A stretch of DNA of 64,000 bases from Flavobacterium sp. (GTDB taxonomy: Bacteria; Bacteroidota; Bacteroidia; Flavobacteriales; Flavobacteriaceae), in NCBI RefSeq assembly GCF_027482425.1, contig NZ_JAIXWA010000054.1, positions 124,001 through 188,000 of the forward strand. The letters run 5' to 3'. The number at the start of each line of letters is the position of its first letter. The first letter of the stretch is position 1. The notes below the pieces were generated by a model. That model made no database searches. It worked only from the letters and a program-made list of their open reading frames with translations, and was not told where the DNA came from. Below are positions 1-64,000 of the stretch, in pieces. The translations under genes were made by a program, and so were the position numbers.

Positions 1-1
1 T

Positions 2-676
2 TGTGCTTCCCAAGGAAACAGTACTGCCAATGAACGAATTGGACGTGTTCAATTGAGAACCATTAATAACACTTCTACAGGTACAGCGGGCTATGAAAAT
101 TTTACTGCATTATCGACAAATTTAGTGCGTGGCGTAGCCAATACCATCACGATTACTCCCACTTGGACTTCTACACGATATCGGGAAGGGTATGCTGTAT
201 TTATTGACTTAAACCGAGATGGTGATTTCTTGGATACTGGGGAAAGAGTATTTTCTCGTAATGCGACCACTACAACACCTATTTCAGGGTCATTTACCAT
301 TCCAACAACAGCTGCTTTGGGTACAACGCGTATGCGTGTTTCCATGAAATACAATGCGGTACCAACGGCTTGTGAGATTTTCGCTTTAGGTCAAGTAGAA
401 GATTATACAGTGAATATCACCGCTACGGCTCGTGGTGAAGAAAGTACCTCGGAGTTGGCAATGAAGGTATATCCAAACCCTGTGCGTGATGTATTGTATA
501 TTGCCGACTTAACGCAAGAGGCTTCTTACCGCATTGTGAATGTAATGGGTCAAGAAGTACAACGCGGCACCACCCAAGGCGAAGGTATTGAAGTGCAAAA
601 CCTTGCGCCAGGCACCTATCTTTTGGAAGTTTCTACTCCTGAAGGAGCCGCTACAAAACGATTTATCAAACAATAA
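2..676 (+). CDS. T9SS cargo protein C-terminus (GEVED domain plus sorting tail), 5'-truncated
   Basis: The frame is open from base 2, so the gene begins outside the window; 224 codons are visible. Codons about 1-138 match the GEVED domain, a beta-sandwich common in secreted Bacteroidota proteins, with a DLNRDGDF stretch and a closing GQVEDYTVNI. From codon 157 (YPNP) to the end is a type A type IX secretion sorting domain, including an APGTYLLEV stretch and a final KRFIKQ. The protein should cross the outer membrane through the T9SS and have this tail removed at the surface. The catalytic or adhesive part lies upstream and cannot be named. A strong terminator follows. SprA, the T9SS channel, is encoded at the other end of the window. 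Confidence 0.9.
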   Translation, partial: CASQGNSTANERIGRVQLRTINNTSTGTAGYENFTALSTNLVRGVANTITITPTWTSTRYREGYAVFIDLNRDGDFLDTGERVFSRNATTTTPISGSFTIPTTAALGTTRMRVSMKYNAVPTACEIFALGQVEDYTVNITATARGEESTSELAMKVYPNPVRDVLYIADLTQEASYRIVNVMGQEVQRGTTQGEGIEVQNLAPGTYLLEVSTPEGAATKRFIKQ

Positions 677-700
677 TATCCGTTTTTCAATTCCCAATAA

Positions 701-729
701 AGACCACTCTTTGGAGTGGTTTTTTTATT
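701..729 (+). terminator. Intrinsic terminator after the GEVED gene
   Basis: A 7-bp perfect stem (ACCACTC / GAGTGGT, 703-720) with a four-base loop is followed by a run of seven T. It ends the T9SS cargo transcript. Confidence 0.85.
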
Positions 730-777
730 ACTTTTAAGGCGGAATCTTATATTCCTTCCAACTAAACCTTTTGAATT

Positions 778-2682
778 ATGAATAAAAAAATAGGTATACT
801 AATCCTAAGTCTTATGAGTGTTGCAGCAACTGCGCAAACCTTAACGCCCGAAATGCTTTGGAGGTTAGGTCGCGTTTCCGTTTTAGGAATTTCCAAAGAT
901 GGTCAGTCCATCGTGTATAAAGTATCTACACCCTCGGTGGACGAGAATAAGTCATCGTCCAAGTATTATACGGTTCCCGTTTCGGGGGGAGCCGCTACGG
1001 AGGTTCAAAATGCTGAATCCCTTGTGGCCAATCGTAATCTATCTCCCAACGGGAAGTATGTTCTGTCAACAAAAGAAACTAAAGTCGAAAAAGTTCTGGG
1101 GAAAGATTTTTATCCCGAATTGGAGAAGTCTTTGGCGCAAGTGTACAACGGACTCGATTACCGCCACTGGGATACGTGGAACGACGGCACTCACAACCAC
1201 GTGTATTTTGCCGATGCCAACGACCCCAAAGCCACACCGTTTGACATCATGGCGGGCGAACCTTTTGATGCTCCACAAAAGCCGCACGGTGGGGAAGAAG
1301 ACTATATTTGGTCGCCCAACAATACCATCATTTATGTGTGTAAAAAGAAAGCGGGAACCGCTTATGCCATTTCGACCAACACCGATTTGTATGAATACAA
1401 CATCGAAACCAAATCGACACGCAATTTAACCGAAGGCAACTTAGGCTATGATACCAATCCCGCCTTTTCAGCACAAGGGGTTTTGGCGTATTTGCAAATG
1501 CAACGCGATGGGTATGAAGCCGACAAAAATGACATCATCATTCGACTCAATGACCAAGTGAAAGTAAATCTAACCGCTGCTTGGGATGGAAGTGTCGATA
1601 GTTTCCTATGGGCGCCCGATGGTAAAAAGATTTATTTTGTAGCCGCAACTGACGGGACAAAACAATTGTTCGAAGTCAATAATCCTGGGTTGACCAAAAT
1701 AGCCATAACCGTTAAACAAGTCACGAATGGGGATTTTGATGTGGCTGATATCGTTGGATTTTCAGGGAGCAAAGTAATTGTAACCCGCACCGATATGAAC
1801 CATGCCGCTGAGGTATATAGCTATGATTTAAAATCAAAAGCGTGGAATCAAATTACGCATGTGAATGATGCGGCGTATGCAAGTTTGAATTTGCCCAAAT
1901 ACGAGCGCCGTTATGTAACAACTACCGATAACAAGAAAATGTTGGTGTGGGTGATTTTGCCTCCCAACTTTGATGCGACAAAGAAATACCCCACCTTATT
2001 GTATTGCCAGGGCGGACCCCAGTCGCCGTTGACGCAGTCCTATTCGTTCCGATGGAATTTCTCCTTAATGGCTTCACAAGGCTATATTGTTGTGGCACCC
2101 AACCGTCGTGGAATGCACGGCCATGGTGTGGCATGGAACGAACAAATCTCTAAAGATTGGGGCGGTCAAGTTATGCAAGATTATTTGTCCGCGATTGATG
2201 ATGTTTCGAAAGAAGCCTATGTCGACAAAACCCGTTTGGGTGCGGTAGGCGCAAGTTATGGCGGGTATTCAGTATTTTATTTGGCCGGTATCCACAACAA
2301 CCGTTTCAAAACATTTATTTCCCATTGTGGGGTGTTTAACTTAGAAAGTATGTACGGCACCACCGAAGAAGTGTTTTTCAATAATTGGGATCATGGCGGA
2401 CCCTATTGGGAGAAAGACAATGCTGTGGCGCAAAAAACCTACAGTCAGTTTAACCCGATTAACTTTGTGAACGATTGGAATACGCCAATTTTAATTATTC
2501 AAGGCGGAAAAGACTACCGTGTGCCCATTGGACAAGGACAAGAAGCCTTCCAAGCGGCTCAGTTGAAAGGAATCAAGAGTCGCTTCTTGTATTTCCCAGA
2601 TGAAAACCACTGGGTGTTGAAACCCCAAAATGCGATAGTTTGGCAACGTGAATTTTACAAATGGTTGAAAGAAACCTTATAG
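778..2682 (+). CDS. S9 family prolyl oligopeptidase-type peptidase (secreted)
   Basis: This 634-residue protein has an N-terminal signal peptide (about residues 1-20, ending TAQ), a beta-propeller region (about 30-370) and a C-terminal alpha/beta-hydrolase domain. The catalytic triad is visible: Ser493 in GASYGGYS, Asp579 in QGGKDYRVP and His611 in ENHW. S9 enzymes of this kind (dipeptidyl or acylaminoacyl peptidase type) remove short peptides from the N-terminus of oligopeptides, probably in the periplasm. The ATG at 778 is chosen because it starts directly at the signal peptide. The gene is monocistronic, with terminators on both sides. The exact subfamily (DPP4-like or acylaminoacyl peptidase) cannot be decided by eye. 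Confidence 0.92.
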   Translation: MNKKIGILILSLMSVAATAQTLTPEMLWRLGRVSVLGISKDGQSIVYKVSTPSVDENKSSSKYYTVPVSGGAATEVQNAESLVANRNLSPNGKYVLSTKETKVEKVLGKDFYPELEKSLAQVYNGLDYRHWDTWNDGTHNHVYFADANDPKATPFDIMAGEPFDAPQKPHGGEEDYIWSPNNTIIYVCKKKAGTAYAISTNTDLYEYNIETKSTRNLTEGNLGYDTNPAFSAQGVLAYLQMQRDGYEADKNDIIIRLNDQVKVNLTAAWDGSVDSFLWAPDGKKIYFVAATDGTKQLFEVNNPGLTKIAITVKQVTNGDFDVADIVGFSGSKVIVTRTDMNHAAEVYSYDLKSKAWNQITHVNDAAYASLNLPKYERRYVTTTDNKKMLVWVILPPNFDATKKYPTLLYCQGGPQSPLTQSYSFRWNFSLMASQGYIVVAPNRRGMHGHGVAWNEQISKDWGGQVMQDYLSAIDDVSKEAYVDKTRLGAVGASYGGYSVFYLAGIHNNRFKTFISHCGVFNLESMYGTTEEVFFNNWDHGGPYWEKDNAVAQKTYSQFNPINFVNDWNTPILIIQGGKDYRVPIGQGQEAFQAAQLKGIKSRFLYFPDENHWVLKPQNAIVWQREFYKWLKETL

Positions 2683-2686
2683 TGGA

Positions 2687-2717
2687 AAAGCCAGTGTTTT
2701 GCACTGGCTTTTTCTTT
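2687..2717 (+). terminator. Intrinsic terminator after the S9 peptidase
   Basis: AAGCCAGTG and CACTGGCTT flank a short TTTTG loop and run into a T/C-rich tail. Confidence 0.8.
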
Positions 2718-2754
2718 TCTCTTTTTTCTTTTCTCTTTCTTCTTTGCTCCCCTC

Positions 2755-2860
2755 GCGTTAAGGATTGAAGCGGCATCCTCCCGACCCTTCGGGAGATACA
2801 GCGAAAAGCCTGACCCCGATGGCACTTTGTTCCATTGTACCGCTTATTTTTTCATCGGGG
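2755..2860 (-). repeat. Dispersed flavobacterial intergenic element (copy 1)
   Basis: Read on the minus strand this contains GGGGTCAGGCTTTTCGCTG, a hairpin CTCCCGAAGGGTCGGGAG, then GGATGCCGCTTCAATCC. The same order of blocks (GGGGTCGGGC, a CCGC block, a variable hairpin, TTCNATCCCT) recurs at 54,918-55,028 and, less well, at 16,052-16,165 and 4,441-4,555. It resembles a widespread flavobacterial intergenic family and may be related to the Flavo-1 candidate RNA; that link is from memory and not verified. Confidence 0.55.
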
Positions 2861-2867
2861 GAACGCC

Positions 2868-2903
2868 ATAAAAAAAGTCGCCTCCATGAAGAAACGACTT
2901 TTG
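2868..2903 (-). terminator. Terminator of ahcY
   Basis: On the minus strand AAAAGTCG pairs with CGACTTTT and is followed by a T-run (A-run at 2870-2876 on the plus strand). It lies 83 nt after the ahcY stop codon. Confidence 0.7.
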
Positions 2904-2936
2904 ATTATTTTGAATTTTATATTCTAAATTTTAAAT

Positions 2937-2985
2937 GCTAGAGACTAAAGACTAATGTCAAATGTCTAACGTCTAAGTCTAACCA
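2937..2985. repeat. GTCTAAC-type word repeat (site 1)
   Basis: Short near-identical words (GACTAA, GTCTAAC, GTCTAA) are strung together between the ahcY stop codon and its terminator. The same vocabulary returns at 13,456-13,492, 14,779-14,850, 17,641-17,691 and 18,463-18,502. No coding potential is seen. Confidence 0.5.
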
Positions 2986-4302
2986 CTAGTATCTATAATA
3001 TTCTGGCTTGTAAGGTCCTTCCACTTGAACACCAATGTATTCGGCTTGTTCGTGGTTTAAGGTTTCCAATTCAACACCTAATTTCGCTAAGTGTAAGGCC
3101 GCTACTTTTTCATCCAAATGTTTCGGCAACATGTACACTTCATTTTTGTAGTTGGCACTGTTGTTCCACAATTCGATTTGTGCCAACGTTTGGTTGGTAA
3201 ACGAGTTACTCATTACAAAACTGGGGTGACCGGTAGCACAACCTAAGTTCACTAAACGACCTTCGGCCAAGATAATGATATCGTTACCGTTTACGTTGTA
3301 TTTATCCACTTGAGGCTTGATTTCGATTTTGGTTTCGCCGTGGTTTGCATTCAACCACGCCATGTCGATTTCGTTATCAAAGTGACCGATATTACAAACG
3401 ATCGTTTTGTCTTTCATGTTCTCGAAGTGACGACCTATTACGATGTCTTTGTTTCCTGTAGTCGTGATTACGATATCAGCGGTAGCGATAACCGTATCTA
3501 ATTTTTTCACTTCAAATCCGTCCATGGCTGCTTGTAATGCACAAATAGGGTCGATTTCAGTTACCGTAACGATAGAACCAGCTCCACGGAACGAAGCTGC
3601 TGTACCTTTTCCTACGTCACCGTAGCCACAAACTACGACGCGTTTCCCGGCCAACATCACGTCAGTTGCACGACGAACCGCATCTACAGCCGATTCTTTA
3701 CAACCGTATTTGTTGTCAAATTTCGATTTTGTAACCGAGTCGTTTACGTTGATCGCGGGCATGTGTAAGGTACCATTTTTCATACGCTCATACAAACGGT
3801 GAACACCTGTTGTTGTCTCTTCCGACAATCCTTTGATACCACCAATCAATTCGGGGTAACGGTCAAATACCATATTGGTTAAATCTCCACCATCATCCAA
3901 AATCATGTTTAACGGTTGACGATCTTCACCAAAGAATAAGGTTTGTTCAATACACCAGTCGAATTCTTCTTCGTTCATCCCTTTCCAAGCATATACGGGG
4001 ATGCCCGCAGCAGCAATAGCTGAAGCTGCGTGATCTTGTGTCGAGAAAATGTTACAAGACGACCAAGTCACTTCTGCTCCTAACGCTTTTAAGGTTTCAA
4101 TCAAAACCGCCGTTTGAATGGTCATGTGCAAACATCCCGCGATGCGCGCCCCTTTCAACGGTTGCGAAGCGCCATATTCTTCACGCAATGCCATCAATCC
4201 TGGCATTTCAGCTTCTGCCAATTCAATTTCTTTACGTCCCCAGGCTGCAAGGGAAATGTCTTTAACTTTGTACGCCACGTAAGGCACAGTTTTCGTACTC
4301 AT
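2986..4302 (-). CDS. ahcY: Adenosylhomocysteinase
   Basis: 438 residues, the normal length for S-adenosylhomocysteine hydrolase, which reversibly splits SAH to adenosine and homocysteine and so keeps methyltransferases from product inhibition. The NAD-binding Rossmann motif GYGDVGKG is intact. So are the substrate-side stretches [12 protein letters not shown] and [13 protein letters not shown], and the C-terminal PEYYRY that contributes to the neighbouring subunit's cofactor site. Cytoplasmic homotetramer in known members. It is alone on its strand, with its own terminator. No SAH riboswitch is visible in the 266-nt upstream gap. Confidence 0.97.
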
Positions 4303-4440
4303 GTATTGTGTATATTTGTGTTTATATTTGAGGGTGCGAAATTACAAACTAAGTTTCTAAATAAAAAACTTTAATGTAATTTTATGAATCGTTAATCCGA
4401 TTTAATCCGCTAAGAATCAGAAAAATAATAAGAAGCTATT

Positions 4441-4555
4441 TCCCGCTATCCGTTGCAATCTTTTTGGGGTGATGCTGTCAAGCGTATCAAATTCACGTCA
4501 TTACCACCACCCCAAAAAGGATTTCTCCCGAGACTTCGGGGATATCGGGGCTAGT
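4441..4555 (+). repeat. Dispersed intergenic element with long hairpin (variant copy)
   Basis: The gap between ahcY and the PPTase gene (4,303-4,568) holds no gene. It contains an 11-bp perfect stem TTTTTGGGGTG (4,461-4,471) / CACCCCAAAAA (4,508-4,518), extended by AATC/GATT around a bulge, after a CCGCTATCCGTTGCAATC block. A second small palindrome, CCCGAGACTTCGGGG, follows. The arrangement is like the dispersed family at 54,918 but diverged. Confidence 0.45.
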
Positions 4556-4568
4556 ATATATTGCACAA

Positions 4569-5198
4569 ATGCCATTTTACGAAACCATACACATCCGTCC
4601 ACAAACTCAATTGCACCTCTGGAAAATTGAGGAGCCTTTAGACCATTTGATTGCCGGAGTTCCCTTACAGGATTATTCCCTCATTCGCTTGCACAAGCTC
4701 AAATCGGAAGTCCACCAAAAAGGGTTTCTCGCCGTACGCCATTTGCTGCAGCATCTCGGATATGCCGATACCGATCTCACCTACGACACCAGTGGGAAAC
4801 CCCATTTGTCTGATGGCCATCACGTTTCGATTTCCCATTCCTATGGCTTTGCGGCAGTCGCCATCAGTGACGAAAACCTCGGTCTTGACGTTGAAGCCAT
4901 GCGGCCTAAAGTGCTCAAAATAGCCCCCCGATTTATGGATGTAGATACGCATTTAATGGGTTTATCGCTCGCCGAACAACTCCAAAAAGCCACCATCATT
5001 TGGAGTATCAAAGAAGCGGTGTTCAAAATTAAAAATGAAAAAGGCATTAGTTACCCCAATCATATCAGTGAACAACCCTTTGCACCTGCCGAGGGGACTA
5101 CGGTGGCGCGTTTGGACTTTAAGCACCAAACGGAATTATTTCCGGTACATTTTATTCAGCGCGAAGACTATATCTTTGTATGCGCTTTTGAAACCTAA
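4569..5198 (+). CDS. 4'-phosphopantetheinyl transferase superfamily protein
   Basis: 209 residues. PPTases move phosphopantetheine from CoA to a serine of acyl- or peptidyl-carrier proteins. The two family signatures are present: GLDVE with Mg-binding Asp107 and Glu109, and WSIKEAVFK with Trp145, Lys148 and Glu149. A conserved VSISHS stretch lies at 86-91. The length suggests a Sfp/EntD-like two-subdomain enzyme rather than the short AcpS type. Its stop codon overlaps the start of the GGGP synthase gene (TAATG), which indicates translational coupling. The carrier protein it serves is not in the window. Confidence 0.9.
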   Translation: MPFYETIHIRPQTQLHLWKIEEPLDHLIAGVPLQDYSLIRLHKLKSEVHQKGFLAVRHLLQHLGYADTDLTYDTSGKPHLSDGHHVSISHSYGFAAVAISDENLGLDVEAMRPKVLKIAPRFMDVDTHLMGLSLAEQLQKATIIWSIKEAVFKIKNEKGISYPNHISEQPFAPAEGTTVARLDFKHQTELFPVHFIQREDYIFVCAFET

Positions 5199-5914
5199 TG
5201 AAGGTATACGATTCCATATTTACGGCCTACCAAAACCAACAACCCTTGTTGGCGGTACTCATTGATCCCGAGAAAACCCAACCGGAGCAAGTGGCCAATT
5301 TGTGCCAACGACTCCAAGGGACTCCGGTCACCCATCTACTCGTGGGAGGCAGTACCTTTGAAGGACCGCATTTGGAAGCCTTGGTGCAAGAGTTGAAACG
5401 AGCATCAAACGTGCCCGTGCTTTTATTTCCCGGCGATTATGCCCAAATCACCGAAGCCGCCGACGGCATTTTGTTCTTGTCCTTACTCTCAGGCCGCAAT
5501 CCCGAATTCTTAATAGAACATCAAGTAAAGGCCGCGCCACTGCTGCAACATTCGGATTTAGAAATTCTTCCCACAGGGTATCTGCTCATTGAAAGCGGAA
5601 CGGAAACTGCGGTACAACGTGTGAGTGGCACACAGCCTTTGGCGCGTAATAATCCCCAACACGTAGCAATGACGGCACTCGCAGGACAATTGTTGGGTAA
5701 AAAACTGATTTATCTCGAAGCGGGGAGTGGGGCGCAACATGCGGTACCCCTCGAAATGATTGCCACGGTAGCTCAATCGTTAGCGATTCCATTGATTGTG
5801 GGTGGCGGTATTCGTAGCTTCGCTCAAATTCAAGCCGCCCATCAAGCAGGGGCCACGATGGTTGTGATTGGAACTGCTTTTGAGGAAAATCCCGATTTCT
5901 TTTTAGGGGCATAA
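5198..5914 (+). CDS. Geranylgeranylglyceryl phosphate synthase family protein
   Basis: 238 residues with a TIM-barrel phosphate-binding pattern: LIDPEKT near residue 22, LLVGGSTFEG near 51, LPTGYLLIESG in the middle and IVGGGIRS plus VVIGTAFEE near the C-terminus. The family joins a polyprenyl diphosphate to sn-glycerol-1-phosphate, the first ether-lipid step in archaea; Bacteroidota members are known, and at least one has GGGP synthase activity. It is coupled to the upstream PPTase gene by a TAATG overlap. Its physiological product in this organism cannot be read from sequence. Confidence 0.92.
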   Translation: MKVYDSIFTAYQNQQPLLAVLIDPEKTQPEQVANLCQRLQGTPVTHLLVGGSTFEGPHLEALVQELKRASNVPVLLFPGDYAQITEAADGILFLSLLSGRNPEFLIEHQVKAAPLLQHSDLEILPTGYLLIESGTETAVQRVSGTQPLARNNPQHVAMTALAGQLLGKKLIYLEAGSGAQHAVPLEMIATVAQSLAIPLIVGGGIRSFAQIQAAHQAGATMVVIGTAFEENPDFFLGA

Positions 5915-5991
5915 ATCCCGACCTTCATTTTACAAAATCTTCCTCTCGAAAATGAGCGAGAATCAATACCTTTGCGGGGCAACCCTATGCC

Positions 5992-6612
5992 ATGTTAGAC
6001 TTCTTTTTTAAATCCTATGAAAACGCTTCGACACTCCAAATTACTTTGGAGTTTTTGGCTTTTGTCACGGGGATTTTAAGCGTGTATTTCGCCAAGAAGG
6101 AAAACATTTGGGTGTATCCTACCGGACTCATTTCTACCGTCATTACCGTGTATTTGTTGTACCAAGCACAGTATTTTGGCGACATGACGATTAATGTGTA
6201 TTATTCGCTCATGAGTGTTTACGGTTGGTACCGCTGGTCCAAAGGGGCAGCAACGGGTTCGCTCCCCATTTCACGCACCAACTTCAACGAGAAAATCATC
6301 GGTATCGGATTGTTTGTTTTCACACTTTTGGTTACCTATGGCGTCTACCAATTTTTTGACTATTCCCTTGAAATTCCCAATTATATTGATATTTTTACTT
6401 CAGGGTTGTTTTTTACCGCCATGTGGTATATGGCGTTGAAAAAGATTGAAAACTGGACCCTTTGGATTATCGGCGATTGCATCGTTGTTCCGCTTTTTGC
6501 CTACCGCGGACTTGGGATGCTCTCCCTACAATATTTACTATTCACGGTTTTGGCCGTTTTAGCCTACATCGAATGGAAGAAAATCTTAAACAATACCCCA
6601 TCCTCAACCTAG
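5992..6612 (+). CDS. pnuC: PnuC-family vitamin transporter (nicotinamide riboside or thiamine)
   Basis: 206 residues, highly hydrophobic with about seven membrane segments. The family stretches WVYPTGLIST, INVYYSLMSVYGWY and the C-terminal YIEWKK are present. PnuC proteins allow facilitated diffusion of nicotinamide riboside, trapped inside by a kinase; Bacteroidota also have PnuT relatives for thiamine. The 3' end overlaps the kinase-DUF4301 gene by 40 bp. A TAccTTTG -7 box lies at 5,967-5,974. A TPP-riboswitch-controlled receptor gene stands about 3 kb downstream, so thiamine is a real alternative substrate. The fold call is firm; the substrate is not. Confidence 0.9.
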   Translation: MLDFFFKSYENASTLQITLEFLAFVTGILSVYFAKKENIWVYPTGLISTVITVYLLYQAQYFGDMTINVYYSLMSVYGWYRWSKGAATGSLPISRTNFNEKIIGIGLFVFTLLVTYGVYQFFDYSLEIPNYIDIFTSGLFFTAMWYMALKKIENWTLWIIGDCIVVPLFAYRGLGMLSLQYLLFTVLAVLAYIEWKKILNNTPSST

Positions 6613-8696
6613 GAAAATCGGTTTTACGGATTGCCTTTTACGGTCCCGAATCAACGGGAAAAACAACCCTTGCGCAGCAGTTGGCCGCCGATTTTGATAC
6701 GGTTTGGGCGCCTGAGTTTGCGCGGGATTACCTGCAAGAAAAATGGGATGGAAAAGGGGAACTATGTCAACCTGATGATTTATTGCCCATTGCCATAGGA
6801 CAAATCCAGTTGGAGAACCAAAAACTTCAAGAAGCCCGTCGCTTTTTGTTTTGTGATACCACCGTATTGGTCACCAAAGCGTTTGGAGAATTGTATTATG
6901 GCGCCGTGGATCCTATATTGGAGAAGGCGGCTAAAAAGCACAAATACGACCTTATTTTCCTCACCGATATCGATGTTCCTTGGGAACCCGATGACCTTCG
7001 CGATCGCCCCCATAATCGTGCCGAAACATTGCAGTTTTTTGAAGCGCAACTTATTCGCTACCAAAAACCTTATGTCAAGTTAAGTGGTGCTCTAGAAACA
7101 CGAGTGGCTCAAGTCAAACAATTGATTATCGATTTGGAAAAAGCCTTGCAATGGGGCTTTACGTCGCATGACTTTTTGCAAATGCATACCCGAAAAATGG
7201 ATTGGGAGGTATTGCGCTACCAATTTTCCATCCTCAAAAATGGCTTGCCCAAGATTCAATTGGAACGCGCTGCCACGATCGATGATGGCATTCAACCCTT
7301 GACAGAAGAGGAAGCACGTAATTACGCCACTTATTTTGAACAAAAAAAGGAAACCTTTTGCCTTAAAAAATTCGTTCCTGCTTCGGGCGCAGCGAGTCGC
7401 ATGTTTAAATTTTTAAACGAGTTTTTGCACGATTTCAAACCCGGGAAGGATACCATTAACTCCTACATCAACCACGCGAAAAATAAAGACTTAGCCCTGT
7501 TTTTAATCGCGCTTGAAAAATTCCCTTTTTTCAAGGAGGTCACCGATACTACCCGTTCTTTGTATCCGAATTATGATACGCTACCTACCGATGAGCGGCA
7601 TTATTATTTTATAAAAACCTTAATGACGGCATCGCAATTTGATTTTGCCAATAAACCCAAAGGGGTCTTGCCTTTTCATCAACAGGGCTCAGTCAGTATA
7701 ACGCCCATTGAGGAACATTTGTTGGAGTGCGTACTCTATGCCCATGCCGATGGAAAATCAAAAGTGCATTTTACCGTGTCGGAGGAGTACCAGTCGCAAT
7801 TTGAATCTATTGTAGAAACGGTTAAGCCGAAAATTGAAGCGATGTATGGGGTATCTATTCAAGTGAACTACTCCTATCAAAACAAAGCAACCGACGTTAT
7901 TGCACTCACCCCTGATGGTAAGCCTTTTCGCGATAAGCATGATGCCATCGTATTTCGTCCTGGCGGGCACGGCGCACTAATTCAAAACATGAATTGCTTG
8001 AACGCCGATATTGTTTTTGTCAAAAATATTGACAACGTATCGCACAATTACACCGCCCAAATCGCTTTGTACAAGAAAGCCCTTGGGGGTGTTTTATTGC
8101 AAGTGCAAGAAACCGTTTTCCGCTATTTAAAATACTTACATCAAGACCAGGTTACCCTCGAAATGCTCCACGAAATCGCCCAGTTTGTGAGTCAGAAACT
8201 GTTGATGGAAATAACCGAAGACTTCCCAAAATATACCCGCGAAAGCAAGATTGACTATTTGATGGAAGCCCTTAACCGCCCCATTCGGGTGTGCGGGATG
8301 GTCAAAAATGAAGGCGAACCTGGGGGAGGTCCATTCTGGGTGCGCGATCAGAAAGGCCGTGTGTTTTTGCAAATTATTGAGTCGTCACAAATTGAAAAAA
8401 ACCAGCGCTTCATTATGGAGCAAGCCACCCATTTCAACCCCGTGGATTTGGTGTGTGGCATTCGCGATTTTCAAGGGCGCAATTTTGACCTAACCCGATT
8501 TGTGGATCCGCATACCGGATTTATCGTCGAAAAAAACAAAGACGGTCGTTCGCTGAAAGCTTTTGAATTGCCAGGATTGTGGAATGGCGCTATGGCTAAA
8601 TGGATTACCCTTTTTGTGGAAGTCCCCTTGGAAACGTTTAATCCCGTAAAAACGGTCAATGATTTATTGAAACCGGCCCACCAACCCCGTTCATGA
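6573..8696 (+). CDS. Fusion of NadR-type nucleoside kinase (AAA_28) and DUF4301
   Basis: The start ATG at 6,573 lies inside the end of pnuC; the frame is open farther upstream but that part only shadows pnuC. The product is 707 residues. Residues about 17-185 are a NadR-like ribosylnicotinamide kinase domain with P-loop GPESTGKT (24-31), a FARDYL stretch and a RPHNRAE region. From about residue 192 to the end is a complete DUF4301 domain of unknown function (VPASGAASRMFKF, VFRPGGHGALIQNMN, VCGMVKNEGEPGGGPFWV). In relatives these are, as I recall, usually separate neighbouring genes. The kinase would phosphorylate the nucleoside or vitamin brought in by PnuC. The stop overlaps the arfB start (ATGA). 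Confidence 0.88.
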   Translation: MEENLKQYPILNLGKSVLRIAFYGPESTGKTTLAQQLAADFDTVWAPEFARDYLQEKWDGKGELCQPDDLLPIAIGQIQLENQKLQEARRFLFCDTTVLVTKAFGELYYGAVDPILEKAAKKHKYDLIFLTDIDVPWEPDDLRDRPHNRAETLQFFEAQLIRYQKPYVKLSGALETRVAQVKQLIIDLEKALQWGFTSHDFLQMHTRKMDWEVLRYQFSILKNGLPKIQLERAATIDDGIQPLTEEEARNYATYFEQKKETFCLKKFVPASGAASRMFKFLNEFLHDFKPGKDTINSYINHAKNKDLALFLIALEKFPFFKEVTDTTRSLYPNYDTLPTDERHYYFIKTLMTASQFDFANKPKGVLPFHQQGSVSITPIEEHLLECVLYAHADGKSKVHFTVSEEYQSQFESIVETVKPKIEAMYGVSIQVNYSYQNKATDVIALTPDGKPFRDKHDAIVFRPGGHGALIQNMNCLNADIVFVKNIDNVSHNYTAQIALYKKALGGVLLQVQETVFRYLKYLHQDQVTLEMLHEIAQFVSQKLLMEITEDFPKYTRESKIDYLMEALNRPIRVCGMVKNEGEPGGGPFWVRDQKGRVFLQIIESSQIEKNQRFIMEQATHFNPVDLVCGIRDFQGRNFDLTRFVDPHTGFIVEKNKDGRSLKAFELPGLWNGAMAKWITLFVEVPLETFNPVKTVNDLLKPAHQPRS

Positions 8697-9094
8697 ATTC
8701 AGAAATACTTCTCGCAGAACTTCAATTTAAAGCCGTACGCAGCAGCGGTGCTGGTGGTCAAAACGTAAACAAAGTGGCCTCCAAAGCGGTGTTGACCTGG
8801 GATGTTCAGGCTTCCCAAGCTGTGGGGGCACAGGAGAAAATTCAGATAATGGAAAAACTAGCTGCCCGTATCTCCAACGAAGGGGTGCTACAAATTAGCT
8901 CTGAAGCCGACCGAAGTCAGTTGAAAAACCGCACCAATGCCGAGAAAAAACTCCTTCGTTTGGTGGCCCAAGCCCTTGAAGTACCCAAGCCCCGAAAGGC
9001 AACAAACATTCCATTTAGTGTCAAAATGGAACGCCTAGCGGCCAAGAAATCCAAATCCGAAATCAAACAAAATCGTCGTAAGCCGAATTTTTAA
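8693..9094 (+). CDS. arfB: Aminoacyl-tRNA hydrolase, ribosome rescue factor ArfB
   Basis: 133 residues. The class-I release-factor catalytic GGQ motif is at residues 21-23 (SSGAGGQNVNK), and a basic C-terminal tail (KMERLAAKKSKSEIKQNRRK) is of the kind that enters the empty mRNA channel. ArfB frees ribosomes stalled on mRNAs without a stop codon by hydrolysing peptidyl-tRNA. There is no codon-recognition domain, as expected. Translation is coupled to the upstream gene by a 4-bp ATGA overlap. Confidence 0.95.
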   Translation: MNSEILLAELQFKAVRSSGAGGQNVNKVASKAVLTWDVQASQAVGAQEKIQIMEKLAARISNEGVLQISSEADRSQLKNRTNAEKKLLRLVAQALEVPKPRKATNIPFSVKMERLAAKKSKSEIKQNRRKPNF

Positions 9095-9102
9095 AAGAAG
9101 GG

Positions 9103-9135
9103 TTTGCAATTCCCCGAGAAATTAATTTACCTTTG
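9103..9135 (+). promoter_or_regulatory. Promoter of the TPP-regulated receptor gene
   Basis: TTTG at 9,103-9,106 and TAccTTTG at 9,128-9,135, 21 nt apart, match the Bacteroidota housekeeping promoter with a slightly long spacer. It places the start of RNA just before the riboswitch. Confidence 0.65.
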
Positions 9136-9140
9136 TGCCG

Positions 9141-9222
9141 TCTCATCGGGGTGCTCAAAATAACGAGCTGAGATCATACCCATTGAACCTGGGCAGGTAA
9201 TGCTGCCAAGGAAAAAAAGACA
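9141..9222 (+). promoter_or_regulatory. TPP riboswitch (THI element)
   Basis: The conserved core is plain: a TCGGGGTGCTC block, GCTGAGATCATACCCATTGA, then ACCTGGGCAGGTAATGCTG and CCAAGGAAA. This aptamer binds thiamine pyrophosphate. It lies in the leader of the TonB-dependent receptor gene (100 nt upstream of its start codon), so the receptor should be repressed when TPP is plentiful. No clear terminator is seen between the aptamer and 9,322, which favours control at translation initiation. Confidence 0.95.
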
Positions 9223-9321
9223 GCGGTAGAAGAAGCGCGCCTTCGTCGATGTCGGGCCAGTACAATCATTTTTTAACCAAAGAATAATGTACCCCAGTTA
9301 TTCGTAAACCTTTTTTTACGA

Positions 9322-11442
9322 ATGGAAAATTCCTATGTTAAATCCTTGAAAGCAGCAGTCTTCTTGACGCTACTTCTCGGTCCGCTGTGGCTTAGTGCCC
9401 AGCAAAAGTCCAACGACTCTACCCAAGTGAATCAACTGGATGAAGTGTTGGTCAAGGCCGTACGTGTAAACAAAAAAACACCGGTCACCTTCAGTAACCT
9501 TACCCAAAAAGACATTGCCAGTCGCAACTTGGGACAGGACATTCCTATTTTGATGAATTATATGCCTTCGGTAGTAACCACCTCCGACGCAGGAAACGGT
9601 TTTGGGTACACGGGCATTCGCGTTCGGGGGACCGATGCCACCCGTGTCAATGTAACCATCAACGGGATTCCCTACAATGACTCGGAAAGTCACGGTACCT
9701 TCTGGGTAAACATGCCCGATTTTGCCTCGTCCGTTCAAAGTATGCAATTACAACGCGGAGTGGGGACCTCAACCAACGGTGCAGGGGCCTTCGGAGCGAG
9801 TTTGAACTTGCTTACTGATTCGTATTCCAAAAAAGGCACGGGAGAAATTGCTAACTCGTTTGGAAGTTTTAATGCCCGCAAGCACACGGTAAAATTTAGC
9901 ACCGGATTGATGAATGACCGTTTTGAAATTGCAGGACGGCTTTCGCAAATTGCCTCCGACGGCTATGTGGACCGCGCGAGTGCCGACCTGAAGTCGTATT
10001 TCTTGCAAGGAACCTATGTCGGCAAAACCACCTTAATTAAAGGATTGGTATTTGGTGGACGCGAACGTACCTATCAGTCTTGGAACGGGATCGATGGTCC
10101 TACCATGGCGATAGACCGTACGTTTAACTCGGCCGGAATTTTTACTGACGAATTTGGAAATACCCGTTTTTACGATAATGAAACCGATAATTACCAACAA
10201 GATCATGCGCAATTGCATTGGAGTGAGCGCTGGAATGACCGCTGGAGTACCAACGTTGCCTTGCATTACACCAAAGGAAAAGGGTATTTTGAAAATTACA
10301 AAGAAGATGCCGATTTTGCCGAGTACGGACTCGCACCGGTGGCGGGACAAACAAGCACAGACCTTATCCGTCAAAAATGGTTAGACAACGATTTTTATGG
10401 AACAACCTTTTCAGCCAATTACAAAAAAGAGAAGTTTGACTTGATTCTTGGCGGGGGATGGAATAAATACGAGGGTTTGCATTTCGGGCGGGTGATTTGG
10501 GCGCGCTTTGCCTCAACGTCGGAGTTGGGCGATGAGTACTACAACGACTACGGCATCAAAACCGATGGCAATGTATTTGCCAAAGCGACTTATGATGTAA
10601 CCTCCCAATGGAGTGTTTACGGGGATGTGCAATACCGTCGCGTAAATTACAAAGCCAATGGGGTACAACCGACCTTGGTCGATGATACCTTCAACTTTTT
10701 TAATCCCAAAGTAGGGGTGAATTATGCGGTGAACACCAAAAATATTCTTTATTTCTCGTATGCAAGAGCCAACCGCGAACCCAATCGCACCGACTATGAG
10801 GAAGGTAATGTACGTCCCGAAAAACTCAACGATTTTGAATTGGGGTGGCGCTACGAAGCGTCCAAAGTGCAATTCAATGCCAACGTGTATTATATGCTCT
10901 ACCGCGACCAGTTGATTTTAACAGGAGCTCTTGACGATGTGGGGAGTCCGGTGCGTTCCAATAGCGAGCGCAGTTACCGTTTGGGCTTGGAGGTCGATGC
11001 CACTATTGCTTTATCGAAGCAGTGGATTTGGAAACCCAATTTTACGATAAGTCAAAACCAAAATATTGATTTAACGAATAATGGTGTAGCAATAGGAAAC
11101 ACGGCCATCGCTTATTCCCCCAATCTTATAGCAGGAAACTTATTGCTGTTTGAACCGGTGAAGAATTTACATCTTACCTGGTTGAGTAAGTTTGTGGGGG
11201 AGCAGTTCATGAACAACTTGGAGCGTCCTGAAGCGCGTTTGCCCGATTATTTTGTCAACGATTTTAATGTCTCGTATTCATGGAATCCCAAATCGGTTTT
11301 CCGAACGATAACGGTCAACGGATTGGTCAATAATATTTTGGACAAAACCTATGTCTCCAACGGATATATGTGGGATGTGTTTCCGTATTATTATCCGCAG
11401 GCGGGACGCAATTTCTTGGTAGGACTCACGATGCAGTTTTAA
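9322..11442 (+). CDS. TonB-dependent outer-membrane receptor, probable thiamine uptake
   Basis: 706 residues: a signal peptide (about 1-26, ending LSAQ), a TonB-box-like LDEVLVKAV near 39, a plug domain (GIRVRGTDATRVNVTINGIP; QRGVGTSTNGAGAFG) and a beta-barrel ending in the aromatic LVGLTMQF. Such receptors take up scarce ligands across the outer membrane using TonB energy. The TPP riboswitch in the leader is the evidence for thiamine or a precursor as ligand. No SusD partner is encoded nearby. A terminator follows directly. Confidence 0.92.
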   Translation: MENSYVKSLKAAVFLTLLLGPLWLSAQQKSNDSTQVNQLDEVLVKAVRVNKKTPVTFSNLTQKDIASRNLGQDIPILMNYMPSVVTTSDAGNGFGYTGIRVRGTDATRVNVTINGIPYNDSESHGTFWVNMPDFASSVQSMQLQRGVGTSTNGAGAFGASLNLLTDSYSKKGTGEIANSFGSFNARKHTVKFSTGLMNDRFEIAGRLSQIASDGYVDRASADLKSYFLQGTYVGKTTLIKGLVFGGRERTYQSWNGIDGPTMAIDRTFNSAGIFTDEFGNTRFYDNETDNYQQDHAQLHWSERWNDRWSTNVALHYTKGKGYFENYKEDADFAEYGLAPVAGQTSTDLIRQKWLDNDFYGTTFSANYKKEKFDLILGGGWNKYEGLHFGRVIWARFASTSELGDEYYNDYGIKTDGNVFAKATYDVTSQWSVYGDVQYRRVNYKANGVQPTLVDDTFNFFNPKVGVNYAVNTKNILYFSYARANREPNRTDYEEGNVRPEKLNDFELGWRYEASKVQFNANVYYMLYRDQLILTGALDDVGSPVRSNSERSYRLGLEVDATIALSKQWIWKPNFTISQNQNIDLTNNGVAIGNTAIAYSPNLIAGNLLLFEPVKNLHLTWLSKFVGEQFMNNLERPEARLPDYFVNDFNVSYSWNPKSVFRTITVNGLVNNILDKTYVSNGYMWDVFPYYYPQAGRNFLVGLTMQF

Positions 11443-11448
11443 ATAAGC

Positions 11449-11478
11449 AAAAAGCCGGTGAAAGCCGGCTTTTTTTAT
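11449..11478. terminator. Bidirectional terminator between receptor and lipoprotein genes
   Basis: AAGCCGG (11,452-11,458) and CCGGCTT (11,465-11,471) form a stem with an A-rich left flank and a T7 right flank. It can therefore serve the convergent genes on both sides. Confidence 0.8.
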
Positions 11479-11900
11479 TAATTGAAAACAGTGATGATAT
11501 TTCCGGCGACTTGCACCTGATACAGTTTTAAGCTGTAAGGTTTGTTGGGTGCTTGTCCTGTGAAAAGATTGTAATTCTCCCCTTCGCATTCGCATTGTGC
11601 ATTGGAACCCGATAACGTTAGACGGGAACAGCTGGAGATGTTTTGGTTGGGACAAGAGCCATCAAACGCATTGTATTGCCCACCGGTGTAAAAAACAATC
11701 ACCCCATTGGCTGGCCCGTTGACGGGAAACACACGAATGCTATTTCCGGCAAAAAGCAAAGGATTGTAATTAGCCAAATTGGTGTCCAAACTCATGGAAA
11801 ACGCATAGTTGGGTAAAAACGGATTTTCATTGTTGAATTGCTCTCGAGAGCAACCGGTAAGTAACCCCAGTAAACACAGTAAGTACATCCCTTTTTTCAT
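11478..11900 (-). CDS. Rieske-fold lipoprotein lacking the histidine ligands
   Basis: The start is the ATG at 11,900 (MKKGMYLL), which begins a lipoprotein signal ending LLTGC with Cys17 as the lipidation site. The 140-residue product has the layout of a Rieske [2Fe-2S] domain in its second half: AFDGSCPN at 79-85 and QCECEG at 102-107. In a true Rieske site (CxH...CxxH) residues 85 and 106 would be His; here they are Asn and Glu. Cys83, Cys91, Cys103 and Cys105 remain. It is probably a periplasm-facing protein of unknown role that no longer binds a Rieske cluster in the usual way. Confidence 0.75.
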   Translation of the reverse strand: MKKGMYLLCLLGLLTGCSREQFNNENPFLPNYAFSMSLDTNLANYNPLLFAGNSIRVFPVNGPANGVIVFYTGGQYNAFDGSCPNQNISSCSRLTLSGSNAQCECEGENYNLFTGQAPNKPYSLKLYQVQVAGNIITVFN

Positions 11901-11997
11901 GGTAAATATTCGTTTTAACTTGATTTTACGCCTACAATTTGCGTATATTTGCGTTCTACAACACAACAAAAATAGGAATTAATTCATCAAAAAAATA

Positions 11998-12037
11998 TAT
12001 CTTTGGAGGAAGAAATCCCGTCGCGATGGGATTTTTT
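11998..12037 (+). promoter_or_regulatory. greA promoter and short terminator-like leader
   Basis: TAtcTTTG (11,998-12,005) is a -7 box; no clear -33 box is seen. About 8 nt later AAATCCC (12,013-12,019) and GGGATTT (12,028-12,034) make a stem followed by TTTTTT. A transcript starting here would mostly end after about 30 nt, some 60 nt before the greA start codon. This resembles an attenuator or source of a tiny RNA. Confidence 0.6.
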
Positions 12038-12095
12038 CTATTTTATGAAACGTTGAAACAACGGCTTTTGATATACTAAAGTAAAAAAATTGATT

Positions 12096-12572
12096 ATGAG
12101 TAATGTATCGTATTACACCGCAGAAGGATTAAAGAAATTAAAAGACGAATTGGAATATTTGAAATCCGTAGAGCGCCCGAAAGCTTCACAAGCCATTGCC
12201 GAAGCCCGCGATAAAGGCGACTTATCGGAGAATGCCGAATACGATGCGGCGAAAGAAGCCCAAGGGTTATTGGAAATGCGTATTGCCAAAATGGAGGAAT
12301 TGTATGCCAACGCCCGTTTGATCGATGAATCACAATTGGACGTGTCCAAAGTATTGGTGCTTTCGAAGGTAAAAATAAAAAATCAAGCCAACGGCATGGA
12401 GATGAAATACACCTTGGTGGCCGAAAGTGAAGCCGACTTAAAAACGGGTAAGATTTCAGTAACTTCTCCGATTGGGAAAGGATTACTTGGAAAATCAGTA
12501 GGCGAGGTAGCGGAAATCACTGTTCCTAACGGTACCTTGAAGTTTGAAATCTTAGAAATCTCGCGCGACTAA
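12096..12572 (+). CDS. greA: Transcription elongation factor GreA
   Basis: 158 residues from the ATG at 12,096 (the TTG 6 nt upstream is not needed). The N-terminal coiled coil (about 1-75) carries the acidic tip DKGDLSENAEYDAAKE, which reaches into the RNA polymerase secondary channel and stimulates cleavage of backtracked RNA. The C-terminal FKBP-like domain ends near GKSVGEVAEITVP. Preceded by a terminated leader; the HIT gene follows after 4 nt, so the two are co-transcribed. Confidence 0.97.
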   Translation: MSNVSYYTAEGLKKLKDELEYLKSVERPKASQAIAEARDKGDLSENAEYDAAKEAQGLLEMRIAKMEELYANARLIDESQLDVSKVLVLSKVKIKNQANGMEMKYTLVAESEADLKTGKISVTSPIGKGLLGKSVGEVAEITVPNGTLKFEILEISRD

Positions 12573-12576
12573 CTAT

Positions 12577-12966
12577 ATGAGTAGTATCTTCACCAAAATT
12601 GTAAATGGCGAAATTCCCTGCTATAAAGTAGCCGAAGACGACCGCTACTTGGCGTTTTTGGATGTCAATCCCAATGCCAAAGGACATACCTTGTGTATCC
12701 CCAAACAGGAAATCAACAAGCTGTTTGATATGGAAGAAGAACACTACCTCGGACTCATGCAGTTTTCCCGTAAGGTAGCCAAAGCCTTGGAACAAACCGT
12801 GGAATGCAAACGCATCGGTGTGGCGGTGGTTGGACTCGAAGTTCCCCACGTGCACGTGCATCTCATACCGCTGCAAGACATGGACGATATGCGCTTTCAA
12901 CGCAAAACGAGTCTCACCTCCGAAGAATTTTCGGCATTGGCACAAAATATCGCAGAAAAAGTATAA
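12577..12966 (+). CDS. HIT family protein
   Basis: 129 residues, a typical HinT-like histidine-triad hydrolase. The signature HVHVHLIPL is near residue 90 and FLDVNPNAKGHTL near 28. Bacterial HIT proteins cleave AMP from phosphoramidates or adenylates. It lies 4 nt after greA and ends in a strong terminator. Confidence 0.93.
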   Translation: MSSIFTKIVNGEIPCYKVAEDDRYLAFLDVNPNAKGHTLCIPKQEINKLFDMEEEHYLGLMQFSRKVAKALEQTVECKRIGVAVVGLEVPHVHVHLIPLQDMDDMRFQRKTSLTSEEFSALAQNIAEKV

Positions 12967-12969
12967 AGG

Positions 12970-12999
12970 AAAACCATCGGAAACGGTGGTTTTTTTAAT
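12970..12999 (+). terminator. Terminator of the greA-HIT operon
   Basis: AAACCATCG, GAAA loop, CGGTGGTTT, then a T-run. Confidence 0.88.
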
Positions 13000-13059
13000 G
13001 AGACAATAAGACAATGTGTCAATTTGAAGATTTGAAAATGTCCGTTCAATCGAAGTCAA

Positions 13060-13450
13060 TGCTGCACTCTTAAACCTTTCCACTTTTACACTAAACTAAC
13101 TTTGTGAAACCTTGTGCTCCAAAATTTTTAAACATTAAGAAATAAAGAACACTTACCAAACCGCATAAAATTAAGGGTATTAAGTCGGCCAAGGGCCGCG
13201 TCTTTGCCTACTTAAATCGTTGCGAACTTTACGACTACTTTGTGACTTTGCGGTAAAAATTAGAAGAGAGAAGCAAGAGAAAAGAAATGCTTCATTTATA
13301 AAAGGTACGTACTACACTTTTAAACTTCTATTTGAAAATGAGGTAATTTGAAAATTTAAAAATGATCTTTCAAACGTAATTACTGCTACACTATTAAACC
13401 CTTTCCACTTTTACACTGAAATTCCAATAAATAAATCCCTCCCGAAGTTC
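13060..13450 (+). repeat. Long direct repeat, left copy (R1)
   Basis: The gene-free stretch 13,000-13,572 is mostly this unit. Blocks shared in the same order with 14,453-14,775 are: a CACT-TTAAAC-CTTTCCACTTTTACACT module, GTGCTCCAAAATTTTTAAAC, ATTAAGTCGGCCAAGGGCCG, TTTGTGACTTTGCGGTAAAA, GAAGCAAGAGAAAAG-AATGCTTC, a second copy of the first module, and CCAATAAATAAATCCCTCCC. The longest matching part (about 13,178-13,265) differs at only a few positions. It contains no open frame of note. Confidence 0.8.
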
Positions 13451-13455
13451 GAGAG

Positions 13456-13492
13456 CCAACGTCTAACGACTAAATTCTAACGTCTACTTACC
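13456..13492. repeat. GTCTAAC-type word repeat (site 2)
   Basis: CAACGTCTAACGACTAA and TCTAACGTCTA repeat the vocabulary of the site at 2,937. It directly follows R1, just as site 3 follows R2. Confidence 0.5.
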
Positions 13493-13572
13493 AGTCACCC
13501 CTTCCCAATGCGACTGAAAACTATATCTACGACCTCGGGGTAAAGTACACTATAAAAAAATTCTTGTTATAT

Positions 13573-14256
13573 CTATTCAAATCTTTCTAGAGCATCCATT
13601 TCATTCGTACACAAAAAAATGTCTTCAAATAAAGTATTAGCATCCACATCCATCCAAGTTAATAAATCAACAATATGCTGAAAATGGAGGCGGGCATAAT
13701 TTGCACTAATCGTAGTAGTTGGACCAAAACAAATGGGTTCATGATGTGCGACTCGGTTTCGCAACGAATTAATTTGATTTAATTTTTGATAAATCACCTT
13801 TTGATTTAATTTATGGGGACGCTTAGGAAAAATGCTCAATAAGATATTACCACCTGCTTGGTATTGCTTGCCTGCAAAAAGAAATACCCAGACACCAAAG
13901 CTTAATTCAGCTACTAACTTGTCATGAGTATATTGCTTGCCCAACTTGTTATAGGCTGCTTGAATTTTTACCAATGACTTTTCACATCCTTTTTGAGTCA
14001 AGAAACCACCGTTATGAATGGCGTTAACTAACCATTCGTCGGCTCCATTTTGATCAAAAAAAGTGATTTTATAACATTGGTCAATTTTATATCTTAGTAC
14101 CACTTCAAAAATACTAAGCACCCCCAAAAAAGATTGGGATAATCGAATATTTGCCTTATAAAGTTGTTGCGTTTGGGATGTTGAAGCCTTGCATGATTGC
14201 CAATAACGGGCTAAACGAGGCGCAGATATTAAAGTTTCAAATTGATCATAATGCAT
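13573..14256 (-). CDS. Abi-family HEPN protein (abiF-like)
   Basis: 227 residues. The N-terminal helix RLSQSFLGVLSIFEVVLR (38-55), LSFGVWVFLF (118-127) and LRNRVAHHEPI (165-175) identify the Abi_2/AbiF-type abortive infection family. Arg166-Asn167 and His171 form the HEPN RN-x3-H motif, the usual metal-independent RNase active site. It is probably a cytoplasmic RNase toxin acting in phage defence. It stands alone, with no protein antitoxin beside it, between two direct repeats. A divergent promoter and a tiny terminated transcript lie just upstream (see 14,296-14,378). A TAtaTTTG box on the minus strand (14,312-14,305) would give a leader of about 45 nt. Confidence 0.85.
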   Translation of the reverse strand: MHYDQFETLISAPRLARYWQSCKASTSQTQQLYKANIRLSQSFLGVLSIFEVVLRYKIDQCYKITFFDQNGADEWLVNAIHNGGFLTQKGCEKSLVKIQAAYNKLGKQYTHDKLVAELSFGVWVFLFAGKQYQAGGNILLSIFPKRPHKLNQKVIYQKLNQINSLRNRVAHHEPICFGPTTTISANYARLHFQHIVDLLTWMDVDANTLFEDIFLCTNEMDALERFE

Positions 14257-14295
14257 TGTAATTCGGCTTGTAATGTTAAATTATGGCGTATAGCT

Positions 14296-14325
14296 ATTGA
14301 TTTTCAAATATATAAATTATCTTTG
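14296..14325 (+). promoter_or_regulatory. Divergent promoter upstream of the abiF-like gene
   Basis: ATTG (14,296-14,299), an 18-nt spacer and TAtcTTTG (14,318-14,325) closely match the Bacteroidota consensus. It points away from the Abi gene and overlaps the likely minus-strand -7 box of that gene (14,305-14,312). Confidence 0.65.
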
Positions 14326-14330
14326 AATTG

Positions 14331-14378
14331 TTATTCCCCGTTTGGCGCTGCTCTGCATCCATCGGGGTTTTTGTTTTT
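14331..14378 (+). ncRNA. Candidate small ncRNA divergent from the abiF-like gene
   Basis: About 6 nt after the -7 box begins CCCCG (14,336-14,340) and TGG (14,343-14,345), a 13-nt loop, CCA (14,359-14,361) and CGGGG (14,363-14,367), then TTTTTGTTTTT. The predicted RNA is about 48 nt and is almost entirely one terminator-like hairpin with a large GC-rich loop (14,346-14,358). There is no open frame. Candidate structured RNAs next to abiF genes have been reported by comparative genomics. Whether this matches that motif needs a covariance search. Confidence 0.5.
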
Positions 14379-14452
14379 CATGGGCTAACCCTTCGCGGCT
14401 TAGTGCCTTTGTGGCAAAGAAAAAAGAAGAACGTGATTCATAAACGGCTCAC

Positions 14453-14775
14453 AATACACTTTTAAACCCATTCCACTTTTCCACTAAACACTTTTGTGCA
14501 ACTTTGTGCCTTTGTGCTCCAAAATTTTTAAACATTAAGAAATTAAGGTTATACACATAGCCGATAATGATTAAGAAAAATTAAGTCGGCCAAGGGCCGC
14601 GTCTTTACCTACTTAAATCGTTGCGAACTTTGCGACTACTTTGTGACTTTGCGGTAAAAATTAGAATAGAGAAGCAAGAGAAAAGTAATGCTTCATTCAT
14701 AAACGGCTCACAATACACTTTTAAACCCTTTCCACGTTTACACTGAAATTCCAATAAATAAATCCCTCCCAAGTT
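14453..14775 (+). repeat. Long direct repeat, right copy (R2)
   Basis: The gene-free stretch 14,257-14,867 holds the Abi promoter region, the candidate ncRNA, a fragment (14,394-14,421) with TTAGTGCCTTTGTGGCAAAG, and this second copy of R1 in the same orientation with the same order of blocks. It is shorter because the second inner spacer is reduced. The two copies start about 1.4 kb apart and bracket the Abi gene and its ncRNA. Confidence 0.8.
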
Positions 14776-14778
14776 CGA

Positions 14779-14850
14779 GGACCAACGTCTAACGACCACT
14801 AATCACTAATCATTAATCACTCTAAAGTCTAACGTCCAACATCTACCAAC
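14779..14850. repeat. GTCTAAC/CACTAAT word repeat (site 3)
   Basis: ACGTCTAACGACCACTAATC, CACTAATCATTAATCACT and GTCTAACGTCCAAC continue the same short-word family between R2 and the histidine kinase gene. Confidence 0.5.
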
Positions 14851-14852
14851 CA

Positions 14853-14879
14853 TTCCCCCTTTGGGGGTTAGGGGGCCAC
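14853..14879 (-). repeat. GCCCCCTA(A/G)CCCCCAAAGGGGGAA element overlapping a stop codon
   Basis: On the minus strand the element reads GCCCCCTAACCCCC followed by AAAGGGGGAA. Its inner CCCCC/GGGGG forms a hairpin. The same sequence with one change lies at 17,712-17,736 on the plus strand. Here its TAA is the stop codon of the histidine kinase gene. Confidence 0.7.
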
Positions 14880-16016
14880 CCCATACACCACCTGCATTGT
14901 CGTGCCTTTGCCGATTTCGGAATGTAGCACCCGAATTTTTCCTTTGTGGTAATCTTCCACGATGCGTTTGGTCAATGAAAGTCCCAAGCCCCAGCCCCGT
15001 TTTTTGGTGGTAAAGCCGGGTTCAAAAACCTTGCGAAACTGATTTTTCGGAATCCCTTTGCCGTTATCGGTAACGTTGATTTTGTAGTGCGTACCGTCGT
15101 TTTCAATGGCCACCTCCAAAGTGCCTCTGCCCCGCATCGCGTCGATCGCATTTTTCATGAGGTTCTCGATGGTCCAACTGTGGAGCGCGGGATTAATAGC
15201 AACCCATAGCGGCCCCTCGGGAGCGGTAAAAGTGAATTGAACTTGATTCGAAAATCGCGCTTGTAAATAATCAAACGACGCACGAGTTTCCGCCACCAAG
15301 TCCAAGGTTTCCAGTACCGGTTCTGATCCCACTTTCGAAAACCGATCCGTAATCACTTGCAATCGCACAATGTCCTTTTCAATTTCCATAAGCGTCGATT
15401 CGGTCACCGTGCCCTCCGCTTTCAAGTACTCGAGCCAACCAATCAACGACGACAAGGGCGTGCCAATTTGATGCGCCGTCTCCTTCGCCATCCCCGCCCA
15501 CAATTTGTTTTGCGTAGCCATCTTGGTACTGCGGTAAAAGTTGTACACCACCGCGGCAAACAAGAAAATAATCAATAACAAAGCCGCCGGATAGTATTTC
15601 AACTTGTTCAGCAAATCCGAGTCGCCGTAATAGAGGTACTGAAACTTCCCTGGAACGTATTCCATTTTGATAGGGTCGTTTTGCGACTTCAAATTTTCCA
15701 ACATCGCCTGCATTTGCAGTGGGTTCTTTTCTAGCGCCGGGTCAATGTTGATGTGGTTCACAATTTTCCCCTCTTGCGTGACGATGATGGGGATGTGCGC
15801 GTTCTGAATGATTTCAAACGGCAACGTGATATCAGCATCAATATCGGCATTGGCCAACGTTTTTTGCGCCAGCGCCCACTGCTGCATCTTCACCCGTTCC
15901 TCCTCCTTAAATATCTGAAAAAAGGCATAGGTATTCCACAAAATCAGGGACACAATCACAAACGACGTGGCAATAATTATCCATCGGGTCACCGCGCGAC
16001 GATCAGAAAACTGCAT
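14868..16016 (-). CDS. Membrane sensor histidine kinase
   Basis: 382 residues. One membrane helix at 11-33, an extracytoplasmic sensor part (about 35-140) and a second helix at 142-160 precede the kinase core. The phosphorylated His182 is in ETAHQIGTPLSSL. The ATP-binding domain keeps the N box (NLMKNAIDAM), G1 (DNGKGIP) and G2 (GWGLGLSL). There is no HAMP domain of clear type. No response regulator gene lies beside it, so it is an orphan kinase; its signal is unknown. Its last codons and stop coincide with a dispersed repeat element. Confidence 0.93.
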   Translation of the reverse strand: MQFSDRRAVTRWIIIATSFVIVSLILWNTYAFFQIFKEEERVKMQQWALAQKTLANADIDADITLPFEIIQNAHIPIIVTQEGKIVNHINIDPALEKNPLQMQAMLENLKSQNDPIKMEYVPGKFQYLYYGDSDLLNKLKYYPAALLLIIFLFAAVVYNFYRSTKMATQNKLWAGMAKETAHQIGTPLSSLIGWLEYLKAEGTVTESTLMEIEKDIVRLQVITDRFSKVGSEPVLETLDLVAETRASFDYLQARFSNQVQFTFTAPEGPLWVAINPALHSWTIENLMKNAIDAMRGRGTLEVAIENDGTHYKINVTDNGKGIPKNQFRKVFEPGFTTKKRGWGLGLSLTKRIVEDYHKGKIRVLHSEIGKGTTMQVVYGVAP

Positions 16017-16051
16017 GCAAGGATTTTTTTCTAAAAATAACTATTTTTTTC

Positions 16052-16165
16052 ATTGTGGCGCGTCCCCGAATGCAATTCCTTGCCCAACGCCAGAAACCGC
16101 ACGGTCGGGGTCGGGCGCTTCACGGTACGCGGTACCTTGTTTCGATCCCTCGCGCGGCCCCTGCT
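16052..16165 (+). repeat. Dispersed flavobacterial intergenic element (diverged copy)
   Basis: TCCCCGAATGCAATTCCTTG, CGGGGTCGGGCGCTTCACGG, a GGTACGCGGTACC hairpin region and TTTCGATCCCT follow the same order as the element at 54,918. It fills the gap between the kinase and the flavin reductase gene. Confidence 0.5.
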
Positions 16166-16215
16166 TCTCAGCACCGTGTGCGAAATTTGGTTATCTTTGC
16201 TTCAAACGTTTACCC

Positions 16216-17097
16216 ATGCTTACTTTAGACCCAAAAACGCTTACTCCGGTACAAATTCAAGGCTATTTGCAAGGGGCTATCGGTCCCCGACCCATCGCCT
16301 TTGCCAGTACCGTCGATGCCCAAGGGAATCCCAATTTGTCGCCCTTTAGCTTTTTTAATTTGTTCAGTGCCAATCCCCCCATACTGGTATTTTCTCCCGC
16401 CCGACGCGTTCGCGATAACACCATTAAACACACCTTGATCAACTGCCAAGACACCCGCGAAGTGGTGATCAATGTGGTCAATTACGCTATGGTGCAACAA
16501 ATGTCGCTTTCGAGTACCGAATACCCCGACGGCGTCAACGAGTTTGTGAAAGCCGGCTTTACCGCTGTGCCCTCGCAGGTGGTCAAACCCTATCGCGTGC
16601 AGGAGAGTCCGGTGCAATTGGAATGTAAAGTCAATGAAATTATTGCCCTAGGTACCGAAGGCGGTGCGGGGAATTTAATCATTTGCGAAGTCGTCAAAAT
16701 TCATATCAACGAAGCGGTCTTGGATGCCAAAGGCACCATCGATCCCGAAAAGATTGACTTGGTGGCTCGCTTGGGAGGCAATTGGTATTCGCGGGCCAAT
16801 GCAGGCTTGTTTGAAGTTGAAAAACCCTTGGCGACGCTGGGGATAGGGGTCGATGCCATTCCTTCCTTTGTGCGTGAAAGCGCCGTCTTTGATGGGAATG
16901 ATTTGGGCAAATTAGGAAATGTCGAAGCCTTGCCTACCGAAGCGGAAATTGCTATATTTGTGAAAGAGAATTTGCCGGTAAAAGCCGCATTAAGCTCCGC
17001 CGATGAGGAGCAAGTGCACCTCAAAGCCAAAGCTTTTCTCGATGCCGGAGCGGTTGACGCCGCATGGAAAACCCTCTTGGCGCCACGAGTACACTAA
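16216..17097 (+). CDS. Flavin reductase family protein (FMN-binding split barrel)
   Basis: The start is the ATG at 16,216 (MLTLDPKTL), 16 nt after a TAtcTTTG box (16,193-16,200). The frame is open upstream, but that part would read through the repeat and the promoter. The product is 293 residues. GAIGPRPIAFASTVD (22-36) and NLSPFSFFN (41-49) are the FMN-binding core of the flavin reductase-like family. The C-terminal third (after about 200) is an extension typical of the Bacteroidota members. Likely a flavoprotein oxidoreductase; substrate unknown. Confidence 0.9.
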   Translation: MLTLDPKTLTPVQIQGYLQGAIGPRPIAFASTVDAQGNPNLSPFSFFNLFSANPPILVFSPARRVRDNTIKHTLINCQDTREVVINVVNYAMVQQMSLSSTEYPDGVNEFVKAGFTAVPSQVVKPYRVQESPVQLECKVNEIIALGTEGGAGNLIICEVVKIHINEAVLDAKGTIDPEKIDLVARLGGNWYSRANAGLFEVEKPLATLGIGVDAIPSFVRESAVFDGNDLGKLGNVEALPTEAEIAIFVKENLPVKAALSSADEEQVHLKAKAFLDAGAVDAAWKTLLAPRVH

Positions 17098-17126
17098 ATT
17101 TATGTATTATTAATTCAACAACGATT

Positions 17127-17522
17127 ATGGAAGTTTCAGGAAGAGTAAAAGTGATTAATGCCGTTCAGCAGGTGAGCCCCACTTTCCGAAAAAGAGAATT
17201 GGTCGTCACGACCGAAGAGCAGTATCCTCAACACATTATGGTGGAGTTTACGCAAGACAAGTGTGATTTATTAGACAGTTATCAAGTAGGAGAACCCGTC
17301 AAGGTTTCCATCAACTTACGCGGTCGCGAGTGGGTGAGTCCCCAAGGCGAAACCAAATATTTTAATTCGATTCAAGGATGGCGTATCGAACGTGTTGCCG
17401 CAGAAGCGCCTGCACAAGGCGGTCAACCCATGGCGCAAGCCGCTCCTGCGATGCCCGCCGCACCCGCTTTTGAACCCGCGACGAGTTTCAACGAAGAAGA
17501 ACACGACGATTTGCCGTTCTAA
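17127..17522 (+). CDS. DUF3127 domain protein
   Basis: 131 residues from the ATG at 17,127. The DUF3127 core (about 1-92) contains FRKRELVVTTEEQYPQ, LLDSYQVGEPVKVSINLRGR and FNSIQGWRIER, an OB-fold-like pattern reminiscent of single-strand DNA-binding proteins. The tail is low-complexity Ala/Pro/Gln ending in acidic HDDLPF, very like the protein-docking tip of SSB. A role in DNA metabolism is inferred from this resemblance only. It lies 29 nt after the flavin reductase stop codon. Confidence 0.88.
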   Translation: MEVSGRVKVINAVQQVSPTFRKRELVVTTEEQYPQHIMVEFTQDKCDLLDSYQVGEPVKVSINLRGREWVSPQGETKYFNSIQGWRIERVAAEAPAQGGQPMAQAAPAMPAAPAFEPATSFNEEEHDDLPF

Positions 17523-17800
17523 TTTGTTGTTTCAGGCCTGCCTGCCGTAGGTAGGTTTAAAGTTGGAACCGGTAACTATCAGGCTTAAAATCAATCCAAT
17601 TCCAAATTCTATTGTGTAGGCGCTAGGGTTTGGAATTTGTTATATTAGTCGTTAGACATTAGACATTAGTCGTTAGTCATTAGTGACTAGCCCCGAAACT
17701 TCGGGGGTGATTAGCCCCCTAGCCCCCAAAGGGGGAATAGTGATTGGTCCTGAAACTTCTGGGTGATTAGTTCCGACAATTAATTCAACATTTAAAATAA
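17523..17800. repeat. Gene-free gap packed with short repeat elements
   Basis: Three families sit together: CCTGCCTGCCGTAGGTAGG (17,537-17,555), the GTCGTTAGACATTAG word repeat (17,641-17,691), and GCCCCCTAGCCCCC with AAAGGGGGAA (17,712-17,736), the same element that overlaps the kinase stop at 14,853. CCCCGAAACTTCGGGG lies at 17,691-17,706. No gene is seen. Confidence 0.6.
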
Positions 17801-17806
17801 TCCATC

Positions 17807-18469
17807 GTGCATTTCCTCACCAAAACCCTTTATTTCCCGCCGGTAACCGAAGCTTCGGTTGAGGGGTTGTTGGCGGTGGGAGGGGATTTGTCGCTGCCGC
17901 GATTGCAATTGGCGTACCGTTCGGGGATTTTTCCTTGGTATGATGCCGACGAACCCCTATTGTGGTGGGCGCCGCCCCAGCGGATGGTCGTGCATCCAGC
18001 CACGTATAAGCCGTCGAAAAGTTTGCGCAATTTACGCAACCGCGGGGTGTTTACCGTAACGCGTAATACCAACTTCAAAGCCGTGATTACCCATTGTCAG
18101 CGTACGCCACGGCGGGGACAAACGGGCACCTGGATTTCCCGCGACATTATTCGTGCGTATACGCAATGGCACGAACTTGGGGAAGTTGTATCGTATGAAG
18201 TGTGGCAAGGCGACCGTTTGGTAGGCGGGTTGTATGGCGTCGACCTCGGCCATGTATTTTGTGGCGAAAGTATGTTTTCACTCGTACCCAATGCGAGTAA
18301 AATGGCGTTTTTGCAACTCATCGAGGACCTGAAAGCGCAAAACTATGTGCTGCTCGATTGCCAAGTGCACAACGACCATTTGGAAAAACTAGGCGCGTTT
18401 GAAATCTCCCGGGACGCGTTTATGCAGATTTTACATAAGGTTGATTTGTCAGAACTGGAAAGTGACTAG
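17807..18469 (+). CDS. aat: Leucyl/phenylalanyl-tRNA-protein transferase
   Basis: 220 residues starting at a GTG (17,807); no in-frame ATG is available upstream. The family pattern is clear: LYFPPVTEASVEGLLAVGGD near the start, SGIFPWYDADEPLLWWAPP, VGGLYGVDLGHVFCGESMF and LDCQVHNDHLEKLGA. The enzyme adds Leu or Phe to N-terminal Lys/Arg of proteins, marking them for ClpS-ClpAP degradation by the N-degron route. No clpS is in the window. Repeat-rich gaps lie on both sides. Confidence 0.95.
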   Translation: MHFLTKTLYFPPVTEASVEGLLAVGGDLSLPRLQLAYRSGIFPWYDADEPLLWWAPPQRMVVHPATYKPSKSLRNLRNRGVFTVTRNTNFKAVITHCQRTPRRGQTGTWISRDIIRAYTQWHELGEVVSYEVWQGDRLVGGLYGVDLGHVFCGESMFSLVPNASKMAFLQLIEDLKAQNYVLLDCQVHNDHLEKLGAFEISRDAFMQILHKVDLSELESD

Positions 18470-18502
18470 TGACTAGTGATTAGTCGTTGGACATTAGTCT
18501 GG
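18463..18502. repeat. GTGACTAGT/GTCGTTGGACATTAG word repeat (site 5)
   Basis: GTGACTAGTGACTAGTGATT and GTCGTTGGACATTAGTC begin inside the last codons of aat. Further on (18,602-18,618) CAACATTTAAAATAA repeats a word also found just before aat (17,788-17,802). Confidence 0.45.
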
Positions 18503-18670
18503 GTTGTGTTTGAACAACAATCTTCAAATTTTCAAATCATCAAATTGACTCATTGGCACATTGAAAGTCGTTAGTTAAAACCCCCATTTATAATTTATAA
18601 TGCAACATTTAAAATAACTCCAAAGAGGGTCTTTTTTCTTGCTTCTTTCTTCTTTCCTCCCATTTTCCAA

Positions 18671-19249
18671 TCAAAGCTTTCCTCCCCCTTCCTTCCGCGT
18701 CCAGCAGTCCTGTAGGTGGTCGTTGACGATGCCGGTAGCTTGGAGGTGGGCGTAGACTACAGTGGGGCCCACAAAGGTGAAGCCGCGTTTTTTGAGGTCC
18801 TTGCTGATCGTGTCGGCGAGGGGCGTGGCGGCGGGAATGTCGCGTAGCGTGGCAGGGGCGTTATCGATGGGTTGGTGGTTGGTGAAGCCCCAAAGGTAGT
18901 TGCAGAAAGTGCCAAATTCGTTCTGTACCCTTTGGTAGGCCTGGGCGTTAGTGACTGCGGCGCGTATTTTTAATTGGTTGCGAATTAGACCCGCATTTTG
19001 CATCAATTCTTGGATTTTGGCCTCGTCGTACTGGCTAATTTTTTCATAGTCAAAGTGGTCAAAGGCGACCTGAAAGTGCTCGCGCTTGGCCAACACCGTG
19101 TACCAACTCAAGCCCGATTGAAAGGTTTCCAAAAGGAGGAATTCAAACATGGTTCGGTCATCCCGCACCGGGCGCCCCCATTCATTATCGTGATAGGCGC
19201 GGTACAAGTCGTCTTTCTCGCACCAACCGCATCGGAGTTTACTGTCCAT
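18671..19249 (-). CDS. tag: DNA-3-methyladenine glycosylase I
   Basis: 192 residues. LRCGWCEKDDLYRAYHDNEWG at the N-terminus carries the zinc-binding Cys and the conserved HDxEWG. FLLLETFQSGLSW and KKRGFTFVGPTVVYAHLQA complete the TagI pattern. It removes 3-methyladenine from alkylated DNA, the first step of base excision repair. The start overlaps the end of the queuosine-precursor transporter gene by 11 bp, so the two form an operon. Confidence 0.95.
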   Translation of the reverse strand: MDSKLRCGWCEKDDLYRAYHDNEWGRPVRDDRTMFEFLLLETFQSGLSWYTVLAKREHFQVAFDHFDYEKISQYDEAKIQELMQNAGLIRNQLKIRAAVTNAQAYQRVQNEFGTFCNYLWGFTNHQPIDNAPATLRDIPAATPLADTISKDLKKRGFTFVGPTVVYAHLQATGIVNDHLQDCWTRKEGGGKL

Positions 19250-19892
19250 CTTTTTTCAAATAGGCGTTGATAAGCGAATGGCCTACATAAATCAGCGGTG
19301 TCAGCAAAATGGCAATCCCCAATTTGACCGAATAACCCGTCAAAGCCGAGAGCACAAAGGTGTCGGTGTCCATTTTGCCGGGGAGCCAAAACGCAATGCC
19401 CAATACGATAAAGCTGTCAAACAACTGCGAAATGACCGTTGATCCTGTGCTGCGCAACCAAATCATACGGTTGCCGGTTCGGTTTTTGACAAAATGAAAA
19501 ATCGTTACGTCGATCAGCTGTGAGACCAAAAAGGCGGTGATACTGCCCACAATAATCAGCATGCTTTGTCCAAAGACCGCGGTAAATTGAGCGTCGGTGA
19601 TGAGGCCTTCGCCTTTTACGGCCGGAATCTGGAGTCCGATATACAACAACACAAACGTATACCCGATTAAGGAAGCGGTGAGCAAGGAGAGTTTACGTAC
19701 GCCTTTTTCCCCAAAATACTCATTGATGAGGTCGGTGGTCACAAATACAATGGGCCACGGGAGAATGCCCAAACTCATCACGGCTTGTCCAACCTCAATG
19801 AGTTTGCCTCCAATGAGTTCGGCCACCAAAGCATTGGTGATAAAAATACCGGCGAGGACGATATATACGAAGTCTTTACGGGATTGAAACAT
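19239..19892 (-). CDS. yhhQ: Queuosine precursor transporter (YhhQ/DUF165)
   Basis: 217 residues with about six membrane helices. LAGIFITNALVAELIGGKL, LPWPIVFVTTDLINEYFGEK and the SQLIDVTIFHFVK region are the family hallmarks. YhhQ proteins import preQ0/preQ1 for queuosine tRNA modification. The last enzyme of that pathway, QueG, is encoded at 55,029 in this window. The gene begins immediately after the stop codon of the small broken gene at 19,893 and overlaps tag. Confidence 0.93.
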   Translation of the reverse strand: MFQSRKDFVYIVLAGIFITNALVAELIGGKLIEVGQAVMSLGILPWPIVFVTTDLINEYFGEKGVRKLSLLTASLIGYTFVLLYIGLQIPAVKGEGLITDAQFTAVFGQSMLIIVGSITAFLVSQLIDVTIFHFVKNRTGNRMIWLRSTGSTVISQLFDSFIVLGIAFWLPGKMDTDTFVLSALTGYSVKLGIAILLTPLIYVGHSLINAYLKKDGQ

Positions 19893-20190
19893 TTATTCTA
19901 TGGTGTTAAGAAGTTCAGGGAGTAAGAGTTTGTTTTTACGGAATTTGGTATAGTCGTACTGGCGCTGGAGTAGCCCTTGCGAATGAATTTTGTGTTGGTT
20001 TTTCCCAAAACCTACTAAAAGAAAGGCTGAGTTGGGTTGAAACATCTTTATTGCCACAGAAAGCGTCGCGGGGAATTGTTCTATCAGCGTTTTTGGCGCT
20101 TGAAATTCCCCATAAATGTGATTTATCTTCAGGGGTTTGGGCGAAAGCAATGGCGCCGATTACCCACAAAAGGCGAATAAGTAATTTCAC
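19893..20190 (-). pseudogene. Small secreted protein gene with a one-base frameshift
   Basis: From a GTG at 20,190 a signal peptide-like sequence (KLLIRLLWVIGAIAFAQ) opens in one frame. The matching mature part (LKINHIYGEF ... LLLPELLNTIE) is in the +1 frame. Removing one base from the G run at 20,132-20,135 (CCCC on the coding strand) joins them into one protein of about 98 residues that ends exactly against the yhhQ start codon. It is either a recent inactivation, a phase-variable homopolymer or a sequencing error. Function unknown. Confidence 0.65.
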
Positions 20191-20322
20191 GAGGTATTTT
20201 TTTGGTTCTGAACAAATATAGGTAAAAATCGGAGCCACAATAGGGAGCTTTGCCTGATAAATTAGTGCCGCTTCTTTAAAGGAATCGCATCGGTTTTTTT
20301 ATATTTGGCTAAAATGAGATTC

Positions 20323-22434
20323 ATGAAAAAAATAGTAGGATTACTTTTGATCACCTTGCCCATGTTTACGAGTGAAGCACAATCAACCACCAATATGCTT
20401 TTGCATCCTTGGAAGGGGAACTACGGTGGGGTTCCCGCGTTTGGCACCTATGCCTTGACCGATTTTAAACCGGCGGTAACCGCTGCGATAGCCGAACGGT
20501 TGCGTGAGGTCGATGCGATAGCGCAACAAAAAGCGCCCGCGACGTTTGCCAATACGATTGCCGCTTTGGAGCGCACGGGGAAAACCTATCAGCGGGTGCG
20601 TGCTGTGTTTGAATTGTACAGTGCCAATTTGAACACGCCTGAATTTGAGGCTATCGAATTGGAAATGGCGCCTAAGTTCTCGGAGATGAGCAGTGCCATT
20701 TATCAAAATGCGGCGTTATTTACCCGAATTGCTGCCGTTCACAATGGGAAGGAAATGGAAAAATTAACGGCTGAACAAAAGCGATTGGTGCAAACCTATT
20801 ATGCCCAATTTGTAAAAGAAGGTGCGTTGGCCAATGCGCAAAGTAAGCAGCGTATTGCGGAAATCAACAAAGCCTTGGCCGGATACTTTACGCAATTCAG
20901 TCAAAACCAGTTGGCCGATGAGAACAACCAGTACTTGCTGTTGGAAACCGAAGCTGACTTTGCGGGGTTGCCCCAAGAATTGGCCGATGCGGCGCGTCAG
21001 GAGGCCAAAGAGCGGCAGTTGAAGGCGTTGGGGTGTATTGCCAACACGCGGTCGTCGATTGAGCCGTTTCTTACCTTTTCGTCGCAGCGGGCGTTGCGGG
21101 AAAAAGCTTTTCATTTGTTTGTGAACCGCGGCGATAATGCCAATGCTCATAATAATAATGCTACGGTAGTTCAAATTTTGAAGTTGCGGGCCGAGAAGGC
21201 GAAGTTGTTGGGGTTTCCTACGTTTGCGCATTGGAGTTTGTCGAATACGATGGCGAAGCAGCCCCAGCGGACCTTGGATTTGATGCTTTCGGTATGGGAG
21301 CCTGCTTTGTTGAAAGTGCAAGAAGATGTCAAGGCGATGCAGCAGTTGATTGCGGCGGAAGGCGGCACCTTTGCGTTGGAACCCTGGGATTACCGCTATT
21401 ATGCCGAGAAAGTGCGCAAGGAAAAATATGCGGTTGACGCCAATGAAATCAAACCCTATATGCAGTTGGAACCGTTGCGGGAGGGCATGTTTTGGGTGGC
21501 AGAAACGATTTTTGATTTGACGTTTACGCCGGTAACCGATGTATCGGTGTTTCATCCCGATGTGCGGGTGTGGGAGGTGCGCAAAAAATCAACCGGTAAG
21601 GTTGTGGGCTTGTGGTATTTTGACCCGTATGCACGCAAAGGGAAGCGTTCGGGGGCTTGGATGACGGCCTATCGCGATCAGAGTCGTTTTGACGGTGAGG
21701 TGTTGACGTTGGTGTCTAATAACTGTAATTTTATCAAAGGCAAGCCTGGAGAGCCTGTGTTGATTTCGTGGGATGATGCCAATACCTTGTTTCACGAGTT
21801 TGGGCATGCGTTGCACGGGTTGTGTTCGGAGGTGAATTATCCGTTGTTGTCGGGAACGAATACGCCGCGGGATTATGTCGAGTTCCCGTCCCAGATCTTG
21901 GAGCGTTGGTTATCGACGCCTGAGGTGTTAAATCGTTTTGCGTTGCATTACCAAACGGGGGCGCCGATGCCGATGGCGTTGGTAGCGCGTTTGGCGGCGG
22001 CGGCGACGTTTAACGAAGGTTTTTCGACGGTAGAGACCTTGTCGAGTGCGTTGGTGGACATGCAGTTGCATTTGTTGGAGAATCCGGAGATTGATCCGAA
22101 GACCTTTGAGGCGGAGGCGTTGAAAGCGTTACGGATGCCGCAGGAGATTGTGATGCGCCATCGTATTCCGCAGTTTGGTCATATTTTCTCGGGTGATGAT
22201 TATGCGGCGGGGTATTATGGGTATTTGTGGGCCGATGTGATCAGTGCCGATGCTACGGAGGCGTTTACGGTGGATGGCAAAGGCTTGTATGATCGGGAGG
22301 TGGCGCAGCGTTTGTTGGACTATGTCTTTAAAGTGGGGAACACGTTGGACCCCGAGGAAGCCTATCCGAAATTTAGAGGAAAAAAAGCGAGTACAGCGGC
22401 CTTGATGCGGGCGCGGAATTTTCCGGTGAAGTAA
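20323..22434 (+). CDS. M3 family metallopeptidase (peptidyl-dipeptidase Dcp-like), secreted
   Basis: The start is taken at 20,323 (MKKIVGLL), which opens a signal peptide ending SEAQ. A TAtaTTTG box at 20,300-20,307 rules out the upstream TTG at 20,305; the ATG at 20,314 is an alternative. The product is 703 residues. The zinc motif HEFGHALHG has its HExxH at 491-495, and the downstream glutamate stretch FNEGFSTVE follows. The YYGYLWADV region typical of oligopeptidase A/Dcp is also present. It cleaves dipeptides from peptide C-termini, probably in the periplasm. Confidence 0.92.
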   Translation: MKKIVGLLLITLPMFTSEAQSTTNMLLHPWKGNYGGVPAFGTYALTDFKPAVTAAIAERLREVDAIAQQKAPATFANTIAALERTGKTYQRVRAVFELYSANLNTPEFEAIELEMAPKFSEMSSAIYQNAALFTRIAAVHNGKEMEKLTAEQKRLVQTYYAQFVKEGALANAQSKQRIAEINKALAGYFTQFSQNQLADENNQYLLLETEADFAGLPQELADAARQEAKERQLKALGCIANTRSSIEPFLTFSSQRALREKAFHLFVNRGDNANAHNNNATVVQILKLRAEKAKLLGFPTFAHWSLSNTMAKQPQRTLDLMLSVWEPALLKVQEDVKAMQQLIAAEGGTFALEPWDYRYYAEKVRKEKYAVDANEIKPYMQLEPLREGMFWVAETIFDLTFTPVTDVSVFHPDVRVWEVRKKSTGKVVGLWYFDPYARKGKRSGAWMTAYRDQSRFDGEVLTLVSNNCNFIKGKPGEPVLISWDDANTLFHEFGHALHGLCSEVNYPLLSGTNTPRDYVEFPSQILERWLSTPEVLNRFALHYQTGAPMPMALVARLAAAATFNEGFSTVETLSSALVDMQLHLLENPEIDPKTFEAEALKALRMPQEIVMRHRIPQFGHIFSGDDYAAGYYGYLWADVISADATEAFTVDGKGLYDREVAQRLLDYVFKVGNTLDPEEAYPKFRGKKASTAALMRARNFPVK

Positions 22435-22479
22435 GGTGTTGTGCCCCGTTGGCTAGTTATGCAGTACGGCGGGGTTTCT

Positions 22480-22560
22480 TTTTAGCCCCGGTAGCCCCGG
22501 TATCCCCCGACCCTTCGGGGATAAAGGCGAAAACGGGAGGGGTGTGGTACCAGGCAGGGG
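22480..22560. repeat. Degenerate GC-rich intergenic element
   Basis: GCCCCGGTA is repeated in tandem, followed by CCCCCGACCCTTCGGGGATA and GGCGAAAACGGGAGG. This recalls the block CCCGACCCTTCGGGAGATAC of the element at 2,755. Confidence 0.35.
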
Positions 22561-22576
22561 CGCGATGCTCCTCAAA

Positions 22577-22612
22577 TAAAAAAACCCGATACGGTAAGCA
22601 TCGGGTTTTGTA
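22577..22612. terminator. Bidirectional terminator between the M3 peptidase and tsf
   Basis: AACCCGAT (22,583-22,590) and ATCGGGTT (22,600-22,607), with an A7 run before and TTTT after, serve both converging transcripts. Confidence 0.85.
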
Positions 22613-22630
22613 TTTTGGGTGAATTAGTAA

Positions 22631-23455
22631 TTAACCTAAAGCGGCTCTTTTGAATCCGGTTACGGTAAGACCAGCGTCAACTGATTTTACGTAAGCGCTG
22701 ACACTCATGGAGCTGTCTTTGATATAATCTTGGTTGACCAAGGTATTGTCTTTGAAGAAACGGTTTAATTTCCCTTTGGCAATGTTATCAAGCATCGCTT
22801 CGGGTTTTCCTTCTGCACGCAATTGGTCTTTTGCGATTTCGATTTCTTTGGCAATGGTATCGGCATCAACGCCGTCTTCATTCAACGCGATAGGATTCAT
22901 TGCTGCGGCTTGCATGGCTACGTTACGCGCGGCTTCATCAGCACCCGCTACGTTAGCAGACAAGGCTACAAGGGTAGCGATTTTGTTTCCAGCGTGGATG
23001 TATGAATTTACGAAGGCTCCGTGTAAACGCTCGAAAGAACCGATTTCGATTTTCTCGCCGATAACTCCGGTTTGTTCGATTAATTTTTCGGCTACGGTGA
23101 TGCCGTGGAAATCGGCTGCTAGCAAGTCTTCTTTCGTTTCGAAGTTCAACGCTAAGGCTGCCAATTCTTGAGCCAATTTCACAAATCCTTCATTTTTCCC
23201 TACGAAGTCGGTTTCACAGTTCAAGGAGATGATTGCTCCTGAAGTACTGTCTGCATTTACGGCAGCGATAACAGCTCCTTCGGTAGATTCACGGTCCGAA
23301 CGGTTAGCGGCTACTTTTTGCCCTTTTTTACGTAGGATTTCAATTGCTTTGTCAAAATCACCTTCGGCTTCTACCAAGGCTTTTTTACAGTCCATCATAC
23401 CGGCACCGGTCATGGTTCTTAGTTTGTTTACGTCAGACGCAGTAATAGTTGACAT
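22631..23455 (-). CDS. tsf: Translation elongation factor Ts
   Basis: 274 residues. The N-terminal UBA-like part has VNKLRTMTGAGMMDCKKALVEA and GDFDKAIEILRKKG. The core that binds EF-Tu has SLNCETDFVGKNEGF. EF-Ts exchanges GDP for GTP on EF-Tu. It is the last gene of the rplM-rpsI-rpsB-tsf operon. Confidence 0.98.
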   Translation of the reverse strand: MSTITASDVNKLRTMTGAGMMDCKKALVEAEGDFDKAIEILRKKGQKVAANRSDRESTEGAVIAAVNADSTSGAIISLNCETDFVGKNEGFVKLAQELAALALNFETKEDLLAADFHGITVAEKLIEQTGVIGEKIEIGSFERLHGAFVNSYIHAGNKIATLVALSANVAGADEAARNVAMQAAAMNPIALNEDGVDADTIAKEIEIAKDQLRAEGKPEAMLDNIAKGKLNRFFKDNTLVNQDYIKDSSMSVSAYVKSVDAGLTVTGFKRAALG

Positions 23456-23580
23456 TTCTTTTTTTATTTTTTGATTAAAAAATTCGGTTAAAAATCAAAT
23501 TCCAATTTCGGGATTCCAAACTCCGGGTTACTAAAAACCGTAGGAATTTGGCATCCTTCCATTGGAATTTAGTGTTTTAT

Positions 23581-24372
23581 TTATTCTTCAGCAGCAGCTT
23601 CAGTAGTGTCAGCAACCTCAGGAGCGGCTACTGCTTCAACTGTTTCTTCTACTTCAGGAGCATCATCGGCTTCTTTTTCGTTGGTACGGTTGGACAATCC
23701 GTCTTGAACGGCAGCCGTAACGAGTGAAAGAATTTTTTCGATGGATTTAGAAGCATCATCATTGGCGGGGATTACGTAATCTGCCTGACGAGGGTCAGAG
23801 TTGGTATCCACCATTGCAAATACTGGAATGTTTAATTTGTGTGCTTCTTTCACCGCGATGTGCTCGGCTTTGATATCTACTACGAACAAGGCTGCAGGCA
23901 GTCTTGACATATCGGCGATAGAACCTAAGTTCTTCTCCAATTTAGCACGAAGACGATCGATTTGTAATTTTTCTTTTTTCGACAAGGTGTTGAAGGTGCC
24001 GTCTTTCTTCATACGATCGATAGTGGCCATTTTTTTCACGGCTTTACGAATCGTTACGAAGTTGGTTAACATACCTCCAGGCCATCTTTCGGTGATGTAG
24101 GGCATGTTGACTGCGGCTGCTTTTTCAGCTACGATGTCTTTGGCTTGTTTTTTGGTAGCTACGAATAAGATTTTTCTACCAGAGGCAGCGATTTTTTTCA
24201 AAGCTTCGTTGGCTTCTTCAATTTTGGCTGCGGTTTTGTACAAGTTAATAATGTGGATCCCATTGCGCTCCATGTAGATGTATGGCGCCATGTTGGGGTC
24301 CCACTTGCGGGTCATGTGTCCGAAGTGAACACCGGCCTCTAATAATTCTTTAACGTCTATTTTATTTGCCAT
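23581..24372 (-). CDS. rpsB: 30S ribosomal protein S2
   Basis: 263 residues: LLEAGVHFGHMTRKWDPNM at the start, ERWPGGMLTNF, and ADYVIPANDDASKS. The C-terminus (about 230-263) is an acidic, Ala/Glu/Val-rich tail, longer than in E. coli. S2 joins the small subunit late and supports S1 binding. Same operon as tsf, which lies downstream after 125 nt. Confidence 0.98.
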   Translation of the reverse strand: MANKIDVKELLEAGVHFGHMTRKWDPNMAPYIYMERNGIHIINLYKTAAKIEEANEALKKIAASGRKILFVATKKQAKDIVAEKAAAVNMPYITERWPGGMLTNFVTIRKAVKKMATIDRMKKDGTFNTLSKKEKLQIDRLRAKLEKNLGSIADMSRLPAALFVVDIKAEHIAVKEAHKLNIPVFAMVDTNSDPRQADYVIPANDDASKSIEKILSLVTAAVQDGLSNRTNEKEADDAPEVEETVEAVAAPEVADTTEAAAEE

Positions 24373-24518
24373 CTTTTTACTAGTTTACGTTCCGTTGATT
24401 AGCAATTATCGGGCTTTTGAGGGCTTTTTGGGATAATTTAGATGCTAAACTAACTTCCTTTGACGAAAAGGAATAACGGCAACAGATTAATTTCAAACTT
24501 AAGGGTAGGAAAAACGGA

Positions 24519-24905
24519 TTAACGTTTCGAGAATTGGAATCTCTTACGTGCTTTTTTCTGACCGAATTTCTTACGTTCTACCATACGTGGATCACGGGTA
24601 AGTAATCCTTCTGGTTTTAGGATCGCTCTGTTCTCAGCTTCCACTTCGCACATTGCACGGGCAATTGCCATACGAACGGCTTCAGCTTGACCCGTTGAAC
24701 CGCCACCGTATACGTTAATTTTAACGTCGAAGTTGGAAGCGTTGTCTGTCATGGCTAAAGGTTGTAATACTTTGTATTGCAACGTAGCTGTGGGGAAGTA
24801 GTTTTCGAACTCTCTTTTGTTTACTGTGATTTTACCTGTTCCTTCTGAAACGTAAACACGTGCCACAGCGGTCTTTCTACGACCAATTTTGTGAATTGTT
24901 CCCAT
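24519..24905 (-). CDS. rpsI: 30S ribosomal protein S9
   Basis: 128 residues: [58 protein letters not shown] and the C-terminal RKRFQFSKR that reaches the P-site tRNA. The start overlaps the rplM stop (TAATG), the classic L13-S9 coupling. Confidence 0.98.
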
Positions 24906-25360
24906 TACTTCAAATCGTTTAAGTTAACGGTTTTTGGTGTTTGAGCCGCATGTTTGTGCTCAGCGCCAACGTATACATTCAAATTGCGGAATAATTGCGC
25001 CCCTAATTTGTTTTTAGGCAACATTCCTTTGATAGCTTTCTCTACCATGATCGCAGGATTCTTACGATACATTTCTTTGGCAGATAAGCTTCTTTGACCA
25101 CCTGGATAACCGGTATGGCGGATATAGGTTTTATCCTCCATCTTGTTACCAGTCAGGTTGATTTTTTCAGCGTTGATAACAATAACGTTATCACCACAAT
25201 CAACGTGCGGGGTATAACTTGGTTTGTATTTACCTCTCAAAAGCATCGCTACTTTTGAAGCTAAACGACCTAAGTTATGACCTTCAGCGTCCACAACAAT
25301 CCACTGCTTGTCTGCAGTAGCCTTGTTGGCTGAAACTGTCTTGTAGCTTAATGTGTTCAC
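24905..25360 (-). CDS. rplM: 50S ribosomal protein L13
   Basis: 151 residues starting at GTG (25,360). [41 protein letters not shown] and [18 protein letters not shown] are the L13 signatures. It is the first gene of the ribosomal operon, with a strong promoter 60 nt upstream and a hairpin in the leader. Confidence 0.98.
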
Positions 25361-25382
25361 AGTACTTATTTTAAATTAAACA

Positions 25383-25411
25383 TTCCTTTCCCTCCCCGAG
25401 GCTTCGGGATA
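25383..25411 (-). promoter_or_regulatory. Hairpin in the rplM leader
   Basis: The predicted mRNA begins near 25,413. It contains CCC-TTATC-CCGA-AGCC-TCGG-GG-AGGG, a CCCGA/TCGGG stem-loop inside an outer CCC/GGG pair, about 25 nt before the GTG. It may be an autoregulatory site for L13 or just a copy of the CCCGAAG-CTTCGGG repeat. Confidence 0.4.
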
Positions 25412-25419
25412 AGGGAGTG

Positions 25420-25450
25420 CAAAAGTACAATTTATTCTTTTATATCCAAA
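25420..25450 (-). promoter_or_regulatory. Promoter of rplM-rpsI-rpsB-tsf
   Basis: On the minus strand TTTG (25,450-25,447), exactly 19 nt, then TActTTTG (25,427-25,420): a full match to the Bacteroidota consensus. Confidence 0.85.
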
Positions 25451-25620
25451 CCTCCTTTTTATTTATTTTATTGATTCCTAAAATTTTGGGGATGAGCGGG
25501 CTATCTTGGTGGGATGTGCGTTTACGAGAAACGGGAGGCAATTTATTTGTCGGGAAAAGCAGCATTTCATTTTTCGTCTTTTTAAATTTGTTAAATTTAC
25601 GCTCGTCAAAGTCCATTGCT

Positions 25621-26646
25621 ATGAAATCAAAAGCTACGTTAAAACAAATTGCCAAAGAACTGGGCGTATCGGTATCTACCGTGTCCAAAGCCTTGAATGA
25701 CAGTCCCGAAATCAGCGAACCCACCAAACAACGGGTGCAGGAATATGCCAAGTTGAAAAACTACAAGCCGAATGCGATTGGGTTGAATTTGAAAAACCGT
25801 TCGACCAAAACCATTGGGGTGATTATTCCGAATATTTTGAATTCTTTTTTCGCCAAAGTGTTTACGGGCATCGAGAAAGTAGCCGATGAAAAGGGGTACA
25901 AGGTGATGACCTATATCTCGAACGAGTCGCTCGAAAAAGAGGTAGCTGCGGTGGAAATGCTCAGTAATGGCGCCATTGACGGATTTATTTTATCGATTTG
26001 TGAAGAAGCGCAGAAATTGCAGCAGTTTGATCATTTTAAGCAAATCCTCAATGAGGGGACACCTATCGTAATGTTTGATCGTATTGCGGATGAAGTGCAT
26101 TGTGATAAAGTGATTGTCGATGATTTTGATTCGGCGGTTCATGCGACCAATCATTTGATAAAAACGGGGAATAAATCGATTGCTTTGTTTTCGGCTATTG
26201 ATAATTTGAGTGTAGCTAAGTTGCGGGCGGAAGGGTTTCGAAAAGCGATGGCGGATGCGGGGCTTACGATCGATCCCCAGTATGTCATTTTATCCAATTC
26301 GGAAGAAGGTTTTGATCAAAAGGCCGCAGGTTTTTTTGATAAACATCAAGTAGATGCTGTTTTTGCGGTCGATGAACATGCTTCGGTAACAGCCATGAAA
26401 ATGGCCGTAAAAAAAGGACTCCGCATTCCCGAAGAATTGGCGGTTATTGGTTTTGCCGATGGCGTATGGTCCCGTCGATTAACGCCGAGCTTATCTACAG
26501 TGAGTCAGCACGGACCCGAGATTGGGGAAGTGGCAACGCGCCTGTTGATTGAGCGCTTAGAACATAAAGGGGAACCCTACAATCCCCGAACCACGGTTAT
26601 TGCTACCGAATTGCGGCAACGCGAATCCGTTAAACGATTGGCCTAA
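25621..26646 (+). CDS. LacI family transcriptional regulator
   Basis: 341 residues from the ATG at 25,621. The frame is open further upstream, but that would cross the divergent rplM promoter. Residues 5-25 are the LacI helix-turn-helix (LKQIAKELGVSVSTVSKALN) with hinge helix after LKNYKPNAIGLNLKNR. Residues 60-340 are a periplasmic-binding-protein-like effector domain (IGVIIPNILNSFFAKVFTGI; VDAVFAVDEHASV). The effector and targets are unknown, since no sugar genes adjoin. Its stop overlaps the ankyrin gene start by one base. Confidence 0.93.
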   Translation: MKSKATLKQIAKELGVSVSTVSKALNDSPEISEPTKQRVQEYAKLKNYKPNAIGLNLKNRSTKTIGVIIPNILNSFFAKVFTGIEKVADEKGYKVMTYISNESLEKEVAAVEMLSNGAIDGFILSICEEAQKLQQFDHFKQILNEGTPIVMFDRIADEVHCDKVIVDDFDSAVHATNHLIKTGNKSIALFSAIDNLSVAKLRAEGFRKAMADAGLTIDPQYVILSNSEEGFDQKAAGFFDKHQVDAVFAVDEHASVTAMKMAVKKGLRIPEELAVIGFADGVWSRRLTPSLSTVSQHGPEIGEVATRLLIERLEHKGEPYNPRTTVIATELRQRESVKRLA

Positions 26647-27164
26647 TGTGGCGGTGGTTTTTTTTGGGTTTGTGGATACCGCTTTTGGGGTTGGCGCAAC
26701 CCACTCCCGATGTGTTTGACTTGGCCCGCAAGGGTTCGGAGGCGGAAGTGCGCGCTGTATTAGCAACCCAACCGCGTGCCTTTGATTGCGTTAGTCCCGC
26801 GGGATTCACGCCTTTAATCCTTGCTTGTTACAAAGGCAATACTCCTATAGTAAAGGTGCTGTTGGAAGCGGGAGTAGCTGTTAATTATACATCCGATCAG
26901 GGAACGGCATTAATGGCGGCGGTGGTGCGGGGTAATGCCACGGTTGTCGGTTGGCTTTTGGACTATAAAGCCGATCCCAATTTGACCGATGTGCAAGGCA
27001 ATACGGCCTTACATTTTGCCGTTCAGTTCAAAAACATCGCGATTATCCAACAACTTTTGACGTATGGAGCGCACCGCGAGGCCAAAGATGGCAAGGGCAT
27101 GACCCCTTTTGAATATGCCGTGCAATCGGGCGATGAAGCGATTATTGCTTTGTTGAAGGGGTAA
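26646..27164 (+). CDS. Ankyrin repeat protein, secreted
   Basis: 172 residues: a signal peptide (about 1-18, ending GLAQ) then four ankyrin repeats (GFTPLILACYKGN; GTALMAAVVRGNA; GNTALHFAVQFKN; GMTPFEYAVQSGD). Ankyrin repeats bind proteins; no enzymatic part is present. It is translationally coupled to the LacI regulator by TAATG, an arrangement suggesting a shared function that sequence does not reveal. Confidence 0.9.
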   Translation: MWRWFFLGLWIPLLGLAQPTPDVFDLARKGSEAEVRAVLATQPRAFDCVSPAGFTPLILACYKGNTPIVKVLLEAGVAVNYTSDQGTALMAAVVRGNATVVGWLLDYKADPNLTDVQGNTALHFAVQFKNIAIIQQLLTYGAHREAKDGKGMTPFEYAVQSGDEAIIALLKG

Positions 27165-27240
27165 GGGGGTTGGAAGCCATTTTATGACCATTTTTTTTGA
27201 TACGGTTCACTGCATACTACATACTGTTCAATGCCCCCTA

Positions 27241-30090
27241 CTAATGCGCTTCCAGCCAATTTGCGCCAAAGCCCATTTCAACATCAAGCGGAACGGCCAT
27301 AGGGAAGGCATGTTCCATTTCGTGTTTGATCATTTTTTGAATGGCTTCTAGTTCAGTGCGATGTACATCAAACACCAATTCGTCATGCACTTGCAACAAC
27401 ATTTTGGACTGCCAATTTTCGGTGGTTAGTTTTCGGTGAATATTGATCATCGCAATTTTAATGATATCGGCCGCCGACCCTTGAATGGGGGCGTTTACGG
27501 CATTGCGTTCAGCAGCACCTCGTACTACGGCATTGGCCGAATTGATGTCCTTTAGATAGCGTCGACGACCCGAAATTGTCTCTACATAGCCGTTTTCCCG
27601 TGCAAAATCGACTTGGTTTTGCATATACGATTTCAACTTTGGGTAGGTTTGGTAATAGGCCTCAATCAAGGCAGCACTTTCGCTCCGCGAGAGACTCGTT
27701 TGATTGGATAGTCCGAAGGCAGACACGCCATAGATAATGCCGAAATTGACAGTTTTGGCATTGCTGCGTTGTTCTTTGGTAACCTCCTCAAGGGCGATTT
27801 GAAATACTTTGGCGGCGGTACTGCGGTGAATGTCCTCTTTGTTTTGAAAGGCTTTAATCATGTTTTCTTCGCCACTCAATGCAGCTATAATCCGTAATTC
27901 GATTTGGGAATAGTCGGCAGAAAGCAAAACATAATCGTCGTTTTTTGCCACAAAGGCTTTGCGAATTTGACGGCCCCGTTCGGTACGTATCGGAATGTTT
28001 TGCAGGTTGGGATTGTTTGAACTCAATCGTCCGGTACTGGCTACCGTTTGCATATAATCGGTATGCACACGTTGGGTTTTGGCATCGACTTGTAGCGGCA
28101 AAGCTTCGACATACGTACTTTGCAATTTGACCAATTGGCGCCATTCTAAAATATCGCGAACAATTTGGTGTTCGTTGGCTAGATAACTCAAGACTTCTTC
28201 TCCAGTAGCGTATTGTCCGGTTTTGGTTTTCTTTTGTTTTTGTCCGCCAATTTTCATTTTATCAAACAAAATATCGCCCAATTGTTTTGGGGATGCCAAA
28301 TTGAATTTAGTGCCTGCGGAGGCATATATTTTTTGTTCCAAGGCTTGAATTTCAAGTGCCATATCGGCCGACATCGATTGCAGGTAGGGGACATCCAAGC
28401 GAATGCCTTCCCGTTCCATATCGGCTAAAACGTGCACTAAGGGAATTTCAATTTCGTCAAAGAGTTTTTTGGTTCCCACACGTTCGAGTATGGGTTGAAA
28501 ATGCGTTTTGAGTTGCCAAGTCACATCGGCATCCTCGCCGGCGTATTCTTTGATGGCCTCAAGCGGAACGTCGCGCATGGACTGTTGGTTTTTGCCTTTT
28601 TTCCCAATCAAGGTTTCAATAGACTGCGGGGCATACTGTAAATACGTTTCGCTCAAAATATCCATATTGTGGCGCATGTCGGGATTGATGAGGTAATGCG
28701 CAATCATCGTGTCAAAAAGCGGTCCACGTACAGCAATTCCATAATTGGCCAATACTTTTAAATCGTATTTTAGGTTTTGACCAATTTTTTCAATGGCTTC
28801 ATTTTCAAAAAAGGGACGGAGTTGGGTAGCGATTTTTTGGGCTTCCTCAGGGTTTTCGGGAACGGGAACGTAGTAGGCTTTTCCTTTTTCCCAGGAAAAT
28901 GAAATTCCAACCAATTCGGCATTCTTTGCATCAATTCCGGTAGTCTCGGTATCAAAACAGACTGCGGTTTGTTTCAATAAATTCTGCAACAACAATTGCA
29001 TTGGGAAGTCGCCTTGCACGATTTGATACAGATGCGGTGTCGTTTGCAAGGTGGCATACGTTGTGGATGTTTGGGATGTTTCTTCATCATTATCTGCAAA
29101 CCCAAACAAGTCCATTTGATTTTCGGGGGTTCTCTTTGGCGTCGGTTTTTTGGCAGCAACCGTTTCCGGAGCAGCATTGCTTGTGTCAATAGCGTCGTAT
29201 TCATTTCCTTGTCCAAAAAGCTTATCAAACTGCGCTTTCATTTGGCGAAACTCCAATTCCTGAAACAAGGCATCGGTTTTTTCAACATCGGGGCGACTCA
29301 ATTCAAAGGCTTTTTCGTCAAATTCGACAGGACAATCCAATAAGATGGTCGCCAATTTTTTGGAGAGCAGCCCTTGTTCTTTGTGGGCTTCGATTTTGTC
29401 TTTTAAAGCGCCTTTTAATTGATCGGTATTGGCCAACAGATTTTCCATAGAACCAAATTCAGCCAATAGTTTTTTCGCTGTTTTTTCACCCACTCCGGGA
29501 AGTCCGGGAATGTTGTCGACTGCATCGCCCATCATACCGAGGAAGTCAATCACTTGCAGCGGGTCGTTGATTTCAAATTTTTGTTTGACTTCTTCCACCC
29601 CCCAGATTTCAATATCGTTCCCCATTCGGGCAGGTCGGTACATAAATATATTTTCCGAAACCAATTGCCCAAAGTCTTTATCGGGAGTTACCATATATAC
29701 TTTGTAGCCTTTCTTCTCGGCTTTTTTTGCTAACGTACCGATTAAGTCGTCGGCTTCAAAACCTGCTTTTTCGATGATCGGAATGTGCATGGCCTCGAGT
29801 AAAGCCTGAATGAAGGGCACTGCAATTTTAATAGCTTCAGGCGTTTCATCGCGGTTGGCCTTGTATTCGGTAAACATTTCCAAACGGTAATCACTGCCCC
29901 CTTTGTCGAAAGCCACTGCCAAATGATCGGGTTTTTCCCGTTTGATCACATCCATTAAGGAGTTCATAAAACCCATAATGGCTGAGGTATCCATACCTTT
30001 GGAGTTGATGCGTGGATTTTTAATAAAGGCATAATAGCCCCGAAAAATAAGGGCGTAGGCATCGAGGAGGAATAAACGTTTTTGTTCCAT
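27241..30090 (-). CDS. polA: DNA polymerase I
   Basis: 949 residues. The 5'-3' exonuclease/FEN domain (1-290) has LDAYALIFRGYYAF, GFEADDLIGTLA and GMMGDAVDNIPGLPGVG. The 3'-5' proofreading domain (about 365-545) keeps its acidic motifs, DTETTG and YAGEDADVTW, so it should be active. The polymerase domain has motif A DYSQIELRI, the O-helix region RSNAKTVNFGIIYG and motif C VHDELVFDV. Functions in gap filling, primer removal and repair. A TAcaTTTG box lies upstream on its strand (30,142-30,135). Confidence 0.98.
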   Translation of the reverse strand: MEQKRLFLLDAYALIFRGYYAFIKNPRINSKGMDTSAIMGFMNSLMDVIKREKPDHLAVAFDKGGSDYRLEMFTEYKANRDETPEAIKIAVPFIQALLEAMHIPIIEKAGFEADDLIGTLAKKAEKKGYKVYMVTPDKDFGQLVSENIFMYRPARMGNDIEIWGVEEVKQKFEINDPLQVIDFLGMMGDAVDNIPGLPGVGEKTAKKLLAEFGSMENLLANTDQLKGALKDKIEAHKEQGLLSKKLATILLDCPVEFDEKAFELSRPDVEKTDALFQELEFRQMKAQFDKLFGQGNEYDAIDTSNAAPETVAAKKPTPKRTPENQMDLFGFADNDEETSQTSTTYATLQTTPHLYQIVQGDFPMQLLLQNLLKQTAVCFDTETTGIDAKNAELVGISFSWEKGKAYYVPVPENPEEAQKIATQLRPFFENEAIEKIGQNLKYDLKVLANYGIAVRGPLFDTMIAHYLINPDMRHNMDILSETYLQYAPQSIETLIGKKGKNQQSMRDVPLEAIKEYAGEDADVTWQLKTHFQPILERVGTKKLFDEIEIPLVHVLADMEREGIRLDVPYLQSMSADMALEIQALEQKIYASAGTKFNLASPKQLGDILFDKMKIGGQKQKKTKTGQYATGEEVLSYLANEHQIVRDILEWRQLVKLQSTYVEALPLQVDAKTQRVHTDYMQTVASTGRLSSNNPNLQNIPIRTERGRQIRKAFVAKNDDYVLLSADYSQIELRIIAALSGEENMIKAFQNKEDIHRSTAAKVFQIALEEVTKEQRSNAKTVNFGIIYGVSAFGLSNQTSLSRSESAALIEAYYQTYPKLKSYMQNQVDFARENGYVETISGRRRYLKDINSANAVVRGAAERNAVNAPIQGSAADIIKIAMINIHRKLTTENWQSKMLLQVHDELVFDVHRTELEAIQKMIKHEMEHAFPMAVPLDVEMGFGANWLEAH

Positions 30091-30301
30091 AATAACACAT
30101 TTAGACCCATTCTTGTTGGATTAGAGCGGGTCTCCAAATGTAAGGATTCAAGTTGAAATCTAAGGCGGAAGGTTGAAATTTCCCATTTACTTATTGTTGA
30201 TACAAATGTTCAACAAAGTGGAGGCAACAGGGGTTAAAATTTCCTTAAATTTAACGCGGACTTGTACTGACCTACAATACCTTTGCGCTTTAAAATCGTA
30301 T

Positions 30302-31537
30302 ATGACATTTCGATTGTTTATTCTTTTGGTACTGCTAACGCTTGTTGAAGTGTATGCCTTTCAAGCGGTTCGAACGGTAACCAAAACCAAATGGGTGCAA
30401 TGGACTTACCTGGCGGTGTCGTTGGGGACCTTGTTTTTTGTGTTTTATCAATTCACCAAATTTGATCGAAAAGTGGGACAAACGCCCATGACCATGTTGA
30501 CCATTGGGCTATTGTTGTTGGTATTGGTTCCCAAATTGATCATGGTTTTGGTGCTTTTAGCCGAAGATATGTTTCGCCTTGTATTGGGGGCTAAAAATTT
30601 CTTTGTGCAATACGATGCCGAAAAATCGTATATTCCTGCCCGCCGCAAGTTTGTAAGTCAATTGGCTATCGGGTTGGCAGCGGTCCCTTTTTTATCCTTG
30701 ATGTATGGCATGACCAAAGGCAAATACAATTTTAAAGTGCGCAAAGAAACCTTGTATTTTGACGATTTGCCCGACGATTTCGACGGATTTACCTTTACGC
30801 AAATTTCTGACATCCATAGCGGAAGTTTTGACGATCCTGAGAAAATTGCCCATGCTATCGAGATGATTAATGCGCAAGAGTCGGATATGCTTTTGTTTAC
30901 GGGTGATATTGTAAATACGCATGCCACTGAGATGCACCCTTGGATCGATTTGTTTTCGAAGATTAAATCCCACTCCTACGGGAAATATTCGGTATTGGGG
31001 AATCATGACTATGGTGAATATATCGAGTGGAATACCGCAGCTGAAAAGGAGCAAAATTTTAATGATATCATTGATTTGCACCGTCAAATTGATTTTAAAC
31101 TCCTCCGCAATGAGCATGTAAAAATTCAAAAAGGCGCTTCGGCACTCGCTTTGGTTGGGGTTGAAAATTGGGGGGTGAAGTTCAAAAAAGCAGGGGATTT
31201 AGCCAAGGCTGCAGCGGGATTGGACCCCAATGCGTTTAAAATTTTAATGAGTCACGATCCAAGTCATTGGGAAGTGGAAGTTAAATCGCATCCCGAGTTA
31301 TACCATTTAACCTTGTCGGGGCATACACACGGCTTGCAATTTGGTATTGAAATTCCGGGCTTTATCAAATGGTCTCCCGTACAGTATGTATATAAACAAT
31401 GGGCGGGATTGTATGAACATACGGGGCGCTATTTGTATGTAAATCGCGGTTTCGGGTTTCATGCGTACCCTGGGCGCGTAGGAATTATGCCTGAAATCAC
31501 AGTGCTTACACTAAAAAAAGGTCGTCCTGTCGCATAA
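30302..31537 (+). CDS. Membrane-anchored metallophosphoesterase (YkuE-like)
   Basis: The start is the ATG at 30,302, 17 nt after a TAccTTTG box (30,278-30,285); the upstream open frame would include the promoter. 411 residues. About four hydrophobic helices occupy the first 130 residues. The calcineurin-like domain follows with all metal motifs: ISDIHSG, LLFTGDIVN, VLGNHDYG, MSHDPSHW and LSGHTHGLQFG. Members act on phospholipid or nucleotide phosphoesters at the membrane. The substrate is unknown. Confidence 0.93.
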   Translation: MTFRLFILLVLLTLVEVYAFQAVRTVTKTKWVQWTYLAVSLGTLFFVFYQFTKFDRKVGQTPMTMLTIGLLLLVLVPKLIMVLVLLAEDMFRLVLGAKNFFVQYDAEKSYIPARRKFVSQLAIGLAAVPFLSLMYGMTKGKYNFKVRKETLYFDDLPDDFDGFTFTQISDIHSGSFDDPEKIAHAIEMINAQESDMLLFTGDIVNTHATEMHPWIDLFSKIKSHSYGKYSVLGNHDYGEYIEWNTAAEKEQNFNDIIDLHRQIDFKLLRNEHVKIQKGASALALVGVENWGVKFKKAGDLAKAAAGLDPNAFKILMSHDPSHWEVEVKSHPELYHLTLSGHTHGLQFGIEIPGFIKWSPVQYVYKQWAGLYEHTGRYLYVNRGFGFHAYPGRVGIMPEITVLTLKKGRPVA

Positions 31538-31612
31538 TTTGTTAAAAATAGTACCTTTGTATCCTAATTTTTCTTTACTTTGGGTGAAGAATGCTAAATA
31601 CCGATTGATTGT

Positions 31613-31909
31613 ATGTCGAAATTTGGAGAACTTATCAACGCACAAGTCCCTGTTTTAATCGACTTTTACACCGAATGGAACGAATCTTCAGTTTCAATGC
31701 ATCCGGTGATTCGCGATGTTGCTGCGGCCTTAGGCGATAAGGCAAAAGTGATTAAAATTGATGTGGATAAAAATCAAGAGCTGGCAGAAGCCCTACGTAT
31801 TAAAGGGGTTCCCACGTTAATGATTTACAAAAACGGTCAAATGGTATGGCGGCAGTCTGGAGAATTGGATGCCAACTCCTTGATTGCATTGGTTAAAGAT
31901 CAGATTTAG
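31613..31909 (+). CDS. Thioredoxin-fold protein without active-site cysteines
   Basis: 98 residues, thioredoxin size. VPVLIDFYTEW leads to the active-site loop, which reads W22-N-E-S-S instead of WCGPC, and there is no other cysteine in the protein. The cis-proline region GVPTLMIYKNGQ and the end of the fold are normal. It cannot do dithiol chemistry; a binding or chaperone role is inferred. A TAccTTTG box lies at 31,552-31,559. Its 3' end overlaps the convergent deacetylase gene by 17 bp. Confidence 0.88.
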   Translation: MSKFGELINAQVPVLIDFYTEWNESSVSMHPVIRDVAAALGDKAKVIKIDVDKNQELAEALRIKGVPTLMIYKNGQMVWRQSGELDANSLIALVKDQI

Positions 31910-32537
31910 GAAGGATTTCACCGCGATATCCTTGCGCTGTAAGATAGGCTAGAGCCTTTGGTAATACTGTTTTCAGGTTGCCAAAGGCTTTTTTGCTATC
32001 ATGAAAAACGATAATGCTACCCGGTTGTACATTTTTGGTAATACTTTTTAGGCAATCTTCAGGGGTTGTATTTACATCCCAATCATACGTAAGAATATCC
32101 CACATTACAGGAATTAGATTGTGGGAGCGCAACTGTTGCGGTTGGCCCAATTTTAATTTGCCGTACGGCGGACGAAACAGCAAAGGAGTGCGTCCCAAAT
32201 GAGTCTCCATACTCGTTGTACAGGCCTTAATGTCCTCGAGATAGGCTGCTCGTGATGTTTTCCAACTGTTGCGATGATGGTAGGTATGGTTTCCGATGCC
32301 ATGGCCTTTTTTTGTAAGGGATTGCGCGATGTCGGGATACTGATCTACATTATTTCCAATGAGAAAAAAAGTGGCTTTAAAATCGTATTGAGCCAACGTT
32401 TCCAGTACCCATGGCGTGATTTCAGGCGTTGGTCCGTCATCAAACGTAAGGTACACCACCCGTTCGGTTTGCGGAATGTCCCAAACCAAATTTGGGGTGC
32501 ATTTTTTTACCCAAAACGGTGTTTTTATCCATCGCAT
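31893..32537 (-). CDS. Polysaccharide deacetylase (NodB domain)
   Basis: The start is taken at 32,537 or the adjacent ATG at 32,540 (MMRWIKTPF); the open frame extends upstream, but only through the terminator of the previous gene. About 214 residues. The NodB metal and catalytic motifs are present: TFDDGP and the paired His in GNHTYHHRN, plus FRPPYGK and WDILTYDWD. It removes acetyl groups from N-acetylglucosamine polymers or peptidoglycan. There is no obvious signal peptide. It follows the DUF2723 gene on the same strand. Confidence 0.9.
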   Translation of the reverse strand: MRWIKTPFWVKKCTPNLVWDIPQTERVVYLTFDDGPTPEITPWVLETLAQYDFKATFFLIGNNVDQYPDIAQSLTKKGHGIGNHTYHHRNSWKTSRAAYLEDIKACTTSMETHLGRTPLLFRPPYGKLKLGQPQQLRSHNLIPVMWDILTYDWDVNTTPEDCLKSITKNVQPGSIIVFHDSKKAFGNLKTVLPKALAYLTAQGYRGEILPKSDL

Positions 32538-32554
32538 CATGGCTGCAATATCGT

Positions 32555-32582
32555 AAAAAAAAATGCTCCAATTACGGAGCAT
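32555..32582 (-). terminator. Terminator of the DUF2723 gene
   Basis: On the minus strand ATGCTCC, GTAATT, GGAGCAT, then nine T. It lies 6 nt after the DUF2723 stop codon and only about 15 nt before the deacetylase start. Confidence 0.85.
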
Positions 32583-32588
32583 TTCCAG

Positions 32589-35500
32589 TTATTCTTTATC
32601 GCGCCCAAATTGCGGGAATCGCGCGGTATATTGATTAAAGGCTTGGCGATTTTTTTGATAGAAGTCAATGTCGCCATTTTTCTTACTAACGCGAAGCAAG
32701 CTGCGGTATCGTTCAATAGCCGAAACGATGTCGGTACCCATAAACGATTTGTCAGCGGGGGAGAACGTCGTGTAGTACAACAATTCTTGTTGGTATTTTG
32801 CAAAAAGTTGAGCCATCAACGCGCGGGCTTTTTCTTTTTCACCCACTTTATAATAGCCATTGGCAAAAGGTTCTAGCGTTAAATAGTAGCCGTAATAGTC
32901 CAAAGGCATTTTATCAAGGGCGAGTTCGATAATTTTTTTCGCTTCGGGAATACGACCTTCGGCGATAAGTGCATCCATCGTTCGCGCCATGTTACCACGG
33001 TAGGAAATGCAGTTGCGTCGGGTTTCGGGATCGTGGTAAATGTTGGTCCTTTCGCCATTGCCCCATTTCCAATTCATAATTAATTTGTACATCTTATCAG
33101 TGTCCAATTGCCCCATGTCGGGATAATTTTCTTCAATCACAGGTGTTTTGATTGGCACTAACTTGTACACCATACCGTCTAATTGCAAGAAATCTTTCAT
33201 CCACAAATAATCGTCATCCCCAAAACTTCCGGGGCTGAAATAAATCGGACGTTTCCAATTGTTATTGTTGAGGATGTCCAACATAATCAAACGGTTTTTG
33301 TATAACGCACCTCCTTTGATGTCCAAATCGATGTAGGGAACAATGGAATCGGCTTGTTTGACGTTGACGATATTATGTTTTAATATTGAAGTTTTGTCCA
33401 CAGGGATGCGCACTTTATTAGTAGGGAAGAAATGGAGACGGTGTCCACTTTGCATTTCGATGGTGGTCAGGGTGTCTTCACTTTTCGCAAACTCGATAAA
33501 GTCTTTTAAGTTCCAACGGTTTTCGGTTTGTTTATGGAATAAAATCACATCGCGGTTATCGGCTACAATTTGACTGTGCGAGAAGGATATGGGTAGCCCT
33601 TCCGAAAGATTGGTTTTTTGCTTCATTTGATCAATGTACCAATCGGTCATCAACAAACTCGTATTCACAATGCGAACATCGGTGCGGTATCCTTCAATTT
33701 CTTGCGCATACCAAAGCGGGAAAGTATCGTTGTCACCAATAGTAAACAAGATGGCGTTTTTGTCGCACGAGTCCAAGTAGTTTTTCGCCATCGCAATAGC
33801 CGTATACCGGTTGGAACGGTCATGATCATCCCAGTTTTCTTTGGCCATCAAAATGGGAGACACCAACAAGGATACGGCAATGGCCGACCAACCCGCCGTT
33901 TTGGCATTGATTTTCTCTGCGATCATTTCGTAGAGGGCAAAAACGCCAAATCCAACCCAAATCGCAAACACAAAGAAAGAGCCTACCAAAGCGTAATCGC
34001 GCTCACGGGGTTCGAAGGGACGCTCGTTCAAATAGATTTTTAAGGCTAATCCCGTAAATAAAAACAAAGTAAGTAAAACATAGAACGATTTTAGATCCCG
34101 TTGTGCATGGTACATCAGTCCAAGTAAGCCCAAAAAGAAAGGCAAGAAATAATAGAAATTACGCCCTTTGTTATTTTTAACATCGTCGGGTAAATTGTCT
34201 TGCGAACCCAAATGCATTTCATCAATCGCCTTAATGCCCGACATCCAGTTGCCATCGAGGTTGTCATAGCGGCCTTGATTGTCGTTTTGACGTCCTACAA
34301 AGTTCCACAGCAAATAGCGGCCATACATATAGCCAAATTGGTATTCAACCATAAAGCTGATGTTTTGCCAAAACGTTGGTTTTTCTACTTCAATATATTC
34401 GCTGTAGTATTTTAAGAAGCTGATGTAGTCTTCGTTGTCCAATCGTTTTTGATTGAATGCTTGACGAAAAGCAGCTACTTCTTCTACTAATTCTTGATTG
34501 TCGGCAAACTCAGGTTTGATCGTAAACTTCGGCACCCCTACAAAGTTCATGTACCCTTTTACATTGTCGTTGCTCCACAAACGCGGGAGGATAGCGCGGT
34601 GCTTGCTATTGGAGTTTTGCTCTGCTTTTTCGTAATTGTTGACGATGACATACTTGCCTGTTTTTTCGTCGCGCTCATAGTTTGGTTTTTTATCCAAATA
34701 AGGTTCCTCTTCGTCGGCTCCAGCAAACATATCGGTGTATTGAGGCCCGTAAAACAAGGGGTTGTATCCGTACTGTTCACGGTTGTAATAGGCGAGTACT
34801 TCGGCAGCATCGGAGGGTTTGTTCTCGTTGATGGGTGTATTGGCATTGGCGCGCAAAGGAAGCATTAACCAAGTCGAAAAACCTACTAAAACAAACAGGA
34901 TGCACAACAGAGCCGTATTGACGGCAGGTAATTCTTTTTTTTGAGTGTATTGTAATGCGAAATAAAAGAACCCAACGATGGCTAAAAAGGCGATAAGTGT
35001 CCCGGAGTTAAATGGCAATCCGAAAGAGTTCACCATAAAAATTTCCGTTTTAGCAAAAAAAGCTAAGGTGTAGGGTAAGAGTAGTTTGAAAATGAATAAG
35101 AGGATTGCAATAATAATGACGTTGGCTAGGATAAAACTCTTGAGCGTCACCTTAGGGTATTTTTTAAAGAAATACAAAAACCCGATGGAAGGTAAAGTCA
35201 ACAAAGCCATGAAGTGTACGCCAAAGGAAAGTCCAATCATCAAACTAATTAATAGTAACCAACGATTTCCATGGGGTTTGTCCATGTCGGCTTCCCAACG
35301 TAATCCCAACCACAACAACAAGGCAATCATAAACATCGCCATTGCATATACCTCGGCTTCCACAGCATTAAACCAAAAACTATCGGAAAAGGTGAAGGTT
35401 AGGGCTCCCACGAGTGAGGCTCCTAAAATTACTTTAAGGTTGGTTTCGTGAAGTGTTGTATAACGGCTTACAATTTTTTGCAAGAGCAAGGTGGAAGACC

Positions 35501-35789
35501 AGAAAAGAAATAAAATGGTAAAGGCACTCGAAAATACCGAGAGCATATTAACCATGAGCGCTACTTTGTCGGGATTCACTGCAAAAAGGGCAAAAAAGGC
35601 GCCCAACATTTGAAAAAGCGGTGCTCCCGGAGGGTGACCGACTTCTAAGTTGGCAGCAGTAGCAATGTATTCCCCGCAATCCCAAAAACTCATGGTTGGT
35701 TCTACGGTAAGGCTGTAGCAAAGTAAAGCGATAGCAAAAGCTGTCCAACCCAGAATGTTGTTCCACTTTTTAAAGTCAAAAGGCGTCAT
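32589..35789 (-). CDS. DUF2723 integral membrane glycosyltransferase-like protein
   Basis: 1066 residues. The N-terminal half has about ten or more membrane helices and the DUF2723 core near the start (YSLTVEPTMSFWDCGEYIAT, EVGHPPGAPLFQMLGAFFAL), a layout like protein O-mannosyltransferases with an acidic residue in the first external loop. A large soluble C-terminal half ends in TPR-like helices. DUF2723 proteins are placed among GT-C glycosyltransferases and have been proposed to start O-glycosylation in Bacteroidota. Donor and acceptor are not evident here. It has a dedicated terminator. Confidence 0.88.
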   Translation of the reverse strand: MTPFDFKKWNNILGWTAFAIALLCYSLTVEPTMSFWDCGEYIATAANLEVGHPPGAPLFQMLGAFFALFAVNPDKVALMVNMLSVFSSAFTILFLFWSSTLLLQKIVSRYTTLHETNLKVILGASLVGALTFTFSDSFWFNAVEAEVYAMAMFMIALLLWLGLRWEADMDKPHGNRWLLLISLMIGLSFGVHFMALLTLPSIGFLYFFKKYPKVTLKSFILANVIIIAILLFIFKLLLPYTLAFFAKTEIFMVNSFGLPFNSGTLIAFLAIVGFFYFALQYTQKKELPAVNTALLCILFVLVGFSTWLMLPLRANANTPINENKPSDAAEVLAYYNREQYGYNPLFYGPQYTDMFAGADEEEPYLDKKPNYERDEKTGKYVIVNNYEKAEQNSNSKHRAILPRLWSNDNVKGYMNFVGVPKFTIKPEFADNQELVEEVAAFRQAFNQKRLDNEDYISFLKYYSEYIEVEKPTFWQNISFMVEYQFGYMYGRYLLWNFVGRQNDNQGRYDNLDGNWMSGIKAIDEMHLGSQDNLPDDVKNNKGRNFYYFLPFFLGLLGLMYHAQRDLKSFYVLLTLFLFTGLALKIYLNERPFEPRERDYALVGSFFVFAIWVGFGVFALYEMIAEKINAKTAGWSAIAVSLLVSPILMAKENWDDHDRSNRYTAIAMAKNYLDSCDKNAILFTIGDNDTFPLWYAQEIEGYRTDVRIVNTSLLMTDWYIDQMKQKTNLSEGLPISFSHSQIVADNRDVILFHKQTENRWNLKDFIEFAKSEDTLTTIEMQSGHRLHFFPTNKVRIPVDKTSILKHNIVNVKQADSIVPYIDLDIKGGALYKNRLIMLDILNNNNWKRPIYFSPGSFGDDDYLWMKDFLQLDGMVYKLVPIKTPVIEENYPDMGQLDTDKMYKLIMNWKWGNGERTNIYHDPETRRNCISYRGNMARTMDALIAEGRIPEAKKIIELALDKMPLDYYGYYLTLEPFANGYYKVGEKEKARALMAQLFAKYQQELLYYTTFSPADKSFMGTDIVSAIERYRSLLRVSKKNGDIDFYQKNRQAFNQYTARFPQFGRDKE

Positions 35790-35950
35790 AGTATGGTTTA
35801 TGTATTATGGTGCAAAGAAACTATTTTTTTGTGTATTGCTCCATGGGTTAACAAAAAATTCTAAAAAACTGATTTACATGCATTCCCCAAACGCAAAGGG
35901 ATGGGTTTTCGTATGATGCCAAAAAAAAGAACTTAAAAAAATGCAAAACG

Positions 35951-35981
35951 TTTGCTTAAATAAAAAAAAGCCATAAATTTG
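35951..35981 (+). promoter_or_regulatory. Promoter of tRNA-Gln
   Basis: TTTG (35,951-35,954), exactly 19 nt, then TAaaTTTG (35,974-35,981): a perfect Bacteroidota promoter 12 nt before the tRNA. Confidence 0.9.
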
Positions 35982-35993
35982 CACCCGCAATAT

Positions 35994-36064
35994 TGGTCTA
36001 TGGTGTAACGGTAACACTACTGATTTTGGTTCAGTCATTCAAGGTTCGAATCCTTGTAGACCAA
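35994..36064 (+). tRNA. tRNA-Gln (anticodon TTG)
   Basis: A 7-bp acceptor stem TGGTCTA / TAGACCA with discriminator A, a D-arm with GGTAACACT, anticodon arm ACTGA-TTTTGGT-TCAGT giving anticodon TTG for CAA codons, and T-arm CAAGG-TTCGAAT-CCTTG. The 3' CCA is not fully encoded. Confidence 0.97.
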
Positions 36065-36070
36065 CAAAAA

Positions 36071-36098
36071 AAACCCGACGTACTGTCGGTTTTTTTTT
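36071..36098 (+). terminator. Terminator after tRNA-Gln
   Basis: CCGAC and GTCGG around a short loop, followed by nine T. The A-rich left flank would also allow use by the convergent usp gene. Confidence 0.85.
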
Positions 36099-36134
36099 AT
36101 ACCAAAAAGCCAAGGAGAACCAGGCTTTGTGTAC

Positions 36135-36959
36135 TTAGATTTTAAAGGTTACTACAGGGCGTTGCGCGTGGTTTACTAAATCCTCACTGATACTTCCATT
36201 AAAGAAGTGTGCCAATCCTTTACGGCCGTGTGTGCTCATTCCGATGAGATCGGCATCAATACTGTTGGCAAAGTTCAAAATTCCTTTTTCTACATTGGTT
36301 TCGTTGTAGATGTGTGTGACGTAATTGTTGATTTGGAAATTACGGACGAATCCATCAATGATGCCTTGCGCTGTCGAAGTTGATTTAAAGTTGTTGGGCG
36401 TATTGATCATCACTAAGTGAAGGGTCGCTCCAAATTTGTTGGCAAATTCTACTGCTTTGGTAAAGGGTTGACGGGTTTCGTCTGAGAAATCAGAAGCGAA
36501 AACAAATTTGTCTACATTGAATTCTCCCATATCTTTTTTAATAATTAACACAGGAACTTCGGCATTACGCACAACTTTCTCGGCATTTGAACCGATGAAC
36601 ATTTCTTTGTAGCCGCTTGCGCCGTGAGACCCCATGATAATCAAGTCTACATTGTTTAAACGGCTAATATTTAAAATGCCTTCGAAAGCCATTTCAAATT
36701 GGATTACTTCAGAAACATTGATTCCATCCAAATAGGGTGAATCCATGATTTCTTCAAGCTTGTTAATGGCCGCGTTTTTGAAAAACATTAATTCGGGAAT
36801 ATCGTGACCTGTACTGATAGCATCGCTTCCTTCGTGTGGTAATTCCAACATGTGTAATAAAATGATCTCGCCGTTGTTTTTGCGTGCGATTTGAGCAGCA
36901 ACTTTTAAGGCGTATTCGGCGTGTTCAGAAAAATCCGTTGGGATAAGAATTTTTTTCAT
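36135..36959 (-). CDS. Universal stress protein, tandem UspA domains
   Basis: 274 residues made of two Usp domains (about 1-145 and 150-274). The first has ILIPTDFSEHAEYALKVA and a G-x2-G-x9-G(S/T) nucleotide-binding pattern in MGSHGASGYKEMFIGSNAEKV. The second has VFASDFSDET and STHGRKGLAHFFNGSISEDL. Double-domain USPs usually bind ATP and are induced in stationary phase or stress. It is divergent from rimP and monocistronic. Confidence 0.93.
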   Translation of the reverse strand: MKKILIPTDFSEHAEYALKVAAQIARKNNGEIILLHMLELPHEGSDAISTGHDIPELMFFKNAAINKLEEIMDSPYLDGINVSEVIQFEMAFEGILNISRLNNVDLIIMGSHGASGYKEMFIGSNAEKVVRNAEVPVLIIKKDMGEFNVDKFVFASDFSDETRQPFTKAVEFANKFGATLHLVMINTPNNFKSTSTAQGIIDGFVRNFQINNYVTHIYNETNVEKGILNFANSIDADLIGMSTHGRKGLAHFFNGSISEDLVNHAQRPVVTFKI

Positions 36960-37055
36960 TGTAACGAAATATTATGGTTTTTGTTTATTTATTAGGTTGT
37001 ATAAAAGTACAAAAAAAATATCAACCCTTGCTGTTTTTCTAAAATAAAAAAAACC

Positions 37056-37117
37056 TATATTTGCACCGTTGTTTAACGAATGATGCATAATGAGGGAAGC
37101 AGGGCTTCCCTCTTTTT
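37056..37117 (+). promoter_or_regulatory. rimP-nusA-infB promoter with terminator-like leader
   Basis: TAtaTTTG lies at 37,056-37,063 (only a weak -33). About 28 nt later GAGGGAAGC (37,092-37,100), loop AGG, GCTTCCCTC (37,104-37,112) and TTTTT form a textbook intrinsic terminator, ending 11 nt before the rimP ATG. Since usp is divergent, it cannot be the end of an upstream gene. It looks like an attenuator for the operon that encodes NusA. Confidence 0.7.
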
Positions 37118-37127
37118 ATAACAAAAG

Positions 37128-37595
37128 ATGACCTTCAAAGAAAAAGTAGCGCAGTTGTTGGAACAAGGTTTGGTTGAGAAGCCACACTTGTTTTTAATAG
37201 ATGTTTCGATTTCAGATAGTTACAAAATTAGTGTAACTTTGGACGGGGATAATGGAGTAACTTTACAGGACTGTATGGATATCAGTCGCGCCATTGAACA
37301 TCATTTGGATCGAGAAGAAATTGATTTTTCATTGGATGTAGCGTCGGCAGGTGTTGGATCGCCCTTAAAATTAGTGCGTCAATACCAAAACAACGTAGGA
37401 CGTTGGTTGATTGTAAAGACAACTGAGGGCACTCTGATTGAAGCGGTTTTAGAGGCGGCGGATGAACAGAAAATTACGCTCATTTGGGAAGCACGTGAAC
37501 CGAAAAAAATAGGAAAGGGTAAGGAAACCGTTCAAAAAGTGATGGAAATTCCCTATGCCCAAATCAAAGAAGCAGTGGTTACAATAAAATTCTAA
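37128..37595 (+). CDS. rimP: Ribosome maturation factor RimP
   Basis: 155 residues. [41 protein letters not shown] and [16 protein letters not shown] are the conserved core of the family. RimP helps late maturation of the 30S subunit. It is the first gene of the canonical rimP-nusA-infB cluster; nusA starts 14 nt after its stop codon. Confidence 0.95.
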
Positions 37596-37609
37596 TAAAT
37601 CATTATATA

Positions 37610-38851
37610 ATGGAAAATCTTGCATTAATAGAATCATTTTCTGAGTTTAAAGATGACAAATTAATCGATCGTGTTACGCTAATGGCTATCCTTGAGGATG
37701 TTTTTCGTAACGCCTTGAAGAAGAAATATGGTTCTGATGACAATTTTGACATCATTATCAACCCTGACAAAGGAGATATGGAAATCTGGAGAAATCGTGT
37801 AGTCGTTGCCGATGGTGAAGTTGAAGATTCAAATTCTCAAATTTCCCTTTCGGAAGCCCGTAAGATTGAGCCCGATTTTGAGGTGGGTGAAGACGTTTCG
37901 GAAGAAGTGAAGTTGATTGACTTGGGCCGTCGTGCTATTTTGGCGTTACGTCAAAACTTGATTTCAAAAATTCACGAACACGACAACACCAACTTGTACA
38001 AGCAATTTAAAGATATTATAGGTGAAATTTACACGGCTGAGGTGCACCATGTGCGTCCTAAAGTGGTGATTTTGGTGGATGATGATGGGAATGAAATTGT
38101 ATTACCAAAAGAAAAACAAATTCCTTCCGACTTTTTCCGTAAAGGTGATAATGTAAAAGGAATTATCGAAAGTGTGGAGCTGAAAGGCAACAAGCCACAA
38201 ATTGTAATGTCGCGTACTTCAGAAAAGTTCTTGGAGAAATTGTTTGAACAAGAAATCCCAGAAGTATTTGACGGTTTGATTATGATTAAAAAAGTGGTAC
38301 GTATCCCTGGAGAGAAAGCTAAAGTAGCGGTTGATTCCTACGATGATCGTATTGACCCCGTGGGAGCTTGTGTTGGAATGAAAGGTTCTCGTATCCACGG
38401 CATTGTTCGTGAGTTAGGCAACGAAAACATTGACGTAATTAACTTTACATCCAATCCTTCTTTGTTGATTTCAAGAGCGTTGAGTCCAGCAAAAGTATCT
38501 TCCATCAAGTTAGATGAAGCACGTAAATCGGCAGAAGTTTTCTTAAAATTAGAGGAAGTTTCCAAAGCGATTGGTCGTGGCGGACAGAATATCAAATTGG
38601 CTAGTTTGTTAACCGGCTATGAATTGGATGTCATTCGCGAAGGAAGCGCTACAGAAGATGATGATGTTGAATTAACTGAGTTCTCAGATGAAATCGATGG
38701 ATGGATTATCGATGAATTTGCCAAAATCGGATTGGATACAGCCAAAAGTATCCTCAAACAAGATGTAGCCGATTTAGCCCGAAGAACCGATTTAGAAGAA
38801 GAAACCATTCTTGAAGTGATGCGTATTCTGAAAGAAGAGTTTGAAGACTAA
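37610..38851 (+). CDS. nusA: Transcription termination/antitermination factor NusA
   Basis: 413 residues: N-terminal RNA polymerase-binding domain (1-130), S1 domain (about 135-200), and KH1-KH2 (about 230-345, with GACVGMKGSRIHGIVRELG and AIGRGGQNIKLASLLTGYEL). A short acidic C-terminal part follows, without the two long AR repeats of E. coli. NusA slows RNA polymerase and raises intrinsic termination efficiency. Its operon begins with a terminator-like leader. Confidence 0.97.
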   Translation: MENLALIESFSEFKDDKLIDRVTLMAILEDVFRNALKKKYGSDDNFDIIINPDKGDMEIWRNRVVVADGEVEDSNSQISLSEARKIEPDFEVGEDVSEEVKLIDLGRRAILALRQNLISKIHEHDNTNLYKQFKDIIGEIYTAEVHHVRPKVVILVDDDGNEIVLPKEKQIPSDFFRKGDNVKGIIESVELKGNKPQIVMSRTSEKFLEKLFEQEIPEVFDGLIMIKKVVRIPGEKAKVAVDSYDDRIDPVGACVGMKGSRIHGIVRELGNENIDVINFTSNPSLLISRALSPAKVSSIKLDEARKSAEVFLKLEEVSKAIGRGGQNIKLASLLTGYELDVIREGSATEDDDVELTEFSDEIDGWIIDEFAKIGLDTAKSILKQDVADLARRTDLEEETILEVMRILKEEFED

Positions 38852-38896
38852 ATAATACCTACATTTACAAAAGAATACAGAACTTAATTACACTAT

Positions 38897-41620
38897 ATGT
38901 CTGACGAAAGAAATATACGAATTAACAAAGTTTTACGGGAATTAAATATTTCTCTGGACCGAGCCGTGGACTTCCTAAAAGAAAAAGGAATCTCCATTGA
39001 TTCGAATCCGAATGCCAAAATTTCTGCGGTTGAATTTGATATTCTTCAAAATCAATTTGCAGGGGATCGTGGAAATAAAGAAGCTTCCAAAGGCGTAAGC
39101 GAAGAAATTCGCAAAGAAAAAGAAGCGTTGCGTTTAGAACGTGAGCGCGAACTGGAAGAAAAAAAACGCCAAGAAGAAGAACGTCAACGTCAAGAAGTAA
39201 TTAAGGCTAAAGCTGTAGTCACAGTACCAAAACCTGTAGGAAAAATTGATTTAGATCAAAAAACGGCTCCAGATTCTGAACCCGCACCAACTCCACCACC
39301 GGCGCCCGTATCAGTTTCTAAAGAGCTTGAAAATACGAATGAAGTTACCCTCGAAGTAAAGGAACAACCTAAGTCGGGTAAACCAAAAGAAGCAGCGCCA
39401 GTGCCAACACCCGTTGAAGGTCAAGACGATACGTACAGAACGATTTATACGAAGTTGACAGGGCCTGTTGTAGCTGGTGAAAAAATAGACTTGACCAAGT
39501 TTGAAAAGCCCAAAAAGAAGAAAGAAGAGGGTGCCAAAGAAGGGGAAGGTAAAAATAAACGTAAACGCATTCAAGCCAAACCCGATGCCCGTCCTGGTGG
39601 AGGAAATCCCAATGCGGGAGGTAACGCTAATAAAGGGGGTAATTCTAAGTTTGGGAATAAACCTGGTTTCCAAAAAGGAGGCAATCGTCCGGCTATTGTT
39701 CAAAAAGTAGAACCTACGGAGGAAGAAGTTAAAAATCAAATTAAAGAAACCTTGGAGCGTCTTCAAGGAAAAGGAAATAAATCGAAAGCGGCGAAATACC
39801 GTCGTGAAAAACGGGATACCCACCGTCAACGAAATGAAGACGAATTACAAGCTTTGGAAGAAGGAAGTAAAATCCTTAAAGTAACCGAGTTTGTAACGGT
39901 AGGGGAGATTGCCAGTATGATGGATGTGCCAATTACAAAAGTGATTGGAACCTGTATGTCTTTGGGAATTATGGTGACCATGAACCAACGTCTTGATGCA
40001 GAAACCTTGACTATTGTGGCCGATGAATTCGGATTTGAAGTGGAATTTATCTCCACCGAAATTGAAGAAACGATCAAAGTGGTTGAAGACCGCGAAGAAG
40101 ATTTGAAATCCCGTGCCCCTATTGTTACGGTGATGGGTCACGTTGACCACGGAAAGACTTCGTTGTTGGATAACATTCGTAAAACAAATGTAATTGCTGG
40201 AGAATCTGGTGGAATTACACAGCATATCGGGGCTTATGCGGTAACTTTAGAAAACGGGAAGCGAATCACATTTCTAGATACGCCTGGTCACGAGGCCTTT
40301 ACGGCGATGCGTGCACGTGGAGCTCAAGTTACTGACGTCGCCATAATTGTATGTGCTGCCGATGACGATATCATGCCGCAAACCAAAGAAGCCATCAGTC
40401 ACGCGCAAGCGGCTGGTGTTCCGATGATTTTTGCCATTAATAAAGTGGACAAGCCAGCGGCCAATCCCGAACGTATTAAAGAGCAATTGGCTCAAATGAA
40501 CTTATTGGTTGAAGATTGGGGTGGAAAATACCAATCCCATGAAATTTCAGCAAAGTTTGGTCAAGGGGTCAATGAATTGTTGGAAAAAGTGTTATTGGAA
40601 GCTGAAATTTTAGACTTGAAAGCCAATCCTAATAAACCAGCCATTGGTACCGTTGTGGAAGCACAATTGGATAAAGGCCGAGGATACGTAACCACAATAT
40701 TGGTGCAAGCGGGTACTTTGCAGGTAGGCGATTATGTATTGGCCGGTAAAAATCATGGAAAAGTAAAAGCGATGTATGATGAACGCGGTCACAGTATTAA
40801 AGTGGCAGGTCCTTCAACACCCGTTTCTATTTTAGGCTTGGATGGTGCTCCTACCGCGGGAGATAAATTCAATGTATTTGAAGACGAACGCGAAGCGAAA
40901 CAAATTGCAGCCAAGCGAACCCAACTTTTACGAGAACAATCGGTTCGTACGCAAAAACATATAACGTTAGCCGAAATCGGACGACGTATTGCATTAGGTC
41001 AGTTTAAAGAATTAAACGTGATTTTGAAAGGAGACGTGGATGGTTCAGTAGAAGCACTATCCGATTCGTTCTCTAAATTATCTACCGAGGAAATTCAAAT
41101 CAATATCATTCACAAAGGTGTAGGTGCGATTACGGAGTCTGATGTTATGTTAGCTTCAGCTTCTGACGCGATCATCATCGGATTTAACGTTCGTCCGGCA
41201 GGGGCTGCCAAACAATTGGCAGAAAAAGAAGAGATTGATATTCGTAATTATTCGATTATTTACGATGCTATCGATGATTTGAAAGACGCTATGGAAGGGA
41301 TGTTATCACCGGAGATGAAGGAAGAAATCACCGGGAATGCAGAGATTCGCGAAACCTTTAAAATATCCAAAGTGGGAACCATTGCAGGATGTATGGTCAC
41401 CGATGGTAAAATATTCCGTAACTCACGCATTCGTTTGATTCGCGAGGGGGTGGTAATATTTACAGGCGAACTTACCGCATTAAAACGTTTTAAAGATGAC
41501 GTAAAAGAAGTTTCCAAAGGGTACGATTGTGGTATTCAAATCAAAAATTACAACGATATTCAAATCAACGATATCATCGAAGCTTACCACGAAGTTGAGG
41601 TCCGTAAAAAATTGAAATAA
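38897..41620 (+). CDS. infB: Translation initiation factor IF-2
   Basis: 907 residues. The long N-terminal region (1-330) starts with an IF2_N motif ([20 protein letters not shown]), then a charged Glu/Lys/Arg coiled coil, proline-rich and Gly/Asn/Lys-rich low-complexity stretches. The GTPase domain begins near 410: G1 GHVDHGKT (414-421), G3 DTPGHE, G4 NKVDKP. Domains II-IV follow. IF-2 brings initiator tRNA to the 30S subunit. Last gene of the operon, with a strong terminator. Confidence 0.97.
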
Positions 41621-41636
41621 TTAGCAATTTGATATA

Positions 41637-41668
41637 AAAAAAGCGGTTCAAGTGAACCGCTTTTTTTA
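41637..41668. terminator. Bidirectional terminator between infB and the SPOR gene
   Basis: AAGCGGTTCA and TGAACCGCTT, 10-bp perfect stem with a two-base spacer, A-run before and T7 after. The T-run overlaps the stop codon of the convergent SPOR gene. Confidence 0.92.
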
Positions 41669-42058
41669 TGCTCTATTGGGTTTAACAACCAAAGCGTTGG
41701 GATATTTTTTTTTGAGCAGGATAAGGTTTCTTTCGGCTTCAATTCTACTTTTGAAATTACCGACCCAAACCTTATACATTGGAGTGCTAAAAACTATTGT
41801 AGCATCGTATTGTTTGTTGTCTTTGCGAAACAGAGCCAACATTTTTTTAGCATCTTCACTGGCCCCACTAAATAGTTGAATTTTATAGCGATTGTTAACG
41901 GTAATCGCTGCATTAATTTTTCTTTTTTCAGCTAATAACTGTTCAAATTTAGGGTCTTGTTCAACGGTAACTTGTTGGCTAAAAAGGGTGTTAAAATTTA
42001 AAAAAAACAATCCCAAAAAAAGCCACTTTTTCAAAGGTTTTGAAAGCCTTATTTTCAT
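41666..42058 (-). CDS. SPOR domain protein, secreted
   Basis: About 130 residues from the ATG at 42,058 (MKIRLSKPL). Signal peptide to about residue 26 (LFSQ), a short linker, then one SPOR domain: NRYKIQLFSGASEDAKKM and PMYKVWVGNFKSRIEAERNL. SPOR domains bind glycan strands stripped of stem peptides at the division septum, which suggests a periplasmic cell-wall or division role. It converges on infB. Confidence 0.9.
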   Translation of the reverse strand: MKIRLSKPLKKWLFLGLFFLNFNTLFSQQVTVEQDPKFEQLLAEKRKINAAITVNNRYKIQLFSGASEDAKKMLALFRKDNKQYDATIVFSTPMYKVWVGNFKSRIEAERNLILLKKKYPNALVVKPNRA

Positions 42059-42160
42059 AATCTTTTGATTTAGATGCAAATGTAAGAGTATCCTTTTATT
42101 TATGCTAAAATTTTACTATTTAGAATTGTTATAAATTGTTATTTTACATTCTTTTTAGGT

Positions 42161-42190
42161 TTTGATAATAGTCCATAAATCGTATTTTTG
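42161..42190 (+). promoter_or_regulatory. Promoter of the act-cox respiratory operon
   Basis: TTTG (42,161-42,164), 18 nt, TAttTTTG (42,183-42,190). It would give a leader of about 75 nt before actA. No other good promoter is seen before the terminator at 53,838, so the eight genes form one transcription unit. Confidence 0.75.
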
Positions 42191-42272
42191 CTCAAGTTTT
42201 TAAAAAAGTGTATAGTTTCCTCTTGAAATACCTTCAAAAAACTATGCCAAAACGTCGATAATCATTAATAAT

Positions 42273-43628
42273 ATGAAAAAAGTGGGTAACCATAATTCGA
42301 TTTCAAAAATGTATTCCTTCGGGTTAGCATTAATGCTAACGTTTTCACTCTCTACTTTTGCTCAAGATCCAGCTCCAGCAGCTCCGGCAGCAGCCCCCGC
42401 AGATGCGGCAGCAGCAGCACCAGCAGCTCCAGCAGGCGGTGATGCGGCTAAAGGGAAGGAATTGTTCAACACCAACTGTGCGGCTTGTCACAATTTAGAT
42501 AAGCCAATGACAGGCCCTGCACTTCGTGGGGTAGCCAATAAGTACGATAAGGCATGGTTGTATAAGTGGGTTAAAAACAGTTCGGCCTTGATTGCTTCAG
42601 GCGATGCTCAAGCAGTGAAAGTTTTTGAGGAAAATGGGAAGAAAGTAATGACGGCTTTCCCGCAGTTAACAGATGCTGATATTGATAACATCATAGCTTA
42701 CACTTCTGAGCCGAAGCCAGAAGCTCCTGCTCCTGCCGCGGGTGCTGTAGGTCCTGCAGGACAAGGGGCTAGTGCTGAAGGAGGCATTTCAAATGAAATC
42801 ATTTTAGGTGCTTTGGCCATGGTAATGCTCATGTTGGTGGTAATGTTGTTGTTGGTCAACAATGTTCTAACCAAGATTGCGAAGTCCAATGGTGTTGAAA
42901 TTCCGACTACAAAGCGTAATACTGTTTCTGTTTGGAAATCTTTTGCTCAAAACCAGTTCTTAGTGTTAGTTACTTCTATATTTTTACTTTTAGCAAGTGG
43001 ATATTTTGCCTATGGGTATTTGATGCAAATCGGGGTAGATCAAGATTATGCGCCAATTCAGCCGATTCATTATTCGCATCGTATTCATGCTGGAAGCAAT
43101 GGAATTGATTGTAAATATTGTCACTCGGCAGCGCGTGTTAGTAAAAATGGAGGTATTCCTTCTTTAAATATCTGTATGAATTGCCACAAAAATATTTCTG
43201 AAGTTTCAGATACCACTGCTACTGCAGAATACTCGAAAGCATTCTACGATGCCCAAATTCAAAAATTGTATGATGCAGTAGGTTGGGATAAATCTACGCA
43301 ATCGTACACGGGAAAAACAAAACCTGTAAAATGGGTGCGTATCCACAATTTACCTGACTTTGCTTACTTCAACCACTCTCAGCACGTAACCGTAGCGGGT
43401 ATAGAGTGTCAAAAATGTCATGGCCCTGTAGAAACTTACGAGATTCAAAAGCAATTTGCCCCTTTAACCATGGGTTGGTGTATTAACTGTCACCGCGAGA
43501 CTGAGGTGAAAATGGAAGGCAACGCTTACTATGAAAAAATCCATGCTGAACTTTCCAAAAAATATGGCAAAGAAAAGCTAACCATCGCCGACATGGGTGG
43601 TTTGGAATGTGGTAAGTGTCACTATTAA
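42273..43628 (+). CDS. actA: Alternative complex III subunit ActA, hexaheme cytochrome c
   Basis: 451 residues. Signal peptide, an Ala/Pro-rich linker (about 31-55), then a mono-heme cytochrome c domain with CAACH at 69. Two membrane helices (about 175-195 and 227-250) follow. The C-terminal multiheme part carries five more CxxCH sites (near 280, 301, 379, 403 and 446). Classic ActA is pentaheme, so the extra N-terminal domain makes six. ACIII oxidises menaquinol and passes electrons to the terminal oxidase; ActA is a likely exit path. Confidence 0.93.
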   Translation: MKKVGNHNSISKMYSFGLALMLTFSLSTFAQDPAPAAPAAAPADAAAAAPAAPAGGDAAKGKELFNTNCAACHNLDKPMTGPALRGVANKYDKAWLYKWVKNSSALIASGDAQAVKVFEENGKKVMTAFPQLTDADIDNIIAYTSEPKPEAPAPAAGAVGPAGQGASAEGGISNEIILGALAMVMLMLVVMLLLVNNVLTKIAKSNGVEIPTTKRNTVSVWKSFAQNQFLVLVTSIFLLLASGYFAYGYLMQIGVDQDYAPIQPIHYSHRIHAGSNGIDCKYCHSAARVSKNGGIPSLNICMNCHKNISEVSDTTATAEYSKAFYDAQIQKLYDAVGWDKSTQSYTGKTKPVKWVRIHNLPDFAYFNHSQHVTVAGIECQKCHGPVETYEIQKQFAPLTMGWCINCHRETEVKMEGNAYYEKIHAELSKKYGKEKLTIADMGGLECGKCHY

Positions 43629-43659
43629 TCAATTATTAAGAAGCTAATATTTATATACG

Positions 43660-46600
43660 ATGTCATCTAACAAAAAATACTGGAAAAGTGTTGAAGAACT
43701 AAACGAAAATAGTTCTATTGTTGAGACGCTTAGAAATAATGAATTCGTGGAAGAAATTCCAACCGATGCGTTTTTATCCGACGAATCTTTATCTTCTTCA
43801 TCAACTTCCCGTCGTGATTTCTTAAAATATGTTGGTTTTTCCACTGCTGCTGCAACTTTAGCGGCTTGTGAAGGACCTGTGCATAAATCAATTCCTTATG
43901 TAGTGCAGCCAGAAACGATCATTCCTGGTGTCGCTGATTATTATGCTACTACGATGTTTGATGGTTTTGATTTTGCTAACTTATTGATCAAAACACGTGA
44001 GGGTCGACCCATTAAAGTTGAAAACAACCGTTTGACAGGAGCAAAATTTGCGGCTAACGCTCGTGCGCACGCCTCTGTATTGTCCTTGTACGACAGTTTG
44101 CGTTTACAAAATCCGAAAATTGAAGGAAAGAATGCTTCTTGGTCGGATGTGAATGCGCGCATAAAAGCCTCTTTGGCTGAAGCAAAAGCCTCTGGGAAAC
44201 AAGTTGTATTGTTGACATCTACTCTAGCGAGCCCATCTACAGAACGATTGATTGCCGATTTTATTGCAAAAAATCCAACGGCTAAGCACGTAGTATATGA
44301 TGCTATTTCTGAGTCTTCGGCTTTGGATGCATTCGAAACCGTATACGGCGAACGTGCACTTGCGGATTATGATTTTTCAAAAGCGGCAATGATTGTCTCT
44401 ATTGGGGCTGACTTCCTTGGCGATTGGCAAGGAGGTGGATATGAAAGTAGCTACGCTCAAGGGCGTGTGCCTCAGAACGGTAAAATGTCAAAACATTTCC
44501 AATTTGAAGCCAACATGACTTTGTCTGGAGCTGCTGCTGACAAACGTGTTCCGATGACTGTCGCTGATCAAAAACAAGCTTTAGTAAAAATATATAATGC
44601 ACTTACAGGTTCTTCCATTGGAACTGCAAAAACAGCGCATGATGCTGTTATTGCTAAAGCCGCTGAACAGTTAAAACAAGCGGGTTCTAAAGGACTTTTA
44701 GTTTCTGGAATTCAAGATAAAAATGCGCAACTTTTAGTATTTGCCATTAACCAAGTATTACAAAGTGAAGCGTTAGTACAGGCAGGTGTTCGTTACGTTC
44801 GCAAAGGGAATAATGTTCAAGTGGCTCAATTGCTAAAAGATATGGCTGCTGGTGCTGTACACTCATTAATTATGAGCGGTGTGAATCCTGTCTATACCCT
44901 TGCTGACGGAGAAGCTTTTGCCAATGCTTTAGGTAAAGTAAAGCTTTCTGTAAGTTTCACACAACGTGAGGATGAAACGGCTTTAAAAACAACCATTGCG
45001 GCTGCAGCACCTCATTATTTAGAATCATGGAATGATCACGTGTTGACTAAAGGTTCTTATTCTTTAACCCAGCCTACGATTCGTCCCTTATTCAATACCA
45101 AACAATTCCAAGAAGCTTTAATGACTTGGAATGGTGTAGCTGGCACCTATTACGATTATATCAAAGCAGGTGCAACTGGATTTTTAGGAAGTTCAACTTG
45201 GAATCAAGCCCTACATGATGGTTTTACGGTTTATGGGGGTGGTAATTTGGCAGGTGGAACAGCTGATTATGCTGCTGCGGCCTCAGCTTTAGCCGCTTCA
45301 AAAGGAGCCGGATTTGAGTTGGTGTTGTATTCAAAAACAGGTATGGGTGACGGTCAACAAGCCAATAACCCATGGTTGCAAGAATTCCCCGATCCAATTA
45401 CACGTGTTTCTTGGGACAACTATTTAACCCTTTCACAAGCTGATGCTGATGCATTGAAAGTAGGTAATACTATTGTTGCCAACGGTGGTTTAAATGGAAG
45501 TTACGTTACGTTAACCGTTAATGGAACTACACTTAAAAATGTTCCAGTTATTGTTCAACCTGGCCAAGCTAAAGGTACTTTTGGTTTAGCATTTGGTTAC
45601 GGACGTAAAGCTGCTTTAAAAGAAGAAATGCAAGTAGGGGTTAGTGCATACACCTTATACAAAAACTTTAATGATGTTCAGTCGGTAGAGATTACTGCTG
45701 AATCTAGAGACCACGAGTTTGCTTGTGTTCAATCGCACAAAACTTTAATGGGTCGCGGCGACATCGTTAAAGAAACAACCTTAGAGATCTTCAATACGAA
45801 GGATGCAGAGATTTGGAATCCTGTTCCAGTGGTTTCTTTGGATCATAAAGAAATCGAAGCTACGAAAGTAGACTTATGGGAATCTTTCGACCGCTCTATA
45901 GGTCACCACTTCAATTTATCGATTGACTTAAACAGTTGTACAGGTTGTGGAGCCTGTGTGATTGCATGTCATGCTGAAAATAACGTACCTGTAGTGGGTA
46001 AATCTGAGGTCAGAAGAAGCCGTGACATGCATTGGTTGCGTATTGACCGTTACTATTCATCAGAAGAAACTTTTGCTGATGATGTGGCGAAGAAAAAAGA
46101 TTTTGATGGATTATTCGGAGACAAAGGTTCGTTAGGTGGATTCGGTCAAATGGAAAACCCAGCTGAGAATCCTCAAGTAGTTTTCCAACCCATCATGTGT
46201 CAGCACTGCAACCATGCGCCTTGCGAAACGGTTTGTCCAGTAGCGGCTACTTCACACGGTCGTCAAGGTCAAAACCAAATGGCATACAACCGTTGTGTAG
46301 GAACACGTTATTGTGCCAACAACTGTCCGTATAAAGTGCGTCGTTTCAACTGGTTCTTATACAACCACAACGATGAATTTAATTTCCACATGAATGATGA
46401 TTTAGGTCGTATGGTAGTGAATCCGGATGTGAACGTTCGTTCGCGTGGGGTTATGGAAAAATGTTCAATGTGTATTCAGAAAACACAGTTGACTATTTTA
46501 ACGGCAAAACGTGAAGGAAGACCTGTTGAAGCTAACGAATTTGAAACTGCTTGTTCGGCGGCCTGTAGCACGGGTGCTATGGTGTTTGGCGATGTAAACA

Positions 46601-46713
46601 ATAAGGAAAGTGAAGTGGCTCAATTGGCTGAAAGCAACCGTATGTACCATTTATTGGAGCATGTGGGTACGAAACCTAATGTATTCTACCACGTAAAAGT
46701 TAGAAATACCTAA
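43660..46713 (+). CDS. actB: Alternative complex III subunit ActB (Fe-S, molybdopterin-like)
   Basis: 1017 residues. A Tat-like signal SRRDFLKYVG begins at residue 50, unusually far in, and a lipobox-like TLAAC follows (Cys70). Residues about 80-720 are a molybdopterin-oxidoreductase-like domain that in known ACIII carries no cofactor. From about 755 come ferredoxin-type cluster motifs: CTGCGACVIAC at 760, CQHCNHAPCETVCP, CVGTRYCANNCP and CSMC...CSAAC. It faces the periplasm and relays electrons between ActC and ActA. Confidence 0.95.
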   Translation: MSSNKKYWKSVEELNENSSIVETLRNNEFVEEIPTDAFLSDESLSSSSTSRRDFLKYVGFSTAAATLAACEGPVHKSIPYVVQPETIIPGVADYYATTMFDGFDFANLLIKTREGRPIKVENNRLTGAKFAANARAHASVLSLYDSLRLQNPKIEGKNASWSDVNARIKASLAEAKASGKQVVLLTSTLASPSTERLIADFIAKNPTAKHVVYDAISESSALDAFETVYGERALADYDFSKAAMIVSIGADFLGDWQGGGYESSYAQGRVPQNGKMSKHFQFEANMTLSGAAADKRVPMTVADQKQALVKIYNALTGSSIGTAKTAHDAVIAKAAEQLKQAGSKGLLVSGIQDKNAQLLVFAINQVLQSEALVQAGVRYVRKGNNVQVAQLLKDMAAGAVHSLIMSGVNPVYTLADGEAFANALGKVKLSVSFTQREDETALKTTIAAAAPHYLESWNDHVLTKGSYSLTQPTIRPLFNTKQFQEALMTWNGVAGTYYDYIKAGATGFLGSSTWNQALHDGFTVYGGGNLAGGTADYAAAASALAASKGAGFELVLYSKTGMGDGQQANNPWLQEFPDPITRVSWDNYLTLSQADADALKVGNTIVANGGLNGSYVTLTVNGTTLKNVPVIVQPGQAKGTFGLAFGYGRKAALKEEMQVGVSAYTLYKNFNDVQSVEITAESRDHEFACVQSHKTLMGRGDIVKETTLEIFNTKDAEIWNPVPVVSLDHKEIEATKVDLWESFDRSIGHHFNLSIDLNSCTGCGACVIACHAENNVPVVGKSEVRRSRDMHWLRIDRYYSSEETFADDVAKKKDFDGLFGDKGSLGGFGQMENPAENPQVVFQPIMCQHCNHAPCETVCPVAATSHGRQGQNQMAYNRCVGTRYCANNCPYKVRRFNWFLYNHNDEFNFHMNDDLGRMVVNPDVNVRSRGVMEKCSMCIQKTQLTILTAKREGRPVEANEFETACSAACSTGAMVFGDVNNKESEVAQLAESNRMYHLLEHVGTKPNVFYHVKVRNT

Positions 46714-46746
46714 TCAATAAATTAATAAGAAACACTATATAGGATT

Positions 46747-48159
46747 ATGTCGTCTCATTACGAAGCACCCATTAGAAAGCCATTAGTTATAGGTGATAAA
46801 ACTTATCACGATGTAACTGTTGATGTTGCTGCTCCTGTAGAAGGAAGAGCCAACAAACAATGGTGGACCGTTTTTTCAATCGCTTTGGCCGCCTTCCTTT
46901 GGGGAATAGGCTGTATCATCTATACCATTTCAACCGGTATCGGAACCTGGGGTCTCAACAAAACAGTGGGTTGGGCTTGGGATATTACCAACTTCGTTTG
47001 GTGGGTAGGTATTGGTCACGCTGGAACCTTAATTTCCGCTGTACTTTTACTTTTCCGTCAACGATGGAGAATGGCGATTAACCGTTCAGCAGAAGCCATG
47101 ACCATTTTCTCGGTAGTACAAGCAGGTTTGTTCCCGATTATTCACATGGGTAGACCTTGGCTCGCTTATTGGGTATTGCCTATTCCTAACCAATTTGGTT
47201 CTTTGTGGGTGAATTTTAACTCACCACTTTTATGGGACGTATTTGCTATTTCAACCTATCTTTCCGTTTCTTTGGTATTTTGGTGGACAGGGTTATTGCC
47301 CGACTTTGCGATGCTTCGTGACCGTGCCGTAACGCCTTTTTCAAAACGTGTATATTCTATATTAAGTTTCGGTTGGAGCGGTCGCGCCAAAGATTGGCAA
47401 CGTTTTGAAGAAGTTTCTTTAGTATTAGCCGGTTTAGCAACTCCTTTGGTACTTTCTGTACACACCATCGTATCCTTTGACTTTGCTACTTCTGTAGTTC
47501 CAGGATGGCATACTACGATTTTCCCACCTTACTTCGTTGCAGGTGCAGTATTCTCTGGATTTGCGATGGTAAACACGCTGTTGATTGTAATGCGTAAGGT
47601 ATCTAATTTGGAGGCTTATATTACATTACAACACATTGAATTGATGAACATTATTATCATGATCACAGGTTCAATTGTAGGGGTGGCCTATATTACAGAG
47701 TTGTTTGTGGCTTGGTATTCGGGTGTAGAGTATGAGCAATATGCTTTCTTGAACCGTGCTACTGGACCTTATGCTTGGTCGTATTGGTTAATGATGACGT
47801 GTAACGTATTTTCACCTCAGTTTATGTGGTTTAAAAAATTACGTACAAGTATCATGTTCTCCTTCATCATTTCGATTGTCGTAAATATTGGGATGTGGTT
47901 TGAGCGTTTCGTAATTATTGTAACTTCATTACACCGCGACTACCTACCTTCTTCATGGACGAAATTTTCACCGACTTTTGTTGATATCGGTATCTATATC
48001 GGAACTATCGGATTCTTCTTTGTATTGTTTTTATTGTATGCTCGTTCATTCCCAGTGATTGCTCAAGCGGAGGTGAAAACAATCTTGAAATCCTCTGGAG
48101 ATAACTACAAAAGAGCCCGTGAAAAAGAAGGACATAATCATCATTCAGATAATCATTAA
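46747..48159 (+). CDS. actC: Alternative complex III subunit ActC (NrfD-like)
   Basis: 470 residues with about ten membrane helices and the NrfD/PsrC fold (WWVGIGHAGTLISAVLLLFR; AITGSIVGVAY-like region). It is the likely quinol-binding subunit next to ActB. The C-terminus ends in a short His-rich tail, four His in the last eight residues. It starts 33 nt after actB. Confidence 0.94.
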   Translation: MSSHYEAPIRKPLVIGDKTYHDVTVDVAAPVEGRANKQWWTVFSIALAAFLWGIGCIIYTISTGIGTWGLNKTVGWAWDITNFVWWVGIGHAGTLISAVLLLFRQRWRMAINRSAEAMTIFSVVQAGLFPIIHMGRPWLAYWVLPIPNQFGSLWVNFNSPLLWDVFAISTYLSVSLVFWWTGLLPDFAMLRDRAVTPFSKRVYSILSFGWSGRAKDWQRFEEVSLVLAGLATPLVLSVHTIVSFDFATSVVPGWHTTIFPPYFVAGAVFSGFAMVNTLLIVMRKVSNLEAYITLQHIELMNIIIMITGSIVGVAYITELFVAWYSGVEYEQYAFLNRATGPYAWSYWLMMTCNVFSPQFMWFKKLRTSIMFSFIISIVVNIGMWFERFVIIVTSLHRDYLPSSWTKFSPTFVDIGIYIGTIGFFFVLFLLYARSFPVIAQAEVKTILKSSGDNYKRAREKEGHNHHSDNH

Positions 48160-48167
48160 TAAACGTC

Positions 48168-48695
48168 ATGAGCAGTACAAAAGTTATTCACGCACTATAT
48201 AACGATGACGATGTATTGATGGATGCTGTAAAGCAAACCCGTAAAGCACATCATCATATTGAAGAAGTATTTACTCCATTTCCGGTGCACGGTCTGGATA
48301 AAGCGATGGGATTAGCGCCCACACGTTTAGCGATTTGCGCTTTCATTTATGGATGTATTGGTATTTCAGTAGCCACTTGGATGATGTGGAATATCATGAT
48401 TAATGATTGGCCCCAAGATATCGGTGGAAAACCAAGTTTCAGTTACCTTCAAAACATGCCGGCTTTTGTTCCAGTAATGTTTGAAATGACGGTATTTTTT
48501 GCCGCTCACTTGATGGTAATTACTTTTTATATGAGAAGTCGTTTATGGCCTTTCAAAAAAGCTGAAAATCCAGATGTACGCACTACAGACGATCACTTTT
48601 TAATGGAAGTGTCGGTTTCTGGCGATGAGGAAGCAATGGTAGCTTTCTTCAAAAATACAGGTGCTGTAGAAGTTAAAGTTATTGAAAAGCATTAA
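48168..48695 (+). CDS. actD: Alternative complex III subunit ActD (DUF3341)
   Basis: 175 residues. A soluble ALYNDDDVLMDAVKQTRK start and FTPFPVHGLDKAMGLAPTRL, then two membrane helices, match DUF3341. ActD binds beside ActC/ActF in known complexes and lacks cofactors. Begins 8 nt after actC. Confidence 0.93.
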   Translation: MSSTKVIHALYNDDDVLMDAVKQTRKAHHHIEEVFTPFPVHGLDKAMGLAPTRLAICAFIYGCIGISVATWMMWNIMINDWPQDIGGKPSFSYLQNMPAFVPVMFEMTVFFAAHLMVITFYMRSRLWPFKKAENPDVRTTDDHFLMEVSVSGDEEAMVAFFKNTGAVEVKVIEKH

Positions 48696-48699
48696 GACC

Positions 48700-49263
48700 A
48701 TGAAGAATAGTTTAAAAATAGCCATGATGTTTGGAGCTGTAGCTTTATTCACAGCTTGTAAAGACGATAAATCACCGAATTACCAATACATGCCCAACAT
48801 GTATGAATCGGTGGCTTATGAAACCTATGCTGAGTCGAATGCTTTCAATTCAGTCAATGCGAAAAGTGAAAACGGAAAAGAAGGACAGATTCCGCCGGTT
48901 GGAACCATCAAAAGAGGTCATGTTCCGTATGAATTACCCAATTCTACTGAAGGATACGAAGCTTCCAAAGCCGTTGTAAATCCCTTTCCAGCCGATAAAA
49001 TTGACATGAAAAAAGCGGAAGAATTGTATGTAATTTACTGTGCCATTTGTCATGGAACTGCTGGAGATGGAAAAGGGAAATTGGTTACGCAAGGAAAATA
49101 CTTAGGGGTACCTAATTACAAGGACCGTCAAATCACTGAAGGAAGTGTGAATCACGTTTTGATGTACGGTTTGAACTCCATGGGTTCCTACGCCAATCAG
49201 TTAAACCGTGAAGAACGTTGGATGGTATCGCATTATGTGATGCAATTGAAAAGCAAATTATAA
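48700..49263 (+). CDS. actE: Alternative complex III subunit ActE, mono-heme cytochrome c lipoprotein
   Basis: 187 residues from the ATG at 48,700 (a possible upstream TTG at 48,682 would overlap actD). The lipoprotein signal ends ALFTAC. NYQYMPNMYESVAYE is typical for the family, and a single heme site CAICHG begins at Cys114 with an axial Met probably in the C-terminal LNSMGSYANQL. It carries electrons on the periplasmic side. Confidence 0.94.
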   Translation: MKNSLKIAMMFGAVALFTACKDDKSPNYQYMPNMYESVAYETYAESNAFNSVNAKSENGKEGQIPPVGTIKRGHVPYELPNSTEGYEASKAVVNPFPADKIDMKKAEELYVIYCAICHGTAGDGKGKLVTQGKYLGVPNYKDRQITEGSVNHVLMYGLNSMGSYANQLNREERWMVSHYVMQLKSKL

Positions 49264-49290
49264 TTGTAGAATTATCAGATTAATATAGAT

Positions 49291-50814
49291 ATGTACACAT
49301 TTTCACAAAGATTAAAAACCTCGGCCTTCATTCTAATTGCATTAGGATTGGTAGGTATCGTATATGGGTTTTTATCTACTCCGAAAACTATAGAAGATGT
49401 TGAGAAAATTGTTGCTGCGGCTCATCATGAGGGTCATGGCGGACACGGTGGTCATGCCACTGCTGCTTCTCACGATACCCATGTAACTCCTAACCATGAG
49501 GCTCACGCTGCAAAAACAGAAGCGCACCATGAAGCTACTCACAAAACGGAGGAAGCGCATACAGTTTCAAAAGATACAACGCATGTAGCGACAACCGATT
49601 CAATCGCACAGCCTGTAGCTCCTACAACTGCGAAAAAAACGCTATCTATTGTTCCCAAGAAAGAGAAACATATCGATACTGCGGTAGCCCATAAAGAACA
49701 TATTGAGCATGTGATGCATCAACTACAAAATAAGCCATGGGCGGCTTTGTATGTAGCTTGTATCTTTTTCTTATTGGTAACCATGGGAGCGTTAGCTTTC
49801 TATGCCATTCAACAAGTAGCACAAGCCGGTTGGTCTCCGGTATTGTTCCGCGTCATGCAAGGAATTACCGCTTATTTACCCGTAGGATCTATTATTTTCT
49901 TCGGATTATTGCTAGCGTCTGGTTTACACATGAACCACTTGTTTACTTGGATGGAGGATGGCGTAACCAAACCCGGTTCACCAAACTATGATGCTTTAAT
50001 TGCAGGAAAATCGGGGTATTTGAATTTTGGTTTTTGGATTATCCGTGCCGCTGTTTTCTTGTTGGGTTGGAACTTATATCGTTACTTCTCACGAAAAAAC
50101 TGTTTGGCTCAAGATGAAGCTTCCGATGACGCTTACTACAAGAAAAATTTTAAGCTTTCTGCTACTTTCTTAGTATTCTTTATTGTGTCTGAATCCATTA
50201 TGGCTTGGGACTGGATTATGTCCTTAGATCCTCACTGGTTTAGTACTTTGTTTGGTTGGTATGTATTTGCGAGTTTCTTTGTAAGTGGAATTACAACCAT
50301 TTCAATGGTTACTTTGTATTTAAAATCAAAAGGATATTTAGAATATGTAAATTCTAGTCATATTCACGACTTATCCAAGTTTATGTTTGGGATTAGCGTG
50401 TTTTGGACGTACTTATGGTTCTCTCAATTCATGTTAATTTGGTATGCCAATATTCCTGAAGAGGTTACTTATTTCATAACACGTATCAACGATTACACGT
50501 TACCTTTCTGGGGCGCTGTCGGATTAAATTTCGTATTCCCGTTCTTAACCTTAATCAATACTGATTTCAAACGTGTAGCACCAATAGTAGTTACAGCCGG
50601 TGTTGTAATTTTATTCGGTCATTATATTGATTTCTTCAATATGATTATGCCTGCTACAGTAGGTGATCAATGGTTTATCGGTGTATCCGAAATCAGTTCT
50701 GTATTGTTCTTCTTAGGCTTATTTATTTTGGTTGTATTTAATGCTTTAACCAAGGCACCACTTACGCCAAAACGTAATCCATTCATGGAAGAAAGTAAAC
50801 ATTTTCATTATTAA
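49291..50814 (+). CDS. actF: Alternative complex III subunit ActF with His-rich insert
   Basis: 507 residues, about ten membrane helices, an ActC-like paralogue. After the first helix (11-29) lies a roughly 110-residue soluble segment; residues 45-90 hold 13 histidines. The rest (WAALYVACIFFLLVTMGALAF; ESIMAWDWIMSLDPHWFSTLFGW) is normal for ActF. The insert is low-complexity and could bind metal. It starts 27 nt after actE. Confidence 0.93.
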   Translation: MYTFSQRLKTSAFILIALGLVGIVYGFLSTPKTIEDVEKIVAAAHHEGHGGHGGHATAASHDTHVTPNHEAHAAKTEAHHEATHKTEEAHTVSKDTTHVATTDSIAQPVAPTTAKKTLSIVPKKEKHIDTAVAHKEHIEHVMHQLQNKPWAALYVACIFFLLVTMGALAFYAIQQVAQAGWSPVLFRVMQGITAYLPVGSIIFFGLLLASGLHMNHLFTWMEDGVTKPGSPNYDALIAGKSGYLNFGFWIIRAAVFLLGWNLYRYFSRKNCLAQDEASDDAYYKKNFKLSATFLVFFIVSESIMAWDWIMSLDPHWFSTLFGWYVFASFFVSGITTISMVTLYLKSKGYLEYVNSSHIHDLSKFMFGISVFWTYLWFSQFMLIWYANIPEEVTYFITRINDYTLPFWGAVGLNFVFPFLTLINTDFKRVAPIVVTAGVVILFGHYIDFFNMIMPATVGDQWFIGVSEISSVLFFLGLFILVVFNALTKAPLTPKRNPFMEESKHFHY

Positions 50815-50833
50815 TATTTAAAGAAAAGAACAA

Positions 50834-52003
50834 ATGACAGCTTTATTAGTAGTTCTTGTTTTAGTTTTATTATCTGTAGCCTTGTGGCAGTTAAGCAAGA
50901 TTTTTGCATTAACGCAAATTGGTAAAAAATCCACTGATGAATCCTCTCAAGTTGCGGGTGATAACGACAATAGAGTCAATGGTTACTTAATGTTCGGATT
51001 TTTGGCCTTCATTTATTTGATTACCATTATCTGTATCGTAAAATATGGTTCCTATCCATTAATGAGTAATTCTGCATCTGAACATGGTGTAGAGGTTGAT
51101 CAATTGATGTGGATTTCCATGATTTTGATTTTCTTCGTACAAACAGTGACGCAAGCGTTACTTCATTATTATGCCTACAAATATTCAGGTAAAAAAGGTC
51201 AGATAGCAGCTTATATCTCTGACAATAATAAGTTGGAATTTATTTGGAGTGCTATTCCAGCCATCGTATTGGCTGTATTGATTTTCTTTGGTTTATATGC
51301 ATGGACAGACATCATGTTTATCAATGAAAAAGAAGAAAAGCCAATAGTGATTGAAGTTTACGCTCAACAATTCAAATGGACTGTTCGTTATGCTGGGGAA
51401 GATAATGTATTAGGAAAAGCTAACGTTCGTTTAATTGAAGGGGTAAATACGCTAGGAGTAGATTTAGCCGATCCCAATGCACAAGACGATATCGTTGCGG
51501 AAGAATTGCACATCCCTAAAGGTAAAAAAGTAATCTTCAAGATTCGTTCTCAAGATGTATTGCATTCCATGTACATGCCTCACTTCCGTGCACAGATGAA
51601 CTGTGTACCCGGTATGGTTACGCAATTTGCTTTTACACCAATCATGACCACGCAAGAGATGCGTGATACGCCTGAAATGATTGCCAAAGTGGACAACATT
51701 AATGCAATCCGTACGAAAAAGAGCAAAGAATTAGAAGCACAAGGGAAAACAGGTTTAGATCCTTATACTTTTGACTATTTACTTCTGTGTAACAAAATTT
51801 GTGGTTCTTCACATTACAACATGCAAATGAAAGTGGTGGTGGACGAACCTCAAGACTACCAAAAGTGGTTGAAAGAAAAAACCACTTTGGTTCAAGCCGT
51901 TAAAAATGCCGCTAAAGCAGATGCCGCCGCTGCTGCTGGTACAACACCATCAGACACAACCGCTACCAAACCTGATACAACGGTAGTAGCGCAAGCAAAA
52001 TAA
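50834..52003 (+). CDS. coxB: Cytochrome c oxidase subunit II
   Basis: 389 residues. Three hydrophobic N-terminal helices (about 1-18, 50-68, 88-110), with the standard hairpin near 88-165, and a cupredoxin domain. The CuA site is complete: His244, Cys319, Cys323, His327 and Met330, with Lys321 at the place where most oxidases have Glu (only its backbone carbonyl is a ligand). A low-complexity Ala/Thr/Asp tail follows. It receives electrons from cytochrome c or ACIII. Confidence 0.95.
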   Translation: MTALLVVLVLVLLSVALWQLSKIFALTQIGKKSTDESSQVAGDNDNRVNGYLMFGFLAFIYLITIICIVKYGSYPLMSNSASEHGVEVDQLMWISMILIFFVQTVTQALLHYYAYKYSGKKGQIAAYISDNNKLEFIWSAIPAIVLAVLIFFGLYAWTDIMFINEKEEKPIVIEVYAQQFKWTVRYAGEDNVLGKANVRLIEGVNTLGVDLADPNAQDDIVAEELHIPKGKKVIFKIRSQDVLHSMYMPHFRAQMNCVPGMVTQFAFTPIMTTQEMRDTPEMIAKVDNINAIRTKKSKELEAQGKTGLDPYTFDYLLLCNKICGSSHYNMQMKVVVDEPQDYQKWLKEKTTLVQAVKNAAKADAAAAAGTTPSDTTATKPDTTVVAQAK

Positions 52004-52031
52004 TTAGAAAGATAATTTATATTACTAGGAT

Positions 52032-53828
52032 ATGAGTCACGCACACGACCTTCACATTGATGATCATGCACATGATCACCACCACAAGGATACTTTCATT
52101 ACAAAGTATATCTTCAGTATTGACCATAAAATGATTTCCAAGCAATACCTACTTACAGGTATCATCATGGGGATCATCGGGGTGGGTATGTCTCTTTTGT
52201 TCCGTATGCAATTGGCATGGCCGGAAGAGTCCTTCAAAGTATTCAAGTTTTTCCTTGGTGAGCGTATGGCTCCCGATGGAGTAATGACCAACGAAGCTTA
52301 CCTAGCATTAATTACCATTCACGGTACGATTATGGTATTCTTCGTGTTAACGGCCGCTTTGAGTGGTACGTTTAGTAACTTATTAATTCCATTACAGTTG
52401 GGTGCGCGTGACATGGCCTCAGGTTTCCTTAATATGGTCTCCTATTGGTTGTTCTTCCTTTCCAGCGTCATCATGGTTGTTTCTTTGTTCGTTGAATCAG
52501 GACCTGCATCTGCGGGTTGGACAATCTATCCTCCATTGAGTGCCTTACCACAAGCGATTCCTGGTTCAGGATTAGGTATGACACTTTGGTTAGTATCCAT
52601 GGCAATCTTCATCGCATCCTCTTTGTTAGGTTCACTTAACTATATTGTGACGGTGTTAAACCTACGTACCAAAGGGATGAGCATGACGCGTATGCCTTTA
52701 ACCATATGGGCTTTCTTCATAACTGCTGTAATCGGGGTTATTTCTTTCCCTGTACTTTTGTCGGCTGCTTTATTGTTGATCATGGACCGTAGTTTCGGGA
52801 CTTCCTTCTTCTTGTCCGATATCTATCTTGCAGGTGAAGTTTTAGATTACCAAGGGGGTTCACCCGTATTATTCGAACACTTATTCTGGTTCTTGGGTCA
52901 CCCTGAAGTATATATCATTTTATTACCCGCTTTGGGGATTACTTCAGAAGTAATTGCAACCAACTCACGTAAACCTATCTTCGGATACCGTGCAATGATC
53001 ATGTCCATTTTAGCGATAGCATTCTTGTCCACTATCGTTTGGGGTCACCACATGTTCATCTCTGGAATGAATCCCTTCCTAGGGTCGGTATTTACCTTTA
53101 CCACCTTATTGATTGCAATCCCTTCTGCAGTGAAAGCGTTCAACTACATCACAACCATTTGGAAAGGGAACTTACAATTGAACCCTGCGATGTTGTTCTC
53201 CATAGGATTAGTATCTACATTCATCACGGGCGGTTTGACTGGAATTATCTTAGGTGACAGTACCCTAGATATCAACGTTCACGATACATATTTCGTAGTA
53301 GCTCACTTCCACTTGGTAATGGGTATCTCGGCATTGTACGGAATGTTTGCTGGAATTTACCACTGGTTCCCTAAAATGTACGGTCGTATGTTGAACAAAA
53401 ATTTAGGGTATGTTCATTTCTGGGTAACCGCTATCTGTGCTTACGGAGTATTTTTCCCAATGCACTTTATCGGTATGGCTGGTTTACCACGTCGTTACTA
53501 TACCAACACCAACTTCCCTATTTTTGATGATATGCAAGATGTAAACGTGGTTATAACGATGTTTGCCTTAATCGGAGGTGCCTTCCAGTTGGTATTTATC
53601 TACAACTTCTTTAGTTCGATCTTCTATGGTGAAAAATCACCTCAAAATCCTTGGCGTTCTAACACCTTAGAGTGGACTGCTCCTGTAGAACACATGCACG
53701 GTAACTGGCCTGGTGAAATTCCAGAAGTCCACCGTTGGCCTTATGACTACAGCAAGCCTGGGCATGACGAAGATTTCGTACCTCAAAATGTACCGATGAA
53801 ACCTGGAGAAGAGGTTCTTCATCACTAA
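52032..53828 (+). CDS. coxA: Cytochrome c oxidase subunit I
   Basis: 598 residues, 12 core helices. The heme-copper ligands are visible: ITIHGTIMVFF (low-spin heme His), WFLGHPEVY (CuB His and cross-linked Tyr), WGHHMF (CuB His pair) and HDTYFVVAHFHLVMG (high- and low-spin heme His). It reduces oxygen and pumps protons. The cytoplasmic N-terminus has eight His in the first 18 residues. A terminator follows, and no subunit III gene is present here. Confidence 0.96.
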   Translation: MSHAHDLHIDDHAHDHHHKDTFITKYIFSIDHKMISKQYLLTGIIMGIIGVGMSLLFRMQLAWPEESFKVFKFFLGERMAPDGVMTNEAYLALITIHGTIMVFFVLTAALSGTFSNLLIPLQLGARDMASGFLNMVSYWLFFLSSVIMVVSLFVESGPASAGWTIYPPLSALPQAIPGSGLGMTLWLVSMAIFIASSLLGSLNYIVTVLNLRTKGMSMTRMPLTIWAFFITAVIGVISFPVLLSAALLLIMDRSFGTSFFLSDIYLAGEVLDYQGGSPVLFEHLFWFLGHPEVYIILLPALGITSEVIATNSRKPIFGYRAMIMSILAIAFLSTIVWGHHMFISGMNPFLGSVFTFTTLLIAIPSAVKAFNYITTIWKGNLQLNPAMLFSIGLVSTFITGGLTGIILGDSTLDINVHDTYFVVAHFHLVMGISALYGMFAGIYHWFPKMYGRMLNKNLGYVHFWVTAICAYGVFFPMHFIGMAGLPRRYYTNTNFPIFDDMQDVNVVITMFALIGGAFQLVFIYNFFSSIFYGEKSPQNPWRSNTLEWTAPVEHMHGNWPGEIPEVHRWPYDYSKPGHDEDFVPQNVPMKPGEEVLHH

Positions 53829-53837
53829 AATATCACA

Positions 53838-53868
53838 AAAGCCTTTCTTCGGAAAGGCTTTTTTATTC
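53838..53868 (+). terminator. Terminator of the act-cox operon
   Basis: AAGCCTTTC, TTC loop, GGAAAGGCTT, then T-run. Confidence 0.9.
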
Positions 53869-53894
53869 CTCCAAACTTGTGCTATATTTGTGCT

Positions 53895-54917
53895 ATGAAC
53901 GAAAACTTAGATCCCACCAACAAGGGCTACAACCCTGAAGAAATTGACCTCGAGAAGAAGCTACGACCCTTGTCGTTTGATGATTTTACGGGTCAAGATC
54001 AAGTACTCGAGAATTTAAAAGTTTTCGTTAAAGCCGCCAATCTTCGCGACGAAGCCCTCGATCATACGCTTTTTCACGGGCCACCGGGATTGGGAAAAAC
54101 GACCTTGGCCAATATACTTGCCAATGAATTGGGAGTGGGGATAAAAATTACTTCAGGACCCGTTCTCGATAAACCAGGTGATCTGGCCGGTCTCCTCACT
54201 AATCTCGATGAGCGCGATGTTCTTTTTATCGATGAGATTCACCGGCTTAGTCCCGTAGTGGAAGAATATTTGTATTCGGCGATGGAAGATTTTAAAATCG
54301 ACATCATGATCGAATCCGGACCCAATGCGCGTTCCGTACAAATCAATTTGAATCCCTTCACCCTTGTAGGTGCAACCACTCGTAGCGGACTCCTTACAGC
54401 TCCCATGCGGGCACGTTTCGGAATCCAATCGCGCTTGCAATATTACAATACCGAACTCTTAACGACTATAGTACAACGCAGTGCCACTATTCTAGGCGTG
54501 CCCATTTCCATGGAGGCGGCTATCGAAATCGCAGGAAGAAGCCGAGGAACCCCCCGTATCGCCAATGCACTCTTACGCCGTGTTCGCGATTTTGCCCAAA
54601 TCAAAGGCAATGGAAAAATCGATATTGAAATCGCCCGCTACTCGCTTCAAGCGCTACATGTCGATGCCCACGGCCTCGATGAAATGGATAATAAGATTCT
54701 TACCACGATAATCGATAAATTCAAAGGAGGTCCTGTGGGTCTCTCCACATTGGCTACCGCCGTTTCCGAAAATGGTGAAACCATCGAAGAAGTTTACGAA
54801 CCTTTTTTAATCCAAGAAGGGTTCATCATTCGCACGCCGCGGGGTCGCGAAGTCACCGAAAAGGCCTATCGCCATTTGGGTAAAATTAAAGGAATGTCTC
54901 AGGGCGAATTGTTTTAG
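53895..54917 (+). CDS. ruvB: Holliday junction branch migration helicase RuvB
   Basis: 340 residues from the ATG at 53,895 ([12 protein letters not shown]); the frame is open 18 nt further, but that part contains the -7-like box. Walker [10 protein letters not shown], Walker [10 protein letters not shown], sensor 1 [18 protein letters not shown] and the winged-helix end ([20 protein letters not shown]) are intact. RuvB hexamers drive branch migration with RuvA, which is encoded 3.5 kb downstream. The start codon is only 5 nt from TAtaTTTG at 53,883-53,890. Confidence 0.97.
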
Positions 54918-55028
54918 GGCATTCCCCCGAATGCATCTCCCTGCGCCTATTCCCGCTTTCTCTCGGGGTCGGGCTTTCCGCAGTACGCGCCCTCCTCACG
55001 TCGGGCGGGTACTTCGCTACAATCCCTA
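54918..55028 (+). repeat. Dispersed flavobacterial intergenic element (best copy)
   Basis: TCCCCCGAATGCATCTCCCT, then TCTCGGGGTCGGGCTTTCCG, a hairpin region CGCCC...GGGCG, and GGTACTTCGCTACAATCCCT fill the whole gap between ruvB and queG. The same block order is found, inverted or diverged, at 2,755, 16,052 and 4,441. Confidence 0.65.
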
Positions 55029-55958
55029 ATGCATATGAACAACCAAAAGCAACACTACAGTCAGTTTATTAAAGCCGAAGCCAAACGCCTTGGGTTTCTC
55101 TCCTGTGGTATTGCCAAAGCCGGTTTTCTCGAAGCCGAAGCCCCCCGTTTGGAACGCTGGCTCAACAAAGGCTTCCAAGGTGAAATGCACTACATGGAAA
55201 ACCATTTTGATAAACGCCTTGACCCAACGTTGCTCGTCGATGATGCCAAAAGTGTCATTTCAGTGCTCCTCAATTATTTCCCCCCCGAAACGCAACAAGA
55301 AGATACGTATAAGATTTCAAGATACGCTTACGGTAAAGACTACCATTACGTTATCAAAGACAAACTAAAAGCATTATTGCACAGCATACAAACAGAAATA
55401 GGCGCAGTTAACGGTCGCGCTTTTGTTGATTCTGCTCCGGTATTGGACAAAGCTTGGGCCGCCAAAAGTGGGTTAGGGTGGATCGGAAAAAACGCCAATC
55501 TTATTACCCAAAAAACGGGCTCATATTATTTTGTGGCCGAACTCATTGTCGATCTCGAATTGGACTATGATCCGCCCACTACCGATCATTGTGGAACTTG
55601 CACCGCTTGTATTGACGCTTGTCCCACCCAAGCTATCGTGGCTCCTTATGTGGTCGACGGCAGTAAGTGTATTTCATATTTTACTATCGAACTCAAAAAT
55701 CAATTGCCCGAAACCATGAAGGGCGCTTGGAATGATTGGGTCTTCGGTTGTGATGTATGTCAAGAAGTGTGCCCCTGGAATCGTTTTGCATCGCCGCATC
55801 AAGAACCCCAATTTAATCCGCATCCCGATTTGCTCTCTTTTTCCAAAAAGGATTGGGAAGAAATTACAGAAGATATTTTCAAAGAAGTTTTTCGCGATTC
55901 AGCGGTGAAACGAACCCAATACCAAGGCTTAAAACGCAATATTGACTTCCTCAAATAA
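55029..55958 (+). CDS. queG: Epoxyqueuosine reductase
   Basis: 309 residues. The corrinoid-binding N-terminal part ([51 protein letters not shown]) is followed by two [4Fe-4S] motifs: [12 protein letters not shown] and [10 protein letters not shown]. QueG reduces epoxyqueuosine to queuosine in tRNA using cobalamin. Start at 55,029 or the ATG two codons later. The repeat element upstream leaves little room for a promoter. The precursor transporter yhhQ is at 19,239. Confidence 0.95.
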
Positions 55959-56022
55959 ATCCTTCATTTGTTTCGCGATTCCACGGATACTTTTACCTTT
56001 GTCAAGATGCAAATTGTGAAAA

Positions 56023-58323
56023 ATGGATAATCAATCGAGTAAACGCCGTGCGGCACTTTTATACCATGCCAAACCCACTCCAGGCAAAATAAAAATTGTT
56101 CCTACCAAAAAATATGCAACCCAAAGAGACTTGTCCTTGGCCTATTCTCCGGGTGTTGCAGAACCTTGTCTGGAAATTGCCAAAGACGTTAATAACGTAT
56201 ACAAATACACGTCCAAAGGAAATTTAGTGGCGGTGATTTCCAACGGAACAGCGGTGTTAGGTTTGGGCGATATCGGACCCGAAGCCTCTAAACCCGTGAT
56301 GGAGGGGAAGGCTCTATTGTTTAAAATTTTCGCAGACATCGATGTTTTCGATATTGAGGTAGATACCAAAAACGTGGATGCCTTTATAGAAACAGTAAAA
56401 AATATTGCGCCCACATTTGGAGGAATTAACTTAGAGGATATCAAAGCGCCCGAGTCGTTTGAAATCGAACGACGATTGGTAGAAGAGCTCAACATTCCCG
56501 TGATGCACGACGACCAACACGGTACAGCAATCATATCTTCGGCAGCCCTTTTGAATGCTCTAGAATTGGCGGGTAAAAAAATACAAAAAGTAAAAGTAGT
56601 AGTGTCTGGAGCGGGTTCAGCCGCTCTAGCTTGTGCCAATTTGTATGTGCTTTTGGGCGTAAAACCCGAAAACATCATCATGTTTGATAAAGATGGGGTA
56701 TTGCATGAAGGCCGCACCGATTTGTCCGATTTACAACGACGCTATACCACAGCCAAGGCAGGAACGACCATGGTTCAGGCTTTAAAAAATGCGGATGTGT
56801 TTTTGGGACTTTCGGCAGGGAATATCTTAACTCCAGAAATGCTTCAAGGGATGGCCAAAAATCCTATCGTTTTTGCCATGGCCAACCCTGTCCCTGAAAT
56901 CGATTATGATTTAGCCATTGCCACCCGTAAAGATATTATTATGGCCACGGGTCGCTCGGATCATCCCAATCAAGTGAATAATGTTTTGGGATTCCCTTAT
57001 ATTTTCCGTGGCGCCCTTGATGTTCGTGCCACCAAAATTAACGAAGCCATGAAAATGGCCGCCGTGAAAGCCTTGGCCTGCTTGGCCAAAGAATTAGTGC
57101 CCGAGCAGGTGAATATTGCCTACGGGGAAACTAAATTGGCTTTCGGACGCGACTATATTATTCCGAAACCTTTTGACCCGCGCTTAATTTCGCGTGTTGC
57201 CCCCGCTGTAGCCAAAGCTGCAATGGAATCGGGAGTAGCACAACAACCGATCACCGATTGGGAGCGCTATGAAGAGGAGTTGATGGAACGCATGGGTTCG
57301 GATAATAAAATGGTACGATTGCTCATCAACCGCGCGAAAACCGACCCCAAACGCATTGTTTTTGCAGAAGCGGATCAATTGGATGTACTCAAAGCCGCCC
57401 AAATTGTTTATGAGGAAGGCATTGGAAAACCGATTTTACTCGGACGGAAAGAAGATATTTTAGAGTTGAAAGAGGAAATCGGTTTTGAAGCCGACATTCC
57501 TATTTTTGACCCCAAAACAAAAGAGGAAGACGAGCGCCGCATGCGGTATGCTGAAATCTTTTGGAAAGAACGCCAACGACGCGGCATCTCCTTGTTGGAT
57601 GCGCAAAAGTGGATGCGCGAGCGCAATTATTTTGCCGCTATGATGGTCAATGAAGGCGATGCTGATGCCATGGTTTCTGGCTACTCCAGAAGTTATCCGT
57701 CTGTGGTTCGCCCCTTAATGCAATTGATCGGAAAGGCTCCTGGGATTTCGTTGATTGCCACCACCAATATGATGATGACCAATCGCGGCCCTATGTTTTT
57801 ATCGGATACGGCCATTAATCCCAATCCTTCCGCCGATGATTTGGCCAAGATTGCTTTAATGACAGCCAAAACGGTTCGAATGTTTGGAATGGAACCCGTG
57901 ATTGCCATGGTTTCGTTTTCCAATTTCGGCTCATCTACCCATGAAAGTGCACAAAAAGTGCGCGATGCGGTAGCTTATTTGCATAAATACTATCCTGATT
58001 TGATTGTCGATGGGGAGATTCAAACCGATTTTGCCTTGAATCCCGACATGTTGAAAGCGAAATTTCCATTTTCAAAATTGGCAGGAAAAAAAGTCAACAC
58101 CATGATTTTCCCCAATCTAGAGTCAGCCAATATTACCTATAAACTTCTTAAAGAACTTTACAAAGTAGATTCAGTAGGTCCAATTATGTTGGGTATGGAT
58201 AAGCCAGCTCATATTTTTCAATTAGGCGCCAGTGTGGAGGAAATGGTGAATATGGCTGCTGTGGCAGTAGTAGATGCGCAAGAGAAACACAAACGGCTCC
58301 GTGATATGGTGATAAAAAAGTAA
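56023..58323 (+). CDS. maeB: NADP-dependent malic enzyme with phosphotransacetylase domain
   Basis: 766 residues. Residues 1-430 are malic enzyme (YSPGVAEPCLEIA; MHDDQHGTAIISSAALLNAL; VVSGAGSAALACANL), which decarboxylates malate to pyruvate with NADPH formation. Residues about 435-766 are a phosphate acetyltransferase-like domain (RIVFAEADQLDVLKAA; EGDADAMVSGYSRSYPS), normally regulatory and not catalytic in MaeB. A TAccTTTG box lies at 55,994-56,001 with TTTG at 55,967-55,970 (23-nt spacer). Confidence 0.96.
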   Translation: MDNQSSKRRAALLYHAKPTPGKIKIVPTKKYATQRDLSLAYSPGVAEPCLEIAKDVNNVYKYTSKGNLVAVISNGTAVLGLGDIGPEASKPVMEGKALLFKIFADIDVFDIEVDTKNVDAFIETVKNIAPTFGGINLEDIKAPESFEIERRLVEELNIPVMHDDQHGTAIISSAALLNALELAGKKIQKVKVVVSGAGSAALACANLYVLLGVKPENIIMFDKDGVLHEGRTDLSDLQRRYTTAKAGTTMVQALKNADVFLGLSAGNILTPEMLQGMAKNPIVFAMANPVPEIDYDLAIATRKDIIMATGRSDHPNQVNNVLGFPYIFRGALDVRATKINEAMKMAAVKALACLAKELVPEQVNIAYGETKLAFGRDYIIPKPFDPRLISRVAPAVAKAAMESGVAQQPITDWERYEEELMERMGSDNKMVRLLINRAKTDPKRIVFAEADQLDVLKAAQIVYEEGIGKPILLGRKEDILELKEEIGFEADIPIFDPKTKEEDERRMRYAEIFWKERQRRGISLLDAQKWMRERNYFAAMMVNEGDADAMVSGYSRSYPSVVRPLMQLIGKAPGISLIATTNMMMTNRGPMFLSDTAINPNPSADDLAKIALMTAKTVRMFGMEPVIAMVSFSNFGSSTHESAQKVRDAVAYLHKYYPDLIVDGEIQTDFALNPDMLKAKFPFSKLAGKKVNTMIFPNLESANITYKLLKELYKVDSVGPIMLGMDKPAHIFQLGASVEEMVNMAAVAVVDAQEKHKRLRDMVIKK

Positions 58324-58386
58324 GGTTCTTGTCTAGAAAAGTCCCTAATTGTTAATTTTTTCTATATTTGGACATACGATTTAAAG

Positions 58387-58968
58387 ATGATAGCACACAT
58401 ACACGGAAAATTAGTTGAAAAAAACCCTACCGATGTGGTGATTGATTGCCAAGGCGTAGGCTATCATATCCATATTTCGTTACACACCTATGCGTTGTTG
58501 CCGCAATCGGAGTCGGTAAAATTATTTACCTACTTGCTCATCAAAGAAGATGCCCATCAACTGTATGGGTTTATGGAAAAATCAGAGCGCGAGTTGTTTA
58601 AATTGTTGCTTTCCGTATCGGGTATCGGTGCTGGAATTGCGCGAACGATGCTTTCCTCATTAGATCCCAAACAAATTATCGCAGCCATTGGCAACGGTGA
58701 TGTGGGTACCATTCAATCCATCAAAGGAATTGGAGCTAAAACGGCCCAACGTGTTATCCTTGATTTGCGGGACAAAGTGTTAAAAATCCATGATATCGGG
58801 GAAGTTTCGCCAATTTCATACAATACAAATCGGGATGAAGCGTTATCTGCTTTGGAGGTTTTGGGCTTTGTTCGTAAGAATGCCGAAAAAGTAGTCGATA
58901 AAATCATGAAAGAACAACCCGATGCCAACCTAGAAACCATAATCAAACAAGCATTAAAAAACCTATAA
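58387..58968 (+). CDS. ruvA: Holliday junction DNA helicase subunit RuvA
   Basis: 193 residues: N-terminal OB fold (1-62, IAHIHGKLVEKNPTDVVIDC), two helix-hairpin-helix motifs (VSGIGAGIARTML; IKGIGAKTAQRVILDL) and the C-terminal RuvB-binding domain (DEALSALEVLGF). A TAtaTTTG box at 58,363-58,370 lies 16 nt upstream. sprA starts 3 nt after its stop codon. Confidence 0.96.
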   Translation: MIAHIHGKLVEKNPTDVVIDCQGVGYHIHISLHTYALLPQSESVKLFTYLLIKEDAHQLYGFMEKSERELFKLLLSVSGIGAGIARTMLSSLDPKQIIAAIGNGDVGTIQSIKGIGAKTAQRVILDLRDKVLKIHDIGEVSPISYNTNRDEALSALEVLGFVRKNAEKVVDKIMKEQPDANLETIIKQALKNL

Positions 58969-58971
58969 CTG

Positions 58972-61900
58972 TTGAAAACAAACAGCCGGAATAAATCATT
59001 ATTACGAATATTTTGTTTTCTTTTTGTGTTTTTTGCCTTTTCAACACAGGCCCAAACAACAGAAGAGGAAGACGACGAAAAAGCAAGGGATACTATCAAA
59101 GGATACAACACCGGGGCCATTAAATTAAATGACCCGAAAAGTGTTGTAGAAGCCTATACCTATGACCCTACCATAGATCGGTATGTTTTGACCAAAACCT
59201 TTGAGGGGTTCAACATCAATTATCCGATGTTTTTAACCCCCAAAGAGTATGATGCTTTGGTATTGCGAGAATCGATGCGTGCCTATTTTCAAAAGAAGTC
59301 CAATGCGGCTGAAGGAAAAGGGACAGAACAAGACAAGAAAGACTTACTCCCAAGGTATTATGTAAATTCCAGTTTTTTTGAAACCCTTTTTGGAAGTAAC
59401 ACCATAGACATCAAGCCTACTGGATCGGTGGAAGTCGATTTAGGGGTGCGCCATACCAAACAAGACAATCCCGCTTTTTCACCGCGTAACCGTGCGACAA
59501 CAACTTTTGATTTCAATCAGCGCATCAGTATGAGTTTGATGGGAAAAGTAGGAACGCGTTTGAATGTGAATGCCAACTACGACACTCAGTCCACCTTTAA
59601 TTTCCAGAATTTAATCAAGTTGGAATATACCCCAACCGAAGACGATATCATTCAGAAAATTGAAGTAGGTAACGTAAGTATGCCTCTGAACAATACTTTG
59701 ATTCGAGGCGCGCAAAGTTTGTTTGGGGTTCGAGCGCAATTGCAATTCGGAAGAACAACCGTTACGGGCGTTTTTTCGGAACAAAAGTCGCAAACCCGTA
59801 CCGTAACTTCACAAGGGGGAGGAACGATTCAAAACTTTGAACTATTCGCACAAGAATACGATAACGATCGCCACTTTTTCTTGTCACAATACTTCAAAAA
59901 CCGTTACGACTTTGCCTTACGTAATTACCCCTTTATTGACAGCCGAGTGCAAATTACCCGAATTGAAGTTTGGGTAACCAACCGTCAAAATCGTATCAAT
60001 ACGACCAATAATAACCAACGGAACTTAATCGCCTTACAAGATTTAGGAGAATCCCGATTGACCGATACGTATAGTAATACGCCGCTCAATGACAACCAAG
60101 TGGTAGCCGTCGATCCGATTGAAATCACCAATGGATTCTTCCTTACGCCAATTGATAGTCCCGCCGATAACTCCAACAACCGCTATGATCCTTCCTTAAT
60201 CGGAACAACCGGATTGCTCAATCAAGGGATTCGTGAAATTTTTACCGCAGGCAATGGATTCAACAACGTCAATCCTGTAAACGAGGGTACTGATTATGCC
60301 AAATTGGAAAATGCACGAAAATTGAATCCTTCTGAGTATACTTTTCATCCCCAATTAGGATATGTTTCCTTGCAACAGCGCTTGGCCAATGACGAAGTTT
60401 TAGCCGTTGCTTTCCAATATACCATTGGAGGACAAGTGTATCAAGTAGGGGAATTTGGAACGGACGGAGTAGAAGCCACACAAGTCGATACGGGAGGTGT
60501 CCCAGCCTCACAGTCTTTGATTGTGAAGATGTTGAAAAGTACGCTTACGTTTGTCGACAAACCGATCTGGGGCTTGATGATGAAAAATATTTATCAAATT
60601 CCCGGGGGGTTCCAGTTGCAAAAAGAGGATTTTAAATTCAACATTCTTTACACAGATCCTTCGCCTTTAAATTATATCGTAGAGGCTAGTCCTACAAGTC
60701 CACTGCCCAACGACGTTCGCGAAACGCCTTTACTTCGCGTTTTCTCTATGGACCAATTGAATTTTGCCAACGACCCACAAACAGGCGGGGATGGTTTTTT
60801 TGATTTTGTTCCCGGACTCACCATTGACCAGCAAAACGGCCGAATTATTTTTACTAAAATCGAACCTTTTGGACGTTATTTATTTGAAAAATTACGAACT
60901 GCACCTGGGTCATCGGAAAACTATCTAGGCGACCCAACCTCTTTGGCAGATTTTAACCCCAACCAAGCGAAATACGTATTCCGAACTTTATATACAAGTA
61001 CACAAGCCGCAGCGTTGCAAGACAGTGAAAAGAATAAATTTCAATTGCGCGGTCGATTTAAATCTTCGGGAGGAGAAGGGATTCCCATCGGAGCGTTCAA
61101 CGTTCCGCAAGGATCGGTTATCGTTACGGCGGGAGGAAGACGTTTGGTTGAAGGGGTCGATTTTACCGTGAATTACCAAGCGGGACGTGTTCAAATTTTA
61201 GATCCTTCCCTACAAGCATCCAATACACCTATTGAAGTTTCGGTTGAGAACAATTCTGTTTTTGGCCAGCAAACACGTCGCTTTATGGGGATTAATGTCG
61301 AGCATAAATTTTCACCCAAAGCCTTAGTAGGAGCTACGTTTTTAAAAATGACTGAGCGTCCGTTTACGCAAAAATCCAATTACGGTCAGGAATCTGTCAA
61401 CAACAGTATGTTTGGTTTGAACACGAGTTTGTCTTCGGAAGTTCCTTTCTTAACTCGTTTAGTGAATAAACTGCCCAATGTGGACACGGATGTTCCTTCA
61501 AACGTGTCGTTCCGTGGGGAAGTTGCTTTCTTAAAACCCGATGCGCCTATTGGTGACCGTTTCAACGGAGAATCTACCTTGTATGTAGACGATTTTGAAG
61601 GGTCGCAAACCAATATTGATTTACGCTCTCCTTTATCATGGTTCATCGCCTCTACTCCGGAACGTCCAGCGACTGGAAATGTGGATTATCCTGACTTTAA
61701 CGGAACGCAAAATTCGATAGATTACGGATTTAAACGCGCCAAAATTGCTTGGTATACCATTGACCCCGTATTTTACACGCAACGTCCCTCAGGCGTTTCC
61801 CAAGATGATTTATCACTCAACAGTACGCGTCGTATTTTTAGTTCTGAATTGTATCCCCAAACCGTAATTGCCCAAGGACAATCGCAGGTGGTTAACACCT

Positions 61901-64000
61901 TGGATTTAACGTATTTCCCACAAGAACGTGGTCCCTATAATTTCAACCCAGCTGCACAAGCTGACGGGTCATTGCCTAATCCCGACACCAATTTTGGAGG
62001 AATTATGCGCGCGTTGAATTCGACCAATTTTGAACAAACCAACGTAGAGTATATCCAGTTTTGGATGATGGATCCTTATTTTGATCCAAACAATCCCGGG
62101 GCTGCTTCCGATCCTTCCAATGTGGGTCAAGTTTATTTTAACTTAGGTGAAATTTCAGAAGATATCCTCAAAGACGGCCGTAAGTTTTACGAAAACGGTT
62201 TAGGCCCTGGTCAAATCACCACCAGTAATTACTGGGGAAATATTCCGGCCTCACAGTCCTTAATTTATGCTTTTGACACCGATACGGCCAACCGAAATGT
62301 TCAAGACGTCGGACTGGATGGTCTAAGCGATAATGAGGAGGCTGCTAAGTTTCCTAGTTTTGCCTCGTTCCCAGACCCTGCCGCAGACAACTACAATTTT
62401 TATCTAAATGCCAATGGAGGTGTTTTGGATCGCTATAAAAATTACAATAACGTTCAAGCCAACTCTCCGGTAGATGTTACCGACACCAATCGTGGGTCGA
62501 CCACCATTCCCGATGTGGAAGATATCAATCGGGATAATACCATGAATACGATTAACGCGTATTATGAGTATAAAATTAATATCAGTCCAACTGCGCTTTC
62601 AAATGTTGGAGCCAACTTTATTACGGATATTCGTGAGACACAGGTAACAGCCGCCAACGGGAATACAGTGCAAGCCCGTTGGATCCAGTTTAAAATTCCC
62701 GTTACCGCACCCGCCAACACCATTGGTAGTATTTCTGATTTCCGCTCCATTCGTTTTATGCGAATTTTTATGACCAAATTTAACCAACCCGTCACCATTC
62801 GTTTTGGGTCGCTGGATTTGGTTCGTGGGGAATGGCGTCGTTACGAAAACACCCTTGATCCTGTAGATACAGATGTCACCGATGATGGAACCAATTTTGA
62901 GGTTCAAGCGCTAAACGTGCAAGAAAATGGTTCCCGAAACCCCATAAATTATGTAACTCCTCCTGGTGTTCAGTTGGAACAGTTGATGCAAAACAATACG
63001 TTGATTCCTCAAAATGAGCAATCCCTAGCGTTGCGCGCTAGCGGGATAGGCTTAGAGCCTGGTGATTCACGTGGAGTGTTCAAAAACGTTAGTGTTGATA
63101 TGCGTCAGTTCAAAAAAATTAAAATGTTTTTGCACGCTGAAGCGCTTCCTGATGAGCCGAGTTCCATTGAAGATAATGAATTAGTAGGTTTCATTCGCTT
63201 TGGAAACGATGCTTCTGAAAACTTTTATCAGATTGAACTTCCGTTGAAAAAATCGCAATTCAACGTTAATAATCCCGATGCAGTTTGGCCCGAAGCCAAC
63301 CAAATAGATGTTTCGTTGAAGTTGTTGACCCAATTAAAAGTGTTGGCCTTGAGTCATATATACACTTCACCCGGAGAAATCTATTTTAAAAATGAAGACG
63401 AGCTCGACAATTCCTTGGTTGGAAAAGTCAATAAGGCCCGTTTAGGTATCCGAGGGAATCCTAACTTCGGTTTGATTCGTGTCTTAATGGTTGGGATAAA
63501 AAACAATACCCACATATTAAATTCAGTGGAACACCCACTCAATCCTAGAAGGATCAAAGGAGAAGCATGGTTCAACGAGTTACGTATTGCCGATATGGAT
63601 AATAAAGGCGGTATGGCAGCGGTGGCTAATTTGGATGCGAATTTGGCCGACTTTGCTAATATTTCGGCGACTGGACGTATGAGCACCATTGGTTTTGGTT
63701 CGATTGATCAAGGACCCAACGAGCGTAGTCGTGAGGAGATATTGCAATATAATATTGTGACCAATTTGAGTTTGGGGAAATTGTTGCCAAAAAAATGGAA
63801 CATCAATGTGCCTTTCAATTACTCCGTTGGTGAGGAGATTATTACGCCCAAGTACGACCCGTTCTTCCAAGATATCGAGTTGCAACAATTGATTGATAAC
63901 ACACAGGATGAAGCTCAAAAACGCAATTTCCGTAACCGTGCGATTGACTACACCAAGCGAAAAAGTATCAATTTTATTGGGGTGAAAAAAGACCGTGGAG
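58972..64000 (+). CDS. sprA: T9SS outer-membrane translocon protein SprA, 3'-truncated by the window
   Basis: The frame opens at a TTG (58,972) 3 nt after the ruvA stop codon and stays open to the window end, about 1,676 codons; complete SprA proteins are near 2,400 residues. A signal peptide runs to about residue 31 (FSTQAQ). The SprA_N-type repeats follow (EAYTYDPTIDRYVLTKTFEG; YYVNSSFFETLFGSNTIDIK; GVRHTKQDNPAFSPRNRATT; ESTLYVDDFEGSQTNIDLRS). SprA is the giant 36-strand beta-barrel channel of type IX secretion, needed for gliding adhesins and cargo such as the protein ending at base 676. The 3-nt spacing to ruvA implies co-transcription. Confidence 0.95.
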   Translation, partial: MKTNSRNKSLLRIFCFLFVFFAFSTQAQTTEEEDDEKARDTIKGYNTGAIKLNDPKSVVEAYTYDPTIDRYVLTKTFEGFNINYPMFLTPKEYDALVLRESMRAYFQKKSNAAEGKGTEQDKKDLLPRYYVNSSFFETLFGSNTIDIKPTGSVEVDLGVRHTKQDNPAFSPRNRATTTFDFNQRISMSLMGKVGTRLNVNANYDTQSTFNFQNLIKLEYTPTEDDIIQKIEVGNVSMPLNNTLIRGAQSLFGVRAQLQFGRTTVTGVFSEQKSQTRTVTSQGGGTIQNFELFAQEYDNDRHFFLSQYFKNRYDFALRNYPFIDSRVQITRIEVWVTNRQNRINTTNNNQRNLIALQDLGESRLTDTYSNTPLNDNQVVAVDPIEITNGFFLTPIDSPADNSNNRYDPSLIGTTGLLNQGIREIFTAGNGFNNVNPVNEGTDYAKLENARKLNPSEYTFHPQLGYVSLQQRLANDEVLAVAFQYTIGGQVYQVGEFGTDGVEATQVDTGGVPASQSLIVKMLKSTLTFVDKPIWGLMMKNIYQIPGGFQLQKEDFKFNILYTDPSPLNYIVEASPTSPLPNDVRETPLLRVFSMDQLNFANDPQTGGDGFFDFVPGLTIDQQNGRIIFTKIEPFGRYLFEKLRTAPGSSENYLGDPTSLADFNPNQAKYVFRTLYTSTQAAALQDSEKNKFQLRGRFKSSGGEGIPIGAFNVPQGSVIVTAGGRRLVEGVDFTVNYQAGRVQILDPSLQASNTPIEVSVENNSVFGQQTRRFMGINVEHKFSPKALVGATFLKMTERPFTQKSNYGQESVNNSMFGLNTSLSSEVPFLTRLVNKLPNVDTDVPSNVSFRGEVAFLKPDAPIGDRFNGESTLYVDDFEGSQTNIDLRSPLSWFIASTPERPATGNVDYPDFNGTQNSIDYGFKRAKIAWYTIDPVFYTQRPSGVSQDDLSLNSTRRIFSSELYPQTVIAQGQSQVVNTLDLTYFPQERGPYNFNPAAQADGSLPNPDTNFGGIMRALNSTNFEQTNVEYIQFWMMDPYFDPNNPGAASDPSNVGQVYFNLGEISEDILKDGRKFYENGLGPGQITTSNYWGNIPASQSLIYAFDTDTANRNVQDVGLDGLSDNEEAAKFPSFASFPDPAADNYNFYLNANGGVLDRYKNYNNVQANSPVDVTDTNRGSTTIPDVEDINRDNTMNTINAYYEYKINISPTALSNVGANFITDIRETQVTAANGNTVQARWIQFKIPVTAPANTIGSISDFRSIRFMRIFMTKFNQPVTIRFGSLDLVRGEWRRYENTLDPVDTDVTDDGTNFEVQALNVQENGSRNPINYVTPPGVQLEQLMQNNTLIPQNEQSLALRASGIGLEPGDSRGVFKNVSVDMRQFKKIKMFLHAEALPDEPSSIEDNELVGFIRFGNDASENFYQIELPLKKSQFNVNNPDAVWPEANQIDVSLKLLTQLKVLALSHIYTSPGEIYFKNEDELDNSLVGKVNKARLGIRGNPNFGLIRVLMVGIKNNTHILNSVEHPLNPRRIKGEAWFNELRIADMDNKGGMAAVANLDANLADFANISATGRMSTIGFGSIDQGPNERSREEILQYNIVTNLSLGKLLPKKWNINVPFNYSVGEEIITPKYDPFFQDIELQQLIDNTQDEAQKRNFRNRAIDYTKRKSINFIGVKKDRG

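Follow-up and report, generated by a model that had tools for sequence, protein, structure and literature searches.

The window, by which we mean the whole 64-kb stretch of DNA that was analysed, carries on its minus strand a compact gene for an Abi_2/HEPN protein and, diverging from it on the plus strand, a promoter-like sequence followed by a short hairpin with a U-rich tail. The features are as follows.

13,573-14,256, minus strand: compact Abi_2/HEPN predicted RNase toxin gene (open reading frame, 227 aa, RNRVAH at R166-H171)
14,296-14,325, plus strand: presumed Bacteroidota-type promoter of the RNA, ATTG-N18-TATCTTTG (sequence match)
14,305-14,312, minus strand: TATATTTG, possible toxin promoter overlapping the RNA promoter (sequence)
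14,331-14,378, plus strand: 48-nt hairpin-terminator RNA of class A, proposed antitoxin RNA, TTATTCCCCG...CGGGGTTTTTGTTTTT (folding, covariance model R1, conservation)
14,336-14,340, plus strand: 5' arm of the outer stem, CCCCG, pairing with 14,363-14,367
14,343-14,345, plus strand: UGG, stem beside the bulge, pairing with CCA at 14,359-14,361
14,346-14,348, plus strand: CGC, the C-N-C bulge common to class A RNAs (comparison of class A loci)
14,349-14,357, plus strand: inner hairpin UGC-UCU-GCA, with both F. stagni differences in the UCU triloop
14,363-14,367, plus strand: 3' arm of the outer stem, CGGGG, pairing with 14,336-14,340
14,368-14,378, plus strand: U-rich terminator tail TTTTTGTTTTT (sequence)

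The original prediction had placed an Abi-family protein with an RN-x3-H motif, a promoter of the form ATTG-N18 and a CCCCG/CGGGG hairpin RNA at 13,573-14,256, 14,296-14,325 and 14,331-14,378 respectively, and all these coordinates proved correct. The 13-nt loop that it described holds only if the UGG/CCA pairs are counted as stem; 22 nt separate CCCCG from CGGGG. The 48-nt RNA folded more stably than most of its shuffled versions (z -2.47, 3/200 shuffles equally stable). Its folding energy slightly favours a different inner pairing (-13.3 vs -12.6), while sequence comparison gave an outer stem, a 3-nt C-N-C bulge, a UGC/GCA inner stem closed by a triloop and one unpaired 3' base. The covariance model R1, built with the window excluded, returned this site as its single match in the 64-kb window at E<=1, with a modest score of 26.3 bits (E 0.0026 over 89 kb).

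Judged by eye, the neighbouring open reading frames look like ordinary genes and not like a defence island. Direct repeats in the same orientation (147 nt at 93%, 57 nt at 96% and others) flank the Abi-RNA cassette at 13,112-13,484 and 14,512-14,836, and weaker copies occur elsewhere in the window's genome; they are possibly the trace of an insertion, or merely spreading intergenic repeats.

Conservation of the Locus in Flavobacterium

The homologue of F. stagni, whose protein is 83% identical to that of the window, was used to compare the locus stretch by stretch. Identity reached 38/40 in the promoter and 46/48 in the RNA, both changes falling in the apical loop, and 584/684 (85%) in the coding sequence. 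The leader between RNA and gene retained 24/34 positions and the 3' flank of the gene 36/72, and successive stretches past the RNA showed 35/62, 45/160 and 46/260 identities (18-56%).

A search of 398 Flavobacterium genomes gave a homologue in 23 of them, the window's own included. The 27 places found were reduced to 25 loci when two split genes were joined, namely 19 open genes (counting L013 despite its non-ATG start), four broken genes and two fragments. The broken genes comprise L009 with a frameshift near its end, L014 without the HEPN motif and the split pairs L017/L028 and L027/L029; the fragments are L024, at a contig end, and L025, where no RNA was seen. A divergent hairpin occurred at all 19 intact homologues, detected by pattern at 18 and by eye at L022, and these RNAs were assigned to class A, the window type (6), class B (12) and one other shape (L022). 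All four broken genes retained a class A RNA. At the 23 open and broken loci together, the pattern search picked up a class A or class B hairpin in 22 cases, its first base lying 42-107 nt away from where the gene or match starts. Three of the Abi genes, L010, L011 and L014, also have Flavo-1 RNAs (RF01705) around them, at 2405-2484, 383-476 and 3256-3339 respectively. At L006 a class B RNA (1162-1201) lies about 300 nt upstream of the class A toxin-RNA pair and is perhaps a remnant of a lost class B module.

The promoter-like sequence TAnnTTTG stands 10-13 nt ahead of the hairpin at 20/22 Flavobacterium loci, as compared with 83/2576 control windows of 45 nt. On the gene strand it was present at only 5/19 intact loci, two of these being F. 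stagni and the window, and this scarcity suggests stronger transcription of the RNA than of the toxin. Overlapping divergent promoters, as originally proposed, are seen in the window and in F. stagni (TATCTTTG on the plus strand, TATATTTG on the minus strand), but the small number of loci with a gene-strand site does not extend this arrangement to the group.

Structure Classes and Covariation of the RNA

Class A RNAs consist, in order, of an outer stem, the C-N-C bulge, a UG...CA inner stem, one unpaired base, the other side of the outer stem and a U-tail. Base pairing was evaluated on set A5, made up of seven Flavobacterium class A RNAs (6 distinct rows) and excluding the window; the MAFFT alignments A2 and A8, which misregister the window stem, were left out of the pair counts. 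In this set 95.5% of the cells were paired, against 23-42% when the arms were slid, and 5 of 500 shuffles reached the number of cells changed on both sides, 6 of 500 the covariation score; three pairs were changed on both sides, which is not unusual (124/500 shuffles).

A wider comparison covered 26 class A-like loci, picked after the motif had been seen; L041, an orphan with a decayed stem, was omitted, as was L008, which is identical to L006. The class A rule, stated so as to demand no complementarity, fits 23/26 of them, the misfits being L069, L033 and L060. The three pairs adjacent to the bulge are formed in 64/69 cells (shuffled mean 47.8, 0/10,000 as high), and the third of these is GC in 8 cases, AT in 7, TA in 3, CG in 1 and unpaired in 4. 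The RNA of the window, UGG-CGC-UGC-UCU-GCA-U-CCA, comes very close to that of Neorhizobium, GGU-CAC-UGC-UCU-GCA-C-ACC, the two having CUGCUCUGCA in common.

For class B, an alignment of 11 sequences (without L016 and L019) was 94.5% paired, with six pairs changed on both sides (3/500 shuffles) and a covariation score reached by 0/500 shuffles. Since class B has AAGCCUCU in common with the consensus of RF03085, the Rfam abiF RNA, there is a hint that the two RNAs may be of common descent. The examination of regions upstream of homologous Abi genes, which had been put forward as a check on the hairpin, returned a divergent hairpin at 19/19 intact Flavobacterium loci together with covarying pairs.

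The Abi_2/HEPN Protein

The window protein narrowly passes the Pfam Abi_2 profile (PF07751), scoring 26.7 bits against a curated cut-off of 25.6. Among the PADLOC profiles the best was PD-T4-5 (2.9e-7), followed by AbiD (2e-6), the PD-T4-5 match being partial and aligning residues 2-177 with positions 6-206 of 309. The R-N-x3-H motif of HEPN RNases is present (R166-H171), and E51, W75, W123, R166, N167, R168 and H171 are invariant across 37 aligned sequences. On the sequence comparisons, we place the protein in a compact Abi_2 branch that resembles PD-T4-5.

An AlphaFold model calculated with the alignment of 37 sequences had a mean pLDDT of 91.9; a single-sequence model (pLDDT 33.5) was dropped. 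Foldseek returned no PDB match at E<=0.001 and ranked first PbAbiF bound to its ncRNA (8vz6, E 0.014). VIA-align superimposed 205 residues on 8vz6_A with Z 13.0 and an rmsd of 3.3, the next best Z being 5.3, with the program's own warning that helical models may reach Z 13 through common arrangement alone. Csm6 and HepT were middling structural matches only. Profile searches of the PDB gave 8vz6 as sole match with alignment A4 (E 0.066) and as second with alignment A9 (E 0.039), where a designed repeat protein ranked above it (E 0.0044); the latter contained no significant stretch and was taken as chance. The window RNRvaHh aligns with RNSCCHH of 8vz6. Judged by its structural match to PbAbiF, the predicted model has the AbiF fold.

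Occurrence of the RNA with and without a Toxin Gene

When R1 was run with strict filters on the 398 Flavobacterium genomes, a search in which the window's genome itself lies below threshold, ten matches reached 46 bits. Seven are the training loci, and the other three are L042, at the L009 locus with its broken Abi gene, L043, where the contig breaks off but an Abi-like start codon can still be seen, and L041, an orphan with a decayed stem. None of ten weaker matches (30-37 bits) has an Abi gene; by eye, nine resemble ordinary terminators, while L050 apparently lies inside a coding sequence.

In 375 Bacteroidota genomes R1 returned 16 matches in 14 genomes, all outside Flavobacterium. Three are beside an intact Abi gene, four beside a broken one and nine have none detected, absence being defined as none at E<=1e-3 in a flank of up to 1.5 kb (at L091, only 179 nt on the gene side). 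L099 and L105 have flanks in common with L100, yet are without its Abi gene. The orphan class A RNAs L096 and L103, in two Bacteroidota genomes, directly follow an acetolactate-synthase-like gene (by eye) and seemingly serve as its terminator, and the orphan L101 adjoins another gene (by eye). In three genomes the orphan RNAs L092, L093 and L094, at which the Abi gene was not found, have an identical hairpin and similar sequence just upstream, L094 diverging from the other two farther upstream.

Equal conservation of the hairpin at loci without an Abi gene had been named beforehand as an argument against the pairing, and with 9/16 of these matches lacking a detectable gene it was found in part. 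The RNA is often without an intact toxin, while 0/19 open Flavobacterium toxins are without a hairpin, an asymmetry expected of an antidote and its poison; the same observation cautions against treating the hairpin as specific to Abi loci.

Distribution on Plasmids, on Phages and in Other Phyla

The window protein matches 885 plasmid records at E<=1e-3, some of which may be canonical AbiF. We chose 25 plasmid and phage loci by hand from the match listings and assigned their RNA classes by eye. Class A occurs at 14 of them, from Hymenobacter, Chryseobacterium, Riemerella, Phocaeicola, Neisseria (whose record, though entered as a plasmid, is as large as a chromosome), Neorhizobium, Xanthomonas, Sphingobium, Methylobacterium, Kocuria, Shinella, Agrobacterium, Sinorhizobium and Bradyrhizobium. 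The no-complementarity rule fits 13 of the 14, the exception being Neisseria, an R1 match of 28.2 bits; the Riemerella RNA fits the rule but forms only 1/3 of the pairs. The sequences indicate that RNAs of the window's class, altered by compensatory changes, are also present on plasmids from other phyla. Among the loci outside Flavobacterium compared with R1 at E<=10, it matched L065-L069 and L075 (E 0.092), and no match was obtained at L070, L071, L072, L074, L076, L078, L081, L082, L083, L085, L087-L089, L033 and L060. On the Chryseobacterium plasmid L066, a gene of the Abi family of about 300 aa (158-1063) lies on the same strand, 437 nt before the compact Abi gene.

The remaining plasmid and phage loci have class C (n=2, Pseudomonas), class D (n=3, E. 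fergusonii and Klebsiella) or class E (n=2, Pantoea and a Vibrio phage), with 4/25 (L073, L079, L080, L084) showing no nameable class; the relatives in E. fergusonii, Klebsiella, Pantoea and the Vibrio phage have divergent hairpins of classes other than the window's (by eye). Two overlapping searches of viral contigs gave 11 and 56 loci, and five upstream regions judged by eye were of class B (L054), A-like (L060), C-like (L062) and unclassified (L055 and L057). In 395 genomes of the order, profile A4 at E<=1e-10 found, among the matches listed (at most 7 candidates scored in each), one genome besides the window's own (G723/L033), with a divergent hairpin that does not fit the class A rule.

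RNA classes, those of the plasmids being assigned by eye, were mapped on a tree of 41 chosen proteins that left out unclassified and broken ones. Six changes were required, the least possible, against a shuffled mean of 18.9; three changes are needed for class A alone and two for class E, and the branch leading to L030 is very long. On this tree RNA class follows protein clade.

Proposed Function of the Module

Because hairpins of this structure are found again next to related genes from several bacterial phyla, the RNA probably serves as antidote in a toxin-antitoxin or phage-defence pair overlooked by standard annotation. By analogy with AbiF, the RNA is most likely a type III-like RNA antitoxin, and we are fairly confident that the locus is a compact divergent module of RNA antitoxin and HEPN RNase toxin working like the type III-like AbiF systems. 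The structured RNA partner of an AbiF-related HEPN RNase that had been predicted gains support from the conserved position, the covariation, the RNA class following the clade and the PbAbiF-like fold; the description of this partner as guide-like found no support, there being no variable spacer.

In the mechanism we propose, the protein would be a PD-T4-5-like Abi_2 HEPN RNase with the AbiF fold, and an RNA of about 48 nt would be transcribed from a separate promoter and terminated by its own hairpin. With the C-N-C bulge and the UG inner stem as contacts, the RNA would bind a presumed HEPN dimer and so hold the RNase inactive. Failure of host transcription, by phage takeover or loss of the locus, would then deplete the short RNA, and the freed RNase would arrest the cell, which might confer protection against phages.

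The hairpin could instead be simply an intrinsic terminator, possibly one dispersed as a repeat, with no role with the Abi protein. Its terminator form, the orphan copies behind the acetolactate-synthase-like gene in two genomes and the terminator-like appearance of 9/10 weak Flavobacterium matches (by eye) agree with this explanation, which we nevertheless regard as quite unlikely, because the hairpin faces away from the Abi gene behind a promoter-like TAnnTTTG at 20/22 loci, the C-N-C and UG/CA elements, needless for a terminator, recur across phyla, and RNA class tracks protein clade. An action of the RNA on expression, by base-pairing or divergent promoter interference rather than by protein binding, is suggested by the overlapping promoter-like sites of the window and F. 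stagni and by C. difficile RCd22, which is reported also to reduce abiF expression in cis (PMC12373285). We consider it unlikely, as the leader (24/34) is less conserved than the RNA (46/48), a gene-strand TAnnTTTG exists at only 5/19 loci and orphan RNAs retain the fold without the gene. AbiF has been reported as an ancestor of Cas13 (PMC12737573), and the RNA might accordingly guide the HEPN RNase to targets; this seems highly improbable, since just a U-tail follows the hairpin, the apical part of the window's RNA has two bases that are different in F. stagni, and CUGCUCUGCA is also found in Neorhizobium.

Returning to the antitoxin interpretation, we give about even chances to a broader proposal, that the whole compact PD-T4-5-like Abi_2 HEPN branch, whose members are annotated as solitary genes, forms a large RNA-antitoxin group that has escaped recognition. 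Each clade would have its own divergent RNA class, distributed over chromosomes, plasmids and phages from several phyla, and solitary RNAs would survive as immunity (anti-addiction) RNAs after toxin loss. If true, this proposal would supply the missing antitoxin of widespread "single-gene" defence proteins and add an antitoxin RNA of about 48 nt that doubles as its own terminator and is arranged opposite to the C. difficile RNA. Many natural pairs of RNA and HEPN protein would become available for studying the path from AbiF to Cas13, and the proposal predicts that PD-T4-5-type clones need the upstream flank for stable carriage.

Comparison with Known Systems

In ToxIN, a type III toxin-antitoxin system, tandem RNA repeats lie upstream of the toxin on the same strand. 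An RNA antitoxin acting against an RNase is a feature of ToxIN and is proposed here for the window; unlike the window's locus, ToxIN has an unrelated toxin and tandem, same-strand repeats. Cas13 uses a guide RNA with a variable spacer, whereas class A RNAs are a hairpin and a U-tail only.

The proposed identity of the hairpin with the catalogued abiF RNA motif failed in the covariance search. RF03085 had no match at gathering in the window and none at E<=10 in 13,400-14,600, none in genome G000 among the 150 of 1062 first-look candidates that were scored, and none among 40 loci scanned or in the RNA region of L010; in 23 genomes it occurred at other Abi-like genes alone (L030 above the cut-off, L031 below). 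Low Rfam scores near the locus (TarA, sn2317, IS605-orfB-I, GcvB, PhrS) were far under their cut-offs and were attributed to chance. By these searches, the window's RNA class lies outside Rfam. The two RNAs are alike in having a C-rich outer stem that closes a small hairpin and in standing beside Abi_2-like genes of the same genus (L030, L031), and they differ in their internal loops and in the same-strand orientation of RF03085 at both loci. The canonical control L030 scores 207 bits with Abi_2 and 252 bits with AbiD and has RF03085 on its own strand; canonical AbiF/AbiD proteins have about 300 aa, a strong score and a same-strand upstream RNA, against 227 aa, 26.7 bits and a divergent RNA in the window.

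PD-T4-5 is, according to the sections of PMC9519451 that deal with it, an abortive defence gene on an E. coli plasmid, toxin-antitoxin-like and a distant AbiF/D relative. It is the best PADLOC profile for the window protein and for 9/10 relatives, the tenth being L030. The window differs in its proposed partner, none being described for PD-T4-5 in those sections, where toxin/antitoxin tests covered only the three multi-component systems. Among the matches listed in the published literature, preprints being outside the scope, no antitoxin or divergent RNA was found described for the PD-T4-5-like branch, which is weak evidence of absence.

Abi2, AbiF and AbiD have been placed among the HEPN families (PMC3710099), and the nearest systems are AbiF with its RNA, represented by PbAbiF/AbiFr (PDB 8VZ6, Zilberzwige-Tal et al., as presented in PMC12737573 and PMC12373285) and by C. 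difficile AbiF-Cd. According to PMC12373285, the toxicity of AbiF-Cd requires R202/H207 and is neutralised, in a stem-dependent manner, by RCd22, a structured, co-transcribed RNA with two RF03085 motifs that is encoded upstream of the toxin gene on its own strand; the words "divergent" and "opposite" are absent from that text. The window's module resembles both systems in its HEPN fold, its R-x4-H motif and a structured RNA beside the toxin gene, and differs in that its RNA is divergent, of about 48 nt and of another structure, with a putative promoter of its own, and in that its protein has 227 aa against 300 in 8vz6. What is new with respect to the AbiF kind is the compact predicted toxin, the divergent RNA with its own putative promoter and an RNA class outside Rfam.
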